This document shows, one piece after another, positions 1 to 51,675 of a stretch of DNA of 51,675 bases. The position numbers were made by a program, and so were the translations under genes. The stretch is from Candidatus Moranbacteria bacterium RIFOXYA12_FULL_35_19. GTDB lineage: Bacteria > Patescibacteriota > Minisyncoccia > Moranbacterales > UBA2206. Location: NCBI GenBank assembly GCA_001784805.1, contig MFSE01000008.1, forward strand, positions 1 to 51,675, in the 5' to 3' direction. How positions within the stretch are numbered: position 1 is the stretch's first letter; the number at the start of each line of letters is the position of its first letter. The notes below the pieces were generated by a model, which saw only the letters and a program-made list of their open reading frames with translations, was not told the origin of the DNA and did no database searches.

Positions 1-453
1 CCAATCAGCTAAACCATCTTCTCTGGATTGTCTTCCTCCACCCTCTTTAGTTCTATTTTCTATAAAATCTCCCGCTTCAATCACAAAATCAGGTTTTGTC
101 TCCTGCTCTTCCATTTTTTTAGCAAAATCGCCAATCAACTTGAATCTATTCAAAATAGCTTGTGAATCCGCCATAACACCAATTACCAAATCAGGCTTTA
201 ACTTATAATAATTTTCACTCACAAATTCCTCGTCTTTAATATCATTTGCACCTGCATCATCATTTTGAACCACAGTATTTGAACAAATTTTTTCAACCAC
301 AAAGTTTGAAACATTTTTTCCCCAAGAACTAAAACCAAAAATTGCGATCGCGATCGCAAGCAGAAAAATTAATACTATTATCCCTAACTTTTTTTTGTTT
401 TTTAAAACAATTTCCTTGAGCTTTTTTATCTTGTCAATTATTTTTTTTCTCAT
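1..453 (-). CDS. Membrane-anchored metallophosphoesterase-like protein (N-terminal part, cut by window edge)
   Basis: The frame is open from an ATG at 453 to the window edge, giving 151 codons without a stop, so only the N-terminus is seen. A basic start is followed by one hydrophobic segment at about residues 24-42, suggesting a type II membrane anchor with an outward-facing domain. About residues 90-125 hold VIGVMADSQA and then PDFVIEAGDF. This spacing resembles the first two metal-binding blocks of calcineurin-like phosphoesterases (Dx[H] then GD), but the histidine of the first block is replaced by Gln here. The call is therefore tentative and rests on motif spacing; the catalytic C-terminal motifs lie outside the window. 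Confidence 0.5.
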   Translation of the reverse strand, partial: MRKKIIDKIKKLKEIVLKNKKKLGIIVLIFLLAIAIAIFGFSSWGKNVSNFVVEKICSNTVVQNDDAGANDIKDEEFVSENYYKLKPDLVIGVMADSQAILNRFKLIGDFAKKMEEQETKPDFVIEAGDFIENRTKEGGGRQSREDGLADW

Positions 454-543
454 ATTTTGTATTATTAAAATATAAATTAATTTAATTTAATATTTATTTG
501 CCTTTTAGTTTATTATAAACTATTTTACAAATTATTCACAATT

Positions 544-1791
544 TTATTCTTTATCAATTAACCATTTCCAAAGAGGAATGATTTCGATTATTTTATTTTC
601 TATTTTTATTTTATCTTCCTGATCTCTGGTTATAACTAAACCTTTTTTCAATTTAAATTTTTTCATCGCCTCCAAGAGACCAGCTAATTCCCTTTCTTTC
701 ACTTTAGGATCAAAAAGCGATTGCGTAATTTGAATAGCTTCAACTATCTTAGTGGCTCTCCTAATAACAAAATCGCACTCTTTTTTATCCTTATGATAGA
801 AAAAATCCTTTCCTCTGCGTTTAAGCTCGATAAAAGCCATATTTTCCATAATCCGCCCTATATTTTCGGAAAAACGAAAAGCAACTGCATTAGCAATTCC
901 ACTATCAACATAATATATTTTTCTATCATTAATTATTTGCTTTTTCACAGAATAATCAAATTTAAATAGACTATAAAACAAATAGGCTTCTTCAAAAAAA
1001 TCAACATAATTCTTGACACTGGTAACGCTTTTCACCCCAAGAAGATTTCTTAATTTATTAAAGCTTACAGGATTTGACACATTAGAAAGTAAAAATAAAG
1101 CAACCTCGCGAAAAGCTTTTGTTTCGCGAATCTTAAATCTCACCAAAAGATCTTTGATAAGAACATCTTGATATAACTGTTGAAGTTCTTCTATATTTCC
1201 ACCCACAACTATTTCTGGAAATCCCCCATATTCCATATATTTTATCAGATGTTTTCCAATTGCACCCTTCTCTTTGGCAGTATAATATTTTTTGAAATTT
1301 ATTTTATTATATTCCAGATACTCCTGAAAGCTAAAAGGGAAAAGTTCTATTTTCAAATGTCGCCCAGAAAGCGTAGTGGATAATTCCGAACTTAGAAGTT
1401 TTGCGTTAGATCCGGTTATAAATATTTTCTTTCCATCCTCAAACAATCTTCGCGCAAATTTTTCCCATCCGAAAATATTTTGAATTTCATCAAAAAAATA
1501 GATTTTTTGATCACCATATAATTCCAAAAAAGCTTCCAGAAGCATCTCAAAATCCCGATAAGTAAAATCAAGCATTCGCTCATCTTCAAAATTGAGATAT
1601 GCATAGCTTTTATATTTTTTCGAAATCTGTTTAAGGAGTGTGGATTTTCCGCTTCTGCGAATTCCACTGATAACACAAATTTTTTTAGATGCGATAAAAC
1701 TTTCAGGGATATTTCTCTCGACAAAATCATTCTTTTTTTCAAAAGACTCTCTTTGATCTAAAATGATATTCCTGATTATATTCTTATCCAT
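544..1791 (-). CDS. AAA-family ATPase with C-terminal DUF4143-type domain
   Basis: A protein of about 415 residues of the ATPase plus DUF4143 family common in archaea and small-genome bacteria. Walker A is GIRRSGKS at about residues 43-50 and Walker B is IYFFDE at about 97-102. The C-terminal half carries ECDFVI followed by EAIQIT, which resembles the PD-(D/E)xK-like core of DUF4143. The family's function is unsettled; regulation or mobile-element maintenance has been suggested. I chose ATG at 1791; an in-frame TTG at 1797 would add two residues. The gene stands alone, and a palindrome overlaps its promoter, so autoregulation is possible. Confidence 0.85.
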   Translation of the reverse strand: MDKNIIRNIILDQRESFEKKNDFVERNIPESFIASKKICVISGIRRSGKSTLLKQISKKYKSYAYLNFEDERMLDFTYRDFEMLLEAFLELYGDQKIYFFDEIQNIFGWEKFARRLFEDGKKIFITGSNAKLLSSELSTTLSGRHLKIELFPFSFQEYLEYNKINFKKYYTAKEKGAIGKHLIKYMEYGGFPEIVVGGNIEELQQLYQDVLIKDLLVRFKIRETKAFREVALFLLSNVSNPVSFNKLRNLLGVKSVTSVKNYVDFFEEAYLFYSLFKFDYSVKKQIINDRKIYYVDSGIANAVAFRFSENIGRIMENMAFIELKRRGKDFFYHKDKKECDFVIRRATKIVEAIQITQSLFDPKVKERELAGLLEAMKKFKLKKGLVITRDQEDKIKIENKIIEIIPLWKWLIDKE

Positions 1792-1817
1792 TGCCAATGT
1801 TTAATTATTATCATTTT

Positions 1818-1857
1818 TATACATTACTAATGTATATTATTTTTGACTATCTGTCAA
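1818..1857 (-). promoter_or_regulatory. Promoter with overlapping palindrome upstream of the AAA ATPase
   Basis: On the minus strand TTGACA (1852-1857) stands 17 bases from a weak -10 (TACATT, 1829-1834). A 19-base palindrome, TATACATTACTAATGTATA, covers 1818-1836 with 9-base arms around one central base and overlaps the -10. This geometry suggests a repressor site; the protein that binds it is unknown. Confidence 0.5.
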
Positions 1858-1894
1858 ACAAATCCACTGATGCAGACTTTTGTTGACCAAATAT

Positions 1895-2311
1895 TTATTT
1901 CTTCCTCCGATACGCCAACGCAATTTTTATCGCTGAAGTTATAATGAAAATGACATAGAAAATTCCGACGATCAGATCATTAAATCCGCTTGATATCGCT
2001 CCACTAATACCCATTCCCCCACCCTGATGTTGGGAATATATTAGGAAAGTGACCAACATAATCACAGGCACAAACCAGCGCGCAAATCTCCACCAACTCT
2101 GAAAAACTTCTTCCCGCATTTTGTAGGTGATAAGGGAGAAAATAAAAACTGGAATAAAAATAAGAATTATTTCACTTACTATATTAATAGTGTCCCAAAG
2201 ATTATTACACCAAGATCTTGAATAACAAATATCTCCATTTTGTATATAAGCTACAAATAATAACAACATAATTACAATACTACTTATCCACAAGACATTT
2301 TTTTTCATCAT
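1895..2311 (-). CDS. Small membrane protein of unknown function
   Basis: 138 residues with four hydrophobic segments: near the N-terminus (LWISSIVIMLLLFVAYI), about 40-62, about 75-95 and about 105-130. The segment between the first two carries two cysteines (GDICYSRSWCNN) that could form a disulfide outside the membrane. It ends in a basic tail (AYRRKK). It starts with two ATG codons and follows the lipase gene by about 20 bases on the same strand, so the two are probably co-transcribed. I do not recognise a family; small four-helix membrane proteins of this kind are common in CPR genomes. Confidence 0.7.
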   Translation of the reverse strand: MMKKNVLWISSIVIMLLLFVAYIQNGDICYSRSWCNNLWDTINIVSEIILIFIPVFIFSLITYKMREEVFQSWWRFARWFVPVIMLVTFLIYSQHQGGGMGISGAISSGFNDLIVGIFYVIFIITSAIKIALAYRRKK

Positions 2312-2329
2312 ATTTTTTTAAAAAATTAA

Positions 2330-5300
2330 TTAATAATTTATTTCCACCACGCCTTGTTTAGTCACGAATTCTGGAATAACTAAGCCGGTTAATTTTTCTC
2401 TGATTGGGCGCTTATCCGCGCTACTATCATCATCACTATCATCTAAATCTTCTGGTTTGGACATAATAATCGTAATATCTTGTTTTGATCGATAATGCGA
2501 TTCCACTGCATCAGAAGATGTGCGCAAATTTGTAGCAAACATTCGATATTTCTCTTTCTTTTTGTCAAAAATCCAAATATATTTCAGTTTAGTATTTTTC
2601 AAATCAGTCAAAACGCCGTTGTATTCTATGGAAACAAGTTCAATATTTTCTATCCATTTGATATTAGGAAATTTTTCCCGATAAGTCAGCGCGGTTGTAT
2701 TGCCGGCTTGATCAGTGATAGTAGCGGTGGTTATTTCGTCTTTTTGTTTTTTATTCTTTTTAAAAACTAAATTTTTAGCATAAACCACCGTCGTTGGATT
2801 TTCATCAATCCCCTCCACTGCAATTTCATTAGTTTTAGTATCAAAAAACATTCGCACTTCCGGCGGAGTTTGATCTAATGCTGGCAGGAAAACCGTTTCG
2901 CCCACTTTCGGTTCTAGCGAAAAATCAATCTCGCCATCTCCCTCAAAATCTACTACCAAGGAATTTGCGTTTTCAATAGTACCATCAGTCACTTCCATTT
3001 CAACTTTGGTTTCAGTTGAAGTTGGAATACCGGCAAAAGTTGTTTTCCCTATAACTTCACCGTTTTCCATTTCTTGCATTTCCAAAGTGAATGAACCCTC
3101 TGCCAAGCCATCTAATTTTACAGTGTGAGTTGTAAAAGCCGGCAAAGAAATATATTGTACCTCACCAAATCGTTTATACACTGCTCCTTGCATAGTTGAA
3201 ATTGTAGCGCTGATTTCATTGCCAGTGCTATCATAAGCGGAAAGCGCCAAAGGCGAATGCAAAATATATTGCAAGCGTTTTTCAGAAGTAATTGAAGGTT
3301 TTGAATCAGAAAGATAATTTGGCAATGCCGTCTCTGATTGAGTTAAAATATTATCTTTGATAAAATCTCGTAGCTGTTCAACTTCTAAAATATCCGCATG
3401 TTCTCTTTTTAAGTTATAAAATGTGTCATATTTCTTTAAATCCACCCAATATCTTTTCACATTTTCCGCGTCCGTACTCATTGCCAAAGCGCTTGACGCC
3501 ACCACGGTGCCATCGCCATCGATCACCATCTCTGGTGAATATTGCAATTTCGGTTGTGTTTCCAAACAAAAACTATGAAAATTTTTCACACATTCTATCC
3601 CCGTCCAATATTTTACCGTCCCCAAAGTTTCTTCTCCAAAGCCAGCAATTTGATAAACCGAAATATTTGAAGGAGCCGTCCAATTATCATCTAGCGTTTG
3701 ATGAGTATTTTCTCCATATTCCAATAAATCGGAATTTATTTTGCTCGGGCTGGCGAGATCATCTGAATCAGCCGAAACCTTTCCTTCTTCGTCCAAAAGA
3801 AAATTATGCAATTCATCTGACTCGTCAATTTCGTGGCCATATTTATTGATAAATAAATCTGTGAGTGATCCATCTTCAAATGAAATGACAGGAGTGCTGA
3901 CGGCACTGCCATCACCGGAAAAATATGCCTCCGATGGAAGTAAATTATAGGCGCTCGACATATTTTTTCCCAAAATCCTAGCATTTTTTGGAGAAACAAA
4001 AAACGATAGCCAATCAGTTGGCAAGCCTTGATCAAAACCATGTAAAAGTCCACCGATAGCTTGCGGTGTTCCAACTTGTGGCACTCCTACAAAAACAATT
4101 TTGTCAATTAAACTTTGGGCTTCTGATCCAAGCTTGTTAGTCAAAGCTTTTGCCAAAAGTCCACCATTGGAATGCGCCACAATCGTCACCTTGCCGGATT
4201 TGGAAGTGCTAGCCAATCGCCTAAGCTCTTTTATGATATACGGTGCGGCTGATTTTCCTATATAGGAAATTTTTTCATCATCAATCACCCCCGAATCCAA
4301 AATATCTTCCAGCGAAAATCGCCAATCATAAGGAACGGACGAATAATCCGCGATAATTCCGTCATCATTTTTCCATTTATCCAAATCAGACAAAAACGAT
4401 TTATAAATATTTTTTTGACCTATCGGCAAAACATTCGTTTCATCCAATACATCTTTGGTATAAATATCATCATTTAAACTTTTTCCATCTTCGTCTAGGA
4501 ATAATTTTTCCACATCCGCATTGCGATTAGGTTCCCAAAGCTGGTTATCTTCATCATATAATCGACTAGCTTCCAATCCCAGCAAAAAAAGCACGCTCGA
4601 TGCACCGGCAGAAACTTCATTTGGAATTCTTGTCGCGCTCCAACTTTCCAAAGTATAATCCCCGCTAATTTTTTCTCCACCAACATTAGGAATAGTTTCA
4701 ATTTCGGGGCCAGCTGGATCATTATACCAATTATTTTTCAAAATAACTTTGGTTTTGTCGTGAAAACTCGGATCATTCTCCGCTATATTTTTGCAATAAT
4801 TAGTGCAAATTGGACCATAAATTGAATAATCATCTGGGTAATTGCTTTTGCATTCATCAAAACAGTTTTCAAATAATTCGCTATATACTTCCGGCTTGGT
4901 AACTTTGGATATTAGCGCCGTATTTTGAGAATTATTTTCAAAATTAGAATTTTCAATTTGCAAATAACTCTCTGTGTTCCACTCGCTGTCATATTCCATT
5001 TCCGCTTGTACATCAGCATAAGCGTTATTTTCAAAATCGCAATTTTTCATTTTCACTCTGCCTGAATAAAAATTTATTGCTGGAGCAAATACTTCTACAG
5101 GAGAGGCATACGCTGTAGGAAACAACCAATTCTTAATGCTATTATCATTCATTCCAAAGCCGGGACAATTATCCGTATCATAATTATAATAACCGCCCGT
5201 CTGGGAAAATTCCACGAATTCAAAAATAGATTCCGGATCATCAGCATAATCTCCCGGACCATAAAATTCAATATTAGCCGAGGCTGACATAAAACAATGC

Positions 5301-5653
5301 GGGTCGTAGGGTTCGTTCTCTTCAAAAGTAGGCGCAATTCCAGTTAATTTTATTTTTTCCTCTTTTGTACCTTGAGCAATGACATTGCCACTAATCTCCA
5401 AGTGGCGAAAAGCTAATTGCGTTCCTTTTTCGATCGTAAGTGTCGCTCCCCAATCCACATAAATATTTTCATAAATAGATAAATCCGTACTATTGTTCCA
5501 AGTGGTATTTTCTTCAATATATAAATCTTCCAATAGCGGTGTTTCTCCCACTGCAATATTTTGAGAAAAATTCAAAAGATCAATTCGTAAAGGACTAATT
5601 GCAAATATAGCAATCAGTATTGCAACGAATATTTTTTTGTTTGTTTTTTTCAT
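2330..5653 (-). CDS. Large secreted LCAT-like lipase / alpha-beta hydrolase with N-terminal beta-helix-like region
   Basis: 1107 residues with a signal peptide (basic MKKTNKK, then a hydrophobic stretch to about residue 25). Residues 50-330 show the short alternating strands and NN-rich turns of a right-handed beta-helix. The hydrolase core begins near residue 345 and resembles lecithin:cholesterol acyltransferase and PGAP1-type lipases. It has the PYDWR motif, the nucleophile elbow AHSNGG with Ser at residue 495, GDGTV carrying the likely acid, and EHADIL carrying the likely His. A further region of about 300 residues looks like beta-sandwich repeats. Many Cys residues in the N-terminal part point to export. 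The substrate is unknown; an acyl ester in a membrane lipid is a reasonable guess. Confidence 0.75.
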   Translation of the reverse strand: MKKTNKKIFVAILIAIFAISPLRIDLLNFSQNIAVGETPLLEDLYIEENTTWNNSTDLSIYENIYVDWGATLTIEKGTQLAFRHLEISGNVIAQGTKEEKIKLTGIAPTFEENEPYDPHCFMSASANIEFYGPGDYADDPESIFEFVEFSQTGGYYNYDTDNCPGFGMNDNSIKNWLFPTAYASPVEVFAPAINFYSGRVKMKNCDFENNAYADVQAEMEYDSEWNTESYLQIENSNFENNSQNTALISKVTKPEVYSELFENCFDECKSNYPDDYSIYGPICTNYCKNIAENDPSFHDKTKVILKNNWYNDPAGPEIETIPNVGGEKISGDYTLESWSATRIPNEVSAGASSVLFLLGLEASRLYDEDNQLWEPNRNADVEKLFLDEDGKSLNDDIYTKDVLDETNVLPIGQKNIYKSFLSDLDKWKNDDGIIADYSSVPYDWRFSLEDILDSGVIDDEKISYIGKSAAPYIIKELRRLASTSKSGKVTIVAHSNGGLLAKALTNKLGSEAQSLIDKIVFVGVPQVGTPQAIGGLLHGFDQGLPTDWLSFFVSPKNARILGKNMSSAYNLLPSEAYFSGDGSAVSTPVISFEDGSLTDLFINKYGHEIDESDELHNFLLDEEGKVSADSDDLASPSKINSDLLEYGENTHQTLDDNWTAPSNISVYQIAGFGEETLGTVKYWTGIECVKNFHSFCLETQPKLQYSPEMVIDGDGTVVASSALAMSTDAENVKRYWVDLKKYDTFYNLKREHADILEVEQLRDFIKDNILTQSETALPNYLSDSKPSITSEKRLQYILHSPLALSAYDSTGNEISATISTMQGAVYKRFGEVQYISLPAFTTHTVKLDGLAEGSFTLEMQEMENGEVIGKTTFAGIPTSTETKVEMEVTDGTIENANSLVVDFEGDGEIDFSLEPKVGETVFLPALDQTPPEVRMFFDTKTNEIAVEGIDENPTTVVYAKNLVFKKNKKQKDEITTATITDQAGNTTALTYREKFPNIKWIENIELVSIEYNGVLTDLKNTKLKYIWIFDKKKEKYRMFATNLRTSSDAVESHYRSKQDITIIMSKPEDLDDSDDDSSADKRPIREKLTGLVIPEFVTKQGVVEINY

Positions 5654-5664
5654 TTTTTTTATTT

Positions 5665-7002
5665 TTATTTTTCAGCTGGCCGGCCGATTGAATAATATTT
5701 AAAACCAAGCTCTTGCATTTTTTTGACATCATACATTAGCCGTCCATCAAAAATCAATGGGGTTTTTAAGCGTTTTTTAATTTCGAAAAAATCAGGCGTG
5801 CGAAATTCTTTCCATTCAGTGATGATTAGTAGAGCGTCAGCTCCACTAAGTGCGTCATATTTATTTTCAAAATAACTAATAGCTAGATTTTCTCCAAAAT
5901 ATTCTGGAGTTTTTGCCATCTTCATCGCTTCTGGATCATAGGCTTGAATTTTGGCACCTTTTGCAATTAATTTTTTAATAATCGTGAGCGCCGAAGATTC
6001 GCGCATATCGTCTGTCCCTGCTTTGAAAGCCAAGCCCCAAACAGAAAAAATCTTTCCCGCTAAATCATCTCCGTATTTTTCAATTACCATATCCGCCAAA
6101 ACATGTTTTTGTTTTTCGTTAGTTTCCAATGTTTGCAAAAACATTTCCGCCGTATAGCCATGGTCTTTGGCAATTTTGATCAGTGCCTTCACATCTTTCG
6201 GAAAACAACTCCCGCCAAACCCCGGACCAGCGTACATAAACGGTTCGCCAATTCGCGGATCAGCCCCAATGGCTCTGCGCACTAAATCAAAATCAGCGCC
6301 CACCCTAGCACAAATATTAGCCAGTTCATTATTAACTGAAATTTTCGCCGCCAAAAAACTATTGGCCGCATATTTCACTGTTTCGGCAGTTTTTGGATCC
6401 ATGGCATAAAAACGGCCCTCCCGGCGCATAAAAGGCGCATATAGCTCTTCCATTGTTTTTAGCACCTTCTCGTCATCTGCCCCCACTACAATGCGACTGG
6501 GCTCCAAGAAGTCTTTCACAGCCGTTCCTTGCGCCAAAAATTCCGGATTACTCACGACATAAAAAGGAATGTTTGTCCCTCGCTTTTCTTGTTCTTCGGC
6601 AATGGTTTTTTTGACCAATTCCGCTGTTCCAACTGGCACGGTGGATTTATCCACGATAATCAGTTCGTGTTCTATCATCTGTCCAATTGACTGCGCCACT
6701 GAAATTACATGACTCAAATCAGCGCTCCCGTCTTCATTGGGCGGAGTACCGACTGCGATAAAAACAATCTCGCTTTTATCCAGCGATTCCTTTAGGTTAG
6801 TAGTGAAGTGTAACGATTCATTTTTCAAATTTCGCGCCACCAATTCATCCAGACCTTTTTCGTGAAGCGGTACTTTTCCACTTTTAAATTGTTCTACTTT
6901 TTCCGGATTATTATCCACACAAATAACACTATTTCCCATTTCCGCAAAACACGCCCCTGTCACTGATCCAACATAACCTGTGCCAATGATTGCTACTTTC
7001 AT
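5665..7002 (-). CDS. ugd: UDP-glucose 6-dehydrogenase
   Basis: Oxidises UDP-glucose to UDP-glucuronate with two NAD+. The N-terminal Rossmann motif is GTGYVG within the first 15 residues; the catalytic cysteine lies in GFGGSCFPKDV at about residue 265, and the C-terminal UDP-binding domain has the usual FKAGTDDMRESS. Length of about 445 is normal. I start at ATG 7002 (MKVAIIGTGYVG). The open frame continues upstream through TTCATG-type repeat words that would add MLHVSCFMNI, which is not part of the family. Substrate is expected from GalU, and the product is expected to feed the epimerase at 26722. Confidence 0.95.
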   Translation of the reverse strand: MKVAIIGTGYVGSVTGACFAEMGNSVICVDNNPEKVEQFKSGKVPLHEKGLDELVARNLKNESLHFTTNLKESLDKSEIVFIAVGTPPNEDGSADLSHVISVAQSIGQMIEHELIIVDKSTVPVGTAELVKKTIAEEQEKRGTNIPFYVVSNPEFLAQGTAVKDFLEPSRIVVGADDEKVLKTMEELYAPFMRREGRFYAMDPKTAETVKYAANSFLAAKISVNNELANICARVGADFDLVRRAIGADPRIGEPFMYAGPGFGGSCFPKDVKALIKIAKDHGYTAEMFLQTLETNEKQKHVLADMVIEKYGDDLAGKIFSVWGLAFKAGTDDMRESSALTIIKKLIAKGAKIQAYDPEAMKMAKTPEYFGENLAISYFENKYDALSGADALLIITEWKEFRTPDFFEIKKRLKTPLIFDGRLMYDVKKMQELGFKYYSIGRPAEK

Positions 7003-7042
7003 GATATTCATGAAACATGAAACATGTAGCATATAACAATAA

Positions 7043-7411
7043 TTAGGCCTTATCTTTTATCCCTTTTATTGTTGTCCACAACATTGCTCCAATTTCTTCA
7101 GATAAATTAATTAATTTTTTATAATCCTCTTTTTCTACATACCCCTCTCTTTCTGAAAAATATAATAAATATTTTGTTTCTTTTAATGACCCATACGACA
7201 TCTGCAAAAAATATTTCAACTGATTATCTCCAAGCCTTGCATAACCCTCAATATAATTCAACACTACTGACAAGGATGCTCTGCGCAATTGAGAAGTAAT
7301 GCCATAAATTTCTTCTCTTGGAAAATTTTTCGTAACTTTATACGAAAGATATGCAAATTCATCTAATTTCTGTTTTAATATTTTATGAAAAGTTTCTTTA
7401 TCTTGTTTCAT
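7043..7411 (-). CDS. Four-helix-bundle protein (23S rRNA intervening-sequence protein family)
   Basis: 122 residues, almost wholly helical. It contains the family signature regions: YKVTKNFPREEIYGITSQLRRASLSV and then NYIEGYAR, followed by the third and fourth helices (QMSYGSLKETKYLL). The family was first found encoded in intervening sequences of 23S rRNA genes, but in CPR genomes it is mostly a free-standing gene of unknown role, as here. It lies between ugd and a GT2 gene, flanked on both sides by TTCATG word repeats, and its start at ATG 7411 follows that repeat tract. Confidence 0.85.
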   Translation of the reverse strand: MKQDKETFHKILKQKLDEFAYLSYKVTKNFPREEIYGITSQLRRASLSVVLNYIEGYARLGDNQLKYFLQMSYGSLKETKYLLYFSEREGYVEKEDYKKLINLSEEIGAMLWTTIKGIKDKA

Positions 7412-7502
7412 GTTTTTGTATTTTGTATTTTGCCTTATGTTTCATGCTATATGCTTCATGTTATATGTTTCATGCTTCATGTTTCATGCTTTATGCTTCA
7501 TG
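7408..7502. repeat. Low-complexity word repeat (TTCATG / TATGTTTCATGC type)
   Basis: About 95 bases built from variants of TTTCATGCT, with TTTTGTATTTTG at the left end. The same words occur at 7008-7030, 27684-27735, 43911-43935 (inside prmC) and 49344-49368. It fills the gap between two minus-strand genes; no promoter or terminator is evident. Confidence 0.75.
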
Positions 7503-8426
7503 AATTTCTTTTATGGAATAGTTCATTCTGTTTTGGCTTTTGAAATAGTTCTTGATTAGGATATCTGCCAAAAGTCCGAAAATGAAAAGTTGAATGCCGA
7601 TCATAATGAAAAACACTCCGATAAGTGGCCAGATTTTGTCGGCAATTGCTCCGCCCATAATTTTTTCCACTACCATCCAAGCTAGAATTAAAAAACCAAT
7701 AAAGGACAAAAAAATTCCTGATCCGCCAAAAAGATGCAATGGGCGGTTGGCATATTTTCGCCAAAACCAAATGGAAATCATATCCACAAATCCTTTGATG
7801 GCTCTTTTCCAATTATATTTTGTCACACCGTGAATTCTCGGGTGATGCGAAACCTTCACTTCTCCCACTTTGTATCCTTGAATTTCCAAAAGCGCAGGAA
7901 TGAAGCGATGCATTTCTCCAAAAAGATCCACATCGTGAAAACATTCGCGCTTGTAAGCTTTGAGCGAACAACCACTGTCATGAATTTTATCTTGAATCAA
8001 AATTTTTCGAAGCAGATTAGCTCCGCGAGAAAAAAACTTTTTCGAAAAAGAATCTTTTCTTTGCCAACGCCAACCGGCCACAACATCATAACCTTTTTCT
8101 ATTTCCGCTAAAAGCAAAGCGATGTCCGCCGGATCATTTTGCAAATCACCATCCATCATCACAATAATATCGCCCAATGAATTTTTTATCCCTGCATCAA
8201 AAGCCGCCGTTTGACCAAAGTTTCTTCTAAACTCAATTAATTTCAAAGGTGCTAGCCCCTGACAGTTTTCTACTGTTTTATCTTTTGATCCATCATCGAT
8301 AAAAATTATTTCATAGCTCTTTCCCAGTGCATCGCAGGCTTCTTTGATTCTCCTGTGGAGTTCTATAACATTCCCCTCTTCATTTTTGAGTGGAACAATC
8401 ACTGATAAATTTAGTTTATCGTTCAT
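7491..8426 (-). CDS. Family 2 glycosyltransferase with two C-terminal membrane helices (GtrB/DPM1-like)
   Basis: 311 residues. The GT-A domain has the family 2 features SVIVPLKNEEGN at the start, FIDDGSKDKT at about 40-50 and MDGDLQNDP (the DxD region) near residue 90. Two hydrophobic helices follow at about 230-255 and 265-290. This is the layout of polyprenyl-phosphate sugar synthases such as GtrB and ArnC, which load a sugar from a nucleotide donor onto undecaprenyl phosphate at the inner face of the membrane. The donor sugar cannot be told from sequence. ATG 8426 begins MNDKLNLSV; the C-terminus runs into the TTCATG repeat. Confidence 0.9.
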   Translation of the reverse strand: MNDKLNLSVIVPLKNEEGNVIELHRRIKEACDALGKSYEIIFIDDGSKDKTVENCQGLAPLKLIEFRRNFGQTAAFDAGIKNSLGDIIVMMDGDLQNDPADIALLLAEIEKGYDVVAGWRWQRKDSFSKKFFSRGANLLRKILIQDKIHDSGCSLKAYKRECFHDVDLFGEMHRFIPALLEIQGYKVGEVKVSHHPRIHGVTKYNWKRAIKGFVDMISIWFWRKYANRPLHLFGGSGIFLSFIGFLILAWMVVEKIMGGAIADKIWPLIGVFFIMIGIQLFIFGLLADILIKNYFKSQNRMNYSIKEIHEA

Positions 8427-8499
8427 ATAAATAAAAATAAATGATTAAAAACATATTCATTGTAATAAAAATACCCAAAACGCGCAATACCCGAAAAAC

Positions 8500-8529
8500 T
8501 TGGCAACTATTACCAAAAAATGTTATACT
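8500..8529 (+). promoter_or_regulatory. Promoter of the SpoIID-like gene
   Basis: TTGGCA at 8500-8505, 18 bases, then TATACT at 8524-8529 preceded by TGT (extended -10). The -10 ends 28 bases before the ATG at 8558. Confidence 0.6.
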
Positions 8530-8557
8530 TATCTTATAAAAATTAGTCAAAATAAAA

Positions 8558-10021
8558 ATGAAAAAAATAATAACTTTTTTTGTGCTGGTGAATTTTTTGG
8601 GAGTCATATTTCTTCCTATCGCATCAGCTGAAGAAACGGTAGTGAATCCATCGCCCGTTTATGCCCTTTGGAATAAAACTTATTCTTATCGGTATTTTAC
8701 CCTTTCCGAAACGGAAAAAAATAAACTTCTAAAAGACAGCGCTAAATGGGAAAGTGAAGGTTCATCTTGGCAGGCGTATGCCACTCAAAAAACTGGCACC
8801 ATGCCGGTTTATAAAATAAAAAATGAAACTTATGGCTATTATTATTACACCGTTTCCAAAGCAAAAAAGGATGAATTGTCCAAAGCTAAAGGATGGAAAT
8901 ATAGCGGTATTGCTTTTTACGCCTTTGAAAAAAGTCAATCTGATGCAACTCCAATTTATGTTCTAAAACATTCTAAAACAAAAAAATATTTTTATACTTC
9001 CAGTCCAGGAGAAAAAAATTGTATGCTCACTGACAACAATTGGACTGTTATAGGAAAATCTTTTTGGGTTCCCAAAGAAAATGCTAATGTTTCGGCAGAT
9101 GATTCTTCTTGCCGATTATCCTACGGACCGGAAATCAATGTTGGTCTTTGGAGCTATACCAGAAATGGCTTAGAAGAAGAATCTTTCAAAATAGACGCCA
9201 ATAAGGATTATGTGATAAAAGACCGACGAGGAGACAAGATTGCTGAAATTTCGGCAGATGAAAAAACCAAAGTGAAATATGACGGCGATGGAAAACTTTT
9301 GATTTATGATTCTATTTCAGAAAAAACTGTAAGCAAGGAAGTTCGCTTTGAAGCCAAAGATGGCAATAATTTCAATCTAATTTTCAATATCCACCGTCCA
9401 GGATCCTCCTATGATGAATATCGTGGAAAAATAAAGTTGAAATACAATGACATAAGCAAAGAAATTTGGGTTATCAACACTCTTCCGATGGAACAATACA
9501 CTTGGGGCATGGGAGAAACAACAGGAACGGGACCATTTGAACATACCAAAGTTATGACGGTAATTTTTCGCACTTATGGTTATTGGTACAATAAATATGC
9601 CACCAAATATTTGAAATATGGTTTCACCATCCGCAGTGATTCCGGCTCGCAAATTTACCGTGGTTATGAATGGGAGAAAAAATATCCTAACATCAAAAAA
9701 GCCACCGAACAAACTAAAGGAATAATTGTTAAATATAAAGACGAAATTGCTTTGACGCCCTATAGTTCTTGGAGCGATGGAAGAACTAGAAGTTTCAAAG
9801 AGCATTGGGGGTCAAATGATTATCCTTGGTGCAAATCAGTCAAAGATAAATATGGAAAAAATTCCTCGCAAAGCACTAAGCAACTCCAAGACGCAGGAAA
9901 TCATATGGTTGGACTGATTGCCAACGGCTCGCTGAAATTGGCTGGTAGTAAATATAAGAAAAAATATGATTGGATATTGAAATATTATTATTCCAAAATA
10001 TCACTCCAGAAAATGTACTGA
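8558..10021 (+). CDS. Secreted SpoIID/LytB-domain protein with N-terminal DUF5648-like repeats
   Basis: 487 residues with a clear signal peptide ending near IASA at about residue 24. Residues 30-170 contain three units of the type PVYxLxN...YYYTxS (PVYALWNK, PVYKIKNE, PIYVLKHS), as in DUF5648, a domain linked to cell-wall proteins. The C-terminal half has YTWGMGE, then VIFRTYGYW, GFTIRSDSGSQIYRG and a SSWSDGRTRS segment, matching the order of motifs in SpoIID/LytB, a peptidoglycan lytic transglycosylase family. The catalytic Glu would be the one in GMGE. It is probably an exported cell-wall-active protein; the partner seen in spore formers is absent. Confidence 0.8.
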   Translation: MKKIITFFVLVNFLGVIFLPIASAEETVVNPSPVYALWNKTYSYRYFTLSETEKNKLLKDSAKWESEGSSWQAYATQKTGTMPVYKIKNETYGYYYYTVSKAKKDELSKAKGWKYSGIAFYAFEKSQSDATPIYVLKHSKTKKYFYTSSPGEKNCMLTDNNWTVIGKSFWVPKENANVSADDSSCRLSYGPEINVGLWSYTRNGLEEESFKIDANKDYVIKDRRGDKIAEISADEKTKVKYDGDGKLLIYDSISEKTVSKEVRFEAKDGNNFNLIFNIHRPGSSYDEYRGKIKLKYNDISKEIWVINTLPMEQYTWGMGETTGTGPFEHTKVMTVIFRTYGYWYNKYATKYLKYGFTIRSDSGSQIYRGYEWEKKYPNIKKATEQTKGIIVKYKDEIALTPYSSWSDGRTRSFKEHWGSNDYPWCKSVKDKYGKNSSQSTKQLQDAGNHMVGLIANGSLKLAGSKYKKKYDWILKYYYSKISLQKMY

Positions 10022-10025
10022 CTTT

Positions 10026-10192
10026 CTGAAGAATCTTATTTTTTCGGTTTACCTGCCTCGCCGTCAGGCGGGTAACTCGGATGTCGAATTTCTTGCCAAA
10101 ACTTTCGCCCCCGATCAACAGCTGATAAGCCAAAGTTTTGGAGAAATACGACATCCTCAAACAAAATAAACCTCAAAAATAAGATTCTTCAG
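10026..10192. repeat. Nested imperfect palindrome of about 167 bp
   Basis: The outer arms, CTGAAGAATCTTATTTTT (10026-10043) and its perfect complement at 10175-10192, enclose further matched segments: GGATGTCG with CGACATCC, and CCAAAACTTT with AAAGTTTTGG. A GC-rich mini-palindrome (10051-10073) sits in the left arm only. A T-rich run follows the right arm, so the transcript could form one long hairpin that also terminates the SpoIID-like gene. Confidence 0.75.
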
Positions 10193-10216
10193 CAGTTTTT
10201 ATTTTATTTGATTTAT

Positions 10217-10735
10217 ATGTTCAAAAAAATTACCCTACTGATATTCGCCCTCGCCTTTCTTGCTTTGGCGTATTTTGCTTATCCGATAATAAAAAATCGC
10301 TATTTCAAAAATGAAGTCAAAGAAGTTATTGAAATTGACAATAAAAAATCCAGCGATAGCAAAGCGATAAATTCAAATAATATTTCTGAAGAAAATTTAA
10401 AAATATCCGATCCAAATGAAACAGAAAATACAGTTAAGGATGCGATCGATGAAAGCGGAGACATTGAAAATATTTCCGCAAAGGATTGCGACAATGAATG
10501 CGAAAATTTCAAAGACAATATTGCCGATTTGAAATATTGCCAAGATATCTGTGATCTCTCCCCAATCAAAGAAAGTGAGAATTGTGAAAAATTACTAGAC
10601 AAAGAAAAAGATTATTGTTTCAAAAATCAGGCCGTTGCCAAAATAGATTTGAAAATTTGCGATTTAATTTCCGATTCAACGATAAAATCCGCTTGCAAAA
10701 ATCGAGTGACGGAAGAATTATTAGAACAGCAATAA
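10217..10735 (+). CDS. Anchored Cys-rich exported protein, unknown function
   Basis: 172 residues from ATG 10217 (MFKKITLL); a TTG at 10208 would add three residues. One hydrophobic N-terminal segment (about 5-22) serves as signal anchor. After an acidic, Asn/Ser-rich linker, the C-terminal 80 residues hold about eight cysteines in short spacings (KDCDNEC, KYCQDIC, DYCF, KICD, SACK), suggesting a disulfide-stabilised domain outside the cell. No known family is recognised. It ends five bases before the next gene, so the two are likely co-transcribed. Confidence 0.7.
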   Translation: MFKKITLLIFALAFLALAYFAYPIIKNRYFKNEVKEVIEIDNKKSSDSKAINSNNISEENLKISDPNETENTVKDAIDESGDIENISAKDCDNECENFKDNIADLKYCQDICDLSPIKESENCEKLLDKEKDYCFKNQAVAKIDLKICDLISDSTIKSACKNRVTEELLEQQ

Positions 10736-10739
10736 AGCT

Positions 10740-11426
10740 ATGGAGTCTAAAAATATTTTCATTGTTATCCCCGCTTTCAACGAAGGGAAAATTATTCAAG
10801 AAGTGATCACCGACATTCAAAAAGCCGGCTATTTTAATATTATTGTGGTTGATGACGGAAGTAAAGATGATACTTTTTCCAAAGCTCAAGAAATTTTGCC
10901 AAAAACAGTTTTTCGCCATCGCCTAAACCGAGGCAAAGGCGCTGCCACTAAAACCGGTATCGAAGCGGCCAAAATTCTGGGCGCGAATATTGTTGTCACG
11001 CTTGATGGCGATGGCCAGCATGATCCAGCTGATATTGCCAAATTGACCAGGCCGATTGAATTTGATAGTTTTGATGTAGTACTTGGCACAAGACTGCTCC
11101 ATCCCGAAGGTATGCCAAAACACAAAATTTTGGCCAACAAAATTGGAAATTTTTTCACTTGGTACCTTTATGGTCTGTGGGTGACTGATTCCCAATCAGG
11201 ATTTCGCGCCTATTCTCGTCACGCTATTGAAGTCATCAACACCAAATCCGACCGCTATGAATATGACAGCGAAGTCATTCGCGAAATTCGAAAATATAAA
11301 CTAAAATATAAGGAAATTCCCATCACTGTGCGCTATACCGAATATTCCATGGGCAAAATTCAAAAACAAGATTTCCTCACCGGTCTAAAAACACTATATA
11401 AAATGATTTGGAGTATAATTAGCTAA
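10740..11426 (+). CDS. Family 2 glycosyltransferase (dolichyl-phosphate mannose synthase-like)
   Basis: 228 residues consisting of a GT-A domain without membrane helices. The motifs are FIVIPAFNEG at residues 6-15, VVDDGSKDDT near 38-47 and TLDGDGQHDP near 85-95, the last being the metal-binding DxD region. A C-terminal YDSEVIREIRKY plus IPITVRYTEYS is typical of the DPM1-like branch that moves a sugar to a polyprenyl phosphate. Its next neighbour encodes a DUF2304 protein, a pairing common in bacteria in which the small membrane protein probably serves the soluble GT2. Confidence 0.9.
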   Translation: MESKNIFIVIPAFNEGKIIQEVITDIQKAGYFNIIVVDDGSKDDTFSKAQEILPKTVFRHRLNRGKGAATKTGIEAAKILGANIVVTLDGDGQHDPADIAKLTRPIEFDSFDVVLGTRLLHPEGMPKHKILANKIGNFFTWYLYGLWVTDSQSGFRAYSRHAIEVINTKSDRYEYDSEVIREIRKYKLKYKEIPITVRYTEYSMGKIQKQDFLTGLKTLYKMIWSIIS

Positions 11427-11520
11427 GTCCATAAAGTTTGAAAGTCCATAAAGTCCAAGAGAATCTTTTTTCTTAACTTTATAAACTTTACAGACTTGAT
11501 AGACTTTTTAACTTAACTTT
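11426..11520. repeat. Low-complexity word repeat (AGTCCATAAAG / CTTTATAAACTTTA type)
   Basis: The gap between the GT2 and DUF2304 genes consists of variants of AGTCCATAAAGT followed by the partly complementary TAACTTTATAAACTTTA. No gene is present. Confidence 0.6.
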
Positions 11521-11865
11521 ATGAAAATTCACTTGTATCAAATCGCCGTCATTATTGTTTCTTCCTTGATGATTTATCAAGGGCTGGATCGATATTTCAA
11601 AAAGCAAAAAAATCAGTCTTTTTTGAAACTTCTTATCCGTCTAATTGTTTGGGGCGGAATGATTGCAATTGTGATTTATCCCAAAGCTAGCACCAGTTTG
11701 GCAAAATTTATTGGGATTGAAGGCAACATCAACGCCATAATCTTGGTCGGCTTCATTTTGATTTTTCTCATCATCTTCAAACTAATGAACGCCATCGAAC
11801 ACCTCGAGCAACAAATTTCCATTTTGACTAGAAAAGATGCAATCAAAAAAATAAACGACCGATAA
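11521..11865 (+). CDS. DUF2304 membrane protein
   Basis: 114 residues with three hydrophobic segments (about 6-22, 40-56 and 72-92) and a charged C-terminal helix (NAIEHLEQQISILTRKDA), as in DUF2304. Members are usually next to DPM1-like GT2 genes, as here, and probably help the glycosyltransferase at the membrane. The function is inferred from context only. A bidirectional terminator lies just downstream. Confidence 0.85.
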   Translation: MKIHLYQIAVIIVSSLMIYQGLDRYFKKQKNQSFLKLLIRLIVWGGMIAIVIYPKASTSLAKFIGIEGNINAIILVGFILIFLIIFKLMNAIEHLEQQISILTRKDAIKKINDR

Positions 11866-11900
11866 GCCGTCTTGTCAATATCAATATATATGGTTTGATA

Positions 11901-11927
11901 AAAAATCAGAATTTAATTCTGATTTTT
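11901..11927. terminator. Bidirectional terminator
   Basis: AAAAATCAGAAT and its complement flank TTA: a perfect 12-base stem with A and T runs on opposite sides. It separates the convergent DUF2304 gene (plus) and ParA-like gene (minus), and overlaps the stop codon of the latter. Confidence 0.85.
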
Positions 11928-12945
11928 AATATTCGGATAATATTTTCAGTATATTTTCAGAAAGCCCCTTGAATTCTTCTTTGGATTTTTCGATATTTTC
12001 TTTCGTGCCTTGATGTATCTCTGCCACTAAATTAGGATCAAGATCAAATATTGCCAATCCTAATTCTTGGCATTTTGCCGGAATCGTTCCATAATCTTGA
12101 ATGATTTGAAGCGGATCTTTCCAACTTTTTTCCACTAGACCATTTCTACCATGTTTTTCTGATAAAAATTTCTTCACTTTTTTTGGCAACTCTTCAATCC
12201 AATGCCGATGATCTTTGATAGGCTGTTTTCCATATACATTATACGCATTCACGACATAACCGATAAAAAGACCATCTCCAGAAAGCACGAATTTATTTTC
12301 AGTATTGCCAGACAAAGCTTTGCCGGTTATTTTCCAATTTTGTTTCCATTTTTCAAATATAGTTCCAAGATTTTCAATTCCTTGCACACTGAAAGCATCC
12401 GGCATCATTGGCACAACAAAATAATCTGACCCGAGAAAAATAATTTGATTGAGAAGTGCCAGACTCGGAGATGTATCAATCACAAAAATATCAATTTCAT
12501 CTTGTAGTCCTCTTTCGCGCAAAAATCTGTCAATCGCACTGGTTTGAAAATATCCAAGTTGTTGTCCTGAAGCGGCTTGTCCATAAGCAGTGACTAACAA
12601 ATTTTCATATAAAGAAAGACTGACGCTCCCTTTCATCAAAAAAAGATTTTCTTCGCTATTGGAAATTGGAATAAAAGGCACGCGAAGATCAATGTCGCTT
12701 CCACCTTCGATAACTCCCTTCAAAACATCGTGAATATCTTTTTCATTTGAAGAGAATAAATTTTTTTCATAATGGTTGTCTCCAAGAGCCAATCGAGAAA
12801 GATTGCATTGCGGATCAAGATCTACTAGTACTGTTTTATATCCAAGCTTAGCAAAAGACATTGCGCAGTTAAACGCCAGCGTTGTCTTGCCTACCCCACC
12901 TTTATTATTGGCAAATAAAAGTTTTTTAGTTCTAACAAATTTCAT
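11926..12945 (-). CDS. ParA/MinD-family ATPase
   Basis: 339 residues. The deviant Walker A motif KGGVGKTT stands at about residues 15-22, followed by VLVDLDPQCNLS (switch I/Walker A' region) near 41-52 and IFVIDTSPSLALLN (Walker B) near 150-160. These define the ParA family of chromosome and plasmid partition ATPases, also used in protein positioning. No ParB gene or parS-like site is nearby, so it may be an orphan partition or positioning protein. It has its own promoter, with the ATG where the first transcribed base should be. Confidence 0.9.
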   Translation of the reverse strand: MKFVRTKKLLFANNKGGVGKTTLAFNCAMSFAKLGYKTVLVDLDPQCNLSRLALGDNHYEKNLFSSNEKDIHDVLKGVIEGGSDIDLRVPFIPISNSEENLFLMKGSVSLSLYENLLVTAYGQAASGQQLGYFQTSAIDRFLRERGLQDEIDIFVIDTSPSLALLNQIIFLGSDYFVVPMMPDAFSVQGIENLGTIFEKWKQNWKITGKALSGNTENKFVLSGDGLFIGYVVNAYNVYGKQPIKDHRHWIEELPKKVKKFLSEKHGRNGLVEKSWKDPLQIIQDYGTIPAKCQELGLAIFDLDPNLVAEIHQGTKENIEKSKEEFKGLSENILKILSEY

Positions 12946-12951
12946 ATTTCA

Positions 12952-12979
12952 ATTATACCAATTTTCCAAAAAAACACAA
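12952..12979 (-). promoter_or_regulatory. Promoter of the ParA-like gene, probably leaderless
   Basis: On the minus strand TTGTGT (12974-12979), 16 bases, TATAAT (12952-12957). Only six bases separate the -10 from the ATG at 12945, so transcription should begin at or next to the start codon. Confidence 0.65.
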
Positions 12980-13062
12980 ACAAACGAAAGTGTTTTGCAA
13001 TTTGATTTTAAGTTTGTTATTATTCAACTAATAGGAAAAATAACTTGTTATAAAATGAAAAA

Positions 13063-15165
13063 ATGAAAATATTAATTTTTTGTCCATATTATCCTCCGCA
13101 TATCGGCGGGCTTGAATCGCATGCGGATGAATTTAATAAATATCTATCTCAAAAAGGGGTAGATATAACTGTTTTTGCCCCAAAATTGCCCCTAGAAGCA
13201 CTGGAAAGAGAAATTAGGCATAATAATGTAAAGATCATCCGCTTTCCCGCTTTTGAAATAATTTCCAACTATCCCTTGCCCTGTTTTTGGCAACTCAAAT
13301 TTTGGAAATTATTCTTTGCATTATTTAAAGAAAATTTCGAAATCATAATTTCTCGCACTAGATTTTTCAACACTTCGCTTCTGGCACTCATTTATGCTAA
13401 AATAAAAAAAGTTCACTGGATCCATATTGAGCACGGCAGTGATTTCGTTTCACTAAATAATCGCTTTTTTTCAAACATTGCCAAGCTTTATGATTATACT
13501 TTTGGAAAATTGATCCTAAAATTATCCAACAAAAACATTGCCAATTCAATTGCTTCGGCTGATTTTTGCCAAAAACTTTTCCCACAAAAATATTGCGAAG
13601 TAATTTATCGAGGAGTAGAAATTGAAAAAATATTGGAAATAAAACCAGACATTACCCTTAAAAATAATTATCCAAATGACATAATAATTACTTTTATCGG
13701 CAGACTGATTGATGGCAAAGGAGTGGCTGATCTGTTAAGAGCAATCGCCCAAATAAAAATTCCTCGCATAAAATGTTTCATCATCGGCGATGGTCCGCAA
13801 AAAAATAATCTTGAAAAATTGGCAAAAAGTTTTAATATTTCCGAAAAAATAATCTTTTTTGGATACAAAAAACACCGAGAAGCTATCGGGATTCTCAAAA
13901 TTTCAGACATCTTTATAAATCCCAGCTATAACGAAGGCTTGCCGTCTTCTGTTATAGAAGCTGCTATTTGCCAAAAAGCCATAATCGCTACTCGTGTCGG
14001 AGGAACACCAGAAATTTTTACCGATGAAAAAAGCGGATTTTTAATTGAACCAAAAAATATAAACATCCTAGTGGAAAAGTTAAATTTGCTAATAAATAAT
14101 CCAGAGTTAAGAACTAATTTTGGCGCAAGCGCTTATGAAGAAATAAAAAATAAATTTGATTGGGAAGATAATATTTCCAAATATCTGGAAGTTTTTGAAA
14201 AAATAAAGATGGTACCGAATAAAAAAATTTATTTTTTATCATCTCGGCACGGCGGACCATACAAACAACATAAAATTATCGGCGAAGAATTTCGCAAAAA
14301 TGGCTTTTGGGTTGACCATAGATCTGATTTTTGGGGATGGATAAAATTGCATTTTATCTACGGAAAAAATAAATACATCCTAACCAATGTTCCCCTGCTA
14401 TTCAGATTCACTTCAAGAAATTTTATTTTCAACATTAAGGGAAATTATAAAAAAGAAAGAAATCTCATAAAAAATCCGCTGGCATATTTATATGGCATAA
14501 ATAAGCTATGGAGCGAAAAAATAGTTTTGCCGTCAAATTATTTGAAAGAAGTGCTGGATATAAAAAATGCTTTGATTATTCCTAATGCAGTTTCTGAAAA
14601 ACTAATTGAAAAAAGTCTGGAAACGAAAAAACTATCAGATAAAAATACAATAAATCTTATTATGGTGACTATGTTCGGCTTTCGAGAAAAGTCCGAAGGA
14701 GCGCTAAAAGTTATTACGGCTTTATCAAAAATAAAAAGTGACAAAAAAATACACTTAAATATTTTTGGAAAGGGTTCGTTTGAAGAAGAGATTAAAAAAA
14801 GAGCCTTGCAAATTAAAATGCCCGAGAATATAACGGTTAATTTCAAAGGTTATGCAAAAAATATAAATGATGAATACGAAAAAGCCGATATTTTTGTTTA
14901 TTGGTCAGATTTGGATGTAATGCCAAATGTTTTCTTAGAAGCTATGGCATTTGGATTGCCTATTATAGCCAACAATTTTCCGTCATTTAAAGAAATACTG
15001 GGAGAAAATAATTTTATCGCAAAAAATGAAAAAGAGTTTACCGATTATGCTGAAAATTTATTTGGAAATAGTAAAACTATCAATAAGATTAGTTTACAAA
15101 ATAAAAAGCTTGTTTTACAATATGATATAGATAGAATAATTTCATTTTGGATTAATTTATTTTGA
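13063..15165 (+). CDS. Two-domain glycosyltransferase: tandem GT4 fusion
   Basis: 700 residues, about twice the usual GT4 length. The first unit (1-380) begins KILIFCPYYPPHIGGLE and carries YNEGLPSSVIEAA, the acidic-motif region that binds the donor nucleotide sugar. The second unit (about 385-700) begins KKIYFLSSRHGGPYKQ and carries DVMPNVFLEAMAFGLPI in the same place. Both keep the glutamates expected for retaining GT-B enzymes, so two successive transfers by one protein are plausible. The stop TGA shares its last base with the ATG of the next gene, showing translational coupling. Confidence 0.85.
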   Translation: MKILIFCPYYPPHIGGLESHADEFNKYLSQKGVDITVFAPKLPLEALEREIRHNNVKIIRFPAFEIISNYPLPCFWQLKFWKLFFALFKENFEIIISRTRFFNTSLLALIYAKIKKVHWIHIEHGSDFVSLNNRFFSNIAKLYDYTFGKLILKLSNKNIANSIASADFCQKLFPQKYCEVIYRGVEIEKILEIKPDITLKNNYPNDIIITFIGRLIDGKGVADLLRAIAQIKIPRIKCFIIGDGPQKNNLEKLAKSFNISEKIIFFGYKKHREAIGILKISDIFINPSYNEGLPSSVIEAAICQKAIIATRVGGTPEIFTDEKSGFLIEPKNINILVEKLNLLINNPELRTNFGASAYEEIKNKFDWEDNISKYLEVFEKIKMVPNKKIYFLSSRHGGPYKQHKIIGEEFRKNGFWVDHRSDFWGWIKLHFIYGKNKYILTNVPLLFRFTSRNFIFNIKGNYKKERNLIKNPLAYLYGINKLWSEKIVLPSNYLKEVLDIKNALIIPNAVSEKLIEKSLETKKLSDKNTINLIMVTMFGFREKSEGALKVITALSKIKSDKKIHLNIFGKGSFEEEIKKRALQIKMPENITVNFKGYAKNINDEYEKADIFVYWSDLDVMPNVFLEAMAFGLPIIANNFPSFKEILGENNFIAKNEKEFTDYAENLFGNSKTINKISLQNKKLVLQYDIDRIISFWINLF

Positions 15166-16859
15166 TGAAAATAAATAAAGATAGGTTAATATTTTTCTTG
15201 AAAGATAACAAGTGGATAATTATTGCTTCCATTTTATTTTTGGCTTGGAAATTTTTTCTTGTTGGTGTTTTATGGCATGATCGTTTTTCCCCACCAGAAC
15301 CAGATGATTCTTATGTTTATATTACTCATATTGAATCAGTACGCCAATGCCCCATTTTATTTTGCAAGGATAGTATTTATCCAATGAATAAATTCGGAGC
15401 ATATTCTCATTTAATATATCGGGTAGTATTTGGGTATCTAGCAATCTTGCTAAATATAAGTTCTGAATCTGCCTACTATTTGAGTTTTTACATAGGCATT
15501 CTTCTTTCAATTCCTGTTTTAATATTATTCCTAAAAAATATTGGCTTAAATAAAAATTTAATAGCCTTTTCTATATTTTTTCTAATATTGCCAAGCAGTT
15601 TAAATAACACCAACATTTTTACATGGATTATCCCAGCTTTTTTTGCTTTTCTTTTATTTTTATTAATCCTTTCTATAATATTGGGTAATTATACAAAATG
15701 GAAATACTACATTATAATCGCCGTTCCAGTTGCTTTATATACACACACAATAACCTTGTATATGATTCCGATTTTAATCTTATATTTTTTATTTATTTGC
15801 TTATTCGAAAAGAAAATCGATAGATTACTTTTAAAAAAAATATTGTTTACTCTCTTTATAACAATTATCTTTTATGCTCCTCTTTCTTTTTATTTAATAA
15901 AAATAGAAGATAAAGCTATTGGTAATCCCTATGGAATTGAAACTTTTTTATATAATAGTATCAAGGAGAGTTCCGAGTTTATAACCAAAAAAGAGAAAGA
16001 CACAAAAATCAAAAAAGGAAATAGCATAGAAACTAGAAAAGAGGGACCGGCTCCTTCAAAAAATATCCTTTCGAAATATAATTTTAAAAAAATATTACCA
16101 GGATATGAAATGATTAGAGGCAGATATTTTGATCTAGTCATTCTTAATTATTTTTCTTTTTTAATTTTTATTTTATCATTTTTAATTAATATTTTTTATA
16201 AAAACTACAGGATTATTTCTTTATTTCTGTCTACGCTTATTTTTATTATTCTTGCCTCCATAAATGAATTTGCATACCGTTTGTTAATTTTTTTATGGTT
16301 TATAACTTTTGTTTTTTACGCTTGCAGTTTTTGGTATGCATTATGCTTTCTGAAATTATTTTCGTTAAAAAAAATTTCAGTAATATTAAAATTAAGCATA
16401 ATTCTTACTTTAATAATATTTGCTATTATCAATATACTCTTGTCATATTTTTACCATTCCTATCGAAACGAAAGAGAGAATTATTTATTAAATCCTAACT
16501 ATGTATCTTATATTAAAAATAATATTTCTTCTAAGGAATATATTAAATATGAAGATTATGCAAATAAAACCTTAAAATATTTTAATCTATCAAAAGATTT
16601 ATCATGGAATTCAATTGGCTCTTTCAAAAAAGATAAGCATTTAAAATATTATATTATGATTGAAGAAAAAATTGATCAAGATACAATCTATGAATTATCT
16701 GATTTAAATAATTTTATTAATTTTATATGTCATCACCTAAAAATACAAAGAAAAACTAGAAACAAAACACCGCTAGTTTCTACTGATGCCTACATAAAAG
16801 ATAATTTTACCCTAGATAAGGAATTCGGGAACATTAAAATATATAAAAATAATAAGTAA
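15165..16859 (+). CDS. Polytopic membrane protein, GT-C-like
   Basis: About 564 residues, beginning at ATG 15165 inside the stop of the previous gene (a TTG at 15162 is the longer alternative). Around ten to twelve hydrophobic helices are visible. The first loop contains EPDDSYVYITHIESV, an acidic motif after helix one of the kind that marks the catalytic loop of GT-C glycosyltransferases. A charged cytoplasmic-type insert rich in Lys lies near 275-310, and the C-terminal 120 residues are soluble. The role is probably transfer from a polyprenyl-linked sugar during surface-glycan assembly; this is inference from topology and neighbours. Confidence 0.7.
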   Translation: MKINKDRLIFFLKDNKWIIIASILFLAWKFFLVGVLWHDRFSPPEPDDSYVYITHIESVRQCPILFCKDSIYPMNKFGAYSHLIYRVVFGYLAILLNISSESAYYLSFYIGILLSIPVLILFLKNIGLNKNLIAFSIFFLILPSSLNNTNIFTWIIPAFFAFLLFLLILSIILGNYTKWKYYIIIAVPVALYTHTITLYMIPILILYFLFICLFEKKIDRLLLKKILFTLFITIIFYAPLSFYLIKIEDKAIGNPYGIETFLYNSIKESSEFITKKEKDTKIKKGNSIETRKEGPAPSKNILSKYNFKKILPGYEMIRGRYFDLVILNYFSFLIFILSFLINIFYKNYRIISLFLSTLIFIILASINEFAYRLLIFLWFITFVFYACSFWYALCFLKLFSLKKISVILKLSIILTLIIFAIINILLSYFYHSYRNERENYLLNPNYVSYIKNNISSKEYIKYEDYANKTLKYFNLSKDLSWNSIGSFKKDKHLKYYIMIEEKIDQDTIYELSDLNNFINFICHHLKIQRKTRNKTPLVSTDAYIKDNFTLDKEFGNIKIYKNNK

Positions 16860-16908
16860 TTTTTAATAATAAAAAAATAAATACTTTTACATCGACACTT
16901 AAAAAAAG

Positions 16909-17637
16909 CTATTGTTTTTTTGCATAAATTACAAAGTGGCTATGGATAAAATATGAACAGTATTTGTTTCCTAAAAATATTTTGCCTATTGTTCTAAAAG
17001 GCACAACCCACTCTATTTTTATAATTTTATAACCAACTTTTTCCATAATTTCAGTCCATTTTTCAGGAGCCTGATGCTTATGCCATTCAATAGTAGGCGA
17101 AAATATATTCTTTACTCCTAAAAAACTAAAGAAATTCTTGTTTGAACAATCAGCAACTATAATATCAGCATCATTGCTTGACATTTCATATAATTTATTA
17201 AAAATTTTTTCATAAGTATTTTTTGCTTCATTAGAATTATTCAAATTAATACAAGCGTCCTCGTCTAAATGATTAATAGAATGGTGAAGCAAGATAACAT
17301 CAAATTTTTCTTCATTATTTTCGAAAGACTGAAATGTTAATGGTTTTAAAAAAACATTATCTAAATTTAATCCTTCTTTTAGTTCATTAAACTTGGAAAT
17401 GTAGTTACTTCTAGACCCTTCTATTTCTGGCTCTAGTCCAATAACTTTTTTTGCTCCATTCAAAGCCATATAGGAAGTATACGCTCCGGCTCCGGCTCCA
17501 ATATCCAAAATATTTTTATCTCTTAGATCAATTTCATTGAATAAGTTTTTTAAATAAAACTTCATCGCAGATACTGACCTCGTTAACTTCAACTTTCTTA
17601 TGCTTTTAAAATAATTTTCCTCATTTAATTGATTCAT
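16909..17637 (-). CDS. SAM-dependent methyltransferase (class I)
   Basis: 242 residues with motif I at KNILDIGAGAGAYTSYMA (about 39-56) and acidic motif II at VIGLEPE. FDVILLHHSINHLDED is the motif IV region. It overlaps the upstream GT4 gene by the ATGA arrangement (17634-17637) and is probably co-transcribed. The target is unknown; sitting in a glycan locus it may methylate a sugar or a glycan end. It converges on the membrane-protein gene to its left. Confidence 0.85.
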   Translation of the reverse strand: MNQLNEENYFKSIRKLKLTRSVSAMKFYLKNLFNEIDLRDKNILDIGAGAGAYTSYMALNGAKKVIGLEPEIEGSRSNYISKFNELKEGLNLDNVFLKPLTFQSFENNEEKFDVILLHHSINHLDEDACINLNNSNEAKNTYEKIFNKLYEMSSNDADIIVADCSNKNFFSFLGVKNIFSPTIEWHKHQAPEKWTEIMEKVGYKIIKIEWVVPFRTIGKIFLGNKYCSYFIHSHFVIYAKKQ

Positions 17638-18767
17638 TTTTTTTTAATTAAAATATTAATAATTTCTTTTAATTTAACTATGTTTTTTTCTATATTATGA
17701 TTTTCTTGAGCATATTTATAGGAGTTTTCAGAAAGAATTTTCCATTCTGTTGGTTTTTTTAAAATTCCCACAACTTGATTATAAATTATTTCTACATTAT
17801 CGTCAACAAAAAAACCACACTTATATTTATTTATAAAATTATCAGGATTAACACTAAGACTCACGATTGGAACGCCATACATAGTAGCCTGAACAAAAGT
17901 ATTAGGAAATCCCTCATGCATTGCCGTGCTAACAAATAAACTTGCTTCTGCAAAATACTTATTTATTTTTTCAAAAGAAACTTTCTCAATAAATGTTAAG
18001 TTTTTTAAAGTTTTTGAATTATTATAAATATCATCCCATAATTTTAAATCATGTTTTGGCATTATCATTAAAAATTTTATTTCGGGATTTCTTTTTGCCA
18101 TTTCTAAAAATACTTCCGGTCTTTTTAATTTTCTCGAATTAGCTACCCATAAAACATACTTTCTCTGAGATAAATCATGATTTATTAAATTTGACGGTAA
18201 GTCAAATGAATTTCGTAAAACAATTGATTCTCTTTTAAAATTTTTCTTAATCATTTTTTTAAATTCATCTCCTTGCGTTATAACCAAGGAAGCATATCGC
18301 AAACCAATTTTAAAAAGTATTCTAAGGGGAAGATCTCTTCTGCCTGCTGTTCCATCAACATCGGGCGTGTTAGCAGTCATATAAATAAATTTCTTTTTAA
18401 ATAAAATTAACAACAGGGCTAATATACCAGTTTCGACCCCAATTGCTCTTTGTATATATACATCAGATTCATTTTGAATAAGACACCGCATTAACTTTAT
18501 TTGAGAAACTATTCCAGAAAAAAAACCAAACTTTCTTGTCAATTTCATTGTAGGAAATATTTTAACATTTTCAATAATTTCAGAACTATTTTGACCATAA
18601 TCAGCTACCGCAAAAGAAACTTCAAAATTTTTATCTTGAGCCATTTTTTTTGATAATTGATAAAGTTGAACTTCCGCTCCACCAAAAATAAAACCCGACT
18701 TATTAGTAAAAAGCGGATAGGCTTTCATTGAAATAAAACATACTTTGATTTTACTTTTATTATTCAT
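17634..18767 (-). CDS. Family 4 glycosyltransferase
   Basis: 377 residues of GT-B type. The N-terminal domain has FIFGGAEVQLYQLSKKM, typical of acceptor-side loops. The C-terminal domain has KYVLWVANSRKLKRPEVF and then MHEGFPNTFVQATMYGVP, the EGFPNxxxQA version of the donor-binding acidic motif. It is the first gene of a two-gene minus-strand operon with the methyltransferase and is transcribed from a divergent promoter region shared with the next plus-strand gene. Confidence 0.9.
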   Translation of the reverse strand: MNNKSKIKVCFISMKAYPLFTNKSGFIFGGAEVQLYQLSKKMAQDKNFEVSFAVADYGQNSSEIIENVKIFPTMKLTRKFGFFSGIVSQIKLMRCLIQNESDVYIQRAIGVETGILALLLILFKKKFIYMTANTPDVDGTAGRRDLPLRILFKIGLRYASLVITQGDEFKKMIKKNFKRESIVLRNSFDLPSNLINHDLSQRKYVLWVANSRKLKRPEVFLEMAKRNPEIKFLMIMPKHDLKLWDDIYNNSKTLKNLTFIEKVSFEKINKYFAEASLFVSTAMHEGFPNTFVQATMYGVPIVSLSVNPDNFINKYKCGFFVDDNVEIIYNQVVGILKKPTEWKILSENSYKYAQENHNIEKNIVKLKEIINILIKKK

Positions 18768-18786
18768 AAGTTAATAATATTTTATA

Positions 18787-18837
18787 ATAATACCACATTT
18801 AATAAAAATTGACAATTTTAAATATCTGCATTATAGT
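18787..18837. promoter_or_regulatory. Divergent promoter pair with overlapping -35 elements
   Basis: Plus: TTGACA (18809-18814), 17 bases, TATAGT (18832-18837). Minus: TTGTCA (18810-18815 complement), 17 bases, TATTAT (18787-18792 complement). The two -35 boxes lie on the same bases within AATTGACAATT, so one polymerase should exclude the other. Confidence 0.7.
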
Positions 18838-18869
18838 TAAGATAATTTAAAAAATATTTTTAAAATGTA

Positions 18870-19613
18870 ATGGCAGTTAATATTTTTCAATATAATTATC
18901 TATCAAGAAATCCAATTGAGCAAGCAATGAGGCACTTTGGAAAGAAATTTAATACCGATAAAAAAATTCTAGACATTGGCTGTGGGAAAAAACCCTATGC
19001 AAAGTATTTTAAATGTCAATATCTAGGTCTTGATCCTTTTGATACACAAAATGCTGACATAGTGGCCGATTCATGGGATATTCCTTCGGAAAATAACATT
19101 TTTGATGGAATAATATTAAATCAGTCTTTGGAACATATCAAAAAAACAGATGAAACTATAGCAGAAATAAAAAGAATTTTAAAGCCCGGCGGAATTGGCA
19201 TAATAACCGCTCCCCAGACTATGAAAAATCATGGAATTATCGTGCCTTCAAAAAAAGAAGCTTTGAATAATTTCGATAAAGACAAACTAAATTATTGGAG
19301 ACATGATTATTTCCGTTTTACAAAATTCGGATTAATTTATTTATTTAGAGATTTTGAAATATTAGAGATAAAGGAAACTTCCGGATATTTCAGCACTATT
19401 TTGCAACTTATAAATTATTTTTTGTATTCTCTTGGAAAAGAGCTATTTTTTCCTGTTTATTTTTTCAATAATATATTAGCATTATTCCTTGATAAACTGT
19501 TTTATTTTGTTAGCAAAAGTGGCGTCTCAATATTTAAATATTTTTATACTATTACTTATGAATCTTTGACTCTTAATTATATTTTGATTATTAAAAAAAA
19601 TAGTTTGTTATGA
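18870..19613 (+). CDS. SAM-dependent methyltransferase (Methyltransf_11 type)
   Basis: 247 residues. Motif I is KILDIGCGKKPYAKYF (about 31-46), followed by YLGLDPF, then FDGIILNQSLEHI (motif IV with the conserved Glu-His) and ILKPGGIGIITAP, the post-motif loop of this family. The C-terminal 60 residues are strongly hydrophobic, hinting at membrane attachment. It overlaps the next methyltransferase gene by four bases, so the pair is translationally coupled. Confidence 0.9.
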   Translation: MAVNIFQYNYLSRNPIEQAMRHFGKKFNTDKKILDIGCGKKPYAKYFKCQYLGLDPFDTQNADIVADSWDIPSENNIFDGIILNQSLEHIKKTDETIAEIKRILKPGGIGIITAPQTMKNHGIIVPSKKEALNNFDKDKLNYWRHDYFRFTKFGLIYLFRDFEILEIKETSGYFSTILQLINYFLYSLGKELFFPVYFFNNILALFLDKLFYFVSKSGVSIFKYFYTITYESLTLNYILIIKKNSLL

Positions 19614-20434
19614 AAAAATATTTTGATAAAAAAAATAATCGCCTTGTTGTCATCAGCCAGCTAGCCTCTTCGCAATATTGGGATAATTTATGGAGTTTAA
19701 AAAATCTTTCTGAAGCTATCCGAAAAGAGGGTGAAAATAAATTAGTAATTTATCATACAAAAAAATTTATTGCGCCTGGAAAATATAAAAAAATACTAGA
19801 AGGTGGCTGCGGAAAAGGCCAACTAGTCTATTCTTTGAACAATTTAGGATATGATGTTTATGGGGTAGATTTTGCCAAAAAAACAATAAATAAAATCAAA
19901 GAAATATTCCCAGAATTAAAAGTATCTTATGGTGATATTACACATTTAAATTTTCCAGATAATTTTTTTGACGGCTATTGGTCTCGAGGAGTAATTGAAC
20001 ATTTTTATAATGGTTATGACATGGCAACAAAAGAAATGACTCGAATAATAAAGCCGGGGGGATATTTGTTTTTGACCTTTCCTGTTTTTTCTCCTTTAAG
20101 AAAGATGATGGCGCTTCTAAGACAATATCCTGATTTCAATGAAAAAAATATTAACAAGGAAAATTTTTACCAATTTATACTCGATAGCAATGCAGTCAGA
20201 AAAGATATAGAAAAACTAGGATTTGAAATTATTTGTGAAAAAAAATATAACGGAATTTTAGGAATATGTGATGAGCTTCCTATAATAAATAAAATATTTA
20301 AAAAAATAAATTCCAACAATTTATTTATTTTTAAAGTTTTAAGATATTTATTAAAAAAGATGGTTCCATCCAGTTTCTTTGCCCACTCTATATTATTAAT
20401 CTTTAGAAAGAGCATCAGTAAAGAAACTTATTAA
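19610..20434 (+). CDS. SAM-dependent methyltransferase (Methyltransf_11/25 type)
   Basis: 274 residues, coupled to the preceding methyltransferase by ATGA overlap. Motif I is KILEGGCGKGQLVYSL at about 62-77, with Glu and Gly in place of the more common Asp and Ile. VYGVDFAKKTI, FFDGYWSRGVIEHFY and IKPGGYLFLTFPVFS follow in order. An N-terminal extension of about 60 residues contains SQYWDNLW. Its stop overlaps the stop of the convergent flippase gene by bases 20431-20434. Confidence 0.88.
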   Translation: MKKYFDKKNNRLVVISQLASSQYWDNLWSLKNLSEAIRKEGENKLVIYHTKKFIAPGKYKKILEGGCGKGQLVYSLNNLGYDVYGVDFAKKTINKIKEIFPELKVSYGDITHLNFPDNFFDGYWSRGVIEHFYNGYDMATKEMTRIIKPGGYLFLTFPVFSPLRKMMALLRQYPDFNEKNINKENFYQFILDSNAVRKDIEKLGFEIICEKKYNGILGICDELPIINKIFKKINSNNLFIFKVLRYLLKKMVPSSFFAHSILLIFRKSISKETY

Positions 20435-21699
20435 ATTTGATTTTTTTTGTATAAAAAAATATAAATTGCAAATAATAAAACAGCGTTTAGATTATAAGCA
20501 ATAATTGCACCAATCAACCCCCAAAAATACACGAAAGAAATTATGATTATTAATTTAACAACAAAGTATATTGGATTTGTATAAAAAATAGCCTTCTTTA
20601 TTTTTTTCGCCTGTGAATACCAATTCAAAAAAATTGACGGGATACAGATAATTATGAGAATAAAAAAATATTTTGAATATTTGTAATATTCCATGTATTG
20701 TTCACCAAAAAATAAATAATTTACTTTATCAATAAAAATATAGTAAATAAACCCAGAAATCACCATGATTACCGATAAGAAATATAAAAAAATCCTTTTT
20801 TGAGTTAAAAATTCCAACAAATTAAATTTATCCGATGCTACTTTTGGATAAACTATTATCATTATCGATTTAATCATTAATCTTATCTTTATTGGTATCA
20901 TAGAAACTACGGAAAAAGTTGCTAAGGAAGCCGGCGATAAAAAAATACCAACTATTAACTTATCTATATTTTCTGCCATCATTTCCAAGAAATTCATTTT
21001 TGTTAGAAAAAATCCATAATCCATAGTATCCTTTTCTGTTTTTGAATTTTCAACAAATTCAAGACTTCTATAATAATAATACACGTTAAACAATGTGTAT
21101 GACGACAAATAGACCACAATAATCAGGAATAAATTGTCTTTGTGCAATAAGAGAATTGCAATAGTGGCTATTGCATTTATTATTGATTGGGTAGAATTAT
21201 AAAAAGCTATTTTTGAGTACCTTTTTTTTCCTTGAAAAAAAGCATTCCATGTATTGGGAGCATAAAAAAATGGGAAAAAAATGGAAGAAATCATAAACGA
21301 AAAACCTAAACTTTTATTAATATGAAAATAATAAGCCCCAATAATTAGCAAAATTGGAACCCCTATTAAACTCCAAATAAAACTTTTTTTTACAGCCACT
21401 AAATAATCACCGTCATTTCCTCTTGCTACGGATCGCGCAACTGAATTATTAAGACCTGGTATTGATAAAATCGAAACAATTGAAAATATTGAAACAAAAA
21501 ATTGATAATTTCCATAAATTTCTTTCGTTGCAATTCTAGTAAAAAAAATTGAAACAATTAACCCACTAATTATTATTACAATCTGCCTTAAAGCCATCCA
21601 AAAACCATTCTTAACAAAATAAGACATGTCCAAATTAACCTTCTTTCCCCATTTTTCGGTAATATTAAAAATTTTATTTTCAATTTTCTTAATCATCAT
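20431..21699 (-). CDS. Polysaccharide flippase (Wzx/MOP superfamily)
   Basis: 422 residues with about twelve membrane helices in the pattern of the polysaccharide transport branch of the MOP superfamily. N-terminal features include GLIVSIFFTRIATKEIYGNYQFFVS and then SIPGLNNSVARSVARG, a typical loop after helix two. The protein would move lipid-linked glycan units across the membrane, fitting the GT and methyltransferase genes around it. It marks the end of the glycan locus; the accessory island starts directly upstream of its ATG. Confidence 0.88.
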   Translation of the reverse strand: MMIKKIENKIFNITEKWGKKVNLDMSYFVKNGFWMALRQIVIIISGLIVSIFFTRIATKEIYGNYQFFVSIFSIVSILSIPGLNNSVARSVARGNDGDYLVAVKKSFIWSLIGVPILLIIGAYYFHINKSLGFSFMISSIFFPFFYAPNTWNAFFQGKKRYSKIAFYNSTQSIINAIATIAILLLHKDNLFLIIVVYLSSYTLFNVYYYYRSLEFVENSKTEKDTMDYGFFLTKMNFLEMMAENIDKLIVGIFLSPASLATFSVVSMIPIKIRLMIKSIMIIVYPKVASDKFNLLEFLTQKRIFLYFLSVIMVISGFIYYIFIDKVNYLFFGEQYMEYYKYSKYFFILIIICIPSIFLNWYSQAKKIKKAIFYTNPIYFVVKLIIIISFVYFWGLIGAIIAYNLNAVLLFAIYIFLYKKNQI

Positions 21700-21821
21700 A
21701 AGCTAGTTCAAATATTTATTTCATTTTGTCAGCACAAATTGATAAAATCAACTTCTAATTACATTTTTTAAATTAAAAAAAATCCCCATCAGATTAATTT
21801 ACATATCTTTCCATCCCCTTA

Positions 21822-21936
21822 TTATAAACTACTTTCCAATATTTCCCAATATCCGCCTTTGTCGGGACCGATTCTTTTGAGCAAGCCTTTTTTAAGCCAA
21901 AATTTTTGCCATTGACATATTTTCAATTTCTGGTAG
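21822..21936 (-). pseudogene. Relic A: winged-helix C-terminal tail
   Basis: On the minus strand about 36 codons read LLKRIGPDKGGYWEIL and a TAA stop (21822-21824) after WQKFWLKKG. This is the kind of tail found at the C-terminus of AlbA_2-type ATPases and Fic-like proteins (DNA-binding winged helix). No start or upstream domain exists, so it is a fragment. It is nearly identical to relic B and holds the promoter of RNA A on the opposite strand. Confidence 0.65.
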
Positions 21937-21939
21937 TAT
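21912..21939 (+). promoter_or_regulatory. Strong promoter of small RNA A
   Basis: TTGACA (21912-21917), 16 bases, TAGTAT (21934-21939) preceded by TGG (extended -10). The stretch from about 21841 to 21942 is almost base-identical to 24418-24518, where the same promoter precedes RNA B. Confidence 0.75.
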
Positions 21940-21945
21940 TATAAA

Positions 21946-22046
21946 TACTAAGACCTGTATTCCGAACTGTTGCCGGACGGTGGCGTGATTGGGATTTCTC
22001 AATCTAGGAACGTGGTCGAGAACAACCCCCTTTGGGGCTGTTTTTT
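21946..22046 (+). ncRNA. Structured small RNA A, convergent with DUF3800; candidate DUF3800-type RNA motif
   Basis: About 100 nt between a strong promoter and a terminator, without an ORF of note. A closing stem pairs GACC (21952-21955) with GGTC (22014-22017) and TTCC (21960-21963) with GGAA (22007-22010). Inside are two hairpins: GCC/GGC with a 7-base loop (21972-21984) and GATTGGG/CTCAATC with loop ATTT (21987-22004). The terminator ends at the stop codon of the DUF3800 gene. Comparative work has described several 'DUF3800' RNA motifs beside such genes; membership here is inference from position and structure and was not tested. Confidence 0.65.
22021..22046 (+). terminator. Terminator of RNA A
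   Basis: AACAACCCC and GGGGCTGTT pair with one mismatch around CTTT and are followed by six T. It lies two bases from the DUF3800 stop codon on the other strand. Confidence 0.8.
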
Positions 22047-22047
22047 A

Positions 22048-22704
22048 TTAATGAAAATTCCACTCATCTTCAATGCGCTTTTTGATAATATTTTTATAAA
22101 TACCCGCATCATTTTTATCCTTTTGGTATGATCTATAAATTGATCCTGCCACCATATCAGCCATCTGAATCAAGACATCATTTTTTGAATCAATAAGTTT
22201 GCAATTTTTCAAAATTTTCTTTTCATTATTATTCAGCTCTTTTCTTAAATAAGTCGTAAAACTTTTTCTAAAAATCCTATCTCCACTTCCGTCTATTCGT
22301 ATTTTTGCATCTAAAATAGTGTTTTCACTATATTTCAGCATCGTCTTTATTATGTACCCATAAAAAGAATTCTTATCTGTTCTAAGATGCTTGCTGTATA
22401 TATTTTTTTTATCAACAACTAAACATCTTACACGAAATTTAAATTCAGATATTTTCTCAAGAAATTTTTTTCGAACATTTTTGTTAGACTTGTGAAATTT
22501 AAATTCCACATCATCTCGCCTGAAAAGTTCTCGTCGTAACTCTTTTATAGCCACAGCCGTCCTTTCCACCTCCAAATTATCATCAAAAATTATAGCGCTT
22601 ATAATAAAAAATTCGCTTGATCCCTTACTAAGCTTAAATCCCGCATCACCAGAGTCATCTATAAAAACCAATGTATTATTATCTTTTTGTTTTCCTTTAT
22701 TCAT
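22048..22704 (-). CDS. DUF3800 domain protein
   Basis: 218 residues. The start carries VFIDDSGDAGF (residues 13-23), the first acidic motif of DUF3800, and the end carries DVLIQMADMVAGSIYRSY, the second motif with conserved Asp and QxAD. The family is thought to have an RNase H-like fold with an acidic active site and is frequent in phage- and defence-associated regions; its activity is not established. The gene has a close promoter whose leader is nearly the same as that of the 136-aa gene (24578-24988), and a structured RNA is transcribed toward its 3' end. Confidence 0.88.
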   Translation of the reverse strand: MNKGKQKDNNTLVFIDDSGDAGFKLSKGSSEFFIISAIIFDDNLEVERTAVAIKELRRELFRRDDVEFKFHKSNKNVRKKFLEKISEFKFRVRCLVVDKKNIYSKHLRTDKNSFYGYIIKTMLKYSENTILDAKIRIDGSGDRIFRKSFTTYLRKELNNNEKKILKNCKLIDSKNDVLIQMADMVAGSIYRSYQKDKNDAGIYKNIIKKRIEDEWNFH

Positions 22705-22785
22705 TTTTTATTTTATACCATTTCAACGATTGAAATTATTTTTTGTTTCAAAACTTCAAATCACAAACTAATTATAATCTACTTA
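22705..22785 (-). repeat. Conserved leader of DUF3800 gene, repeated at 25003-25055
   Basis: TTTTATACCATTTC-A-ACGATTG and the following GTTTCAAAA-TTCAAA recur with few changes upstream of the 136-aa gene, and the distal half recurs at 24362-24400. On the minus strand it gives the -10 TATAAA (22712-22717), seven bases from the ATG at 22704. It passes without a break into relic C. Confidence 0.7.
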
Positions 22786-22882
22786 TGAATTATTTCCCAA
22801 TATCCGCCTTTGCCGGGACCGACTCGTTTAAGCTTGCCCTCTTTTTTCAATCTAGCTATATCTCTTTTGACTGTTTTTCCAT
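22779..22882 (-). pseudogene. Relic C: winged-helix C-terminal tail with RBS and one-base frameshift
   Basis: The minus-strand frame reads KTVKRDIARLKKEGKL and then RVGPGKGGYWEIIHK before TAG (22779-22781). Just upstream is AGGAGG (22890-22895) seven bases from an ATG (22880-22882), but that ATG reads MEKQSKEI and stops. Adding one A in the A-run after MEK would give a 34-residue ORF ending in the winged-helix tail. Either this is a decayed fragment or the indel is real in this strain only. Confidence 0.55.
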
Positions 22883-22912
22883 TTTACCACCTCCTGCAAT
22901 TTGGTTCAAATC

Positions 22913-22949
22913 AAAAAAACAGTTCACAAAAGAACTGTGTGGTTTTTTT
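22913..22949. terminator. Bidirectional terminator downstream of the STAS-like gene
   Basis: ACAGTTC (22919-22925) and GAACTGT (22932-22938) form a stem with A-rich and T-rich runs on both sides, so it can work in both directions. It stands where RNA A and RNA B stand in the other two units. Confidence 0.75.
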
Positions 22950-22964
22950 ATACAAAAAACAAGA

Positions 22965-23330
22965 CTAGCAATTTTTGCAAGTTACCAAAGAATTTATGTC
23001 CGCTTTTTCCGGTTCAAATTTTACATCTCCTTTTTTTGGTAAAGCTCTGTTAGCGGCGACTATTCTAAGCATTTTTTCTATATCCTCATTAGCGTTAACA
23101 AATGCGATTTCTTTTTTATTTTTAGTTTTCCTTGAAAAATCCTCCTTCATCACTAAAAGCGCGTGTGCGGCCGAACGAGAAACAAATTCCACCTTTTGAA
23201 AATCTAAATCAACCAAATTATACTTGGATGCAGAAATAACCTTTTCTAACGAATCAATCAGATCTCTCGAGCCGATAATTGGAGCAATTTCCCTAAACAA
23301 ATTTATTGTGGTTTTTTTGATATTTTCCAT
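22965..23330 (-). CDS. STAS-like protein (DUF4325 type)
   Basis: 121 residues from ATG 23330 (MENIKKTT); a GTG at 23345 is the longer alternative. The signature is REIAPIIGSRD near the N-terminus and then DLDFQKVEFVSRSAAHALL at about 45-63. The Ser-Arg-Ser lies where anti-anti-sigma STAS proteins carry the phosphorylated serine (inference). The C-terminus ends CKNC, a possible metal or disulfide pair. Its neighbour upstream is a GHKL ATPase, a pair resembling the RsbV/RsbW partner-switch arrangement, but no sigma factor is nearby. A palindrome overlaps the promoter in front of it. Confidence 0.75.
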   Translation of the reverse strand: MENIKKTTINLFREIAPIIGSRDLIDSLEKVISASKYNLVDLDFQKVEFVSRSAAHALLVMKEDFSRKTKNKKEIAFVNANEDIEKMLRIVAANRALPKKGDVKFEPEKADINSLVTCKNC

Positions 23331-23348
23331 ATATTTTTTCAACACTTC

Positions 23349-23377
23349 ACTATACTATAGTATAATTGAAAAGTCAA
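23349..23377 (-). promoter_or_regulatory. Internal promoter of the STAS-like gene with 14-base palindrome
   Basis: On the minus strand TTGACT (23372-23377), 17 bases, TATAGT (23349-23354). The perfect palindrome TATACTATAGTATA (23351-23364) overlaps the -10. This suggests that the STAS-like gene can be expressed apart from the ATPase and may be repressed. Confidence 0.55.
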
Positions 23378-23378
23378 T

Positions 23379-24233
23379 TTATTCCAAATATCCATTTTTA
23401 TAAATATCCACAGATTCGGTAGGTCTTGGTATTCTGTAAGCAATAATAACACCTTGCCAATAAAAACATGGGAGATTAAACAATTTTTCACTTTTTTTAG
23501 AAGAAACAAGAGCAGCCGAACCAGATAGAAAAATAAATTCTCCATTCATAGCATTGCACACAACGCTTTTTGAAGTTCTCACGCCATATCCCCTCTCTTT
23601 ATTTAACTTAGTAGAGTTTCCCTTCATTGAACGCAAAATAGCTTCACTGTCTGTAAGATTTAAACCATTCTCTTTTTTGTAAGTTTCAGCAAGCCCCCTT
23701 CCGCAATCAACAATACAAATATCCAAATAGTCTTTCTTGGGATAGAATTGTCCGAACAAATATCCTTCGTTTTGCGTGCTATGTTCAAATATATTGGTCA
23801 CTAATTCACTAATTGGATAAAGAATGGCGCTACTTGTGCCAGGGACAGAACCAATGACCTTTAAGATTAAATTGGAAAAAAGAGATTCTAATCGCTCCCT
23901 ATCCGAATTTTTTTCTTTCTTAAGAATACTAATTGGAATATAATTCTTTTTTAATTGAACTTCTTTCTGAAAAGAAAGCACCGAATCAATACCTTTGGGA
24001 AATTTTACCGCGTCTAAATATGATTTGACTGATCCATTCGCACTATATGAACTTTTTGTAGAATTTATATGCGCGCTTAACGGTAAAATCAAAAGAGGAT
24101 AAGCCCAATCAATTTTTGATAAATTGAAATTAAAATTTTCGTTTTTGCTATGATTTCTTAGTGCCAAATACAAAACCAATAATTGCCCAGACAAGAAAAT
24201 ATTTTTTGGTTTTAAAACGATAACTTCTTTCAT
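23379..24233 (-). CDS. GHKL (histidine-kinase-like) ATPase
   Basis: 284 residues. The ATP-binding fold occupies the C-terminal half: the N-box is ELVTNIFEHS (143-152), G1 is CIVDCGRGL (173-181) and G2 is RGYGVRTSK (214-222). The first 110 residues match no domain I know. No histidine phospho-acceptor domain or membrane segment is present, so it is not a classical sensor kinase; with the STAS-like gene next to it, it could be the kinase half of a partner switch. The pair is in an accessory island with DUF3800 and AbiE genes, so a defence or stress role is possible. Confidence 0.78.
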   Translation of the reverse strand: MKEVIVLKPKNIFLSGQLLVLYLALRNHSKNENFNFNLSKIDWAYPLLILPLSAHINSTKSSYSANGSVKSYLDAVKFPKGIDSVLSFQKEVQLKKNYIPISILKKEKNSDRERLESLFSNLILKVIGSVPGTSSAILYPISELVTNIFEHSTQNEGYLFGQFYPKKDYLDICIVDCGRGLAETYKKENGLNLTDSEAILRSMKGNSTKLNKERGYGVRTSKSVVCNAMNGEFIFLSGSAALVSSKKSEKLFNLPCFYWQGVIIAYRIPRPTESVDIYKNGYLE

Positions 24234-24403
24234 TTTTTTATATTTATTATTTACAACTCAATTATAACACTTTCTTATCAAAGCCCAGCTTAAACTCCAC
24301 GATAAATGACCTAAAAATTTTCTCATCTCCTCCCCCATCTCATGTCCAAAAATCCGAAGATTGATTTTTGTTTCCAAATTTCAAATCACAAACTAATCAT
24401 AAT

Positions 24404-24518
24404 CTACTTTTGAATTATTTCCCAATATCCGCCTTTGTCGGGACTAATTCTTTTGAGTAAGCCTTTTTTTAAGCCAAAATTTTTGCCATTGACATATTTT
24501 CAATTTCTGGTAGTATTA
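24404..24518 (-). pseudogene. Relic B: winged-helix C-terminal tail, frameshifted
   Basis: The minus-strand frame reads KRISPDKGGYWEIIQK and a TAG stop. Compared with relic A, one extra base in the A-run breaks the frame between LKKG-like and LLKR-like segments. It lies upstream of the ATPase gene and downstream of the 136-aa gene, and it contains the promoter of RNA B on the plus strand. The region 24234-24403 between it and the ATPase has no gene; it holds a -10 like ATTATA (24261-24266) and a partial copy of the leader repeat. Confidence 0.6.
24489..24516 (+). promoter_or_regulatory. Strong promoter of small RNA B
   Basis: TTGACA (24489-24494), 16 bases, TAGTAT (24511-24516) after TGG. 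It is the second copy of the RNA A promoter, identical in the boxes and spacer. Confidence 0.75.
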
Positions 24519-24520
24519 CA

Positions 24521-24577
24521 TTACATAAGAATCCCGGCCAGAAGGTAACACTTCACATCGTGGCGGGGGTTTTTATT
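24521..24577 (+). ncRNA. Short structured RNA B, convergent with the 136-aa gene
   Basis: A short transcript of about 55 nt. CCC-G-GCCA (24533-24540) pairs with TGGC-G-GGG (24561-24568), with one G-G mismatch. Within lies GAAG/CTTC (24541-24554) with loop GTAACA. The outer stem is followed by a T-run, so the RNA is itself a terminator-like structure ending at the stop codon of the gene on the other strand. It shares the promoter with RNA A but no body sequence. Confidence 0.55.
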
Positions 24578-24988
24578 TTATCCCGGCGGAAAACATGACA
24601 TCAGATATTTTCTCTTTCTTTTTTTGTCTTCTTTTATTTGCACATAAAACAATTCTTTCTCCATAGTTAGACCAGCGAATCTATATAAAATTTCTTTTTT
24701 CTCAAACAATTCAGTTTTTTCAATTGGTCCAGTTTTTGAATATTTTATCAACTCACAAGTAGCTTTAAAATATTTTAATCTTTGCATTCTATCCTTAACT
24801 GATTTTTGAAAAAGATGCTCGCGAAAATAATCTAGGAATATTTTCTCTTTTTTAAAATAGGCAGATCTTATATATGGTCGTCTTTTTGTTTTCTTCTTAA
24901 TTTCATCAAAGACAGCCATCGCTCCATGCATAACCTCGCCATAACTTGTTCCAGAAATTTTTTTTGATTTTGTTTGGTATGGAATCAT
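24578..24988 (-). CDS. Conserved 136-aa accessory protein, unknown function
   Basis: 136 residues, basic. Features are RRPYIRSAYFKKEKIFLDYFREHLFQK, a helical RMQRLKYFKATCELI, and a C-terminal EILYRFAGLTMEKELFYVQIKED followed by RKYLMSCFPPG. The end resembles small nuclease-like toxins of the RelE/BECR type in general shape, but I cannot name a family. Similar proteins seem to be common in CPR genomes (recollection, not tested). Its promoter/leader matches that of DUF3800, and a small RNA is transcribed toward its 3' end, so the two genes may belong to one kind of module. Confidence 0.6.
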   Translation of the reverse strand: MIPYQTKSKKISGTSYGEVMHGAMAVFDEIKKKTKRRPYIRSAYFKKEKIFLDYFREHLFQKSVKDRMQRLKYFKATCELIKYSKTGPIEKTELFEKKEILYRFAGLTMEKELFYVQIKEDKKRKRKYLMSCFPPG

Positions 24989-25002
24989 CTTTTGTTTTTG
25001 TA

Positions 25003-25055
25003 TTTTATACCATTTCGACGATTGGGATTGATTTTTGTTTCAAAATTTCAAACAT
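25003..25055 (-). repeat. Conserved leader of 136-aa gene (copy of DUF3800 leader)
   Basis: Nearly identical to 22711-22760. On the minus strand it supplies the -10 TATAAA (25004-25009), 15 bases from the ATG at 24988. No relic lies on its far side; instead there are word repeats and a GC-rich palindrome before AbiEii. Confidence 0.65.
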
Positions 25056-25090
25056 AAAATATAATAATCAAGATACAAAATACAATAATC

Positions 25091-25126
25091 CCGCCTGCCT
25101 TGCCGTTCGCAAGACGGCGGGCAGGC
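25091..25126. repeat. GC-rich palindrome
   Basis: GCCTGCC (25093-25099) pairs with GGCAGGC (25120-25126), with further partial pairing inside (TTGCCGT / AGACGGC). It is much richer in G+C than its surroundings and belongs with similar units at 10051, 27712, 36167 and 37430. Confidence 0.65.
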
Positions 25127-25130
25127 AAAA

Positions 25131-25961
25131 TCAATGCAACTTTTTTATTTCTTCTTTTAGAATATCCTTTATATTTTTTCCGAGATTTTTGACAAATTCC
25201 CTGTCGGCAATGAAATTTTCCAGATCAAGCACAACGCTTCGACTGTCAATCTTGTCTATAATAGCTGAAAGTTTTTTTCTTAATTCTTCCATATTTTCAA
25301 CTTCTTTCACACAAGCCAAATTAAGATTAACTTCTTTTTGCAAATACCACATTAGATCAAAATAGTCCCGCCCCTTGACACTAATCAAAACATCGCCTTT
25401 CTTATTGATTTTTTCCCATTTTCGATGAAGTATTGCCCTTATTTTCGTTGCCATAAGCGTTGACAAATCAAAAGTTTTGATTAGCATTGATAGGTTAAAT
25501 TTGAAAAGTGGTCTGATTTCCGTTTTATGTTTTTTGCAAAAATCCGATCCGTCAAAAATTTCCACTTTCAAATATAACCAGTCCGACTGCGAATCATTAG
25601 CTATGCCAAGCTGTCCGAGAATTGGAAATTTCAAGTATATTCTAAATTTTTGTATTTTTGTTGCTACCGACAAACCAATCTCTTTTTCAAAATACATCTT
25701 CAGACTTTCGGCTAAATTATCAATTTTTATCTGCCCGCTAAGATCAACGAAATCCAAATCTTCTGAAAGACGAGGCAAGCTATAACACTGCGAAAGGACT
25801 GATCCGCCATAAAAAACTAAGTTGCCATATTTCTTGTCGGAATAGATAAAATTAAGTGCGAATACCTGCAAATAATTTTTCAGTAGATTTAATTTATATG
25901 AATCTGTTTTGTCAGAATTCTCTTTGATAATATTTTCTAATTCTAAAATTATTTTTTTCAT
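25131..25961 (-). CDS. AbiEii/AbiGii-family nucleotidyltransferase toxin
   Basis: 276 residues. The nucleotidyltransferase core begins with VFYGGSVLSQCYSLPRLSEDLDFVDL (about 48-73): the GGS loop and the DxD-like EDLDF metal site. The second half has KIRAILHRKWEK and VKGRDYFDLMWYL, the conserved RDxxDL-type motif of this family. Type IV AbiE toxins transfer nucleotides, and related MenT toxins modify tRNA; the target here is unknown. It is coupled to the upstream antitoxin-like gene by ATGA overlap (25958-25961), the classical order. Confidence 0.9.
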   Translation of the reverse strand: MKKIILELENIIKENSDKTDSYKLNLLKNYLQVFALNFIYSDKKYGNLVFYGGSVLSQCYSLPRLSEDLDFVDLSGQIKIDNLAESLKMYFEKEIGLSVATKIQKFRIYLKFPILGQLGIANDSQSDWLYLKVEIFDGSDFCKKHKTEIRPLFKFNLSMLIKTFDLSTLMATKIRAILHRKWEKINKKGDVLISVKGRDYFDLMWYLQKEVNLNLACVKEVENMEELRKKLSAIIDKIDSRSVVLDLENFIADREFVKNLGKNIKDILKEEIKKLH

Positions 25962-26614
25962 AGATCTTTTTTTGTTAGATAATTGAAAATTTTCCTCATT
26001 TTTTTTGATTTTTCCAAATAAACATATTCTTCCAATTCTTTGAAATCTTTTTTTGCAAAACTATCCAGATTCAATCTCAACTCATCTATTTGTTCCGCAG
26101 AGAACAAAATATTTTTTCGAAAATATAAAAAATCGAACAAAGCTTTGGCGCAAGTAGCCTCAGCAATCAAAAAATCACCACTTTTGTTAATTTCAAAGCC
26201 AGTGAATAATTCTTCTTTGATATTATAATATTTAAAAATACCCAGATGATTAGAAAATTTATTAGTCTTTTTTTTACTGACTAGCGTATAAGAATTGACT
26301 GATTCAGACATTACTCCATATTTTTCAAGGACATATTCCAAGCTTAGATAACTAGGCTCATATATTATATTTCCCACAAATTCTACATACCTGCTGATGC
26401 TATTTTTTCTGTTTATATTATCTAAAAAATTTTTACTCACATACATTCCTCTTTTTAGAGACTTCACTGTTCCATTTTTGGAAAAACGGTACAGCAAAAC
26501 TTTCAGATAATTTTTATCCTTTTCTATCGGCATCAAATCGTCAATGGTAAAATAAGGAAGTTTCTCAATAGCTTCCCTGATTTTGGATGACTTGTTTTTT
26601 CTAACTTCACTCAT
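25958..26614 (-). CDS. AbiEi-family antitoxin / transcriptional regulator
   Basis: 218 residues. An N-terminal winged helix (FTIDDLMPIEKDKNYLKVLLYRFSKNG, then LKRGMYVS, about 25-65) is followed by the AbiEi body with YEPSYLSLEYVLEKYGVMSE and a C-terminal AEATCAKALFDFLYFRK. In known AbiE systems this protein neutralises AbiEii and represses its own operon by binding inverted repeats. Here a palindrome covers the -10 of the operon promoter, which fits that role. Confidence 0.88.
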   Translation of the reverse strand: MSEVRKNKSSKIREAIEKLPYFTIDDLMPIEKDKNYLKVLLYRFSKNGTVKSLKRGMYVSKNFLDNINRKNSISRYVEFVGNIIYEPSYLSLEYVLEKYGVMSESVNSYTLVSKKKTNKFSNHLGIFKYYNIKEELFTGFEINKSGDFLIAEATCAKALFDFLYFRKNILFSAEQIDELRLNLDSFAKKDFKELEEYVYLEKSKKMRKIFNYLTKKDL

Positions 26615-26631
26615 AAATAGTTGTTTCTAAT

Positions 26632-26671
26632 GGTATACAATAATTGTACACCAAGTGAAACATAGTGTCAA
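26632..26671 (-). promoter_or_regulatory. abiE operon promoter with overlapping operator palindrome
   Basis: On the minus strand TTGACA (26666-26671), 17 bases, TACAAT (26643-26648). The palindrome with arms GGTATACAAT (26632-26641) and ATTGTACACC (26643-26652) around one base covers the -10; one base pair of the arms is mismatched. Confidence 0.7.
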
Positions 26672-26721
26672 ATCCTTATTCTCCAAAACCACGACTGCAG
26701 GCTTTCGACAATCAGAAGTCT

Positions 26722-27675
26722 CTATTTAACTTTGTAATATTCCTTATACCAAGCGACAAAATTGGCAATACCTTCTTCAATTCGAGTTGTTGGCTTCCAG
26801 CCAAGTTTTCTAAGCTTAGAAATATCTGCCACCGTGGAAGGCACATCCCCTTGTTGCATTGGTAGCATTTTTTTCTTAGCAACTTTTCCAAGACAATTTT
26901 CCAACACTTCAATGTAACGCAAAAGTTGTTCTTCGCGGTCGCCTCCGATGTTCATCACGCCATAAGGAAGATTTGCATCCAAGACTGTGATGGTGCCAGA
27001 AACAATGTCATTAATATAAGTGAAATTCCTTGACATTTTTCCGCGATTATACACTTCAATTGGTTTACCAGCTAGGGTATTTTTAGTAAATTTGAAAAGC
27101 GCCATATCTGGTCGTCCCCACGGTCCATAAACCGTGAAAAATCGCAGTCCCGTCGTTTTTAGGCCATAGATGTGGCTAAAGACATGCGCCATCAATTCTG
27201 TGGCCTTTTTGGAAGCCGCATAGGGTGAAATTGGAGTATCAACATTATCAGTTTCGCTAAATGGTTGTTTTTTGTTATTGCCATAAACCGAAGAGGAAGA
27301 AGCATAGATGAAATTTTTTATTTTATATTTCGCACTTAAATTCAAAAGATTGGTTGTACCAAGAATGTTGACATCGGCGTAGAGCAAAGGGTGTTCAATG
27401 GCATAACGCACTCCCGCCATCGCTGCCAAATGAATCACTTTATCAATTTTTTCGTTCTTGAAAATTTTCTCCGTCAATTTTTCATCTCGAATATCCCCGC
27501 GATAGAGTTTAAATTTATAGCCTTTCAAAAATTGCTTGATTCTCGCTTCTTTCAAAGACGGATCATAATAATCATTGAAATTATCAATTATCACTACTTG
27601 GTCTCCCCTATCCATCAATTTTTTAGCGATAGCACTGCCTATAAACCCCGCCCCACCAGTGATTAATATTTTCAT
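26722..27675 (-). CDS. UDP-glucuronate 4-epimerase (SDR family)
   Basis: 317 residues. The NAD-binding GGAGFIGS is at 7-14, the SDR Ser in YASSSSVYG and the YxxxK catalytic pair in SPYAASKKATELM. NDYYDPSLKEAR near 37-48 and LRFFTVYGPWGRPDMALFKF near 183-202 are marks of the UDP-glucuronate 4-epimerase branch (GAE/Cap1J). It converts UDP-glucuronate to UDP-galacturonate, using the product of ugd. It stands at the head of a minus-strand group whose next gene upstream is a glycosyltransferase. Confidence 0.9.
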   Translation of the reverse strand: MKILITGGAGFIGSAIAKKLMDRGDQVVIIDNFNDYYDPSLKEARIKQFLKGYKFKLYRGDIRDEKLTEKIFKNEKIDKVIHLAAMAGVRYAIEHPLLYADVNILGTTNLLNLSAKYKIKNFIYASSSSVYGNNKKQPFSETDNVDTPISPYAASKKATELMAHVFSHIYGLKTTGLRFFTVYGPWGRPDMALFKFTKNTLAGKPIEVYNRGKMSRNFTYINDIVSGTITVLDANLPYGVMNIGGDREEQLLRYIEVLENCLGKVAKKKMLPMQQGDVPSTVADISKLRKLGWKPTTRIEEGIANFVAWYKEYYKVK

Positions 27676-27683
27676 TTTTTTAT

Positions 27684-27735
27684 TGTTTCATGTTTCATGC
27701 TTTATGCTTGTCTGCCGATGAGGCAGGATTCATGA
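27684..27735. repeat. TTCATG word repeat with GC-rich mini-palindrome
   Basis: Variants of TTTCATGCTTTATGC flank CTGCC (27712-27716) and GGCAG (27722-27726). The repeat supplies the last codons (IMNPASSADKHKA) of the upstream glycosyltransferase. Confidence 0.6.
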
Positions 27736-28906
27736 TACATGATCTTAAATAATTATAATACTCTTCATTGTGACTATTGATGTTCGTATAATCACGCAAA
27801 GATTTTTCACGCGCTTTCTGCCCCATCTCCCGTCTCAATTCTTTATCTTCAATTAATCGGCTAATTTTTTCCACCCATTCAGAAGGATTACCCGCTAAAA
27901 ATCCATCCACGCCATCAGAAATTGCCTCAAAAAAAGTCTGATTGCGCACCGCTACCGTGGGAATGCTCAAAATTCCCGCTTCAAAAAATTTCAATTCTGA
28001 TTTTGATTCACAAAAAGGATTATCGATTTCCAAAGGCACTAAATTAATATCGCATTTATAAACATTGGCATAATATTCTCCTCTGGAAACTCTGGGCAAA
28101 ATTTCGATGCGATCTTGAAATTTATTTAGTTTATTTTCGATATCCAGCGGTCCCGCCAAAAGCAATTTAACCTTTTTATTTTTTTCTAAAATTTCCAAAA
28201 GTGCTTCTGAAATAGTGGCGAAATCTTTGTTGTGAGAGAGTGTTCCACTGTAATAACCAAGACGCAAAAATCCATCTGATTTTTTTTCTTTTTTTATAAA
28301 TTTCTCCGCAATTTCCAATTCGTGATTAGAAATTTTATTCGACACGATAAAAACTTTTTTATTTTTTTCTTTTAGCTTTTCCGCTAGATAGGAAACAGTA
28401 GTCGTGCAAACCTTCACATATGGATCATTTAATGTTTCCGCGCCAATTCCTTTGGCATATTCCGATTTTTCTGCCGAAGAAATGCGAGAAAAATAATCCA
28501 TATCTTTCAAGTATTGCGGATCGAAATCAAGGTCATCCGTGTCAAAAATAATTTCTTTATTTTGCTTTTTTATAATTTCAATAAATTTGGCGATTTTTTC
28601 ATTATAAGTTACTTTATGCAAAACAAAAATCTTAAATCTGTCGGCAAGCTTTGACAAATTAAAATTATCCGCCACCGTCACGGCGCACTTGAAATTATGC
28701 ATTCTTAGCTCTTCCGCCACGCCAAAAGCCCGAAAATGAGCTTTGTCACCTATTCCACCCGTCACAAACAAAATGTCTCCCGACTCAACTAAAAAAGATT
28801 TCAGATAATTTTTGACATACCCAAAAACTATTTTCCCGCCAGAAATAATTCCATTTCTCTTAATTATATTCCAAGTCTTGTTTAATTTTATCAAAAATGA
28901 TTTCAT
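27695..28906 (-). CDS. Glycosyltransferase, GT-B fold (group 1-like)
   Basis: 403 residues. The N-terminal domain includes LFVTGGIGDKAHFRAFGVAEEL; the C-terminal domain has LRLGYYSGTLSHNKDF, LLLAGP and ESKSELKFFEAGILSIP, the position of the donor-binding glutamates in GT4-like enzymes. The last dozen residues are encoded by a TTCATG/GC-palindrome repeat and are unlikely to matter. The acceptor is unknown; it sits next to the epimerase gene, so a uronic-acid-containing glycan is possible. Confidence 0.8.
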   Translation of the reverse strand: MKSFLIKLNKTWNIIKRNGIISGGKIVFGYVKNYLKSFLVESGDILFVTGGIGDKAHFRAFGVAEELRMHNFKCAVTVADNFNLSKLADRFKIFVLHKVTYNEKIAKFIEIIKKQNKEIIFDTDDLDFDPQYLKDMDYFSRISSAEKSEYAKGIGAETLNDPYVKVCTTTVSYLAEKLKEKNKKVFIVSNKISNHELEIAEKFIKKEKKSDGFLRLGYYSGTLSHNKDFATISEALLEILEKNKKVKLLLAGPLDIENKLNKFQDRIEILPRVSRGEYYANVYKCDINLVPLEIDNPFCESKSELKFFEAGILSIPTVAVRNQTFFEAISDGVDGFLAGNPSEWVEKISRLIEDKELRREMGQKAREKSLRDYTNINSHNEEYYNYLRSCIMNPASSADKHKA

Positions 28907-28947
28907 ACAATTTCTTTATTCGCCCTCATTCGTTTTAACATTCGCAA

Positions 28948-30339
28948 CTAATTCTCATTTTTAAATTCGAATTTCAAATCTTTGTTTAGAATTTGTTCTT
29001 GATTATATTCTCCGTCTTTGGTTTTTAGATGAACTTTGAAAGGAATATTGCTCACGCCAGATTGTTTTTGAATCAGCAAGCGGTAATCATCCAAATTGAA
29101 ATTTTCCGGCAATTCATATTTGATCGTGGAGTTAGTTTCTCGACCGATAAGCACATGGCAGATGAAACCAAAATAGGTTTTATCAAAATCTTCGCCCTTG
29201 TTAGTGTAACTCACCATTTTACTTTCTAGAAAGTTTGATCCTTTCGGTACATAAATCCGTAGATATGAATGATAATCAGATGTGCGCCAATCGCCATAGG
29301 TGGCAGTATTTTTGTAAATAATATTTAGTGTCGCTGTCGGTTTTGGAGTTGTCAAATCAATATCATAGGAAACTTCCCGCTTAATATAGTGATCAGTTTT
29401 TAGCGCGCCCATATTAGCATCCACCATCATCAAATAATCCGATCCCCAATTTCTAGCCACTCGTCCATCCCAATAAACACTTTCCGCCAAGCTTTGTAGT
29501 TCGGGATCTTTGAAATTTATCATAATATTTCTATTTTGCAATTCTTTGTGTCCCAATTCAGCTATCTTGGTAATGTTTCCCAAACTAAAAAGTTTTTCAA
29601 CCATTATTGGCGCCATTTTTCTCATAATTTCTTTTCTGTTTTGTGTATCGATTTCCGGATTCATAATATAGCGTTTTTCCACATATTCTTCCAATTTCAA
29701 AGCTCCGTCTGTGCTATTAAAAGTTACACCATATCCCGGTACGGTAATTGGACCTGTGAGCGCCAAAACATCATTAAAAACTTCAGCGTTGACTGCAATC
29801 ACTCCGTCAAAATCAGAATTTCTGCCAGCTAAGCGATAGAAATATTTAGCTTTTTCCACATTAGTCGGAAAGTCTGGCGAAAAATTTGAATCGCGAAATT
29901 TCCATTTTTTGATATCCATCATTCGAGTAAAAGGATACGGTGGAGTTATTTTAGCCGTTATCCTTTGATCCAAAAGATTAGCATCCTCAAAAAAAGTTGA
30001 GATCACTTCCCCATCTTTGATTTTCAAAATAGCATATTGACCCAAAAATCCACCCCCCGGACGAAGCTCCATATTATTTTGAAGCATTAGCATAAAAGTT
30101 CTGGTTACTCCGTCTTTTTTAGTGAAAATTTCCACCAGTTTATTCATAACTTCCAATTCTTTTTTCTCATCATCTGGAATTGGCAAAAGACCGGAAAATT
30201 TGCTGATCACCGCCAAGGATTTTATAGCAATGTCTTTTTTGTTAGTTTTAGCAAAGATGAATAAATAGTATCCCCCCACCAAAAAAGCGATTGCTAATAC
30301 AAAAAGGATTATTCTTTTCTTGGTAAAAATTTTTTTCAT
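28948..30339 (-). CDS. DUF4012 protein, membrane-anchored
   Basis: 463 residues. One N-terminal membrane helix (IILFVLAIAFLVGGYYLFIF) is followed by an outward domain. The family hallmark is MLQNNMELRPGGGFLGQYA at about 84-102, then DFDGVIAVNAEVFNDVLALTGPI. DUF4012 is common in CPR and Actinobacteria and often lies beside glycan genes; its activity is unknown, although resemblance to LytR-CpsA-Psr proteins has been noted by others (recollection). It is divergent from the membrane-protein operon that begins at 30480. Confidence 0.9.
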   Translation of the reverse strand: MKKIFTKKRIILFVLAIAFLVGGYYLFIFAKTNKKDIAIKSLAVISKFSGLLPIPDDEKKELEVMNKLVEIFTKKDGVTRTFMLMLQNNMELRPGGGFLGQYAILKIKDGEVISTFFEDANLLDQRITAKITPPYPFTRMMDIKKWKFRDSNFSPDFPTNVEKAKYFYRLAGRNSDFDGVIAVNAEVFNDVLALTGPITVPGYGVTFNSTDGALKLEEYVEKRYIMNPEIDTQNRKEIMRKMAPIMVEKLFSLGNITKIAELGHKELQNRNIMINFKDPELQSLAESVYWDGRVARNWGSDYLMMVDANMGALKTDHYIKREVSYDIDLTTPKPTATLNIIYKNTATYGDWRTSDYHSYLRIYVPKGSNFLESKMVSYTNKGEDFDKTYFGFICHVLIGRETNSTIKYELPENFNLDDYRLLIQKQSGVSNIPFKVHLKTKDGEYNQEQILNKDLKFEFKNEN

Positions 30340-30444
30340 TTATTTTTTTATTTTATTAATAAATTAATTTGCCGGTAAAAACAAAAAGTATTTCGCAATA
30401 CTCGCTTTCCCCCTGCCCAATTATTCTAACTCAAATAATCAATA

Positions 30445-30473
30445 TTGGCAAAAACAATTATTCGTCTTATAAT
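30445..30473 (+). promoter_or_regulatory. Promoter of the membrane-protein operon, probably leaderless
   Basis: TTGGCA (30445-30450), 17 bases, TATAAT (30468-30473). Six bases later comes ATG 30480, where transcription should start. Confidence 0.75.
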
Positions 30474-30479
30474 GAACTT

Positions 30480-31946
30480 ATGCTTACTTTCCAAAAAATC
30501 AAAGATTTTTGCAAAAAACCTCAAACTATTTTGATTCTGATTTTGTTAGTTTTTTTTCTCAAGGGCTTGCTTTTGACAATCATCCTTCCGATTTTCAACG
30601 GCTATGATGAAGCCCGCCACTACAATACAATTCAATATCTAGCGGAACCACGAGAAAAAAATTGGCCGAAAAATGAAAAAGGGGAATCTGCTGACGGAGA
30701 TTTGGTCCAACGATTCAATTATTCCGAAGAAATCAAAAAAACCGCGGAAAAAATTCGTTGTGTCGGCGGAGAAGATAAATGCAATCTCTATGCTAACAAT
30801 CTTTTCATCTCTGGTTTTGATGGAGAAAATGAAGCGGAAATAAATAATCGGGGTTGGAAACAATATAATGATGATTATCCGGTAAATATTGCTGGCAAAG
30901 CCGATAGTTTATATCATCAAATTGGCGAAAAAATCGAAAGAATGCTTGGAGAAAAAAATATTCTAATTAGATTTTATACTCTACGAATTTTTTCCGTTTT
31001 CTTGGGAACAATCGCTATTTTTATTTTTTATTTGATTTTGAAAAATATCGGCTTTTCTCCAAAACATAGTTTGCTCATTACTGCTATCATTTCTTTTCAG
31101 CCTAAATTCTCTTTTTACTATTCTTATGTAAATTATGATCCGCTTTTGATACTTCTATTTGCTTTTTTCGTTTTTGGCGCAATTTTGTCCATCAAAGATG
31201 GATTAAATTGGAAAAATTTATCCCTAATGATTTCTTCCATTATTTTTGGGATTTGGGTCAAAGGAACTGCCCTCATCTTGCTGGCTGTTTTTATTTTTTT
31301 AATTTTTGCAGTTATTTATAAAAAAGTATCCGGTAAAACCAAGATTAATGACAAATATTGGTTCGGTTTATTTTTTACCATTTCATTTTCTGTCATAATG
31401 ATAACTTTTCAAAAACATTTACCCCTAATTGGAAATTTCAACGAAATTTCGGCCAGTTTTTTTCGCTATTTTTTGAAAAATATTGATCCAGAATTAATCA
31501 GCCTATCTTCCAAAACCTATTGGGGTATTTTGTCTTTTGACAATTGGATTTCCCTTCATTTATTAGAGATAGTCTGGTTTATCCAATTTTTTTCCATCCT
31601 TGGTCTTATCCTTTTTATTTTCTCCAAAAACAAACCCGAATTTTTGCCGGAAAAAAAATATATTTTCTTTTTCATATTAATGATCGTCGCTCTTCAAGCT
31701 GGCATCCGTCTGGCAGATTGGCAATACTTTACCAAATACGGCAAGTTAGGTTTGCAAACCCCTGGCCGATATTTTTTTCCCAACATCGCCATTCATATCA
31801 CCTTGGTTTTTGTCGGACTGGGAATGCTTTTACAATATTTTAAAAAAGAAAAATATTTTGATTTGGTTTTGGCGCTAAGTTTGGTTTCGATGCTAGCTTT
31901 TTTTATGTATCATTTGCTAAGCACTCTGTTAGATTTTTATTTATAA
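30480..31946 (+). CDS. DUF2142/GT39-like polytopic membrane protein
   Basis: 488 residues from ATG 30480; a longer frame from a TTG at 30369 would run through the promoter and is rejected. About ten helices. The first outer loop contains FNGYDEARHYNTIQYL, the acidic motif after helix one in DUF2142 and related GT-C proteins, followed by a long soluble loop with two Cys (IRCVGGEDKCN). It probably acts on a polyprenyl-linked sugar. It is the first gene of a tight plus-strand run of five genes (30480-36125). Confidence 0.8.
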   Translation: MLTFQKIKDFCKKPQTILILILLVFFLKGLLLTIILPIFNGYDEARHYNTIQYLAEPREKNWPKNEKGESADGDLVQRFNYSEEIKKTAEKIRCVGGEDKCNLYANNLFISGFDGENEAEINNRGWKQYNDDYPVNIAGKADSLYHQIGEKIERMLGEKNILIRFYTLRIFSVFLGTIAIFIFYLILKNIGFSPKHSLLITAIISFQPKFSFYYSYVNYDPLLILLFAFFVFGAILSIKDGLNWKNLSLMISSIIFGIWVKGTALILLAVFIFLIFAVIYKKVSGKTKINDKYWFGLFFTISFSVIMITFQKHLPLIGNFNEISASFFRYFLKNIDPELISLSSKTYWGILSFDNWISLHLLEIVWFIQFFSILGLILFIFSKNKPEFLPEKKYIFFFILMIVALQAGIRLADWQYFTKYGKLGLQTPGRYFFPNIAIHITLVFVGLGMLLQYFKKEKYFDLVLALSLVSMLAFFMYHLLSTLLDFYL

Positions 31947-31950
31947 ATTT

Positions 31951-32568
31951 ATGTTAAATTTTTCAAAAAAATATTTCCCGTTATTTCTTCTTTTGCTTTT
32001 TTTGTTTTTGATTTTTGCCCGATTGGAAAAAGAATTGGTTTTTTTTGAAGATGCTCTTCAAAAAAATTCTGATATAAAAATTCCACCTAAACAACCTTTG
32101 CAAGAAAAGTTTTTTTCTACTCGTTCCGGTTTGACGGAAATTGAAATTTTGCTAGGCGGAGGAAAAAAACTAAGCCATCCCGAAGAAGTCAAATTCAAAT
32201 TGGCAGATGAAAATTGCGCAAAAGTTATTGAAGAAGGCTCGACCAAAGCATCTTTTTTGAAAATAAAAGATCTTTATGCTTTGAAATTTCCCAAAATAAC
32301 TGATTCAAAAAATAAACAATACTGTTTGATTTTAGAATATCAACCGCTAAAATCAACCGCTAAAAATCTCCAAATATACCGATCCGATGAAAAAATCGCT
32401 CTTCGTCCAGGTTATAAAAATGCTTCTATCTGGCAAGATATTCACGAGCTAAGCCAGCGCATCTCTCAATATAAACCGTGGTTTTTCAAACATTATTTTC
32501 TTTGGGCAATCATACTAGGCTTTCTTGTTCTTGCCATTCTCTTGGTTGTTGTATTAATCCTGATTTAA
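31951..32568 (+). CDS. Bitopic membrane protein of unknown function
   Basis: 205 residues with one helix at the start (YFPLFLLLLFLFLIFARL) and one at the end (FLWAIILGFLVLAILLVVVLILI), and a soluble domain of about 140 residues between them containing EILLGGGKKL and YCLILEYQPL, which looks all-beta (carbohydrate-binding-like). It starts five bases after the preceding stop and likely works with that gene's product. No named family is recognised. Confidence 0.7.
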   Translation: MLNFSKKYFPLFLLLLFLFLIFARLEKELVFFEDALQKNSDIKIPPKQPLQEKFFSTRSGLTEIEILLGGGKKLSHPEEVKFKLADENCAKVIEEGSTKASFLKIKDLYALKFPKITDSKNKQYCLILEYQPLKSTAKNLQIYRSDEKIALRPGYKNASIWQDIHELSQRISQYKPWFFKHYFLWAIILGFLVLAILLVVVLILI

Positions 32569-32593
32569 TTTATACTATATATATTGCCGTTTT

Positions 32594-32642
32594 AGACACT
32601 GGATGTCTCGCGACCGCAACAGCCGAAAGACATCCAGTGTCT
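32594..32642. repeat. Palindromic interspersed element, copy 1
   Basis: AGACACTGGATGTCT (32594-32608) and its exact complement (32628-32642) enclose a 19-base loop CGCGACCGCAACAGCCGAA. A second copy, in the opposite orientation and with an inserted palindrome, lies at 36153-36222. Confidence 0.85.
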
Positions 32643-32678
32643 GCAAGCATAAGAATATTATCTTTTTGGTTTATAACT

Positions 32679-34430
32679 ATGCTCAAAATATCCCTGTCTA
32701 AAAAAGAATTATTTTCGGTTTTTATCCTTTTGATTTTGGGCCTGTTGTGGCTTTCTTTGATTTTGGCTCTTTTAGGCATTTTTTATTCGGCCATTCTTTG
32801 GGTTTATATTTTCAGTGCTAGTTTATTTCTTATTTATCTAATTTGGAAAAATTTCCGCCAAATAAAAATTGCTAAAAACGAAATATTTTTTCTCGCCTTG
32901 ACTTTAACCTTAATCGCTGTTTTTTCTTTTTTTTCTAGTCCGACAATTTTTTCCGGCCGTGATCAAGGCTCTTTGAGTGAATCAGCCGTCCAACTGACAA
33001 AAAATCATAAGTTACAATTTTCTTTTCCCGCAGAAGAAGAATTTTTTCGTCTTTATGGTCCTGGCCAAGCTTTGAATTTTCCCGGTTTTAGCTACACTCA
33101 AACGGGTCAGCTGATAACTCATTTTCCACTGGGCTATATTGTCTGGCTAGCTTTATTTTTTTCTTTTTTTGGACTCTCTGGAATGATAATTGCTAATGGA
33201 TTTTCTTTTTTTATTTTTTCTTGCGCTTTTTATCTACTCGCCAAACGCTTTCTCTCCCCTTTTTCCGCTTTTTTAGCTTGGCTACTTTCCGCCACCGTTT
33301 TCACTTCTTTTTGGTTTTTCAAATTTACTCTAAGTGAAAATCTGGCTTTGGCACTGGTTTGGCTCGGCATTTATTTTTTTATTCTTTTTTGGGACAATCC
33401 AAAAAAATCATCTTTTGCCATTTTTCTTTTGACTTTTGGTTTTTTGATTTTTACCCGCATTGAAGGCTTAGCTTTTTTCGCTGTCACACTAATTCTATTT
33501 TTCCTAAATTTCAAGCACCACATTTCCTTCAAAAAAGTCTTGGATAAAAAAATTATTCTTTTGTTTTTTGTCATTATTGCTTTTTATATTTTGAATGTTT
33601 TTATCGACCGACAATTTTTCCTTTCTATCGCCAAGGCTATTACTAAACCTTTTCTGGTTTCCTCGAATAATTCTTTTTTGCCCTCCAATCCTTTTGTTTC
33701 TCTTTGGCAAATTATAAAAATTTTCCATTTTTACGGCTTGCTGATTTTTTTCTTTTTCGGCTTGGCAGGATTTGTTTCTTCTTTGCAAGAGAAAAAAATC
33801 CGGCTTCTGATTCCTTTTTTGATAATTTTACCAGCTTTTCTTTACATTATTTATCCAAACATTTCCAGTGATCATCCTTGGATGCTTCGACGCTTTATGT
33901 TCGCCATTATTCCCGCCAGTATTTTATATTCCGTGATTTTTTTGGAAAAAATCTTTCGAAAGAAAATTATCCTCGGCGCTTTTCTTTTTTCCCTCTTAAT
34001 CGCAAATTCCGTAATGCTCTTTTTCTATTTAAGCATTGTTCCCAACCAAAATTTACTTGCCCAAATTGAAAAAATCAGCCATAATTTCAAAAAAACCGAC
34101 CTTATTCTCGTTGATCAAAAAGCTACAGGAGACAATTGGACAATGATGAGCGGGCCGATGAGTTTTCTTTATGATTTGCAAGCAGTTTATTTTTTCAATC
34201 CATCCGACATTGATAAAATTGACCGCGCTAAATTTAGTGCTGTTTATTTCATCATTCCCAACGACAATTTAGATTTTTATTCCCAAAATGATTTACTTAG
34301 CAAATTAACTCCCGTCGAAAATTATTTCATAGAAAACAAAACTTTGAGCGTTCTAAATAGTAAAGAAAAAATGCAACCACCATCCATTGAAGCTAAATTG
34401 GTTTTTGGTAAAATTTATCTGCTAAAATAA
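32679..34430 (+). CDS. GT-C (PMT/ArnT-like) polytopic membrane glycosyltransferase
   Basis: 583 residues from ATG 32679. The frame is open further left to 32478, but that part runs through the palindromic element and gives a sequence unlike any protein, so I reject it. About eleven helices; the first outer loop has SGRDQGSLSESAV, matching the acidic-loop position in GT39/GT83 enzymes. The C-terminal soluble part (about 470-583) is DKIDRAKFSAVYF-like. It would transfer a sugar from polyprenyl phosphate outside the membrane. Its stop overlaps the next ATG (TAATG). Confidence 0.78.
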   Translation: MLKISLSKKELFSVFILLILGLLWLSLILALLGIFYSAILWVYIFSASLFLIYLIWKNFRQIKIAKNEIFFLALTLTLIAVFSFFSSPTIFSGRDQGSLSESAVQLTKNHKLQFSFPAEEEFFRLYGPGQALNFPGFSYTQTGQLITHFPLGYIVWLALFFSFFGLSGMIIANGFSFFIFSCAFYLLAKRFLSPFSAFLAWLLSATVFTSFWFFKFTLSENLALALVWLGIYFFILFWDNPKKSSFAIFLLTFGFLIFTRIEGLAFFAVTLILFFLNFKHHISFKKVLDKKIILLFFVIIAFYILNVFIDRQFFLSIAKAITKPFLVSSNNSFLPSNPFVSLWQIIKIFHFYGLLIFFFFGLAGFVSSLQEKKIRLLIPFLIILPAFLYIIYPNISSDHPWMLRRFMFAIIPASILYSVIFLEKIFRKKIILGAFLFSLLIANSVMLFFYLSIVPNQNLLAQIEKISHNFKKTDLILVDQKATGDNWTMMSGPMSFLYDLQAVYFFNPSDIDKIDRAKFSAVYFIIPNDNLDFYSQNDLLSKLTPVENYFIENKTLSVLNSKEKMQPPSIEAKLVFGKIYLLK

Positions 34431-35740
34431 TGCTCAATTTTACAAAAAATATAATCTTGGAACCAACTTGGCAAAAAATTTATTCTGTCGGGCGTGTTTT
34501 GATTTTGCTTGGTTTTTTATCTTCAACTTTATATTTTCTAAAAAATACTTTTTTTCCTTTGGAAAAATTTGTTTTGAATTTAAAAAATCAAAAAGTAGCA
34601 GAAAATTTGCTTGGTTACGAAGATGTCTCCCTTTCAGAAAAAATTTTTAGCGCTTATTCCAAGGATAATTTTTCTCTAGCTAATTTTAGAATAACTACCG
34701 CAAAAAACCAACCCGATTTGACTAGCAAAACAATATCGCTACGAAAAACTTATTCCGCTTTCGCCTATCCCTTATCAGAAAAAAAGGCAATTTTCCCCGA
34801 CCGAACATTACTCAAAAATTCCGATCAGTTTTTTCTGGTTTCCAACGGAAAATTGAGAAAATTTTCTTCCCGAAAAATTTTCGAGTCTCTAGGATATTTG
34901 GAAAATAATTTTCAGGAAGCAACTAATGAAGAAATTGGTTCTATGGAAAAAGGCGAGGAAATAATAGAAACCCAAAATTATCCGGACAATTCCTTATTTT
35001 TAATTAACGATACATATTACGAATTTTTCAATAACACTTTACGCCCTTTTGCAAGTGAAAAAACTTTTCTTTCACACTGCGAAAAAAATCAAGCCATCAT
35101 AAAAGATGAAGAAATTTTAGGAAAATATCCAGTCGATCAAGATAATCCGATTGGTTTTGCCAATGGCACACTTCTTTCTTTTGACATCGGCGTATTTTTA
35201 GTAGAAGACGGCAAAGTCATTCCTTTCAACAATCCAGAAACTTTTCTCGCTTTGGGTTATAATTGGGATGATATAATCCCAGCCAATGAAGAAGAGATCG
35301 GGCTGTACCAACGCGACAAAGTTTTTTCCATTAGTCGGCCACATCCTTCCGGAACAGTTTTTTTTGATCAAGACAATGGCCAATATTATTTAATTTCAGG
35401 AAAAAATAAGCAAGAGATTCAAGGAGAAAATATCAAGCGAATTTATCTTAAAAGAAAACCTATCTTGGCTAATGGAAAAAGCTTAGATTTTAATTTTTCC
35501 TGTGCCCTAGAAAAAAAATTATGGCCGTTCAATTCTTATGGTTGCCAATTGCCAGTAGTGGATTTAGCAAAAATTGCCGGAAAAGATTACCAGTTTAAAA
35601 TAAATCCTTCCAGTAATTTGGATATTTCGCAAGTGAATATAATTTTTTCTCGAGAAATAAATTGGCTCAATATGCGCGATATCCTTTCGGATATAAAACA
35701 ACGCCTTTTTGACGCCTATGGTTATGAAACAATCAACTAA
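34430..35740 (+). CDS. Exported protein with internal repeats of the FLVxNGKxRxF type
   Basis: 436 residues, N-terminal membrane helix (about 18-36), then an outward region with at least three imperfect repeats: FLVSNGKLRKFSSRKIF near 139, LINDTYYEFFNNTLRPF near 185 and FLVEDGKVIPFNNPETF near 255, each with an aromatic-Gly-Tyr end and an acidic stretch. Such units occur in secreted and surface proteins of several Gram-positive and CPR lineages. The C-terminus is different and has two Cys. It overlaps the upstream GT-C gene by one base and the downstream gene by 17. Confidence 0.65.
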   Translation: MLNFTKNIILEPTWQKIYSVGRVLILLGFLSSTLYFLKNTFFPLEKFVLNLKNQKVAENLLGYEDVSLSEKIFSAYSKDNFSLANFRITTAKNQPDLTSKTISLRKTYSAFAYPLSEKKAIFPDRTLLKNSDQFFLVSNGKLRKFSSRKIFESLGYLENNFQEATNEEIGSMEKGEEIIETQNYPDNSLFLINDTYYEFFNNTLRPFASEKTFLSHCEKNQAIIKDEEILGKYPVDQDNPIGFANGTLLSFDIGVFLVEDGKVIPFNNPETFLALGYNWDDIIPANEEEIGLYQRDKVFSISRPHPSGTVFFDQDNGQYYLISGKNKQEIQGENIKRIYLKRKPILANGKSLDFNFSCALEKKLWPFNSYGCQLPVVDLAKIAGKDYQFKINPSSNLDISQVNIIFSREINWLNMRDILSDIKQRLFDAYGYETIN

Positions 35741-36125
35741 ACAACAATTAGAATTGCTCGCTTATAAACTGCTTTACGATGTCTTTTTTCTTTGGATATT
35801 GGCTGTTATTTTTTTGTTAATCGCGCAAAATATTTTGCCAAATTATTTTTTCAGTCAAATTTCTCTGGCCAAAATGATTTTTGGGCTTTTCGCTATCGTT
35901 TTTTTGATCGGATTTTTTGGCAAAAGGCAAAATATTTTGATTGATTCTAACCAAGAAAATTCAAAAAAAATAAGCAAGATTTTTATTTTCTTGCTTATTC
36001 TTTCCGCCTTATTGATTGTAAATTCTTTTAGAAATTTAGAAATTCATTTTCTGATTATCTCTTCGCTTTCCGCTTTGATAGTTTTTTTCTTTTTTCTTAA
36101 AATTATACTTTCTAATCAGAAATAA
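35724..36125 (+). CDS. Small polytopic membrane protein
   Basis: 133 residues from ATG 35724 (MKQSTKQQ); ATG 35718 is an alternative. Four helices: about 19-40, 48-68, 88-103 and 107-128. It overlaps the end of the repeat-protein gene by 17 bases, so it is coupled to it. Unknown function; it closes the five-gene operon. Confidence 0.7.
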   Translation: MKQSTKQQLELLAYKLLYDVFFLWILAVIFLLIAQNILPNYFFSQISLAKMIFGLFAIVFLIGFFGKRQNILIDSNQENSKKISKIFIFLLILSALLIVNSFRNLEIHFLIISSLSALIVFFFFLKIILSNQK

Positions 36126-36134
36126 TTTTATAAT

Positions 36135-36234
36135 TTACGCGCTTGTTGTTTTAGACACTGGATGTCCCTGCCTCGCCGGCAGGCGGGTTTCGGTTGTTAC
36201 GGTCGCGAGACATCCAGTGTCTACAAGCGCGTAA
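36135..36234. repeat. Palindromic interspersed element, copy 2, with nested GC-rich palindrome
   Basis: Outer arms TTACGCGCTTGT (36135-36146) and ACAAGCGCGTAA (36223-36234); inner arms AGACACTGGATGTC (36153-36166) and GACATCCAGTGTCT (36209-36222). The loop is the reverse complement of the copy 1 loop with two changes, plus an inserted CCTGCCTCGCCGGCAGGCGG palindrome. It lies between convergent genes and may also act as a terminator. Confidence 0.85.
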
Positions 36235-36245
36235 GTCCTATAACT

Positions 36246-37364
36246 TTAGCTTTTTAGATATTCCAAAGTTTCTCGCGCGCACTTGGACCAAGAAAATTTT
36301 TGGGCCTGTTTCAAGCCCTTTAAAATCAAATCATTTCTAAGTTCTGGATTATCCAGAACTTTTTTTATCTGCTTGGATAATTGCAAATAATTTTTCGGTT
36401 CAAAATATAGCGCTGCCTCCCCCGCTACTTCGGGCAAGCTGGAATTGTTGGCACAAATCACTGGGACGCGAGAAATGAAGGCCTCCAGCACTGGAATACC
36501 AAAACCTTCATAAAGCGACGGGAAACAAAAAATCTCGGCTCCGCGCATCAAATGCCCAATATCAGAAAATTTTATTTTCCCAGGAGTTATTATTTCATTT
36601 TTTACCGAACTTTTTTCAATTTGCGAAAAGATCTCTTTCCAGAGCCAAGCTTTTTCACCGGCCAAAACTAATTTTAGATCTTTATATTTTTCTTCTTTTT
36701 TAATCTCTTCAAAAGCACTAATTAAAGTTTTTAGATTTTTTCTCGGCTGAAGCGCGCCGATATAAAAAATGTAGCGACCTTGAATATTAAATTTGCTTTT
36801 TATTTCCTGCTCTTTTTGCAAATCTCTTCCTTGTTCAAAAATTTCCTTGTCAAAACCGTGATAAATTACCTTGATTTTTTCCGGTTTTATTTTAGGATAA
36901 AATTTCAAAATATCTTTTTTTGATGCCTGCGAGATTGTAATTATTTTATCACTTTTTTCTATCGCCCAGCCAGCCAAAAGATTAAGTTTTATTAAATCCC
37001 ACGCCCTAAAATGATCCGGAAAATATTTGAAAGCCAAATCATGAATTGTCACCACTGTTTTTATTTTTTTGCTACGAAAAATCGGGATATTGTGCATTGG
37101 CATCCAAAGCACCTCTGGTTTTTCACTATTTATACTTGAGCAAAGCCTAATCTGCGTCCAAAAAAGTGGAAAAGGCTTTTTTAAAATTTGATAATTGGAA
37201 AAAGTCGGAGGGGTAAGTTCCGGATTGAAATTTTTCTTATGATAAATTAGAAATTGACTATTTGGATCAATCTGGCCGAAATATTTCAGCAGATTTAGGA
37301 TATATACCCTCGTTCCATCAATCCTCTCCCAATCCAAATCCGCCGCTTGAATAGCAATCTTCAT
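36246..37364 (-). CDS. Family 4 glycosyltransferase
   Basis: 372 residues. The N-terminal half has VVTIHDLAFKYFPDHF and the C-terminal half IFYIGALQPRKNLKTLISAF, then FCFPSLYEGFGIPVLEAFISRVPVI, the classic EGFGxPxxEA donor site of mannosyltransferase-like GT4 enzymes. Length and motifs are normal. It is the last gene of a minus-strand group with galU and rmlA upstream. Confidence 0.93.
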   Translation of the reverse strand: MKIAIQAADLDWERIDGTRVYILNLLKYFGQIDPNSQFLIYHKKNFNPELTPPTFSNYQILKKPFPLFWTQIRLCSSINSEKPEVLWMPMHNIPIFRSKKIKTVVTIHDLAFKYFPDHFRAWDLIKLNLLAGWAIEKSDKIITISQASKKDILKFYPKIKPEKIKVIYHGFDKEIFEQGRDLQKEQEIKSKFNIQGRYIFYIGALQPRKNLKTLISAFEEIKKEEKYKDLKLVLAGEKAWLWKEIFSQIEKSSVKNEIITPGKIKFSDIGHLMRGAEIFCFPSLYEGFGIPVLEAFISRVPVICANNSSLPEVAGEAALYFEPKNYLQLSKQIKKVLDNPELRNDLILKGLKQAQKFSWSKCARETLEYLKS

Positions 37365-37370
37365 ATTTTA

Positions 37371-37482
37371 CGAAATACGAATCTGATACGAAATACGAAA
37401 AATTTCTTGTTCGTAATTTCGTTATTTCGCCCGCCTCGCATCGACGATCAATCGTCTTGCGAGTCGAGGCGGGTAGTTCGTA
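37371..37482. repeat. TACGAAATACGAA words with GC-rich palindrome
   Basis: Word repeats surround CCCGCCTCG (37430-37438) and CGAGGCGGG (37465-37473), with a second paired segment CGACGAT / ATCGTC inside. The gap between the GT4 and galU genes has no other content. Confidence 0.7.
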
Positions 37483-37484
37483 AA

Positions 37485-38348
37485 TTAGAGTTTTAATGTC
37501 TTTATGTATTCACCTAAGTCATTTTTCAAATCTTCTCGCTCGTAAGCATAAGCTAAAATCGCTTTCATATAATTTAATGGATCGCCCGTGGTCATCCATT
37601 CCCCTCCCTCAACTTTTTTCGCCATAAATTTTCCACCATTTTTCACATAAGTTCGAATAGCATCCACTATCCAAAGTTCATTACCTTTGCCAAGCGCTGT
37701 GTCTTTCAAAACAGTGATAATATTTTGATCCAAAATCATTCTGCCAAAATCAGCTAAATTTGAAGGAGCTTCTTCGATAGTCGGCTTTTCTATGATATCT
37801 TCTATTTCCATCGTTCCTTCTTTTAATTTTACAATACCGTAGCGATTAACAGTTTCTCTAGGAACTTCTTGCACACCAATCATCAGGTTTCCATTTTGAT
37901 TATAGTCATCTACCATTTGCTTAGTAAAAGAAACTTTTGATTTTACAAGATCATCGCCCCAAACAAAAACAAAAGGCTCGTCATCCACTAGGCTTGCCGC
38001 GCTAAGCACCGGTGTTCCATTACCATAAGGACCTTTTTGACGGACATAAATAAAATTTGCCATTTCTGCAATTTTTTTGATTTCTTGAGCTAATTCTGTT
38101 TTCCCATTTTTTTCCAAATCATTTTCCAATGCCCAAGTATGATCAAAATGATCTTCAAGAGGTTTTTTGTCCCAGCGAGTAACAAATATTATATCTTCGA
38201 TTCCTGCTTCGACTAATTCTTCGACTATTAATTGAATAATTGGTTTATCCACAATCGGTAGCATTTCTTTGGGCATTGATTTTGTCGCTGGCAAAAGCCT
38301 AGTTCCAGATCCTGCCACCGCAATAATCGCTTTTTTTATCTTGGACAT
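37485..38348 (-). CDS. galU: UTP-glucose-1-phosphate uridylyltransferase
   Basis: 287 residues. The nucleotide-binding motif AVAGSGTRLLPATKSMPKEM is at about 10-29, and FVWGDDLV near 127 carries the metal-binding Asp. EDIIEKPTIEEAPS is the usual sugar-phosphate-side loop. It makes UDP-glucose from glucose-1-phosphate, the precursor for Ugd and the epimerase. Length is typical. Confidence 0.96.
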   Translation of the reverse strand: MSKIKKAIIAVAGSGTRLLPATKSMPKEMLPIVDKPIIQLIVEELVEAGIEDIIFVTRWDKKPLEDHFDHTWALENDLEKNGKTELAQEIKKIAEMANFIYVRQKGPYGNGTPVLSAASLVDDEPFVFVWGDDLVKSKVSFTKQMVDDYNQNGNLMIGVQEVPRETVNRYGIVKLKEGTMEIEDIIEKPTIEEAPSNLADFGRMILDQNIITVLKDTALGKGNELWIVDAIRTYVKNGGKFMAKKVEGGEWMTTGDPLNYMKAILAYAYEREDLKNDLGEYIKTLKL

Positions 38349-38398
38349 AAATTTTTGTAAATTATTTTTATTACAGTATTTTGTAATATTACAATAAT

Positions 38399-38525
38399 CT
38401 AAGTTAATCTTTTTTCTTACTACCGTATACTAGAATACGGTAGTAAAATTATTTTATTATCCGAATTGCCTGTCTTGCTGGCAGATAGATTATTTAAAAT
38501 TTAAGTTAATCTTTTTTTAGCGATA
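38399..38525. repeat. Direct repeat of rmlA 3' end flanking a hairpin
   Basis: AAGTTAATCTTTTTT occurs at about 38401-38415 and again at 38504-38518 (codes for the KKRLT stop end of rmlA). Between them is a perfect 12-base hairpin, TTACTACCGTAT (38417-38428) with ATACGGTAGTAA (38434-38445). It could terminate rmlA transcription in the second copy. Confidence 0.5.
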
Positions 38526-39298
38526 GCTTTTAATTCTTCATTAAATTCCACGATTGCTTTATCGATTACTGGATCAAATTTTTTGTAAATTTCTTTTTCT
38601 TTGACAACATTTCCTGCTTCTAGGAGTGTATCGAAAGTTCCGGCATCCAACCATTCGCCAGAAAAAGTACTCACTTGCAATTCTCCTTTTTTCAAATAAA
38701 AATTATGGATTTCGGTTATTTCTTTTTCTCCTCTTTCGGAAATATTTGCCATTTTAGCTGCCTCTGATACTCGATTATCAAAAATATACAGCCCAGGAAT
38801 AGCATAATCACTGATCCACTTTTTTGGCTTTTCTATAATTTCAATTGCCTTATTATTCTCATCAAATTTTACCACACCATAACGCTCTGGATCAGGAACT
38901 TTTTTGGCAAAAATTTTTCCGCCCGATTTAAAATTCTTTATCTCCTGCGAAAAATCATCTTCAAAAATATTATCCCCCAAAATCATCACGACATTTTCAT
39001 TATCAATAAAATCTTCGCCAAGTACAAAAGCTTCCGCCAATCCGCGTGGTAATTTTTGCACCTTGAAATCAATGCGAATATCATATTTTTCAAAAATTGA
39101 ACCTAACAGATTCAAATATTGCCCACTATGTTCCGGTGCCACAATGATCAAAATATCTTTTATCCCCGCTTTAATTAGAGTATTTAGCGGATAAAAAATC
39201 ATCTGCCGATCATAGACTGGCAAAAGTTGCTTCGAAGTTGTCGCAGTGAGCGGAAAAAGCCTTGTCGCTGTTCCACCCGAGAGAATAATCCCCTTCAT
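38501..39298 (-). CDS. rmlA: Glucose-1-phosphate thymidylyltransferase (short RmlA form)
   Basis: 265 residues, shorter than the common form of about 290. LSGGTATRLFPLT is at residues 6-18 and KQLLPVYDRQMIFYPL at 23-38; LGDNIFEDDF is near 107, and GEWLDAGTFDTLLEA is the C-terminal substrate motif. It makes dTDP-glucose. RmlB and RmlC are not in this window, so the rest of the dTDP-rhamnose pathway must be elsewhere if present. Confidence 0.92.
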   Translation of the reverse strand: MKGIILSGGTATRLFPLTATTSKQLLPVYDRQMIFYPLNTLIKAGIKDILIIVAPEHSGQYLNLLGSIFEKYDIRIDFKVQKLPRGLAEAFVLGEDFIDNENVVMILGDNIFEDDFSQEIKNFKSGGKIFAKKVPDPERYGVVKFDENNKAIEIIEKPKKWISDYAIPGLYIFDNRVSEAAKMANISERGEKEITEIHNFYLKKGELQVSTFSGEWLDAGTFDTLLEAGNVVKEKEIYKKFDPVIDKAIVEFNEELKAIAKKRLT

Positions 39299-39359
39299 AT
39301 GTTTTTCTTTACTAATTACTAATTTTTTACTAATATACTAATCTACAAATTTTTTATTA

Positions 39360-40682
39360 TTAAAGATTTTTGTATAAAGGAAATTTTCTGCAAAGCGCTT
39401 TTACTTCTTGATGAATTTTTTTGAATTTTTTATTTTTTTCAACAAATATTCGGAATTTTTTTATAACCGCTTTAAAATCTTCTTTCTTTTCAGGAAATTG
39501 AAAATCTTTTATTTCTTCCATCACATCAGCAATCCAATCAGCTATTTTTTTCATTTCTTTTTCTTTCATTCCCCGCACAGTTATAAATGGGGTTCCGAGA
39601 CGCACTCCACTTGGATAAAATGGTGAGGATGGATCAGAAGGAATGGTGTTTTTGTTAAGAGTTATCCCAACAGCATCCAATGCTTCTTGCAAAAATACTC
39701 CCCGACCTTTTCCGCAATTAATAAGCATTAAATGGTTGTCCGTTCCATTGCTAACTAATTTTAATCCTCTTTTCATAAGTTCATTTGCCATTGCTTTGGC
39801 ATTTTTTACCACTTGATGTCCCCACTTTTTAAAAGATGGCTTCATTGCTTCACCCAATGTCACAGCAATTGCTGCTGTTTGATGATCATGCGGACCACCT
39901 TGCAAACGCGGAAAAATTGCTTGATTAATTTTATTTCCAAGTTCTGGATCCTTTTTTAGTCCTTTAGCAGTTACTAAAATCATTCCCCCTCGTGGTCCAC
40001 GAAGAGTTTTATGTGTTGTGGTTGTAATAATATCAGCAAATTTTACTGGACTTTTGTGCGCTCCAGCCACTATTAGTCCAGCAATATGAGCAATATCAGC
40101 CACCAAATATGCTCCAACTTTGTCGGCAATTTTAGCCATTTTTTCGAAAGGAAATTCTCGAGGATAAGCAGTTGCACCAACCCAAATTAATTTTGGTTTG
40201 TTCTTAATCGCTAGTTTTTCTATTTCCTCTAAATCTAAATAGCCATTTGGTTTTACATGATATGGAATAGTTTTATAAAACATGCTAGTTACACTCGCTT
40301 TCCAGCCATGCGTAAGGTGCCCACCATCTGGAAGACTTTGACCCATAACAACGTCGCCTGGCTGGCAAACAGCCACATAAACCGCCAGATTAGCCGGGCT
40401 GCCAGAATATGGCTGGACATTAGCAAATGGCACGCCAAAAAGTTTTTTCGCTCGTTCTATAGCAATAGTTTCAATTATATCAACATTGGCTTGTCCGCCA
40501 TAATATCTTTTATATGGATATCCTTCGCTATATTTATTAGTAAGCACCGTTCCAAGCGCCTCAATGACCGCTGGTGAAGCCGCAATTTCCGAAGGAATAA
40601 GTTCTAATCCCTCCTCTTGTCTCTTTTCTTCTGCCTTTATGGCATTGTAAATTTTTGGGTCTTGTTTTTTTAAAAATTTCAT
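39360..40682 (-). CDS. glyA: Serine hydroxymethyltransferase
   Basis: 440 residues. The PLP lysine is K225 in TTTHKTLRGPRGG, and the D196-H199 pair of DIAHIAG binds the cofactor ring and substrate. YSEGYPYKRYYGG near 51-63 is the conserved substrate loop. Near residue 30 the usual SEN is SEI, with Ile at an otherwise well-conserved Asn. It interconverts serine and glycine with a folate one-carbon unit. It is in the middle of a surface-sugar group, between rmlA and a small unknown gene. Confidence 0.96.
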   Translation of the reverse strand: MKFLKKQDPKIYNAIKAEEKRQEEGLELIPSEIAASPAVIEALGTVLTNKYSEGYPYKRYYGGQANVDIIETIAIERAKKLFGVPFANVQPYSGSPANLAVYVAVCQPGDVVMGQSLPDGGHLTHGWKASVTSMFYKTIPYHVKPNGYLDLEEIEKLAIKNKPKLIWVGATAYPREFPFEKMAKIADKVGAYLVADIAHIAGLIVAGAHKSPVKFADIITTTTHKTLRGPRGGMILVTAKGLKKDPELGNKINQAIFPRLQGGPHDHQTAAIAVTLGEAMKPSFKKWGHQVVKNAKAMANELMKRGLKLVSNGTDNHLMLINCGKGRGVFLQEALDAVGITLNKNTIPSDPSSPFYPSGVRLGTPFITVRGMKEKEMKKIADWIADVMEEIKDFQFPEKKEDFKAVIKKFRIFVEKNKKFKKIHQEVKALCRKFPLYKNL

Positions 40683-40697
40683 ATATAAATTTAATAA

Positions 40698-41042
40698 TTA
40701 TTTAATCTGAGAAAACCTATATAAAATCTCATCAGCAACAGCTTTAAAAAATGCCTCTTTTCCACCCCACTCAACTTCTTCATGATCAGTTATCCATTCT
40801 GATAATTCTTTAAGTGTATAATTTTGTACTAATCTTTTATTTTTATCTAAATTTAAACGAGAAAGATCATTTAATTTTATACTCGTCATTATTTTATTTA
40901 TTTTATCAAAACCTCCACTCATATGGAAATCCTTTCTTAATATTCTCATTTCAGCCTTATCGGCAAAACTGTTATCAGCAGGAGAAACGCTTTCTTCAGA
41001 AGGTTTTTTTGTAAAATTTTTAAATTCAAATATCTTTGCCAT
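40698..41042 (-). CDS. Small soluble protein of unknown function
   Basis: 114 residues; no membrane segment. The first 30 residues are Ser- and charge-rich and probably disordered; the C-terminal 80 look helical (LKELSEWITDHEEVEWGGKEAFFKAVADEIL). No family recognised. It lies 15 bases from glyA and 10 from rmlD, so it is probably co-transcribed with both. Confidence 0.65.
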   Translation of the reverse strand: MAKIFEFKNFTKKPSEESVSPADNSFADKAEMRILRKDFHMSGGFDKINKIMTSIKLNDLSRLNLDKNKRLVQNYTLKELSEWITDHEEVEWGGKEAFFKAVADEILYRFSQIK

Positions 41043-41052
41043 CTATTTTTTC

Positions 41053-42015
41053 TTAATTTTTATTGTTCATTATTCCTTGTTCACTGTTCACTGAATTTAA
41101 ATATTCTTGCAACGCCTCTTTCCAGCTTCTCATCGGATTTAATTTCGTGTTTACCAAAACTGAATAAAATGGTCGCTTAGCTGGACGAGGAAATTCTTTT
41201 CCCTCAACTGGGATAATTTTAGTTTTTATTTTAGCTTGACAATATAATTCTACGACAGCTTCGTACCATGTGCAAGGACCGCTATTCACAATGTGATATA
41301 TCCCAAAAGGTTTCTTAGCATCAAGCATTTCTTTGGTTTTTTTGGCTAAATCCGGCGCATAAGTAAAACAGCTGGTTTCTTCATCAATCACTTTGACAAT
41401 TTTATTCTTTTTTCCCAATTCTAACATCACATCAAAAAAACTTTTTTTCGCTCCATCGCTTATAGCCGGTTTGCCAAAAATTTTGGAAGTTCGAATAATG
41501 TAATAACTTTTAGTATTTTTTGCCACTTCTTTTTCTCCGATTAGTTTCGACTTTCCATAATTGCTAATTGGGCTAGGCTTTGCCGTTTCATCAAATCCAA
41601 CCTCTGGTTGAAAGCCTTGATGAAGCGAACAAGTTGCACAGGAGTGGGAACAACCAGCTGGTTCAGGAATTTCAGGCTCACCATTAAAAACATAGTCTGT
41701 GGAATAATGCACCAGCACAGCCTTGTTTTTTTTAGCTGACTTGGCTAAATATCCTGGTGCTTTGCCATTTATCTCCAAAGCTAGTTTGTATTCCTTTTTG
41801 TTTTCCTCACACTTATCTACAGCGTTATATGCCGCCGCATTGATGATAATGTTTGGTTTTGTAAATCCAATTTTTTTCGCCACTTCTTTTTCACGCGAGA
41901 TATCAATATCCTCCCTATCCCAAGCAATTACCTTATAATCCTTATCTTTTTTGAAAACATTCACCAATTCTTGCCCTAACATCCCCTTGTTTCCTATGAT
42001 TAATATTTTTTGCAT
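41053..42015 (-). CDS. rmlD: dTDP-4-dehydrorhamnose reductase with Cys-rich insertion
   Basis: 320 residues. The NAD(P)-binding start is ILIGNKGMLGQEL, with the YxxxK pair in YGKSK near 175 and CTWYEAVVEL in the C-terminal part. Between VFNGEPEIPEP and FDETAKPSP lies an insertion absent from the E. coli enzyme that carries CSHSCATC and a following His, a possible metal-binding hairpin. The last residues (SVNSEQGIMNNKN) come from word-repeat DNA. It is the first gene of the minus-strand group and has its own promoter. Confidence 0.92.
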   Translation of the reverse strand: MQKILIIGNKGMLGQELVNVFKKDKDYKVIAWDREDIDISREKEVAKKIGFTKPNIIINAAAYNAVDKCEENKKEYKLALEINGKAPGYLAKSAKKNKAVLVHYSTDYVFNGEPEIPEPAGCSHSCATCSLHQGFQPEVGFDETAKPSPISNYGKSKLIGEKEVAKNTKSYYIIRTSKIFGKPAISDGAKKSFFDVMLELGKKNKIVKVIDEETSCFTYAPDLAKKTKEMLDAKKPFGIYHIVNSGPCTWYEAVVELYCQAKIKTKIIPVEGKEFPRPAKRPFYSVLVNTKLNPMRSWKEALQEYLNSVNSEQGIMNNKN

Positions 42016-42045
42016 AAAAAATCTTATTATATATTATTAGAAACT

Positions 42046-42110
42046 AACCTTTGCCTTTTTTAAAAGGTTAATTTATACTTAGATTATAGCAAAAAGCCTA
42101 GAAAAGACAA
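42046..42110 (-). promoter_or_regulatory. Promoter and hairpin leader of the rmlD group
   Basis: On the minus strand TTGTCT (42105-42110), 16 bases, TATAAT (42083-42088). A hairpin AACCTTT / AAAGGTT (42046-42069) lies between the -10 and the ATG at 42015. Confidence 0.6.
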
Positions 42111-42167
42111 TTCGTAATTTAATTGTATTAGTATATTAGTAATTGATTAGTAATTAGTAAAGAACCC

Positions 42168-43232
42168 GTGAAAGAACAAATCGAGAAAATTAGACAAGAA
42201 TATGAGGAAATTTCCGCCGAGCTTAATCGCCCAGATATTTTTAGTGATGCCAAAAAAATGGGCGAGCTTGGCAAAAGGCAAGCCGAGCTTTCAGAAACGA
42301 TGGAAAATATAAACGAACTGGAAAGAATAGAAAAAGCAATGACAGAAAACGCGGTGATTATAAATTCTGAAAAGGAAGATCCGGAAGTGAAACAAATGGC
42401 AATGGAAGAAAATATAGAACTTTCCGCAAAAAAAATAATAGCCGAAAAAAAATTAGAAAAAGCACTGCTTCCCCAAGATCCGCATGATACAAAAAATGTC
42501 ATCGTGGAAATTCGCGCTGGCGCTGGCGGAGATGAATCGGCACTTTTTGCCGGCGACCTTTTTCGAATGTATTCCCGTTACGCGGAAAAAAATCGCTGGC
42601 AAACCGTGCTCCTAAATTCAAATGTCATCGGCATTGGTGGATTCAAGGAAGTTATTTTTGAAATTAACGGCCGAAATGTCTATGAAAAAATGAAGTATGA
42701 ATCCGGTGTGCACCGAGTGCAAAGAATTCCCGAAACAGAAAAAAATGGCCGAGTACATACTTCTACCGCCACCGTGGCCGTTTTGCCAGAAGTGGAAGAA
42801 GTCGAACTTAAAATTGAAGAAAAAGACCTTCGCATCGACACTTTTTGTTCTTCTGGTCCAGGAGGACAATCAGTTAACACTACCAAATCAGCTGTCAGAA
42901 TCACGCATATTCCAACTGGACTTATTGTTTCCTGCCAAGACGAAAAATCTCAACTGAAAAATAAAGATAAGGCGATGAAAGTTTTACGCTCGCGCCTTTT
43001 GCAAATGGAAGAAGAAAAAAAAGCTAAAGAATCAAGTGACGCCCGAAAATCCCAAATCGGCACAGGCGACCGCAGTGAAAAAATCCGCACTTACAATTTT
43101 CCCCAAGACCGTATCACTGATCACCGCATCAAACAGAGTTGGAGCAATATTAAATCTATTCTAGAAGGAAATTTAGATGAAATGATGGTTGTCTTGCAAG
43201 AGGAAGATGTGAAAAGGAAATTAGGAAAATAA
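42168..43232 (+). CDS. prfA: Peptide chain release factor 1
   Basis: 354 residues from GTG 42168. The stop-codon reading motif is [14 protein letters not shown] (PET in place of the usual PAT/PVT) and the peptidyl-hydrolysis motif GGQ is at 232-234 in [14 protein letters not shown]1 reads UAA and UAG. The start has no Shine-Dalgarno site and follows ATTAGTAATTAG word repeats. The next gene, prmC, methylates the GGQ glutamine. Confidence 0.96.
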
Positions 43233-43350
43233 TAATTTTCAATGATCAATAATCAATTTACAATGAATTTACAATGAACTAATTTTCAATAGAAGAAATT
43301 GATAAATTGAAAATTCATTGAAAATTGCAAATTGAAAATTGCAAATTGGT
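43229..43350. repeat. CAATTTTCAAT / AAATTGAAAATTGC word repeats
   Basis: The 120 bases between prfA and prmC are almost wholly made of ACAATGAATT and AAATTGCAAATTG words and run into the first possible prmC codons. Confidence 0.7.
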
Positions 43351-43351
43351 T

Positions 43352-44239
43352 GTGATAATAAAAGATTACTTTAGTAAATATTCTTCCAAAATAAACCACC
43401 TTGATTTAGAATTATTAATCTCTTGCGCTATAAGAAAACCTCGCGAGTTTGTTTTGGCGCATCCGGAAAAATCAGTAAGCAAAGAACAAAGGACAATGAT
43501 CAATAAACTTATCAGGCGCAGGCTAAAACACGAGCCAATTGCCTATATTCTTGGTCAAAAAGAGTTTTATGGGCTGAATTTTAAGGTAAATAAGCATACT
43601 TTGATTCCACGCCCAGAAACAGAGCATCTCGTGGATGCTGTAATTAGTAATTTGCAATTAGTAAATAGTAAAAAAACAACGATTGTTGATATTGGGACAG
43701 GAAGTGGAAATATAATAATTTCTTTAGCGAAAAATCTTTGGACATCGAATGTCCCTAATGGACATTCGATGTCCTTTTTTGGAGTCGATATTTCTCAAAA
43801 AGCCTTAATCGTTGCCAAACACAACGCTAAAAAACATAATGTCGATAAAAAAATTAAATTTATTCGATCGAATCTTTTGGATTATTTTATTAAAAATAAA
43901 AATTGTTACATGTTTCATGCTTCATGTTCCATGATTATCGTTGCCAATCTCCCCTACCTTTCCAAAAAAATTTATTCTTCCTCAATGCCTAATGTAAAAA
44001 AATTTGAACCGCGCTCTGCCTTGCTTTCCGGAATCGAAGGACTAGATCACTACGAAAAATTATTCAAACAACTACATAAATTGGAAATTGGAAATTGGAA
44101 ATTGGAAATTTTTCTCGAGATTAGTCCCGAACAAAAATCAAAAATTGCAAAATTAATCAAAAAATATTTTCCTAACGCCAATATTGAATTTCAAAAAGAT
44201 TTGGCTCAAAAATGGCGAGTTGCTATAGTTGAAATTTAA
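43352..44239 (+). CDS. prmC: Release factor glutamine methyltransferase, carrying in-frame repeat insertions
   Basis: 295 residues from GTG 43352; a TTG at 43325 would add nine residues encoded by repeat. It methylates the GGQ Gln of RF1 with SAM. Motif I is VDIGTGSGNIIISLAK and the catalytic motif is NLPY (N199) rather than NPPY, as often in CPR. RPETEHLVD is the substrate-loop mark. The CDS contains in frame four sequences like those found between genes: ATTAGTA words (about 43645-43672), a perfect 15-base inverted repeat (43740-43774), TTCATG words (43911-43935) and AAATTGG words (44079-44110). Confidence 0.92.
   Translation: MIIKDYFSKYSSKINHLDLELLISCAIRKPREFVLAHPEKSVSKEQRTMINKLIRRRLKHEPIAYILGQKEFYGLNFKVNKHTLIPRPETEHLVDAVISNLQLVNSKKTTIVDIGTGSGNIIISLAKNLWTSNVPNGHSMSFFGVDISQKALIVAKHNAKKHNVDKKIKFIRSNLLDYFIKNKNCYMFHASCSMIIVANLPYLSKKIYSSSMPNVKKFEPRSALLSGIEGLDHYEKLFKQLHKLEIGNWKLEIFLEISPEQKSKIAKLIKKYFPNANIEFQKDLAQKWRVAIVEI
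43740..43774. repeat. Inverted repeat inside prmC
   Basis: GGACATCGAATGTCC (43740-43754) and its exact complement (43760-43774) enclose CTAAT. Read in frame as part of LWTSNVPNGHSMSF between motif I and the next strand. Arms resemble those of the interspersed elements at 32594 and 36153. Confidence 0.8.
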
Positions 44240-44266
44240 TTAATTTTTTACTCTATTATAATAAGC

Positions 44267-44291
44267 AAAAACCGCGATTTCGCGGTTTTTA
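44267..44291 (+). terminator. Terminator of prmC
   Basis: AAAAACCGCGA-TTT-CGCGGTTTTT, a perfect GC-cored stem with flanking A and T runs. A second hairpin, AACCCGA/TCGGGTT (44330-44348), lies downstream, followed by a T-rich run. Confidence 0.85.
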
Positions 44292-44364
44292 CTTTTGTCG
44301 ATAACACTTAAGCGTTAAAGAACAACTTGAACCCGAATAAATCGGGTTATTTATTTAAAAAAGA

Positions 44365-44421
44365 CTATATCTTTTTCTTTTTTGCAGCCTTTTTCTTTTT
44401 TGCAACTTTTTTCTTTGCCAT
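44365..44421 (-). CDS. 18-residue Lys-rich peptide (MAKKKVAKKKKAAKKKKI)
   Basis: The minus strand has ATG (44419-44421) and TAG (44365-44367) with eleven Lys among 18 residues. AAGGAAGGTGA (44429-44439) lies seven bases upstream, among the best Shine-Dalgarno sites in the window. A promoter (TTGCAA 44623-44628, 16 bases, TATAAT 44601-44606) and a 12-base hairpin (44514-44548) precede it. The peptide resembles Lys-rich tails of histone-H1-like and HU-like nucleic-acid-binding proteins. It could be a real micropeptide or a leader; a shift to poly-Lys could also make ribosomes stall. Confidence 0.5.
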   Translation of the reverse strand: MAKKKVAKKKKAAKKKKI

Positions 44422-44513
44422 TTTAATTTCACCTTCCTTTCTATTTTTATTTTTTTATTGAATAATATTTTTTGTAAAATATTTTTTATTTCTCTTTCGA
44501 CCTTTTATTTTTT

Positions 44514-44548
44514 ACCCTGTTGAATATTTTTAATCTATTCAACTGGGT
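44514..44548 (-). promoter_or_regulatory. Hairpin in the leader of the Lys-rich ORF
   Basis: ACCC-T-GTTGAATA (44514-44526) pairs with TATTCAAC-T-GGGT (44536-44548), with a nine-base loop. On the minus strand its 3' side continues AACAGGGTAAA, the same 11 bases seen before the SD of the plus-strand gene at 44941. Confidence 0.55.
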
Positions 44549-44802
44549 GAAAATTATCTTTCCGAATGTTATCGGATAAAAATAATTTCTTCTTGATATA
44601 ATTATACAACAACTATTTTTATTTGCAAGAGAAAAAAGTTATCCACAGGCACCTTTTTAAAAAATACTTTTCAATTTTAAATTTACAATTCATAAATTAA
44701 AAAAATAATTGAATTTCGAAATTATTTTTTTTAAGAAATTTATCTTATTAAAAATTAAAAATTTTATTCATTATTACGCCCTAAATAGCCCGCTTTGTCC
44801 AG

Positions 44803-44831
44803 TTGACGACTCTTTCAGATAAGGCTAAAAT
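44803..44831 (+). promoter_or_regulatory. Promoter of the 200-aa exported protein gene
   Basis: TTGACG (44803-44808), 17 bases, TAAAAT (44826-44831). The leader is about 100 nt and ends with AACAGGGTAAA and the SD AAGGAAGGTGAG. With the minus-strand promoter at 44601-44628 it makes a divergent pair across the 700-base gap. Confidence 0.6.
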
Positions 44832-44940
44832 TTAATATAAAGAACGCTTCAACGAAAGCACATTAAAAAAATAATAATTAATCCTATTAAATATTATTAA
44901 AAATTATTTAACAGGGTAAACTAGAAAGGAAGGTGAGAAT

Positions 44941-45543
44941 ATGGAACAAGACAATGAAACAGAAGAAAAAAATTCCCAGCAAGAATCATCCCAAAATAGA
45001 GCCAAGGAATGGCTAGAAGATAATATGCGGATTATTGTAAGCATTTTTATCGTAATTTTAATTGCTGGAGGCATATACTCCTATTCCAAAAGAACTGAAT
45101 CTCCTCAAGTAAGCGATAACTCGGGAATAATTACCAGCGAAGAAGAAATTAATTCCGACGAAAAACAAGCCGATTCTGATGAAAATATCGCCTCTTCAAA
45201 TGATTCGGAAGAAAAAATATCTTCTACTGCTACTAGCCAAGAAACAGACACTTCCTTCATCGAAACAGCTGTTAAAGGCGATAGTCAGACAAAATTAGCG
45301 CGAAAAGCATTAGCTGACTTTTTAGAAAAAAATCCAGATTCAGCGCTCACCGCTGAACACAAGATTTATATTGAGGATTATTTGCGTAAAAATTCAGGTC
45401 ACACAGGAAGAGTTTTTGTGGGCACATCCGTTGAATTTTCAAAAGATTTGATCAAAGACGCTATTTCTAAGTCAAAAAATCTCAATGAAAATCAACTGCA
45501 AAATCTGCATAAATACGCTGTAAGAGTTGTATCATTATCATGA
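44941..45543 (+). CDS. Membrane-anchored protein with Ser/Glu-rich linker and conserved C-terminal domain
   Basis: 200 residues. One helix at about 32-48 (IIVSIFIVILIAGGIYSY), a low-complexity acidic linker to about residue 105, and a C-terminal domain with AVKGDSQTKLARKALADFLEKN, HKIYIEDYLRKN and FSKDLIKDAISKSKNL. The start of this domain recalls LysM (GDSxTxLA), but the rest does not match. Similar proteins seem frequent in Parcubacteria (recollection). It has a well-placed Shine-Dalgarno site, unusual here, which suggests high expression. Confidence 0.75.
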   Translation: MEQDNETEEKNSQQESSQNRAKEWLEDNMRIIVSIFIVILIAGGIYSYSKRTESPQVSDNSGIITSEEEINSDEKQADSDENIASSNDSEEKISSTATSQETDTSFIETAVKGDSQTKLARKALADFLEKNPDSALTAEHKIYIEDYLRKNSGHTGRVFVGTSVEFSKDLIKDAISKSKNLNENQLQNLHKYAVRVVSLS

Positions 45544-45602
45544 TAAATATCTTTCCGTAATCCTTTTGTTCTTTTTTTCAAATAAGTATATTATTACTTT
45601 CA

Positions 45603-45653
45603 AGATAAACAAAAAACCTTATCCATTTGATTGGAAAGGTTTTTTGTTTATCT
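45603..45653. terminator. Large bidirectional terminator
   Basis: AGATAAACAAAAAACCTT (45603-45620) pairs with AAGGTTTTTTGTTTATCT (45636-45653), with a loop of about 15. It separates the convergent 200-aa gene and DUF192 gene. Confidence 0.85.
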
Positions 45654-45659
45654 GCTTTT

Positions 45660-46106
45660 CTAATAAATTATTACTCTATCCCCTATTTTAAAATTATATT
45701 TGTCGGAAATTCCAGCGTTGATTTCCAAAACCTTATTTGCAATAATTTTAGGATCAATTTTTTTCAAAGAATCGCAAGGTATATTTTTTTCAAGATGAAC
45801 TATTTTATCGTCCGCTATCCAAATAATATCCAGATTAAATTTCATATCCTTCATCCAGAAAACATATTCTCCGTATTTCCCAAATTCAAAAAGCATTCCT
45901 TCGTTTTGGGCCAAATTTTCCCGTCCGCCTAAGCCCTGGGATTGTTCTTGGATTGTTTTTGCTAATTCAACGCGAAATTTTTGACCGTTAATTTCAATTA
46001 TTTCATTATTCTCCCAATAAAAATGCCAAAAAAAAGCTACTGCTAAAAAAATTATACAAGAAAATATTGAAATTATTTTGATAAAAAATTTAGTTTTGTT
46101 TTTCAT
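45660..46106 (-). CDS. DUF192 protein, exported
   Basis: 148 residues with an N-terminal membrane segment (about 8-27). The DUF192 domain follows: VELAKTIQEQSQGLGGRENL, GMLFEF, VFWMKDMKFNLDIIWI and KVLEINAG. The family is conserved, often exported, with unknown function. Its start overlaps the end of the WecA-like gene by 17 bases, so the two are co-transcribed. Confidence 0.9.
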   Translation of the reverse strand: MKNKTKFFIKIISIFSCIIFLAVAFFWHFYWENNEIIEINGQKFRVELAKTIQEQSQGLGGRENLAQNEGMLFEFGKYGEYVFWMKDMKFNLDIIWIADDKIVHLEKNIPCDSLKKIDPKIIANKVLEINAGISDKYNFKIGDRVIIY

Positions 46107-47118
46107 TTAAATTGGTAATTTTTTTGTTTATAAAAATAATTGCGCCTATCATAATGACCGCCACTAAAAACAAAGTAATGCCTTTTCCAATTGCTCGCGT
46201 ATTTAAGGCTACCACCGCGATAACACTGGTGATTGCCCAATAAACCAAAACTATTTTTCTTTGCGACCAGCCCAATTCCATCAATTTATAATGCAAGTGA
46301 TTTCGGTCCGCAATAAAGATGGATTTTTTATGTCTTATTCGTTCGCCAATCACCCAGAAAAAATCAACAATCGGCATTGCCAAAACCAAAAGTGAAGTGG
46401 CAATTTTAGTTCCAGCAAAAATCGCTAAAATTGCTAAAGAAAAACCCATAAACATAGCGCCCGCGGTTCCAGCAATAATCTTAGAAGGATAAAAATTAAA
46501 TAATAAAAAACCTAGAATTATTCCCATCAAAATTGAACAGATTATAGCAACAGGGGGCTGATTCACTTCCGAATTCAAACTTAGAAAAAATATCGTCGCC
46601 GTAGTAATAAAAGCAATTCCCCCCGACAAACCGTCGATTCCATCTGTCCAATTGATAGCATTCATTAGCAAAACTATCCAAAAGATGACCAGCGCTACCG
46701 AAAAAATTACGCCTAGTCCTGAATCAAACTGGATAATTCCACCCGTCAAGGGATTGGTAATATAATAAATTCTGATTCCCATAATAAAAACAAAAACTGC
46801 CACGGCGATTTGGGTGAAAAATTGAATTTTCCAGCGAATCTCACTTAAATCATCCCAAAAACAAACTAGAAGAAGAATAATATTGCTGATTAAAAAACCG
46901 TACAACTGGGAATTGATAAATAAATCTTTGTTTATAAGCACGGTAAAATCAAAAATAACAATCATAATCAGTCCGCCCAACCGAGGAATATTATTTTTTT
47001 GAATATGGCGCAAAGCCTTTCTGCCTGACCACCTTATCTTTTTAGTCAAAATAATAATCGCGTAAGTGAAAATTACCGTTAAAAGAAAAGCGCTTAAAAA
47101 TGGAATTAGATATTTCAT
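46090..47118 (-). CDS. MraY/WecA-family phospho-sugar transferase
   Basis: 342 residues with ten to eleven helices. Motifs: CFWDDLSEIRWKIQF (Asp-Asp at the active site), NAINWTDGIDGLSGG (NxxDGIDGL), and DRNHLHYKLMELGWSQ (the HxH loop). These mark the polyprenyl-phosphate N-acetylaminosugar-1-phosphate transferases; lack of the MraY-specific loops and presence of HLHYKL favour WecA/TagO-like. It starts glycan assembly on undecaprenyl phosphate. Its upstream neighbour is a membrane GT2. Confidence 0.92.
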   Translation of the reverse strand: MKYLIPFLSAFLLTVIFTYAIIILTKKIRWSGRKALRHIQKNNIPRLGGLIMIVIFDFTVLINKDLFINSQLYGFLISNIILLLVCFWDDLSEIRWKIQFFTQIAVAVFVFIMGIRIYYITNPLTGGIIQFDSGLGVIFSVALVIFWIVLLMNAINWTDGIDGLSGGIAFITTATIFFLSLNSEVNQPPVAIICSILMGIILGFLLFNFYPSKIIAGTAGAMFMGFSLAILAIFAGTKIATSLLVLAMPIVDFFWVIGERIRHKKSIFIADRNHLHYKLMELGWSQRKIVLVYWAITSVIAVVALNTRAIGKGITLFLVAVIMIGAIIFINKKITNLNEKQN

Positions 47119-47124
47119 TTTATT

Positions 47125-48810
47125 TTATTTTTTAGGTGTTACCCAAAATTCGCCAAAATATTTTCCTAATAAAATTCTAGTTTGTGAATCAATAGAAGGC
47201 AAAGAGCCAAGAAAGGGAGCGATAATTGGCACCAAAGCCCATTGAATCAGCATGTAGAAATTTCTCCACTTGGAATATTTTTTCGGGCGCGGTGGCATCA
47301 AAAGAAAACTTAGCGACATTGAAATTATCAATCCAAACATAGCTAATGTCATAAGATAGCGCGTGATGAAAGGCAAATTGTGCGCCAAAACTGATTGATT
47401 GAATTGATCTCCGCCGAAAATAAGTGGGAGCCAGCCCAAGATTGCTAAAATCATACTAGCAGTCGCCCAGCTATGATGACCTTCCAGCATTTCAAAAGCC
47501 ACTTTAAATTTTTTCCAAAAACTGATTTTTTTATTTGGACCGATGGCTCTCATAATAATGGGAAAATTTTCTATTCCATAAGCCCAACGCCTTTTTTGTT
47601 TGTATTGATTTTTGATAGTTTTCCAATAGGTCTCCGCCAAAACCGCATCCAATGAAATCGGCAAATAAATCGGCTTGACTTGATAATCCCCATCATAATA
47701 AGTGTAGCATTTCCAATAGATGATTGAATCTTCGCTAATCATATTGACTGGCCAAAAATCAACTCTTTGCAAAGTATCAAATGGTTCACTGTGAGAAGAA
47801 AAAGTCACCATTCCTTCCGTTCTAGTACTTTGAAAAATATGCCAAAAACTTGATCCCGTAACAATTACTCGCACAAAAGCATTGGTGTCCCAAAGATTAT
47901 TGTGATACATCGGGAGTGGTTGATAACTTCTTTGTAATCTTTTTGGATCAATAATATATTCATAAGTAAGGGCGGCAAAATATTCTTTGTGTGCCACACT
48001 ATCGCAATCAAAATTGGAAAAAATAACTTTCTTAAAATCAATATTTTTCTCTTCAAGATACTTGGCCAATTCTTTAGCAGCAAATTTAGCATTTGAGCCT
48101 TTCGCTTTCATTTCATCATCCTTGACCAGATGAGTAGTTACGATAAAATCGCGAAAAACTCCTTGGAATTTATTTTTCAGATAGTTAACTTTTTCCAGTC
48201 TTTGTTTTTCTGGTTCGCGCTCTTCTGTAGCTAGAAGAATAATAAATTGCTGATTGGGAAAATTAGAATCAAAAATTGCTTGAATAGCTGGCTCAATTAC
48301 ACTCGCTGGTTCAACGGCAGTAGGAAGCGCCACGACATGGATAATTTCCCGCCAATCTAAAATCTGATCTTTTACTTTGGAAATTTCTTTAATTTCTTCC
48401 AAATATTCATAACACCTGTCTATTTCTTTTTTTATGATCTTTTTTTGTTTTCTCGGCAAATCAGCACTTTCTTTCCAACTTTTTTCCATATTATAAATCC
48501 GTTCTCTGATTATATTCGCGTATTTTTCTGGATCCATAATATTTTGACATCTTTCCCACCAATCAATTTCTTTGCCCTTTTTAAGTTTTCGATAACCTTC
48601 TACGGAATAATAAGCGATAAAAATTGTTCGATAAATCCAATAGATATCAAAAACTATAATGAAAACAGCTACATAAACTGGCAAGAGAAAAGAAAAAACA
48701 AACATTCCCACAAGTGTCGCCCAAGTCAAAATTCCCGGAATCATTTCCAATGTCCGCTGGATGCGGTGTTCTTTGGGATCTTTAGTTTTTGGGTCGGGAA
48801 ATATAAACAT
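47125..48810 (-). CDS. Membrane family 2 glycosyltransferase (processive type)
   Basis: 561 residues: two N-terminal helices (about 25-70), a cytoplasmic GT-A domain and three to four C-terminal helices. IIHVVALPTAVEPAS opens the catalytic part, FSNFDCDSVAHKEYF carries the DxD, and QKRRWAYGIENFP is the QxxRW motif of processive GT2 enzymes (cellulose/hyaluronan synthase group). It lies seven bases upstream of the WecA-like gene, so both likely serve one polymer. Confidence 0.88.
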   Translation of the reverse strand: MFIFPDPKTKDPKEHRIQRTLEMIPGILTWATLVGMFVFSFLLPVYVAVFIIVFDIYWIYRTIFIAYYSVEGYRKLKKGKEIDWWERCQNIMDPEKYANIIRERIYNMEKSWKESADLPRKQKKIIKKEIDRCYEYLEEIKEISKVKDQILDWREIIHVVALPTAVEPASVIEPAIQAIFDSNFPNQQFIILLATEEREPEKQRLEKVNYLKNKFQGVFRDFIVTTHLVKDDEMKAKGSNAKFAAKELAKYLEEKNIDFKKVIFSNFDCDSVAHKEYFAALTYEYIIDPKRLQRSYQPLPMYHNNLWDTNAFVRVIVTGSSFWHIFQSTRTEGMVTFSSHSEPFDTLQRVDFWPVNMISEDSIIYWKCYTYYDGDYQVKPIYLPISLDAVLAETYWKTIKNQYKQKRRWAYGIENFPIIMRAIGPNKKISFWKKFKVAFEMLEGHHSWATASMILAILGWLPLIFGGDQFNQSVLAHNLPFITRYLMTLAMFGLIISMSLSFLLMPPRPKKYSKWRNFYMLIQWALVPIIAPFLGSLPSIDSQTRILLGKYFGEFWVTPKK

Positions 48811-48908
48811 AAGTTATTTGCTAATGAAATTACAAATCTAAACAAATTTTTACAAATACTTTTTTTATTCGCGAACATTCGCTTTTACATTCGTATCCCT
48901 ATTCGCAT

Positions 48909-49328
48909 TTAGTAGTTTATTAGTATAACACCAATTCCACCGATTATCAAGTTTATCTGGATCATAAACGAAGCGAGGAGTAAAACATAACTGGCGATTC
49001 TTTCTTGGCTTTTGTAGAAAAAAAATGCTAGATATAAATTTATTAAAAATAAAAATGAGCCGATTGCCGGCAACCAAAATGCTTGTTTCCAATTGCCTAA
49101 ATTATCCACTCCAAAATAAACATTATAGTGAAGAATTATATTATTTCCCGCTTTATTGATAAAAATCGCCAGACTAATCCAGTTGGATAAATTAGCCAAA
49201 AAATTAAACAACAGCAACCAAAGAATTATATGATTTTTGAAGAAATCATTTTCAAAAAAAAGCTTGAATTTGCAAATTAAGCTTTTTTTGGAACTATCTT
49301 TTATTTTAATTTCATTAATATTCTCCAT
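48909..49328 (-). CDS. Small membrane protein
   Basis: 139 residues with three to four helices (about 32-55, 78-104 and 110-135) and a charged N-terminus. No family recognised. The C-terminal residues ILINY are encoded by TTAGTA word-repeat DNA. It lies between a GT2 gene and rmuC. Confidence 0.65.
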   Translation of the reverse strand: MENINEIKIKDSSKKSLICKFKLFFENDFFKNHIILWLLLFNFLANLSNWISLAIFINKAGNNIILHYNVYFGVDNLGNWKQAFWLPAIGSFLFLINLYLAFFFYKSQERIASYVLLLASFMIQINLIIGGIGVILINY

Positions 49329-49367
49329 TTATGTAATTTGTAATTTATGTTTCATGTTTCATGTTTT

Positions 49368-50456
49368 TTATTCTTCCTTCGGTCTTTCTATAGCCATCGG
49401 CTCAATTGTTTTTTCTCCTTCGGTAATTCGAGCAATATCTTTGTCAATTTTTTCAAATTCCTTATGCGCCAAATTGAAATGGTTCACTGTTGTGCCCAAA
49501 CTATTGCCCATCTTTTTCAAAAATTCTTCATAGGAAATGATGTGCTTTCCTAACTTTTCCACATTCGTTCGAATTTGCTTGGCGCTTTCCTCAATTTTCA
49601 GCGCGCGAAGCCCTTGAAGCACCGTTTGTAGATACGCTAAAAATGAAGTCGGGGAAACAATAATGACTTTCTTATCGCGAAAAGCATATTCAATCAGATC
49701 TCGCGTATTGACTTGCACCGCACCTATTTTATTAATTAAAAGATCATAATAAATCGCTTCGGATGGAATAAACATAAAAGCAAAATCCAGTGTTCCCTCT
49801 TCCGGTTTTATATATTTGGAAGTTTCATCAATTCTATTTTTCAAATCCTGCTTGAAAAGTTTTTCTAATTTTTCTTTTTCCTCGCTATCTTTGCAATTTA
49901 TTATTTTTTCATAATTTTCCAAAGAAAACTTAGAATCAACCGGAATAATATTCTTTTTAACAAAAACCACCGCATCCACAATTGAATCATCCTTGAATTT
50001 ATATTGCATCTGGTAAGAGTTCGGCGGTAGAACATTTTTAAGCGTTTCTTCCAAAAAATATTCGCCCAGCACTCCTCTTTGCTTAGGATTTTTCAAAATA
50101 TCTTGAAGATTTTGAAGTTGAGCGGAAAAATTCACCACTTGTTTGTTGGTTTCTTCCAATTTCGTCAGTCCTGCAACCACATCGGCAATTTGACGCGCTG
50201 ATTGACCCGTGATGCCTTGCACAGCATTCATTGTATGATTTATCTGCTCTTGCGTTGCACGATGTGTTTCGGAAAGTTTGGAATCCATTGTTCGGCGCAA
50301 TTCGCGATTTTGTTCTGCCATCATCGACAATCGTTCCAAAATTGCCACTGATTTTTCATTGTCTTTTCCATTTTCCAACTTTTTCTTCATATCTAAAACC
50401 AGCCAGACCAACCCAGCACTAATTACTATTAAAAGTATAATTAAAACATTAAGCAT
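49368..50456 (-). CDS. rmuC: RmuC-family protein
   Basis: 362 residues. One N-terminal helix (LIILLIVISAGLVWLVL) is followed by a coiled coil (about 25-125) and the RmuC nuclease-like domain: QRGVLGEYFLEETL, DDSIVDAVVF, IIPVDSKFSLENYE and IVSPTSFLAYLQTV. RmuC was linked to limiting inversions at short repeats in E. coli, and recent work ties it to recombination. It is interesting next to a repeat-rich genome, but no causal link is shown. Confidence 0.92.
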   Translation of the reverse strand: MLNVLIILLIVISAGLVWLVLDMKKKLENGKDNEKSVAILERLSMMAEQNRELRRTMDSKLSETHRATQEQINHTMNAVQGITGQSARQIADVVAGLTKLEETNKQVVNFSAQLQNLQDILKNPKQRGVLGEYFLEETLKNVLPPNSYQMQYKFKDDSIVDAVVFVKKNIIPVDSKFSLENYEKIINCKDSEEKEKLEKLFKQDLKNRIDETSKYIKPEEGTLDFAFMFIPSEAIYYDLLINKIGAVQVNTRDLIEYAFRDKKVIIVSPTSFLAYLQTVLQGLRALKIEESAKQIRTNVEKLGKHIISYEEFLKKMGNSLGTTVNHFNLAHKEFEKIDKDIARITEGEKTIEPMAIERPKEE

Positions 50457-50514
50457 TTTTATTTATTTTTATGATTTATTCGTACATTCGTACCAATTCG
50501 TAATTCGTAAGGAA

Positions 50515-51117
50515 TCACAGTTTTCTCTGCGCAATAAACCTCTTCAATCCAGAAATCTTATTGATCACTTCTTCGTGCGGACCCTCCAGAAATTCCAAGA
50601 TAAATTTATCCAGCATATTGAGACGATATTTGAATTCATCCATCGTCATCAGAACGAAATTTATTTCTTTGCCAATTTCCGCTTCTAAACTGCTCATCAG
50701 ATTTTTGAGTTTGGCTTTGCTCACGGCGTCCCCCACAATTATCATATCAGCTTTGCTTTTGGCATAATTAATAAACACTCCGCTTATCACAGCCAGTTTG
50801 ATGTTGCCAATTTTCGCCGTCTTGGAAAGACTTTGACATTGCGGATAGATATTTGATTTAGCAATCAAATTTTTCAGTTCTGGATAAAAATTAAATTCTT
50901 GATTCAGTTGATAGAAAGTTTTTCCACCCTTAACTCTTTTTAGAATAAATTTTATATTGGCTAAGCCAGTAAGTTCATTTCTAGTTTTTCCAGCATTTAA
51001 CATATTTTTCGAAACAATCTCGGAAAAGCTGAAAGCAGGTTCTGGATTTTGCAAAAAAAATCGCAAAAGTCTAGCTCGCTCCCTTGAACCAAAAAGACTT
51101 TCTAATATTTCTGACAT
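50515..51117 (-). CDS. HTH and nucleotidyltransferase-like protein
   Basis: 200 residues. The N-terminal winged helix (LFGSRERARLLRFFLQNPEPAFSFSEI, about 8-35) is followed by KGGKTFYQLN and a nucleotidyltransferase-like domain with KLAVISGVFINY and KADMIIVGDAV. The catalytic GS-DxD pattern is incomplete, so it may bind nucleotides without transfer. This type is widespread in CPR genomes as a probable regulator. Start at ATG 51117 is clear. Confidence 0.75.
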   Translation of the reverse strand: MSEILESLFGSRERARLLRFFLQNPEPAFSFSEIVSKNMLNAGKTRNELTGLANIKFILKRVKGGKTFYQLNQEFNFYPELKNLIAKSNIYPQCQSLSKTAKIGNIKLAVISGVFINYAKSKADMIIVGDAVSKAKLKNLMSSLEAEIGKEINFVLMTMDEFKYRLNMLDKFILEFLEGPHEEVINKISGLKRFIAQRKL

Positions 51118-51156
51118 AAACTTAAAAATATTAAATTATTACTACTCTTAGCATAT

Positions 51157-51603
51157 TTACAAAAGCTTGATTGCGTCGGCCACTGTAATTATTCCGATAA
51201 GTACTCCTTCCGAATCAACCACGGGATAAGAATTGAAACTGCGCTCTTTTATCAATTTTATAAAATCTTCTATTTCCATTTCTGGAGAAACATTTTCACA
51301 TTTAGCGCTCATAATATCTTTAGCAGTGGCATGAAGTACAGCATGCATCGCCTCTTTTTCCTCTTCGCCATATTTTATTTTTCCCTTATTGATAAAATCA
51401 ATTAGTGATGGCATATAAACCATATTGGAAGAATCTTTGGTAAAAAAATCAGTTTCCGTGATAATTCCCAAAACTTTATTTTCGTCATCTACCACTGGCA
51501 AAGCGTGGATTTTGTTTTTTGACATAATTTCGGCAATTTCCGAAATTGGCGCCTCTTCTTTCACTGACATCACTTCTTTAGTCATAATTTCTTTTATTTT
51601 CAT
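51157..51603 (-). CDS. Tandem CBS-domain protein
   Basis: 148 residues made of two CBS motifs: IMTKEVMSVKEEAPISEIAEIM...HALPVVDDENKVLGIITETD and DIMSAKCENVSPEMEIEDFI...SYPVVDSEGVLIGIITVAD. Such pairs bind adenosine nucleotides and usually regulate a partner; no catalytic domain is attached, so the partner is unknown. It lies 40 bases upstream of the HTH protein on the same strand and may share a transcript. The last 70 bases of the window hold no gene. Confidence 0.93.
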   Translation of the reverse strand: MKIKEIMTKEVMSVKEEAPISEIAEIMSKNKIHALPVVDDENKVLGIITETDFFTKDSSNMVYMPSLIDFINKGKIKYGEEEKEAMHAVLHATAKDIMSAKCENVSPEMEIEDFIKLIKERSFNSYPVVDSEGVLIGIITVADAIKLL

Positions 51604-51675
51604 ATGTTTTGTATTAAAAAATTAAATTAAAACTACTTTTTTTGAAACCACTGAAGAATTAAAATTTTTGAGAAA

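Follow-up and report, generated by a model that had tools for sequence, protein, structure and literature searches.

In type III toxin-antitoxin systems, the RNA lies upstream of the toxin gene and is co-directional with it, consists of tandem repeats, and is expressed from one promoter, with a terminator between the RNA and the toxin (PMC5086642). The abiF RNA motif (RCd22 in C. difficile) is an antitoxin that neutralizes AbiF/Abi_2 by direct protein binding (PMC12373285). The AbiF protein is toxic and has a structural link to Cas13 ancestors, and its gene is preceded by two RNA motifs. Proteins of the DUF3800 family have an RNase H-like fold and occur with ncRNAs (PMC10910872), while BECR RNases are defined by a conserved His in a helix and a Ser/Thr in strand 4 (PMC5512222).

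The window, that is, the whole stretch of 51,675 nucleotides analyzed here (contig MFSE01000008.1 of Candidatus Moranbacteria bacterium RIFOXYA12_FULL_35_19), contains a pair that resembles these systems in part: a gene for a 136-aa protein and a structured noncoding RNA, RNA B. The proposed likeness to the type III systems ToxIN, CptIN and TenpIN is that of an endoribonuclease toxin neutralized directly by a structured RNA, whereas in layout RNA B is a single unit without tandem repeats, lies at the 3′ end of the gene instead of upstream in one operon, is convergent with it, and has its own promoter. The pair is proposed to be type III-like in action and unlike type III in layout. As in the case of AbiF, a conserved ncRNA motif adjoins a protein, but the model of the 136-aa protein shows a different fold, and RNA B converges on the gene.

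Organization of the Array

The array and the adjoining gene pair occupy positions 21818–26614 of the window, with the following features:

21818–21941, minus strand: end A, made up of relic A (IGPDKGGYWEI) and the RNA promoter block
21912–21939, plus strand: promoter-like site of RNA A, with the same sequence as the one of RNA B
21952–22021, plus strand: RNA A, the DUF3800-IX RNA (RF02968; 45.5 bits, gathering score 36.8, and fold), convergent with the DUF3800 gene
22048–22704, minus strand: DUF3800 protein gene (PF12686; 62.8 bits, cut-off 21)
22704–22779, minus strand: leader of the DUF3800 gene, from repeat comparison
22741–22845, minus strand: junction C with relic C (VGPGKGGYWEI)
22919–22938, no strand assigned: bidirectional terminator 3′ of the STAS gene
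22965–23345, minus strand: STAS-domain protein of unit 2, by domain match
23379–24233, minus strand: HATPase-like protein of unit 2 (weak HATPase_c match; orthologue in strain G004)
24366–24470, minus strand: junction B with relic B, the end of an SLFN_AlbA_2 gene (ISPDKGGYWEI)
24465–24518, plus strand: 54-bp block with the RNA promoter and upstream sequence, identical at 54/54 positions to 21888–21941
24489–24516, plus strand: promoter-like site of RNA B (TTGACA-16-TAGTAT, with TG ahead of the −10), kept in the family
24522–24576, plus strand: RNA B, structured ncRNA (R1 match 26.1 bits, E-value 7e-4; fold z −5.35)
24578–24988, minus strand: gene of the 136-aa protein, founder of a CPR-wide family
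24996–25069, minus strand: leader of the 136-aa gene
25131–26614, minus strand: AbiEi/AbiEii type IV toxin-antitoxin pair adjoining the array (PADLOC, 4e-45 and 7e-29; Pfam AbiEii, 1.5e-18)

All of the elements of the preliminary description (genes, repeats, and winged-helix relics) were found where it had placed them, and the similarity between the junctions extends further than claimed. Junctions B and C, for which about 80 shared bases had been given, match over 105 bp at 86% identity (24366–24470 and 22741–22845; E-value, 2e-31), ends A and B (relics, about 100 bases) over 126 bp at 92% (21818–21941 and 24393–24518), and the leaders of the DUF3800 and 136-aa genes (about 45 of 50 bases) over 76 bp at 84% (22704–22779 and 24996–25069). 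Exact repeats reach a length of 54 bp, whereas 50 mononucleotide shuffles gave a maximum of 15 bp. In each copy of the 54-bp block lies a sigma-70-like promoter for RNA A or RNA B. Between these repeats, the repeat comparison within the window detected no significant similarity of the 136-aa unit to the DUF3800 unit. The common relic tail GPxKGGYWEI is present in relics A and C, while in relic B the first residue of the motif is replaced by Ser. The unit layout on the minus strand holds for the genes, and RNA A and RNA B lie on the plus strand, convergent with them. The earlier reading had missed that the unit that seems to be exchanged comprises a protein and a convergent RNA, one of them known (DUF3800-IX) and the other without an Rfam entry.

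The array would represent a small accessory island of the defence type inside a polysaccharide locus, built via recombination between repeated flanks, in which two of the three units appear to consist of a protein gene and a short structured ncRNA that converges on it and is driven by a separate, strong promoter. The DUF3800-IX RNA is convergent with the DUF3800 gene and abuts its stop codon in 13 of the 14 loci read; in the window, a terminator hairpin follows RNA A and reaches to about 22046. This module has its geometry and promoters in common with that of the 136-aa protein and RNA B, a structured ncRNA converging on the stop codon of a small protein gene in both, but the two are unrelated in sequence and structure. 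Neither a PF12686 match to the 136-aa gene nor an Rfam match to RNA B was found (Rfam 15, cmscan, E ≤ 1, window region and 15 relatives). The DUF3800 module may be considered analogous and non-homologous.

The 136-aa Protein

Searches of Pfam, NCBIfam, PADLOC, PHROGs and PDB sequences returned no family match to the 136-aa protein, or noise. In two AlphaFold models (pLDDT 93.7 and 96.2), it is predicted to consist of helices followed by a four-strand meander, with two short extra strands ahead of the meander. Two residues, His58 in a helix and Ser131 in strand 4, are invariant in all of the 86 family members. The N-terminal helical segment, the four-strand meander, and the invariant His and Ser are shared with BECR/PBECR RNases, whereas the Pfam PBECR models gave no match to the protein and the PBECR4 model nothing above the cut-off over 188 genomes of the class. 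Foldseek against BFVD gave phage polyvalent proteins as the best viral matches (probability, 1.00; TMq, 0.58), with a marginal E-value of 5e-3; all of the PDB fold matches have E-values of 0.2 or higher, with HigB2, a CdiA toxin, and RelE recurring among the weak ones. Since no better match to the PDB or to the Pfam PBECR models appeared, the RNase assignment is based on topology, the two residues, and the marginal Foldseek match; on these models, a BECR-like RNase toxin is the most probable identity of the protein.

The gene differs from those of BECR/PBECR RNases in being a stand-alone chromosomal CPR gene. Carriage of the family on mobile elements was considered and rejected, as no homologue was found in IMG/VR or in the phage and plasmid collections; this absence sets the family apart from many toxin-antitoxin modules.

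RNA B and Its Linkage to the 136-aa Gene

For genome searches, model R1 was built from a consistent subset of 24 RNAs drawn from an alignment of 55, and matches above an E-value of about 1e-5 were left out of the counts. Weak matches of this kind (e.g., L176–L178) were rejected as RNA B, being plain GC-rich terminators that lack the inner helix. The module of protein and RNA occurs at at least 105 loci, nearly all of them in CPR. A convergent R1 match lies between −29 and +27 nt from the stop codon in 76 of 77 distinct 136-family genes, and no intact gene clearly without the RNA was found in the loci examined; next to the minus-strand gene of L122, the RNA candidate scores only 8.3 bits, which is non-significant. 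The RNA without an intact gene is present in G159, G318 and G365, while G322 and G153 carry damaged genes. Solo copies could be decay products.

The family consists of a 54-nt RNA, present as one unit at most loci and as two copies at a few (e.g., L143, L147, L149 and L150). Both sides vary in 16 of 18 pairs, 96.2% of cells are paired, and none of 500 shuffles equals this; an independent seed alignment likewise supports the structure. The inner helix, a G-G mismatch, the loop (UUnAUA) and an unpaired C are conserved, with the unpaired bases of 77 RNAs retained as G17 in 96%, C22 in 95%, U33 in 100%, A34 in 94%, and G89 in 92%. The RNA strand folds better than its complement in 71 of 78 cases (p, 9e-13) and has 171 G-U pairs versus 82 on the opposite strand. 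A promoter is located on the far side of the RNA from the gene, at a fixed distance: TTGAC precedes the RNA in 60 of 78 loci versus 7.6% of shuffles, and the promoter-like score is higher for the RNA (10.7) than upstream of the genes (8.7; p, 1e-17). The covarying pairs and the linkage to 76 of 77 genes strongly recommend RNA B as the candidate founder of an RNA family not described before, and linkage and covariation show that it is paired with the 136-aa protein. Nothing relevant on structured RNAs of CPR or on convergent RNA antitoxins was found in the literature searched.

Proposed Role of RNA B

We lean, if only slightly, towards reading the array as a defence-type island of protein-RNA modules, in which a BECR-like RNase toxin is blocked by RNA B and units are swapped from promoter to promoter. 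RNA B would act as the antitoxin, binding and blocking the 136-aa protein via the loop, the G-G mismatch, and the unpaired C.

Alternatively, the RNA and the protein might form a working ribonucleoprotein, with the RNA as a cofactor, guide scaffold or substrate instead of an antitoxin. Tight linkage and a conserved structure would suit any ribonucleoprotein, and the neighbouring analogue, DUF3800, has an RNase H-like fold and is accompanied by ncRNAs (PMC10910872), but several genomes carry the RNA without the gene, and no variable guide segment is visible in its 54 nt, which makes this reading unlikely.

RNA B could also be a cis-antisense regulator of a type I-like kind, pairing with the 3′ end of the mRNA or disturbing transcription, with no protein binding. 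It is convergent, abuts the stop codon, has its own strong promoter, and, by layout alone, is complementary to the mRNA 3′ end. As this complementarity is automatic, antisense pairing would need neither the conserved unpaired bases nor the compensatory stem changes observed across distant CPR, and usual type I toxins are smaller than the 136-aa protein; we consider this role quite improbable.

That RNA B is a mere bidirectional terminator of the 136-aa gene, as its stem and U-run and the T-runs on both strands in many relatives would allow, has very little probability given the conserved and covarying inner helix, mismatch and loop, the strand bias, the far-side promoter at a fixed distance, and the solo copies L163 and L167, which keep the promoter without the gene. 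RNA B also resembles a terminator, so part of its conservation may stem from that.

Unit Differences between Strains

In three strains of the genus, this locus shows the conserved flanks and varying contents noted in the preliminary description, and the gain or loss of whole units that it had suggested looking for is seen among them: the window strain carries the 136, ATPase/STAS and DUF3800 units, related strain G004 the ATPase/STAS unit only (with AbiE), and related strain G005 the 136 unit only. In G004, the joint replacing the absent 136 unit falls within a 26-bp repeat (TTTGAARTTTGGAAACAAAAATCAATC). These whole-unit differences and the joint inside a repeat support the view that units may be gained or lost at this locus through recombination. 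In G016, from another genus of the same family, a DUF3800 gene carries the ten codons with which members of the 136 family start (MIPYQTKSKK). Since the two promoters enclose both gene and RNA, a crossover within the promoter regions would exchange a protein and its cognate RNA as one piece, with flanks alike and contents different.

The array had been read as a cassette-exchange site of general use that has a junction dedicated to it, which agrees with three strains differing by whole units; however, among 187 relatives the junction is confined to this locus (three genomes), the contig lacks an integrase, and the repeated parts turn out to be promoters and a gene end, so that this reading is highly improbable. 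Matches to the relic tail elsewhere also speak against it, as they belong to SLFN_AlbA_2 genes; at L042 and L043 the gene is intact. Integron-type cassette arrays are similar in that differing small genes are flanked by repeats, but they possess an integrase and a recombination site per cassette, whereas no attC-like site was seen in the window array. Integrase-driven cassettes were rejected, as no integrase-family gene was found on the window contig; the two Phage_integrase genes of the genome are on contigs C1 and C13.

Implications

More tentatively, and with rather more doubt than confidence, the 136-aa protein and RNA B might be the first known members of a type of RNA-antitoxin system found across CPR, in which a single-hairpin RNA transcribed toward the gene would hold a BECR-like RNase. 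Together with the DUF3800 RNAs, the system would be part of a broader architecture of convergent protein-RNA pairs, whose two promoters would serve as homology arms and let a protein and its matching RNA be exchanged together. The system is widespread, and the libraries of RNA and protein families that were searched do not contain it. The genomes of CPR bacteria are very small, and few of their toxin or defence systems have been characterized, which makes a compact module at so many loci worthy of attention. The role proposed for RNA B is directly testable in E. coli. The module suggests reading the DUF3800 RNAs as convergent RNA partners, perhaps antitoxins, and the promoter-to-promoter swap, if true, would explain how a protein and its RNA remain a matched pair through exchange.

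Repeats and Promoter-Like Sites of the Array

The array occupies positions 21822–25055 of the window, and every element listed in the preliminary description is present there. The host genome is 0.99 Mb in size, and the window corresponds to its contig C8. The longest exact direct repeat of the region is 54 bp, whereas 50 shuffled versions yielded none above 15 bp. Junctions B and C align over 105 bp (86% identity), ends A and B over 126 bp (92%), and the leaders of the 136-aa and DUF3800 genes over 76 bp (84%), while the 136-aa and DUF3800 units show no significant similarity in their interiors. The genes and RNAs of these two units are located as follows:

24578–24988, minus strand: gene for the 136-aa protein
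24522–24576, plus strand: RNA B
22048–22704, minus strand: DUF3800 gene
21952–22021, plus strand: RNA A

The picture of the array is changed by the plus-strand RNAs, each convergent with its respective gene, and by the identical 54-bp block, which holds a promoter-like site for both RNA A and RNA B (TTGACA-16-TAGTAT, with TG before the second box). Another short RNA-like transcript is present twice in locus L037 of genome G016 (contig C7; 5000–5300 and 8000–8300), once beside a tRNA-like stretch and once beside a reverse-transcriptase-like ORF, with the promoter type TTGACATATTTT...TAGTATTA as in the array, which suggests that this is the stable-RNA promoter of the lineage. A palindromic insert (CCTGCCCGCCGTCTTGCGAACGGCAAGGCAGGCGGG, window 25090–25126) between AbiEii and the leader of the 136-aa gene is absent in the related genome G004, and looks like a dispersed REP-like palindrome.

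Structure and Distribution of the 136-aa/RNA B Module

The fold of RNA B in the window has an energy of −23.5 kcal/mol (z −5.4), against −14.3 kcal/mol on the opposite strand. In 77 RNAs aligned to the RNA model R1, an alignment biased toward structure, 96.2% of the cells are paired, two-sided changes occur in 16 of the 18 pairs, and none of 500 shuffles matches any of the pairing measures; the MAFFT seed (n = 24) is 97.3% paired, with 10 two-sided pairs. The strand opposite to the gene has the lower fold energy in 71 of 78 cases and holds more G–U pairs (171 vs. 82). A TTGAC box was found in 60 of 78 cases, as compared with 7.6% of shuffles, and promoter-like scores are higher on the RNA side than upstream of the genes. 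The loop UUnAUA is conserved (one base at 100%), as are a G–G mismatch (96% and 92%) and an unpaired C (95%). RNA B matches no family of Rfam 15.

Homologues of the 136-aa protein were found in 18 of the 384 genomes of the class, fragments included. The GTDB genomes hold at least 105 such loci, almost all of them under titles of CPR lineages, and none was found in viral, phage or plasmid collections. A convergent R1 match (26.1 bits, E 7e-4 in the window) accompanies 76 of 77 distinct genes, its end lying between −29 and +27 nt relative to the stop codon; the remaining one (L122, minus strand) has just an 8.3-bit, correctly placed candidate. No clear intact gene without the RNA was found among the 77. 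The RNA occurs solo in G159, G318 and G365; in G322 the gene next to it carries an early stop, and in G153 that gene is shortened. G258 has lost both the RNA and the middle of the gene. A second array resembling that of the window occurs in a different family (G278:C136, L193, 2701–4304): near glycosyltransferase genes, three degenerate RNA B copies are interspersed with an ORF6N gene, a PIN gene and further small genes. At some loci the module is present twice in tandem, and at others a single gene is accompanied by two RNAs (L119, L124, L133; L143, L147, L149, L150).

AlphaFold models from two alignments (pLDDT 93.7 and 96.2) consist of helices followed by a four-strand meander. His58, Ser131, R36, K49 and R70 are invariant in 86 of 86 family members. 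Phage polyvalent proteins rank first in Foldseek against viral models (probability 1.00, TMq 0.58, E 5e-3); all PDB fold matches are weak, with HigB2, CdiA toxin and RelE recurrent among them. The protein is likely, though not proven, to be a BECR-like RNase.

RNA A belongs to RF02968, found in 14 of the 384 genomes. At 13 of these 14 loci the RNA converges on a DUF3800 gene and abuts its stop codon; the one lone copy (G140:C38, L049, 1501–1566) neighbors a 2-hydroxyacid-dehydrogenase-like gene. An RNase H fold is predicted for DUF3800, which occurs in association with ncRNAs (PMC10910872).

Proposed Unit Exchange and Possible Origin of the Relics

At the same locus, G004 carries AbiEi/AbiEii and ATPase/STAS at 95–99% DNA identity, without the 136 unit and, as far as the contig end, the DUF3800 unit; of the three units, G005 carries just the 136 unit. 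The G004 ATPase gene (L035, 3519–4372; DNA 98.8% identical) is one base shorter and apparently frameshifted. The AbiEii–ATPase leader joint of G004 falls within TTTGAARTTTGGAAACAAAAATCAATC, copies of which flank the 136 unit in the window; short-repeat recombination, as gain or loss, would leave such a pattern. A second site in the genus, prfA–rmlD, holds the 136 module in G004 and G006, and lacks it in G000, G001, G002, G003 and G005. Among the 384 genomes, six genes begin with MIPYQTKSKK: five of the 136 family and a DUF3800 gene of G016, from the same family as the window. This chimeric gene is followed by the same promoter type and a convergent RNA-like stretch (L037, 4041–4140), which matches no Rfam family and is possibly a further DUF3800 RNA type.

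The strain differences and the chimeric gene indicate that contents do vary between conserved ends. The proposal of conserved flanks with variable contents is valid for the array locus, where G004 and G005 differ from the window by units, yet too general as a description of an exchange site, the junction itself being local among the 187 relatives searched. Since the 136 and DUF3800 modules of the window have gene leaders that are 84% identical and an identical ncRNA promoter, a promoter-bounded swap would move a gene with its own RNA, and the repeat pattern is consistent with such promoter-to-promoter exchange.

The tail repeated in the relics is that of SLFN_AlbA_2/HATPase_c_4 genes, namely their C-terminal winged helix; two intact members (L042 and L043, 459 and 462 aa) end in KRIGPDKGGHWEVI and KRIGPDKGGYWNVTGK. 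Relics A and B have a common start point, and relic C is about a dozen residues longer. In G159, an intact SLFN_AlbA_2 gene adjoins the solo RNA B in the order of RNA B and relic B of the window. On the simplest reading, an SLFN_AlbA_2 gene once lay upstream of the flippase, and its end would have been used as a recombination flank.

A Putative Toxin–Antitoxin Module

The lopsided pattern, in which the RNA occurs without an intact gene and a clear intact gene never without the RNA, is the basis for reading the 136-aa protein as a toxin and RNA B as its antitoxin. The conserved loop and mismatch favor recognition by protein over antisense pairing, and the abiF RNA motif, which binds and thereby neutralizes AbiF, offers a precedent (PMC12373285). 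RNA B may act in a type III-like manner; because the layout differs from that of type III systems as defined (PMC5086642), likeness is claimed for the mode of action alone. A toxin–antitoxin role is the best guess, and the explanation as a whole is one that we hold with somewhat more belief than doubt. The real novelty at the locus is this hitherto unnamed protein–RNA module.

Follow-up and report, generated by a model that had tools for sequence, protein, structure and literature searches.

A DUF3800-IX RNA convergent with a predicted RNase HII-like nuclease gene: a candidate RNA-antitoxin module whose RNA also stands alone in viral records

The pair described here joins a small structured RNA, a member of a known family whose function is unexplained, tail to tail with the gene of a predicted RNase HII-like nuclease. 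It lies in a 51,675-nucleotide stretch (the window) of a Candidatus Moranbacteria genome. Sequence comparison and structure prediction define the RNA family, its promoter, the layout of the pair, the link to a single protein clade, the fold of the partner and the copies of the RNA that occur without the gene. We see about an even chance that such pairs are modules of an RNA antitoxin and a nuclease, similar in action to type III toxin-antitoxin systems but convergent in layout, and that the solitary RNAs of viruses act as decoys. The parts, their order and the one-way loss of the gene appear consistent with a nuclease kept in check by an RNA antitoxin.

The promoter of the RNA is of sigma-70 type (21912-21939, plus strand; TTGACA, a 16-nt spacer and TAGTAT, with TG preceding the -10 box) and scores 10/12, in agreement with the near-consensus promoter of the original prediction. 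A lone promoter match is weak evidence in such AT-rich DNA, a 3-kb stretch of which holds 28 promoter-like sites (17.7 ± 4.5 in shuffles); this one is significant because it is conserved at homologous loci. Positions 21952-22021 (plus strand) match the DUF3800-IX family, Rfam RF02968, over the entire model (1-67 of 67) at 45.5 bits, above the curated cut-off of 36.8, and our own model R1, of which the window sequence itself is part, gives 71.3 bits. The RNA folds as a three-way junction, with P1 closing the two inner hairpins P2 and P3, at -33.6 kcal/mol; shuffled sequences average -26.4 ± 3.0 kcal/mol (z -2.4), 3 of 200 fold equally well, and the fold taken alone is thus moderately unusual. 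The complementary segments GACC/GGTC and GATTG/CAATC correspond to P1 and P3 of the Rfam consensus. The window RNA shares with RF02968 its full model length, the three-way junction, the conserved core and the adjacent DUF3800 gene; nothing essential differs, P3 and much of P1 being changed in a compensated way, and an extra terminator hairpin stands 3’ of the family domain. This hairpin and its T-run (22018-22045, plus strand) were recognized from fold and sequence, a simple terminator pattern scan not having listed them, and the T-run stops one or two bases short of the DUF3800 stop codon (22048-22050, minus strand). Besides DUF3800 itself, the locus offers no convincing ORF, the TTG/ATG frames being of 20-53 aa at most. 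A closed multi-helix fold with two internal hairpins, a terminator abutting the stop codon and the lack of an ORF had all been anticipated from the sequence, and all three hold. The same prediction had left open whether the RNA was a member of the known DUF3800 motifs or a new class: it belongs to class IX, and its fit to RF02968 rules out a new class. The genome, of 988,700 bases, contains one IX RNA and one DUF3800 gene.

We collected related RNAs with the Rfam family from 379 genomes of the phylum (21 hits in 17 genomes) and with core-pattern searches of GTDB genomes (at least 116 stretches) and IMG/VR (31 stretches), both re-scored with R1. Two weak R1 matches beside DUF3800 genes, L120 (23.4 bits) and L117 (18.3 bits), were left out of the counts. 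The helices are supported by compensatory change. In the phylum sample, 20 RNAs (19 distinct) show two-sided changes at 17 of 23 pairs, and 87.0% of cells pair, compared with 35.5-45.8% when the partner strand is slid. Among the matches listed, 98 distinct rows that span many phyla as well as viruses show two-sided changes at 19 of 23 pairs (15.3 ± 0.8 in shuffles) and pair in 90.4% of cells (28.7-53.1% when slid), in an alignment that was fitted to the model and so leans towards it. The stems are kept wherever a gene of the IX clade is kept in the sample examined. The original prediction had looked to Rfam covariance models and to covarying stems for support, and both supply it. No variable unpaired segment is seen in the alignment, which rules out a guide RNA.

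A promoter likewise recurs ahead of the RNA, defined here as a site of at least 9/12 whose -10 box lies 3-16 nt from the RNA start. Such a site precedes 10 of 12 RNAs at loci of the phylum sample that have the gene (0.7 expected), 33 of 57 at other genome loci among the matches listed (1.5 expected) and 3 of 3 at viral loci holding the gene; on the 3’ side of the RNA, as a control, it occurs at 2 of 97 among the matches listed (1.6 expected). The layout of the pair is strict. Among the matches listed, a DUF3800 ORF lies within 300 nt of the RNA 3’ end for 76 of 111 IX hits (71 distinct proteins), all 76 genes are convergent with the RNA and none is on the same strand, the stop codon lies a median of 3 nt from the RNA end, and 33 of the 111 hits have no DUF3800 ORF in the locus. 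In the window pair the gene stands about 26 nt from the RNA domain, and in L035 and L036 the RNAs are situated on the other side of a complete pair. Culturable bacteria that have RNA and gene together include Sphingobium fuliginis DSM 18781 (L200) and Chelativorans sp. J32 (L239).

The convergent layout extends beyond class IX. A strong promoter on the opposite strand, at most 200 nt past the stop codon, faces 42 of the 93 non-IX DUF3800 genes in the phylum sample, where shuffles predict 3.5; same-strand promoters number 8, and among other genes of these loci 12 of 148 are faced in this way. Eight DUF3800-V RNAs (RF02964) were found in 40 non-IX loci scanned, and all eight converge with their DUF3800 gene as the IX RNAs do; they differ from IX in their RNA model and in partner proteins that fall outside the IX clade. 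In L038, around 1290-1435, the nearest DUF3800 outside that clade is opposed by a promoter and a large folded RNA; this RNA scores below every Rfam cut-off and is probably an undescribed DUF3800 RNA class.

The gene that converges with the window RNA (22048-22704, minus strand) encodes 218 aa and matches PF12686 at 62.8 bits (7.7e-17). It also matches the PADLOC candidate defence protein PDC-M04A at 46.6 bits (E 6.5e-13), the protein model alone having been compared; the name PDC-M04 was not found in the literature searched. In a tree of 156 DUF3800 proteins, the 60 tips linked to IX RNAs all fall in one clade with support 0.96 and no unlinked gene inside. Of the 14 clade genes in the phylum sample the tree includes 13, the G140 gene being cut by a contig end; the remaining IX tips were found through their RNA, and therefore cannot test the occurrence of the gene without it. 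RNA and protein distances are correlated (Mantel r 0.395, 0 of 2000 permutations, n = 57, among the matches listed). Proteins that end in WP are paired with RNAs shorter than 67 nt in 9 of 10 cases, and the rest in 1 of 47, again among the matches listed. The distance correlation, which shared descent alone can yield, shows RNA and protein travelling as a unit. That the protein might act on the RNA or together with it, as suggested when the locus was first read, is strengthened by this clade specificity and the matching of subtypes, short of proof.

An AlphaFold2 model of the protein (mean pLDDT 94.9) resembles RNase HII, with a Foldseek match to 1uax_A at E 1.3e-5 and, in VIA, Z 12.9 and an rmsd of 2.7 over 158 aligned residues; a sequence look-up among solved structures returned no usable match. 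Across 49 sequences, D16 and D183 are invariant and D138 is kept in at least 90%. The IX-linked DUF3800 proteins are thus predicted to be RNase HII-like nucleases, similar to RNase HII in modeled fold and conserved acidic residues and different from it in gene neighbourhood and RNA partner. An RNase H-type fold for DUF3800 has already been stated in excerpts of PMC10910872 and PMC12669027.

The RNA is found without the gene, and in the phylum sample the converse is not seen. All 14 clade genes of that sample have the RNA and 0 of 14 stand without it, while 5 of the 19 RNAs that no contig end truncates lack the gene at their 3’ end, a one-way loss that rests on a small sample of 14 genes. One-way loss is expected of an antidote that outlives its poison; an RNA that merely serves the enzyme would account for it less readily. 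At L275, L285, L278, L192, L178 and the viral L300 group, inspection by eye found the gene's final 5 to 12 codons remaining next to the RNA, and some solitary RNAs are, to judge from these codons, fresh remains of complete pairs. The promoter is kept at 10 of 13 non-viral loci of the solitary set, which includes L035 and L036 (0.6 expected, among the matches listed). There was one plasmid match, in Acetobacter persici.

Solitary RNAs are also carried by viruses. We examined 26 IMG/VR records that contain an IX RNA, fragments of which none is at least 90% complete. The pair is present in 5, whole or in part, and PF12686 is absent throughout the other 21. Once 7 near-copies are dropped, the 21 gene-less records represent 14 distinct lineages. 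Their RNAs pair in 92.9% of cells, with two-sided change at 15 of 23 pairs; the core bases outside the search pattern are unchanged in all 14, and all 11 loci submitted (11 of the 14 lineages) pass the Rfam cut-off. A recognizable sigma-70 promoter precedes 1 of the 14, and we assume expression by read-through from a phage operon. With one or two proteins per lineage tested, 7 of the 14 lineages proved to have a terminase gene within about 3 kb of the RNA, and in 6 of these 7 the gene and the RNA share a strand. The RNA of the L300 group was probably taken from a complete pair, because the last gene codons (KIDDVWEFR) remain beside it. Named phages do not confirm the viral solitary RNAs, since a blastn search of INPHARED with two viral RNAs found no IX RNA and a tblastn search of INPHARED and PLSDB with the DUF3800 protein (1e-10) found no match. 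For the flanks of three viral loci, no relative was found for two, and the third gave a partial terminase match to Pseudanabaena phage Pam5 and nothing more. Near the solitary viral RNAs of L322 and L319, tRNA genes lie at 10048-10123 and 1369-1526, respectively.

The promoter block of the IX RNA is duplicated in the window. Copy 1 (21826-21953, plus strand) and copy 2 (24401-24530, plus strand), 2.6 kb apart, are identical over the last 54 nt ahead of the RNA start, and their likeness ends about where transcription would begin. Copy 2 stands over a second convergent RNA (24525-24577, plus strand), an extended hairpin with a fold z of -6.0, which our model R2 scores at 37.7 bits with the window sequence itself part of the model. 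Rfam gave no hit to this RNA in the window, nor in 10 loci of its family up to E 1. The upstream part of the block is present a third time (86%) 5’ of the DUF3800 gene at 22740-22845 (plus strand). The module borders at 21840-21893, 22791-22844 and about 24420-24480 carry one common stretch, which on the minus strand reads by eye like the end of a helix-turn-helix gene (..GPDKGGYWEI). Long copies of it are confined to these 3.3 kb of the genome, and it looks like a recombination or duplication border.

The second RNA converges with a gene for a 136-aa protein (24578-24988, minus strand) that has no match in Pfam, NCBIfam or PADLOC and an insignificant one in PHROGs (0.029). Its family numbers 35 clear members in 29 of the 379 phylum genomes, with the weak matches of G349, G189 and G238 outside the count; IMG/VR yielded no relative. 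A hairpin lies directly 3’ of the stop codon in all 35, and a promoter of at least 9/12 is present at 32 of the 35 loci (3.0 expected). The hairpin alignment A5 covers 34 of the 35, L067 being omitted for its rearranged hairpin, and shows two-sided changes at 10 of 15 pairs, with 94.5% of cells paired compared with 45.5-52.1% when slid. L070 and L074, which belong to two genomes of the same genus, each have a TAG interrupting the 136-aa gene, at a different place in each, beside an intact hairpin RNA and promoter. A sequence look-up among solved structures found nothing useful for the 136-aa protein. Its predicted structure (pLDDT 94.8) had no Foldseek match at E 0.001, and in VIA the best rows were mostly RelE, HigB, BrnT and CdiA toxins at Z of only 5.1 to 3.9, a fold that weakly resembles RelE/HigB-type toxins. 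R2 matches occur in 41 of the 379 genomes; of the 30 loci listed, 22 adjoin a 136-aa gene, 1 adjoins a DUF3800 gene and 7 have neither as a neighbour. RNA types may have been exchanged between proteins, because R2-type hairpins of G138 (L096) and G323 (L092) are convergent with DUF3800 genes, two of them in tandem after one gene in G138.

We propose that the locus would serve as an RNA/nuclease addiction or defence module. The strong promoter would drive a short RNA of about 70-100 nt that is ended by its own terminator, where the DUF3800 gene ends too. Made steadily, this RNA would bind the DUF3800 protein and block the nuclease. Were host transcription to fail, for example during phage infection, the short-lived RNA would drop, and the freed nuclease would cut nucleic acid. 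Phages that carry the RNA alone would supply the antidote from their own operon. The 136-aa gene and its hairpin RNA, under the duplicated promoter copy, would form a second module with the same logic and another protein. Binding, inhibition, release on infection, cutting and decoy action are steps that we infer.

Type III systems (ToxIN, CptIN, TenpIN and the AbiF/RCd22 pair of C. difficile) likewise set a structured RNA beside a predicted nuclease gene. As defined in excerpts of PMC5086642 and PMC12373285, they form one operon with the RNA upstream and composed of tandem repeats. The type III RNA and toxin share a promoter, whereas here the two lie on opposite strands, converge and have separate promoters. 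The repeats of the type III antitoxin contrast with the single RNA copy in this genome, and the ToxN fold of its endoribonuclease toxin contrasts with an RNase HII-like predicted fold. Without the operon order and the repeats, the window pair falls outside the canonical type III systems, whose mode of action it may nevertheless share. The pseudo-ToxI of phage PhiTE, described in an excerpt of PMC5449768 as a phage RNA decoy against ToxN, offers a precedent for the viral solitary RNAs.

The strongest rival is a ribonucleoprotein effector, in which the RNA would be the scaffold or activator of a DUF3800 nuclease used in defence. A cofactor-type need for the RNA would produce clade specificity and matched subtypes equally well, and RNase H-fold nucleases with partner RNAs already exist. 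DUF3800 proteins moreover accompany some Cas12a2 and type VI-F loci, according to excerpts of PMC10910872 and PMC12669027. The part of an effector should decay along with its enzyme, however, and the solitary RNAs retain promoter, structure and core after the gene is lost; nor does the RNA have a variable unpaired stretch that could be used as a guide. We regard this explanation as rather unlikely. The solitary RNAs, in cells and in viruses, and the terminase genes near 7 of the 14 viral lineages are what would be expected if DUF3800 processed or degraded an RNA with a separate function, such as phage packaging or host take-over. That reading is distinctly improbable, as the bacterial RNA is mostly tied to one protein clade and no common second partner is seen.

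The tail-to-tail overlap or abutment (median gap 3 nt among the matches listed) and the strong promoter facing the gene could also point to regulation in cis, by convergent transcription or by antisense pairing to the DUF3800 mRNA at its 3’ end, as in type I systems. Such regulation could do without a conserved junction core and without covarying helices, and leaves the intact RNAs of gene-less viral records unexplained; we consider it improbable. It is very improbable that these elements are attC-like DNA recombination sites of gene cassettes and not RNAs. The repeated blocks that flank the modules in the window, and the recurrence of hairpins at gene 3’ ends, would suit such sites; a promoter at fixed distance in most loci, U-rich ends, helices that keep G-U pairs and the single-copy state of both the IX and the R2 RNA in the genome speak against them.

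The DUF3800 RNA families are listed in Rfam without an assigned function. That function now comes within reach of a few bench tests in E. coli, given strict convergence, a predicted RNase HII-like partner, loss in one direction and viral copies that lack the gene. What appears to be new is that the pairs converge without exception among the matches listed, that viruses carry copies lacking the gene, and that there is a second RNA/protein family, found by following the duplicated promoter. None of these was found in the literature searched, though the first description of the motifs lay outside it and parts may therefore be in print. If the RNA-antitoxin reading is true, the pairs would constitute a class of RNA antitoxins novel in both gene layout and toxin fold, together with a natural set of phage RNA antidotes. 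It is tempting to speculate further, with somewhat less than an even chance of being right, that they belong to a large unnamed class of convergent RNA-antitoxin modules. That class would combine DUF3800 and unrelated small nucleases, include the R2 RNA with the 136-aa family, swap promoter-RNA cassettes, and have many phages carrying the RNA alone as an antidote.

Genes for AbiEii and AbiEi, a type IV toxin-antitoxin system recognized by profile matches including PADLOC (25131-26614, minus strand), lie beside both pairs. The region looks like a toxin-antitoxin or defence island, because these genes adjoin the two RNA pairs. Between the pairs, at 22965-24233, are a STAS-domain-like ORF of 126 aa and an ATPase-like ORF of 284 aa that matches phrog_3364 and, weakly, DrmA.
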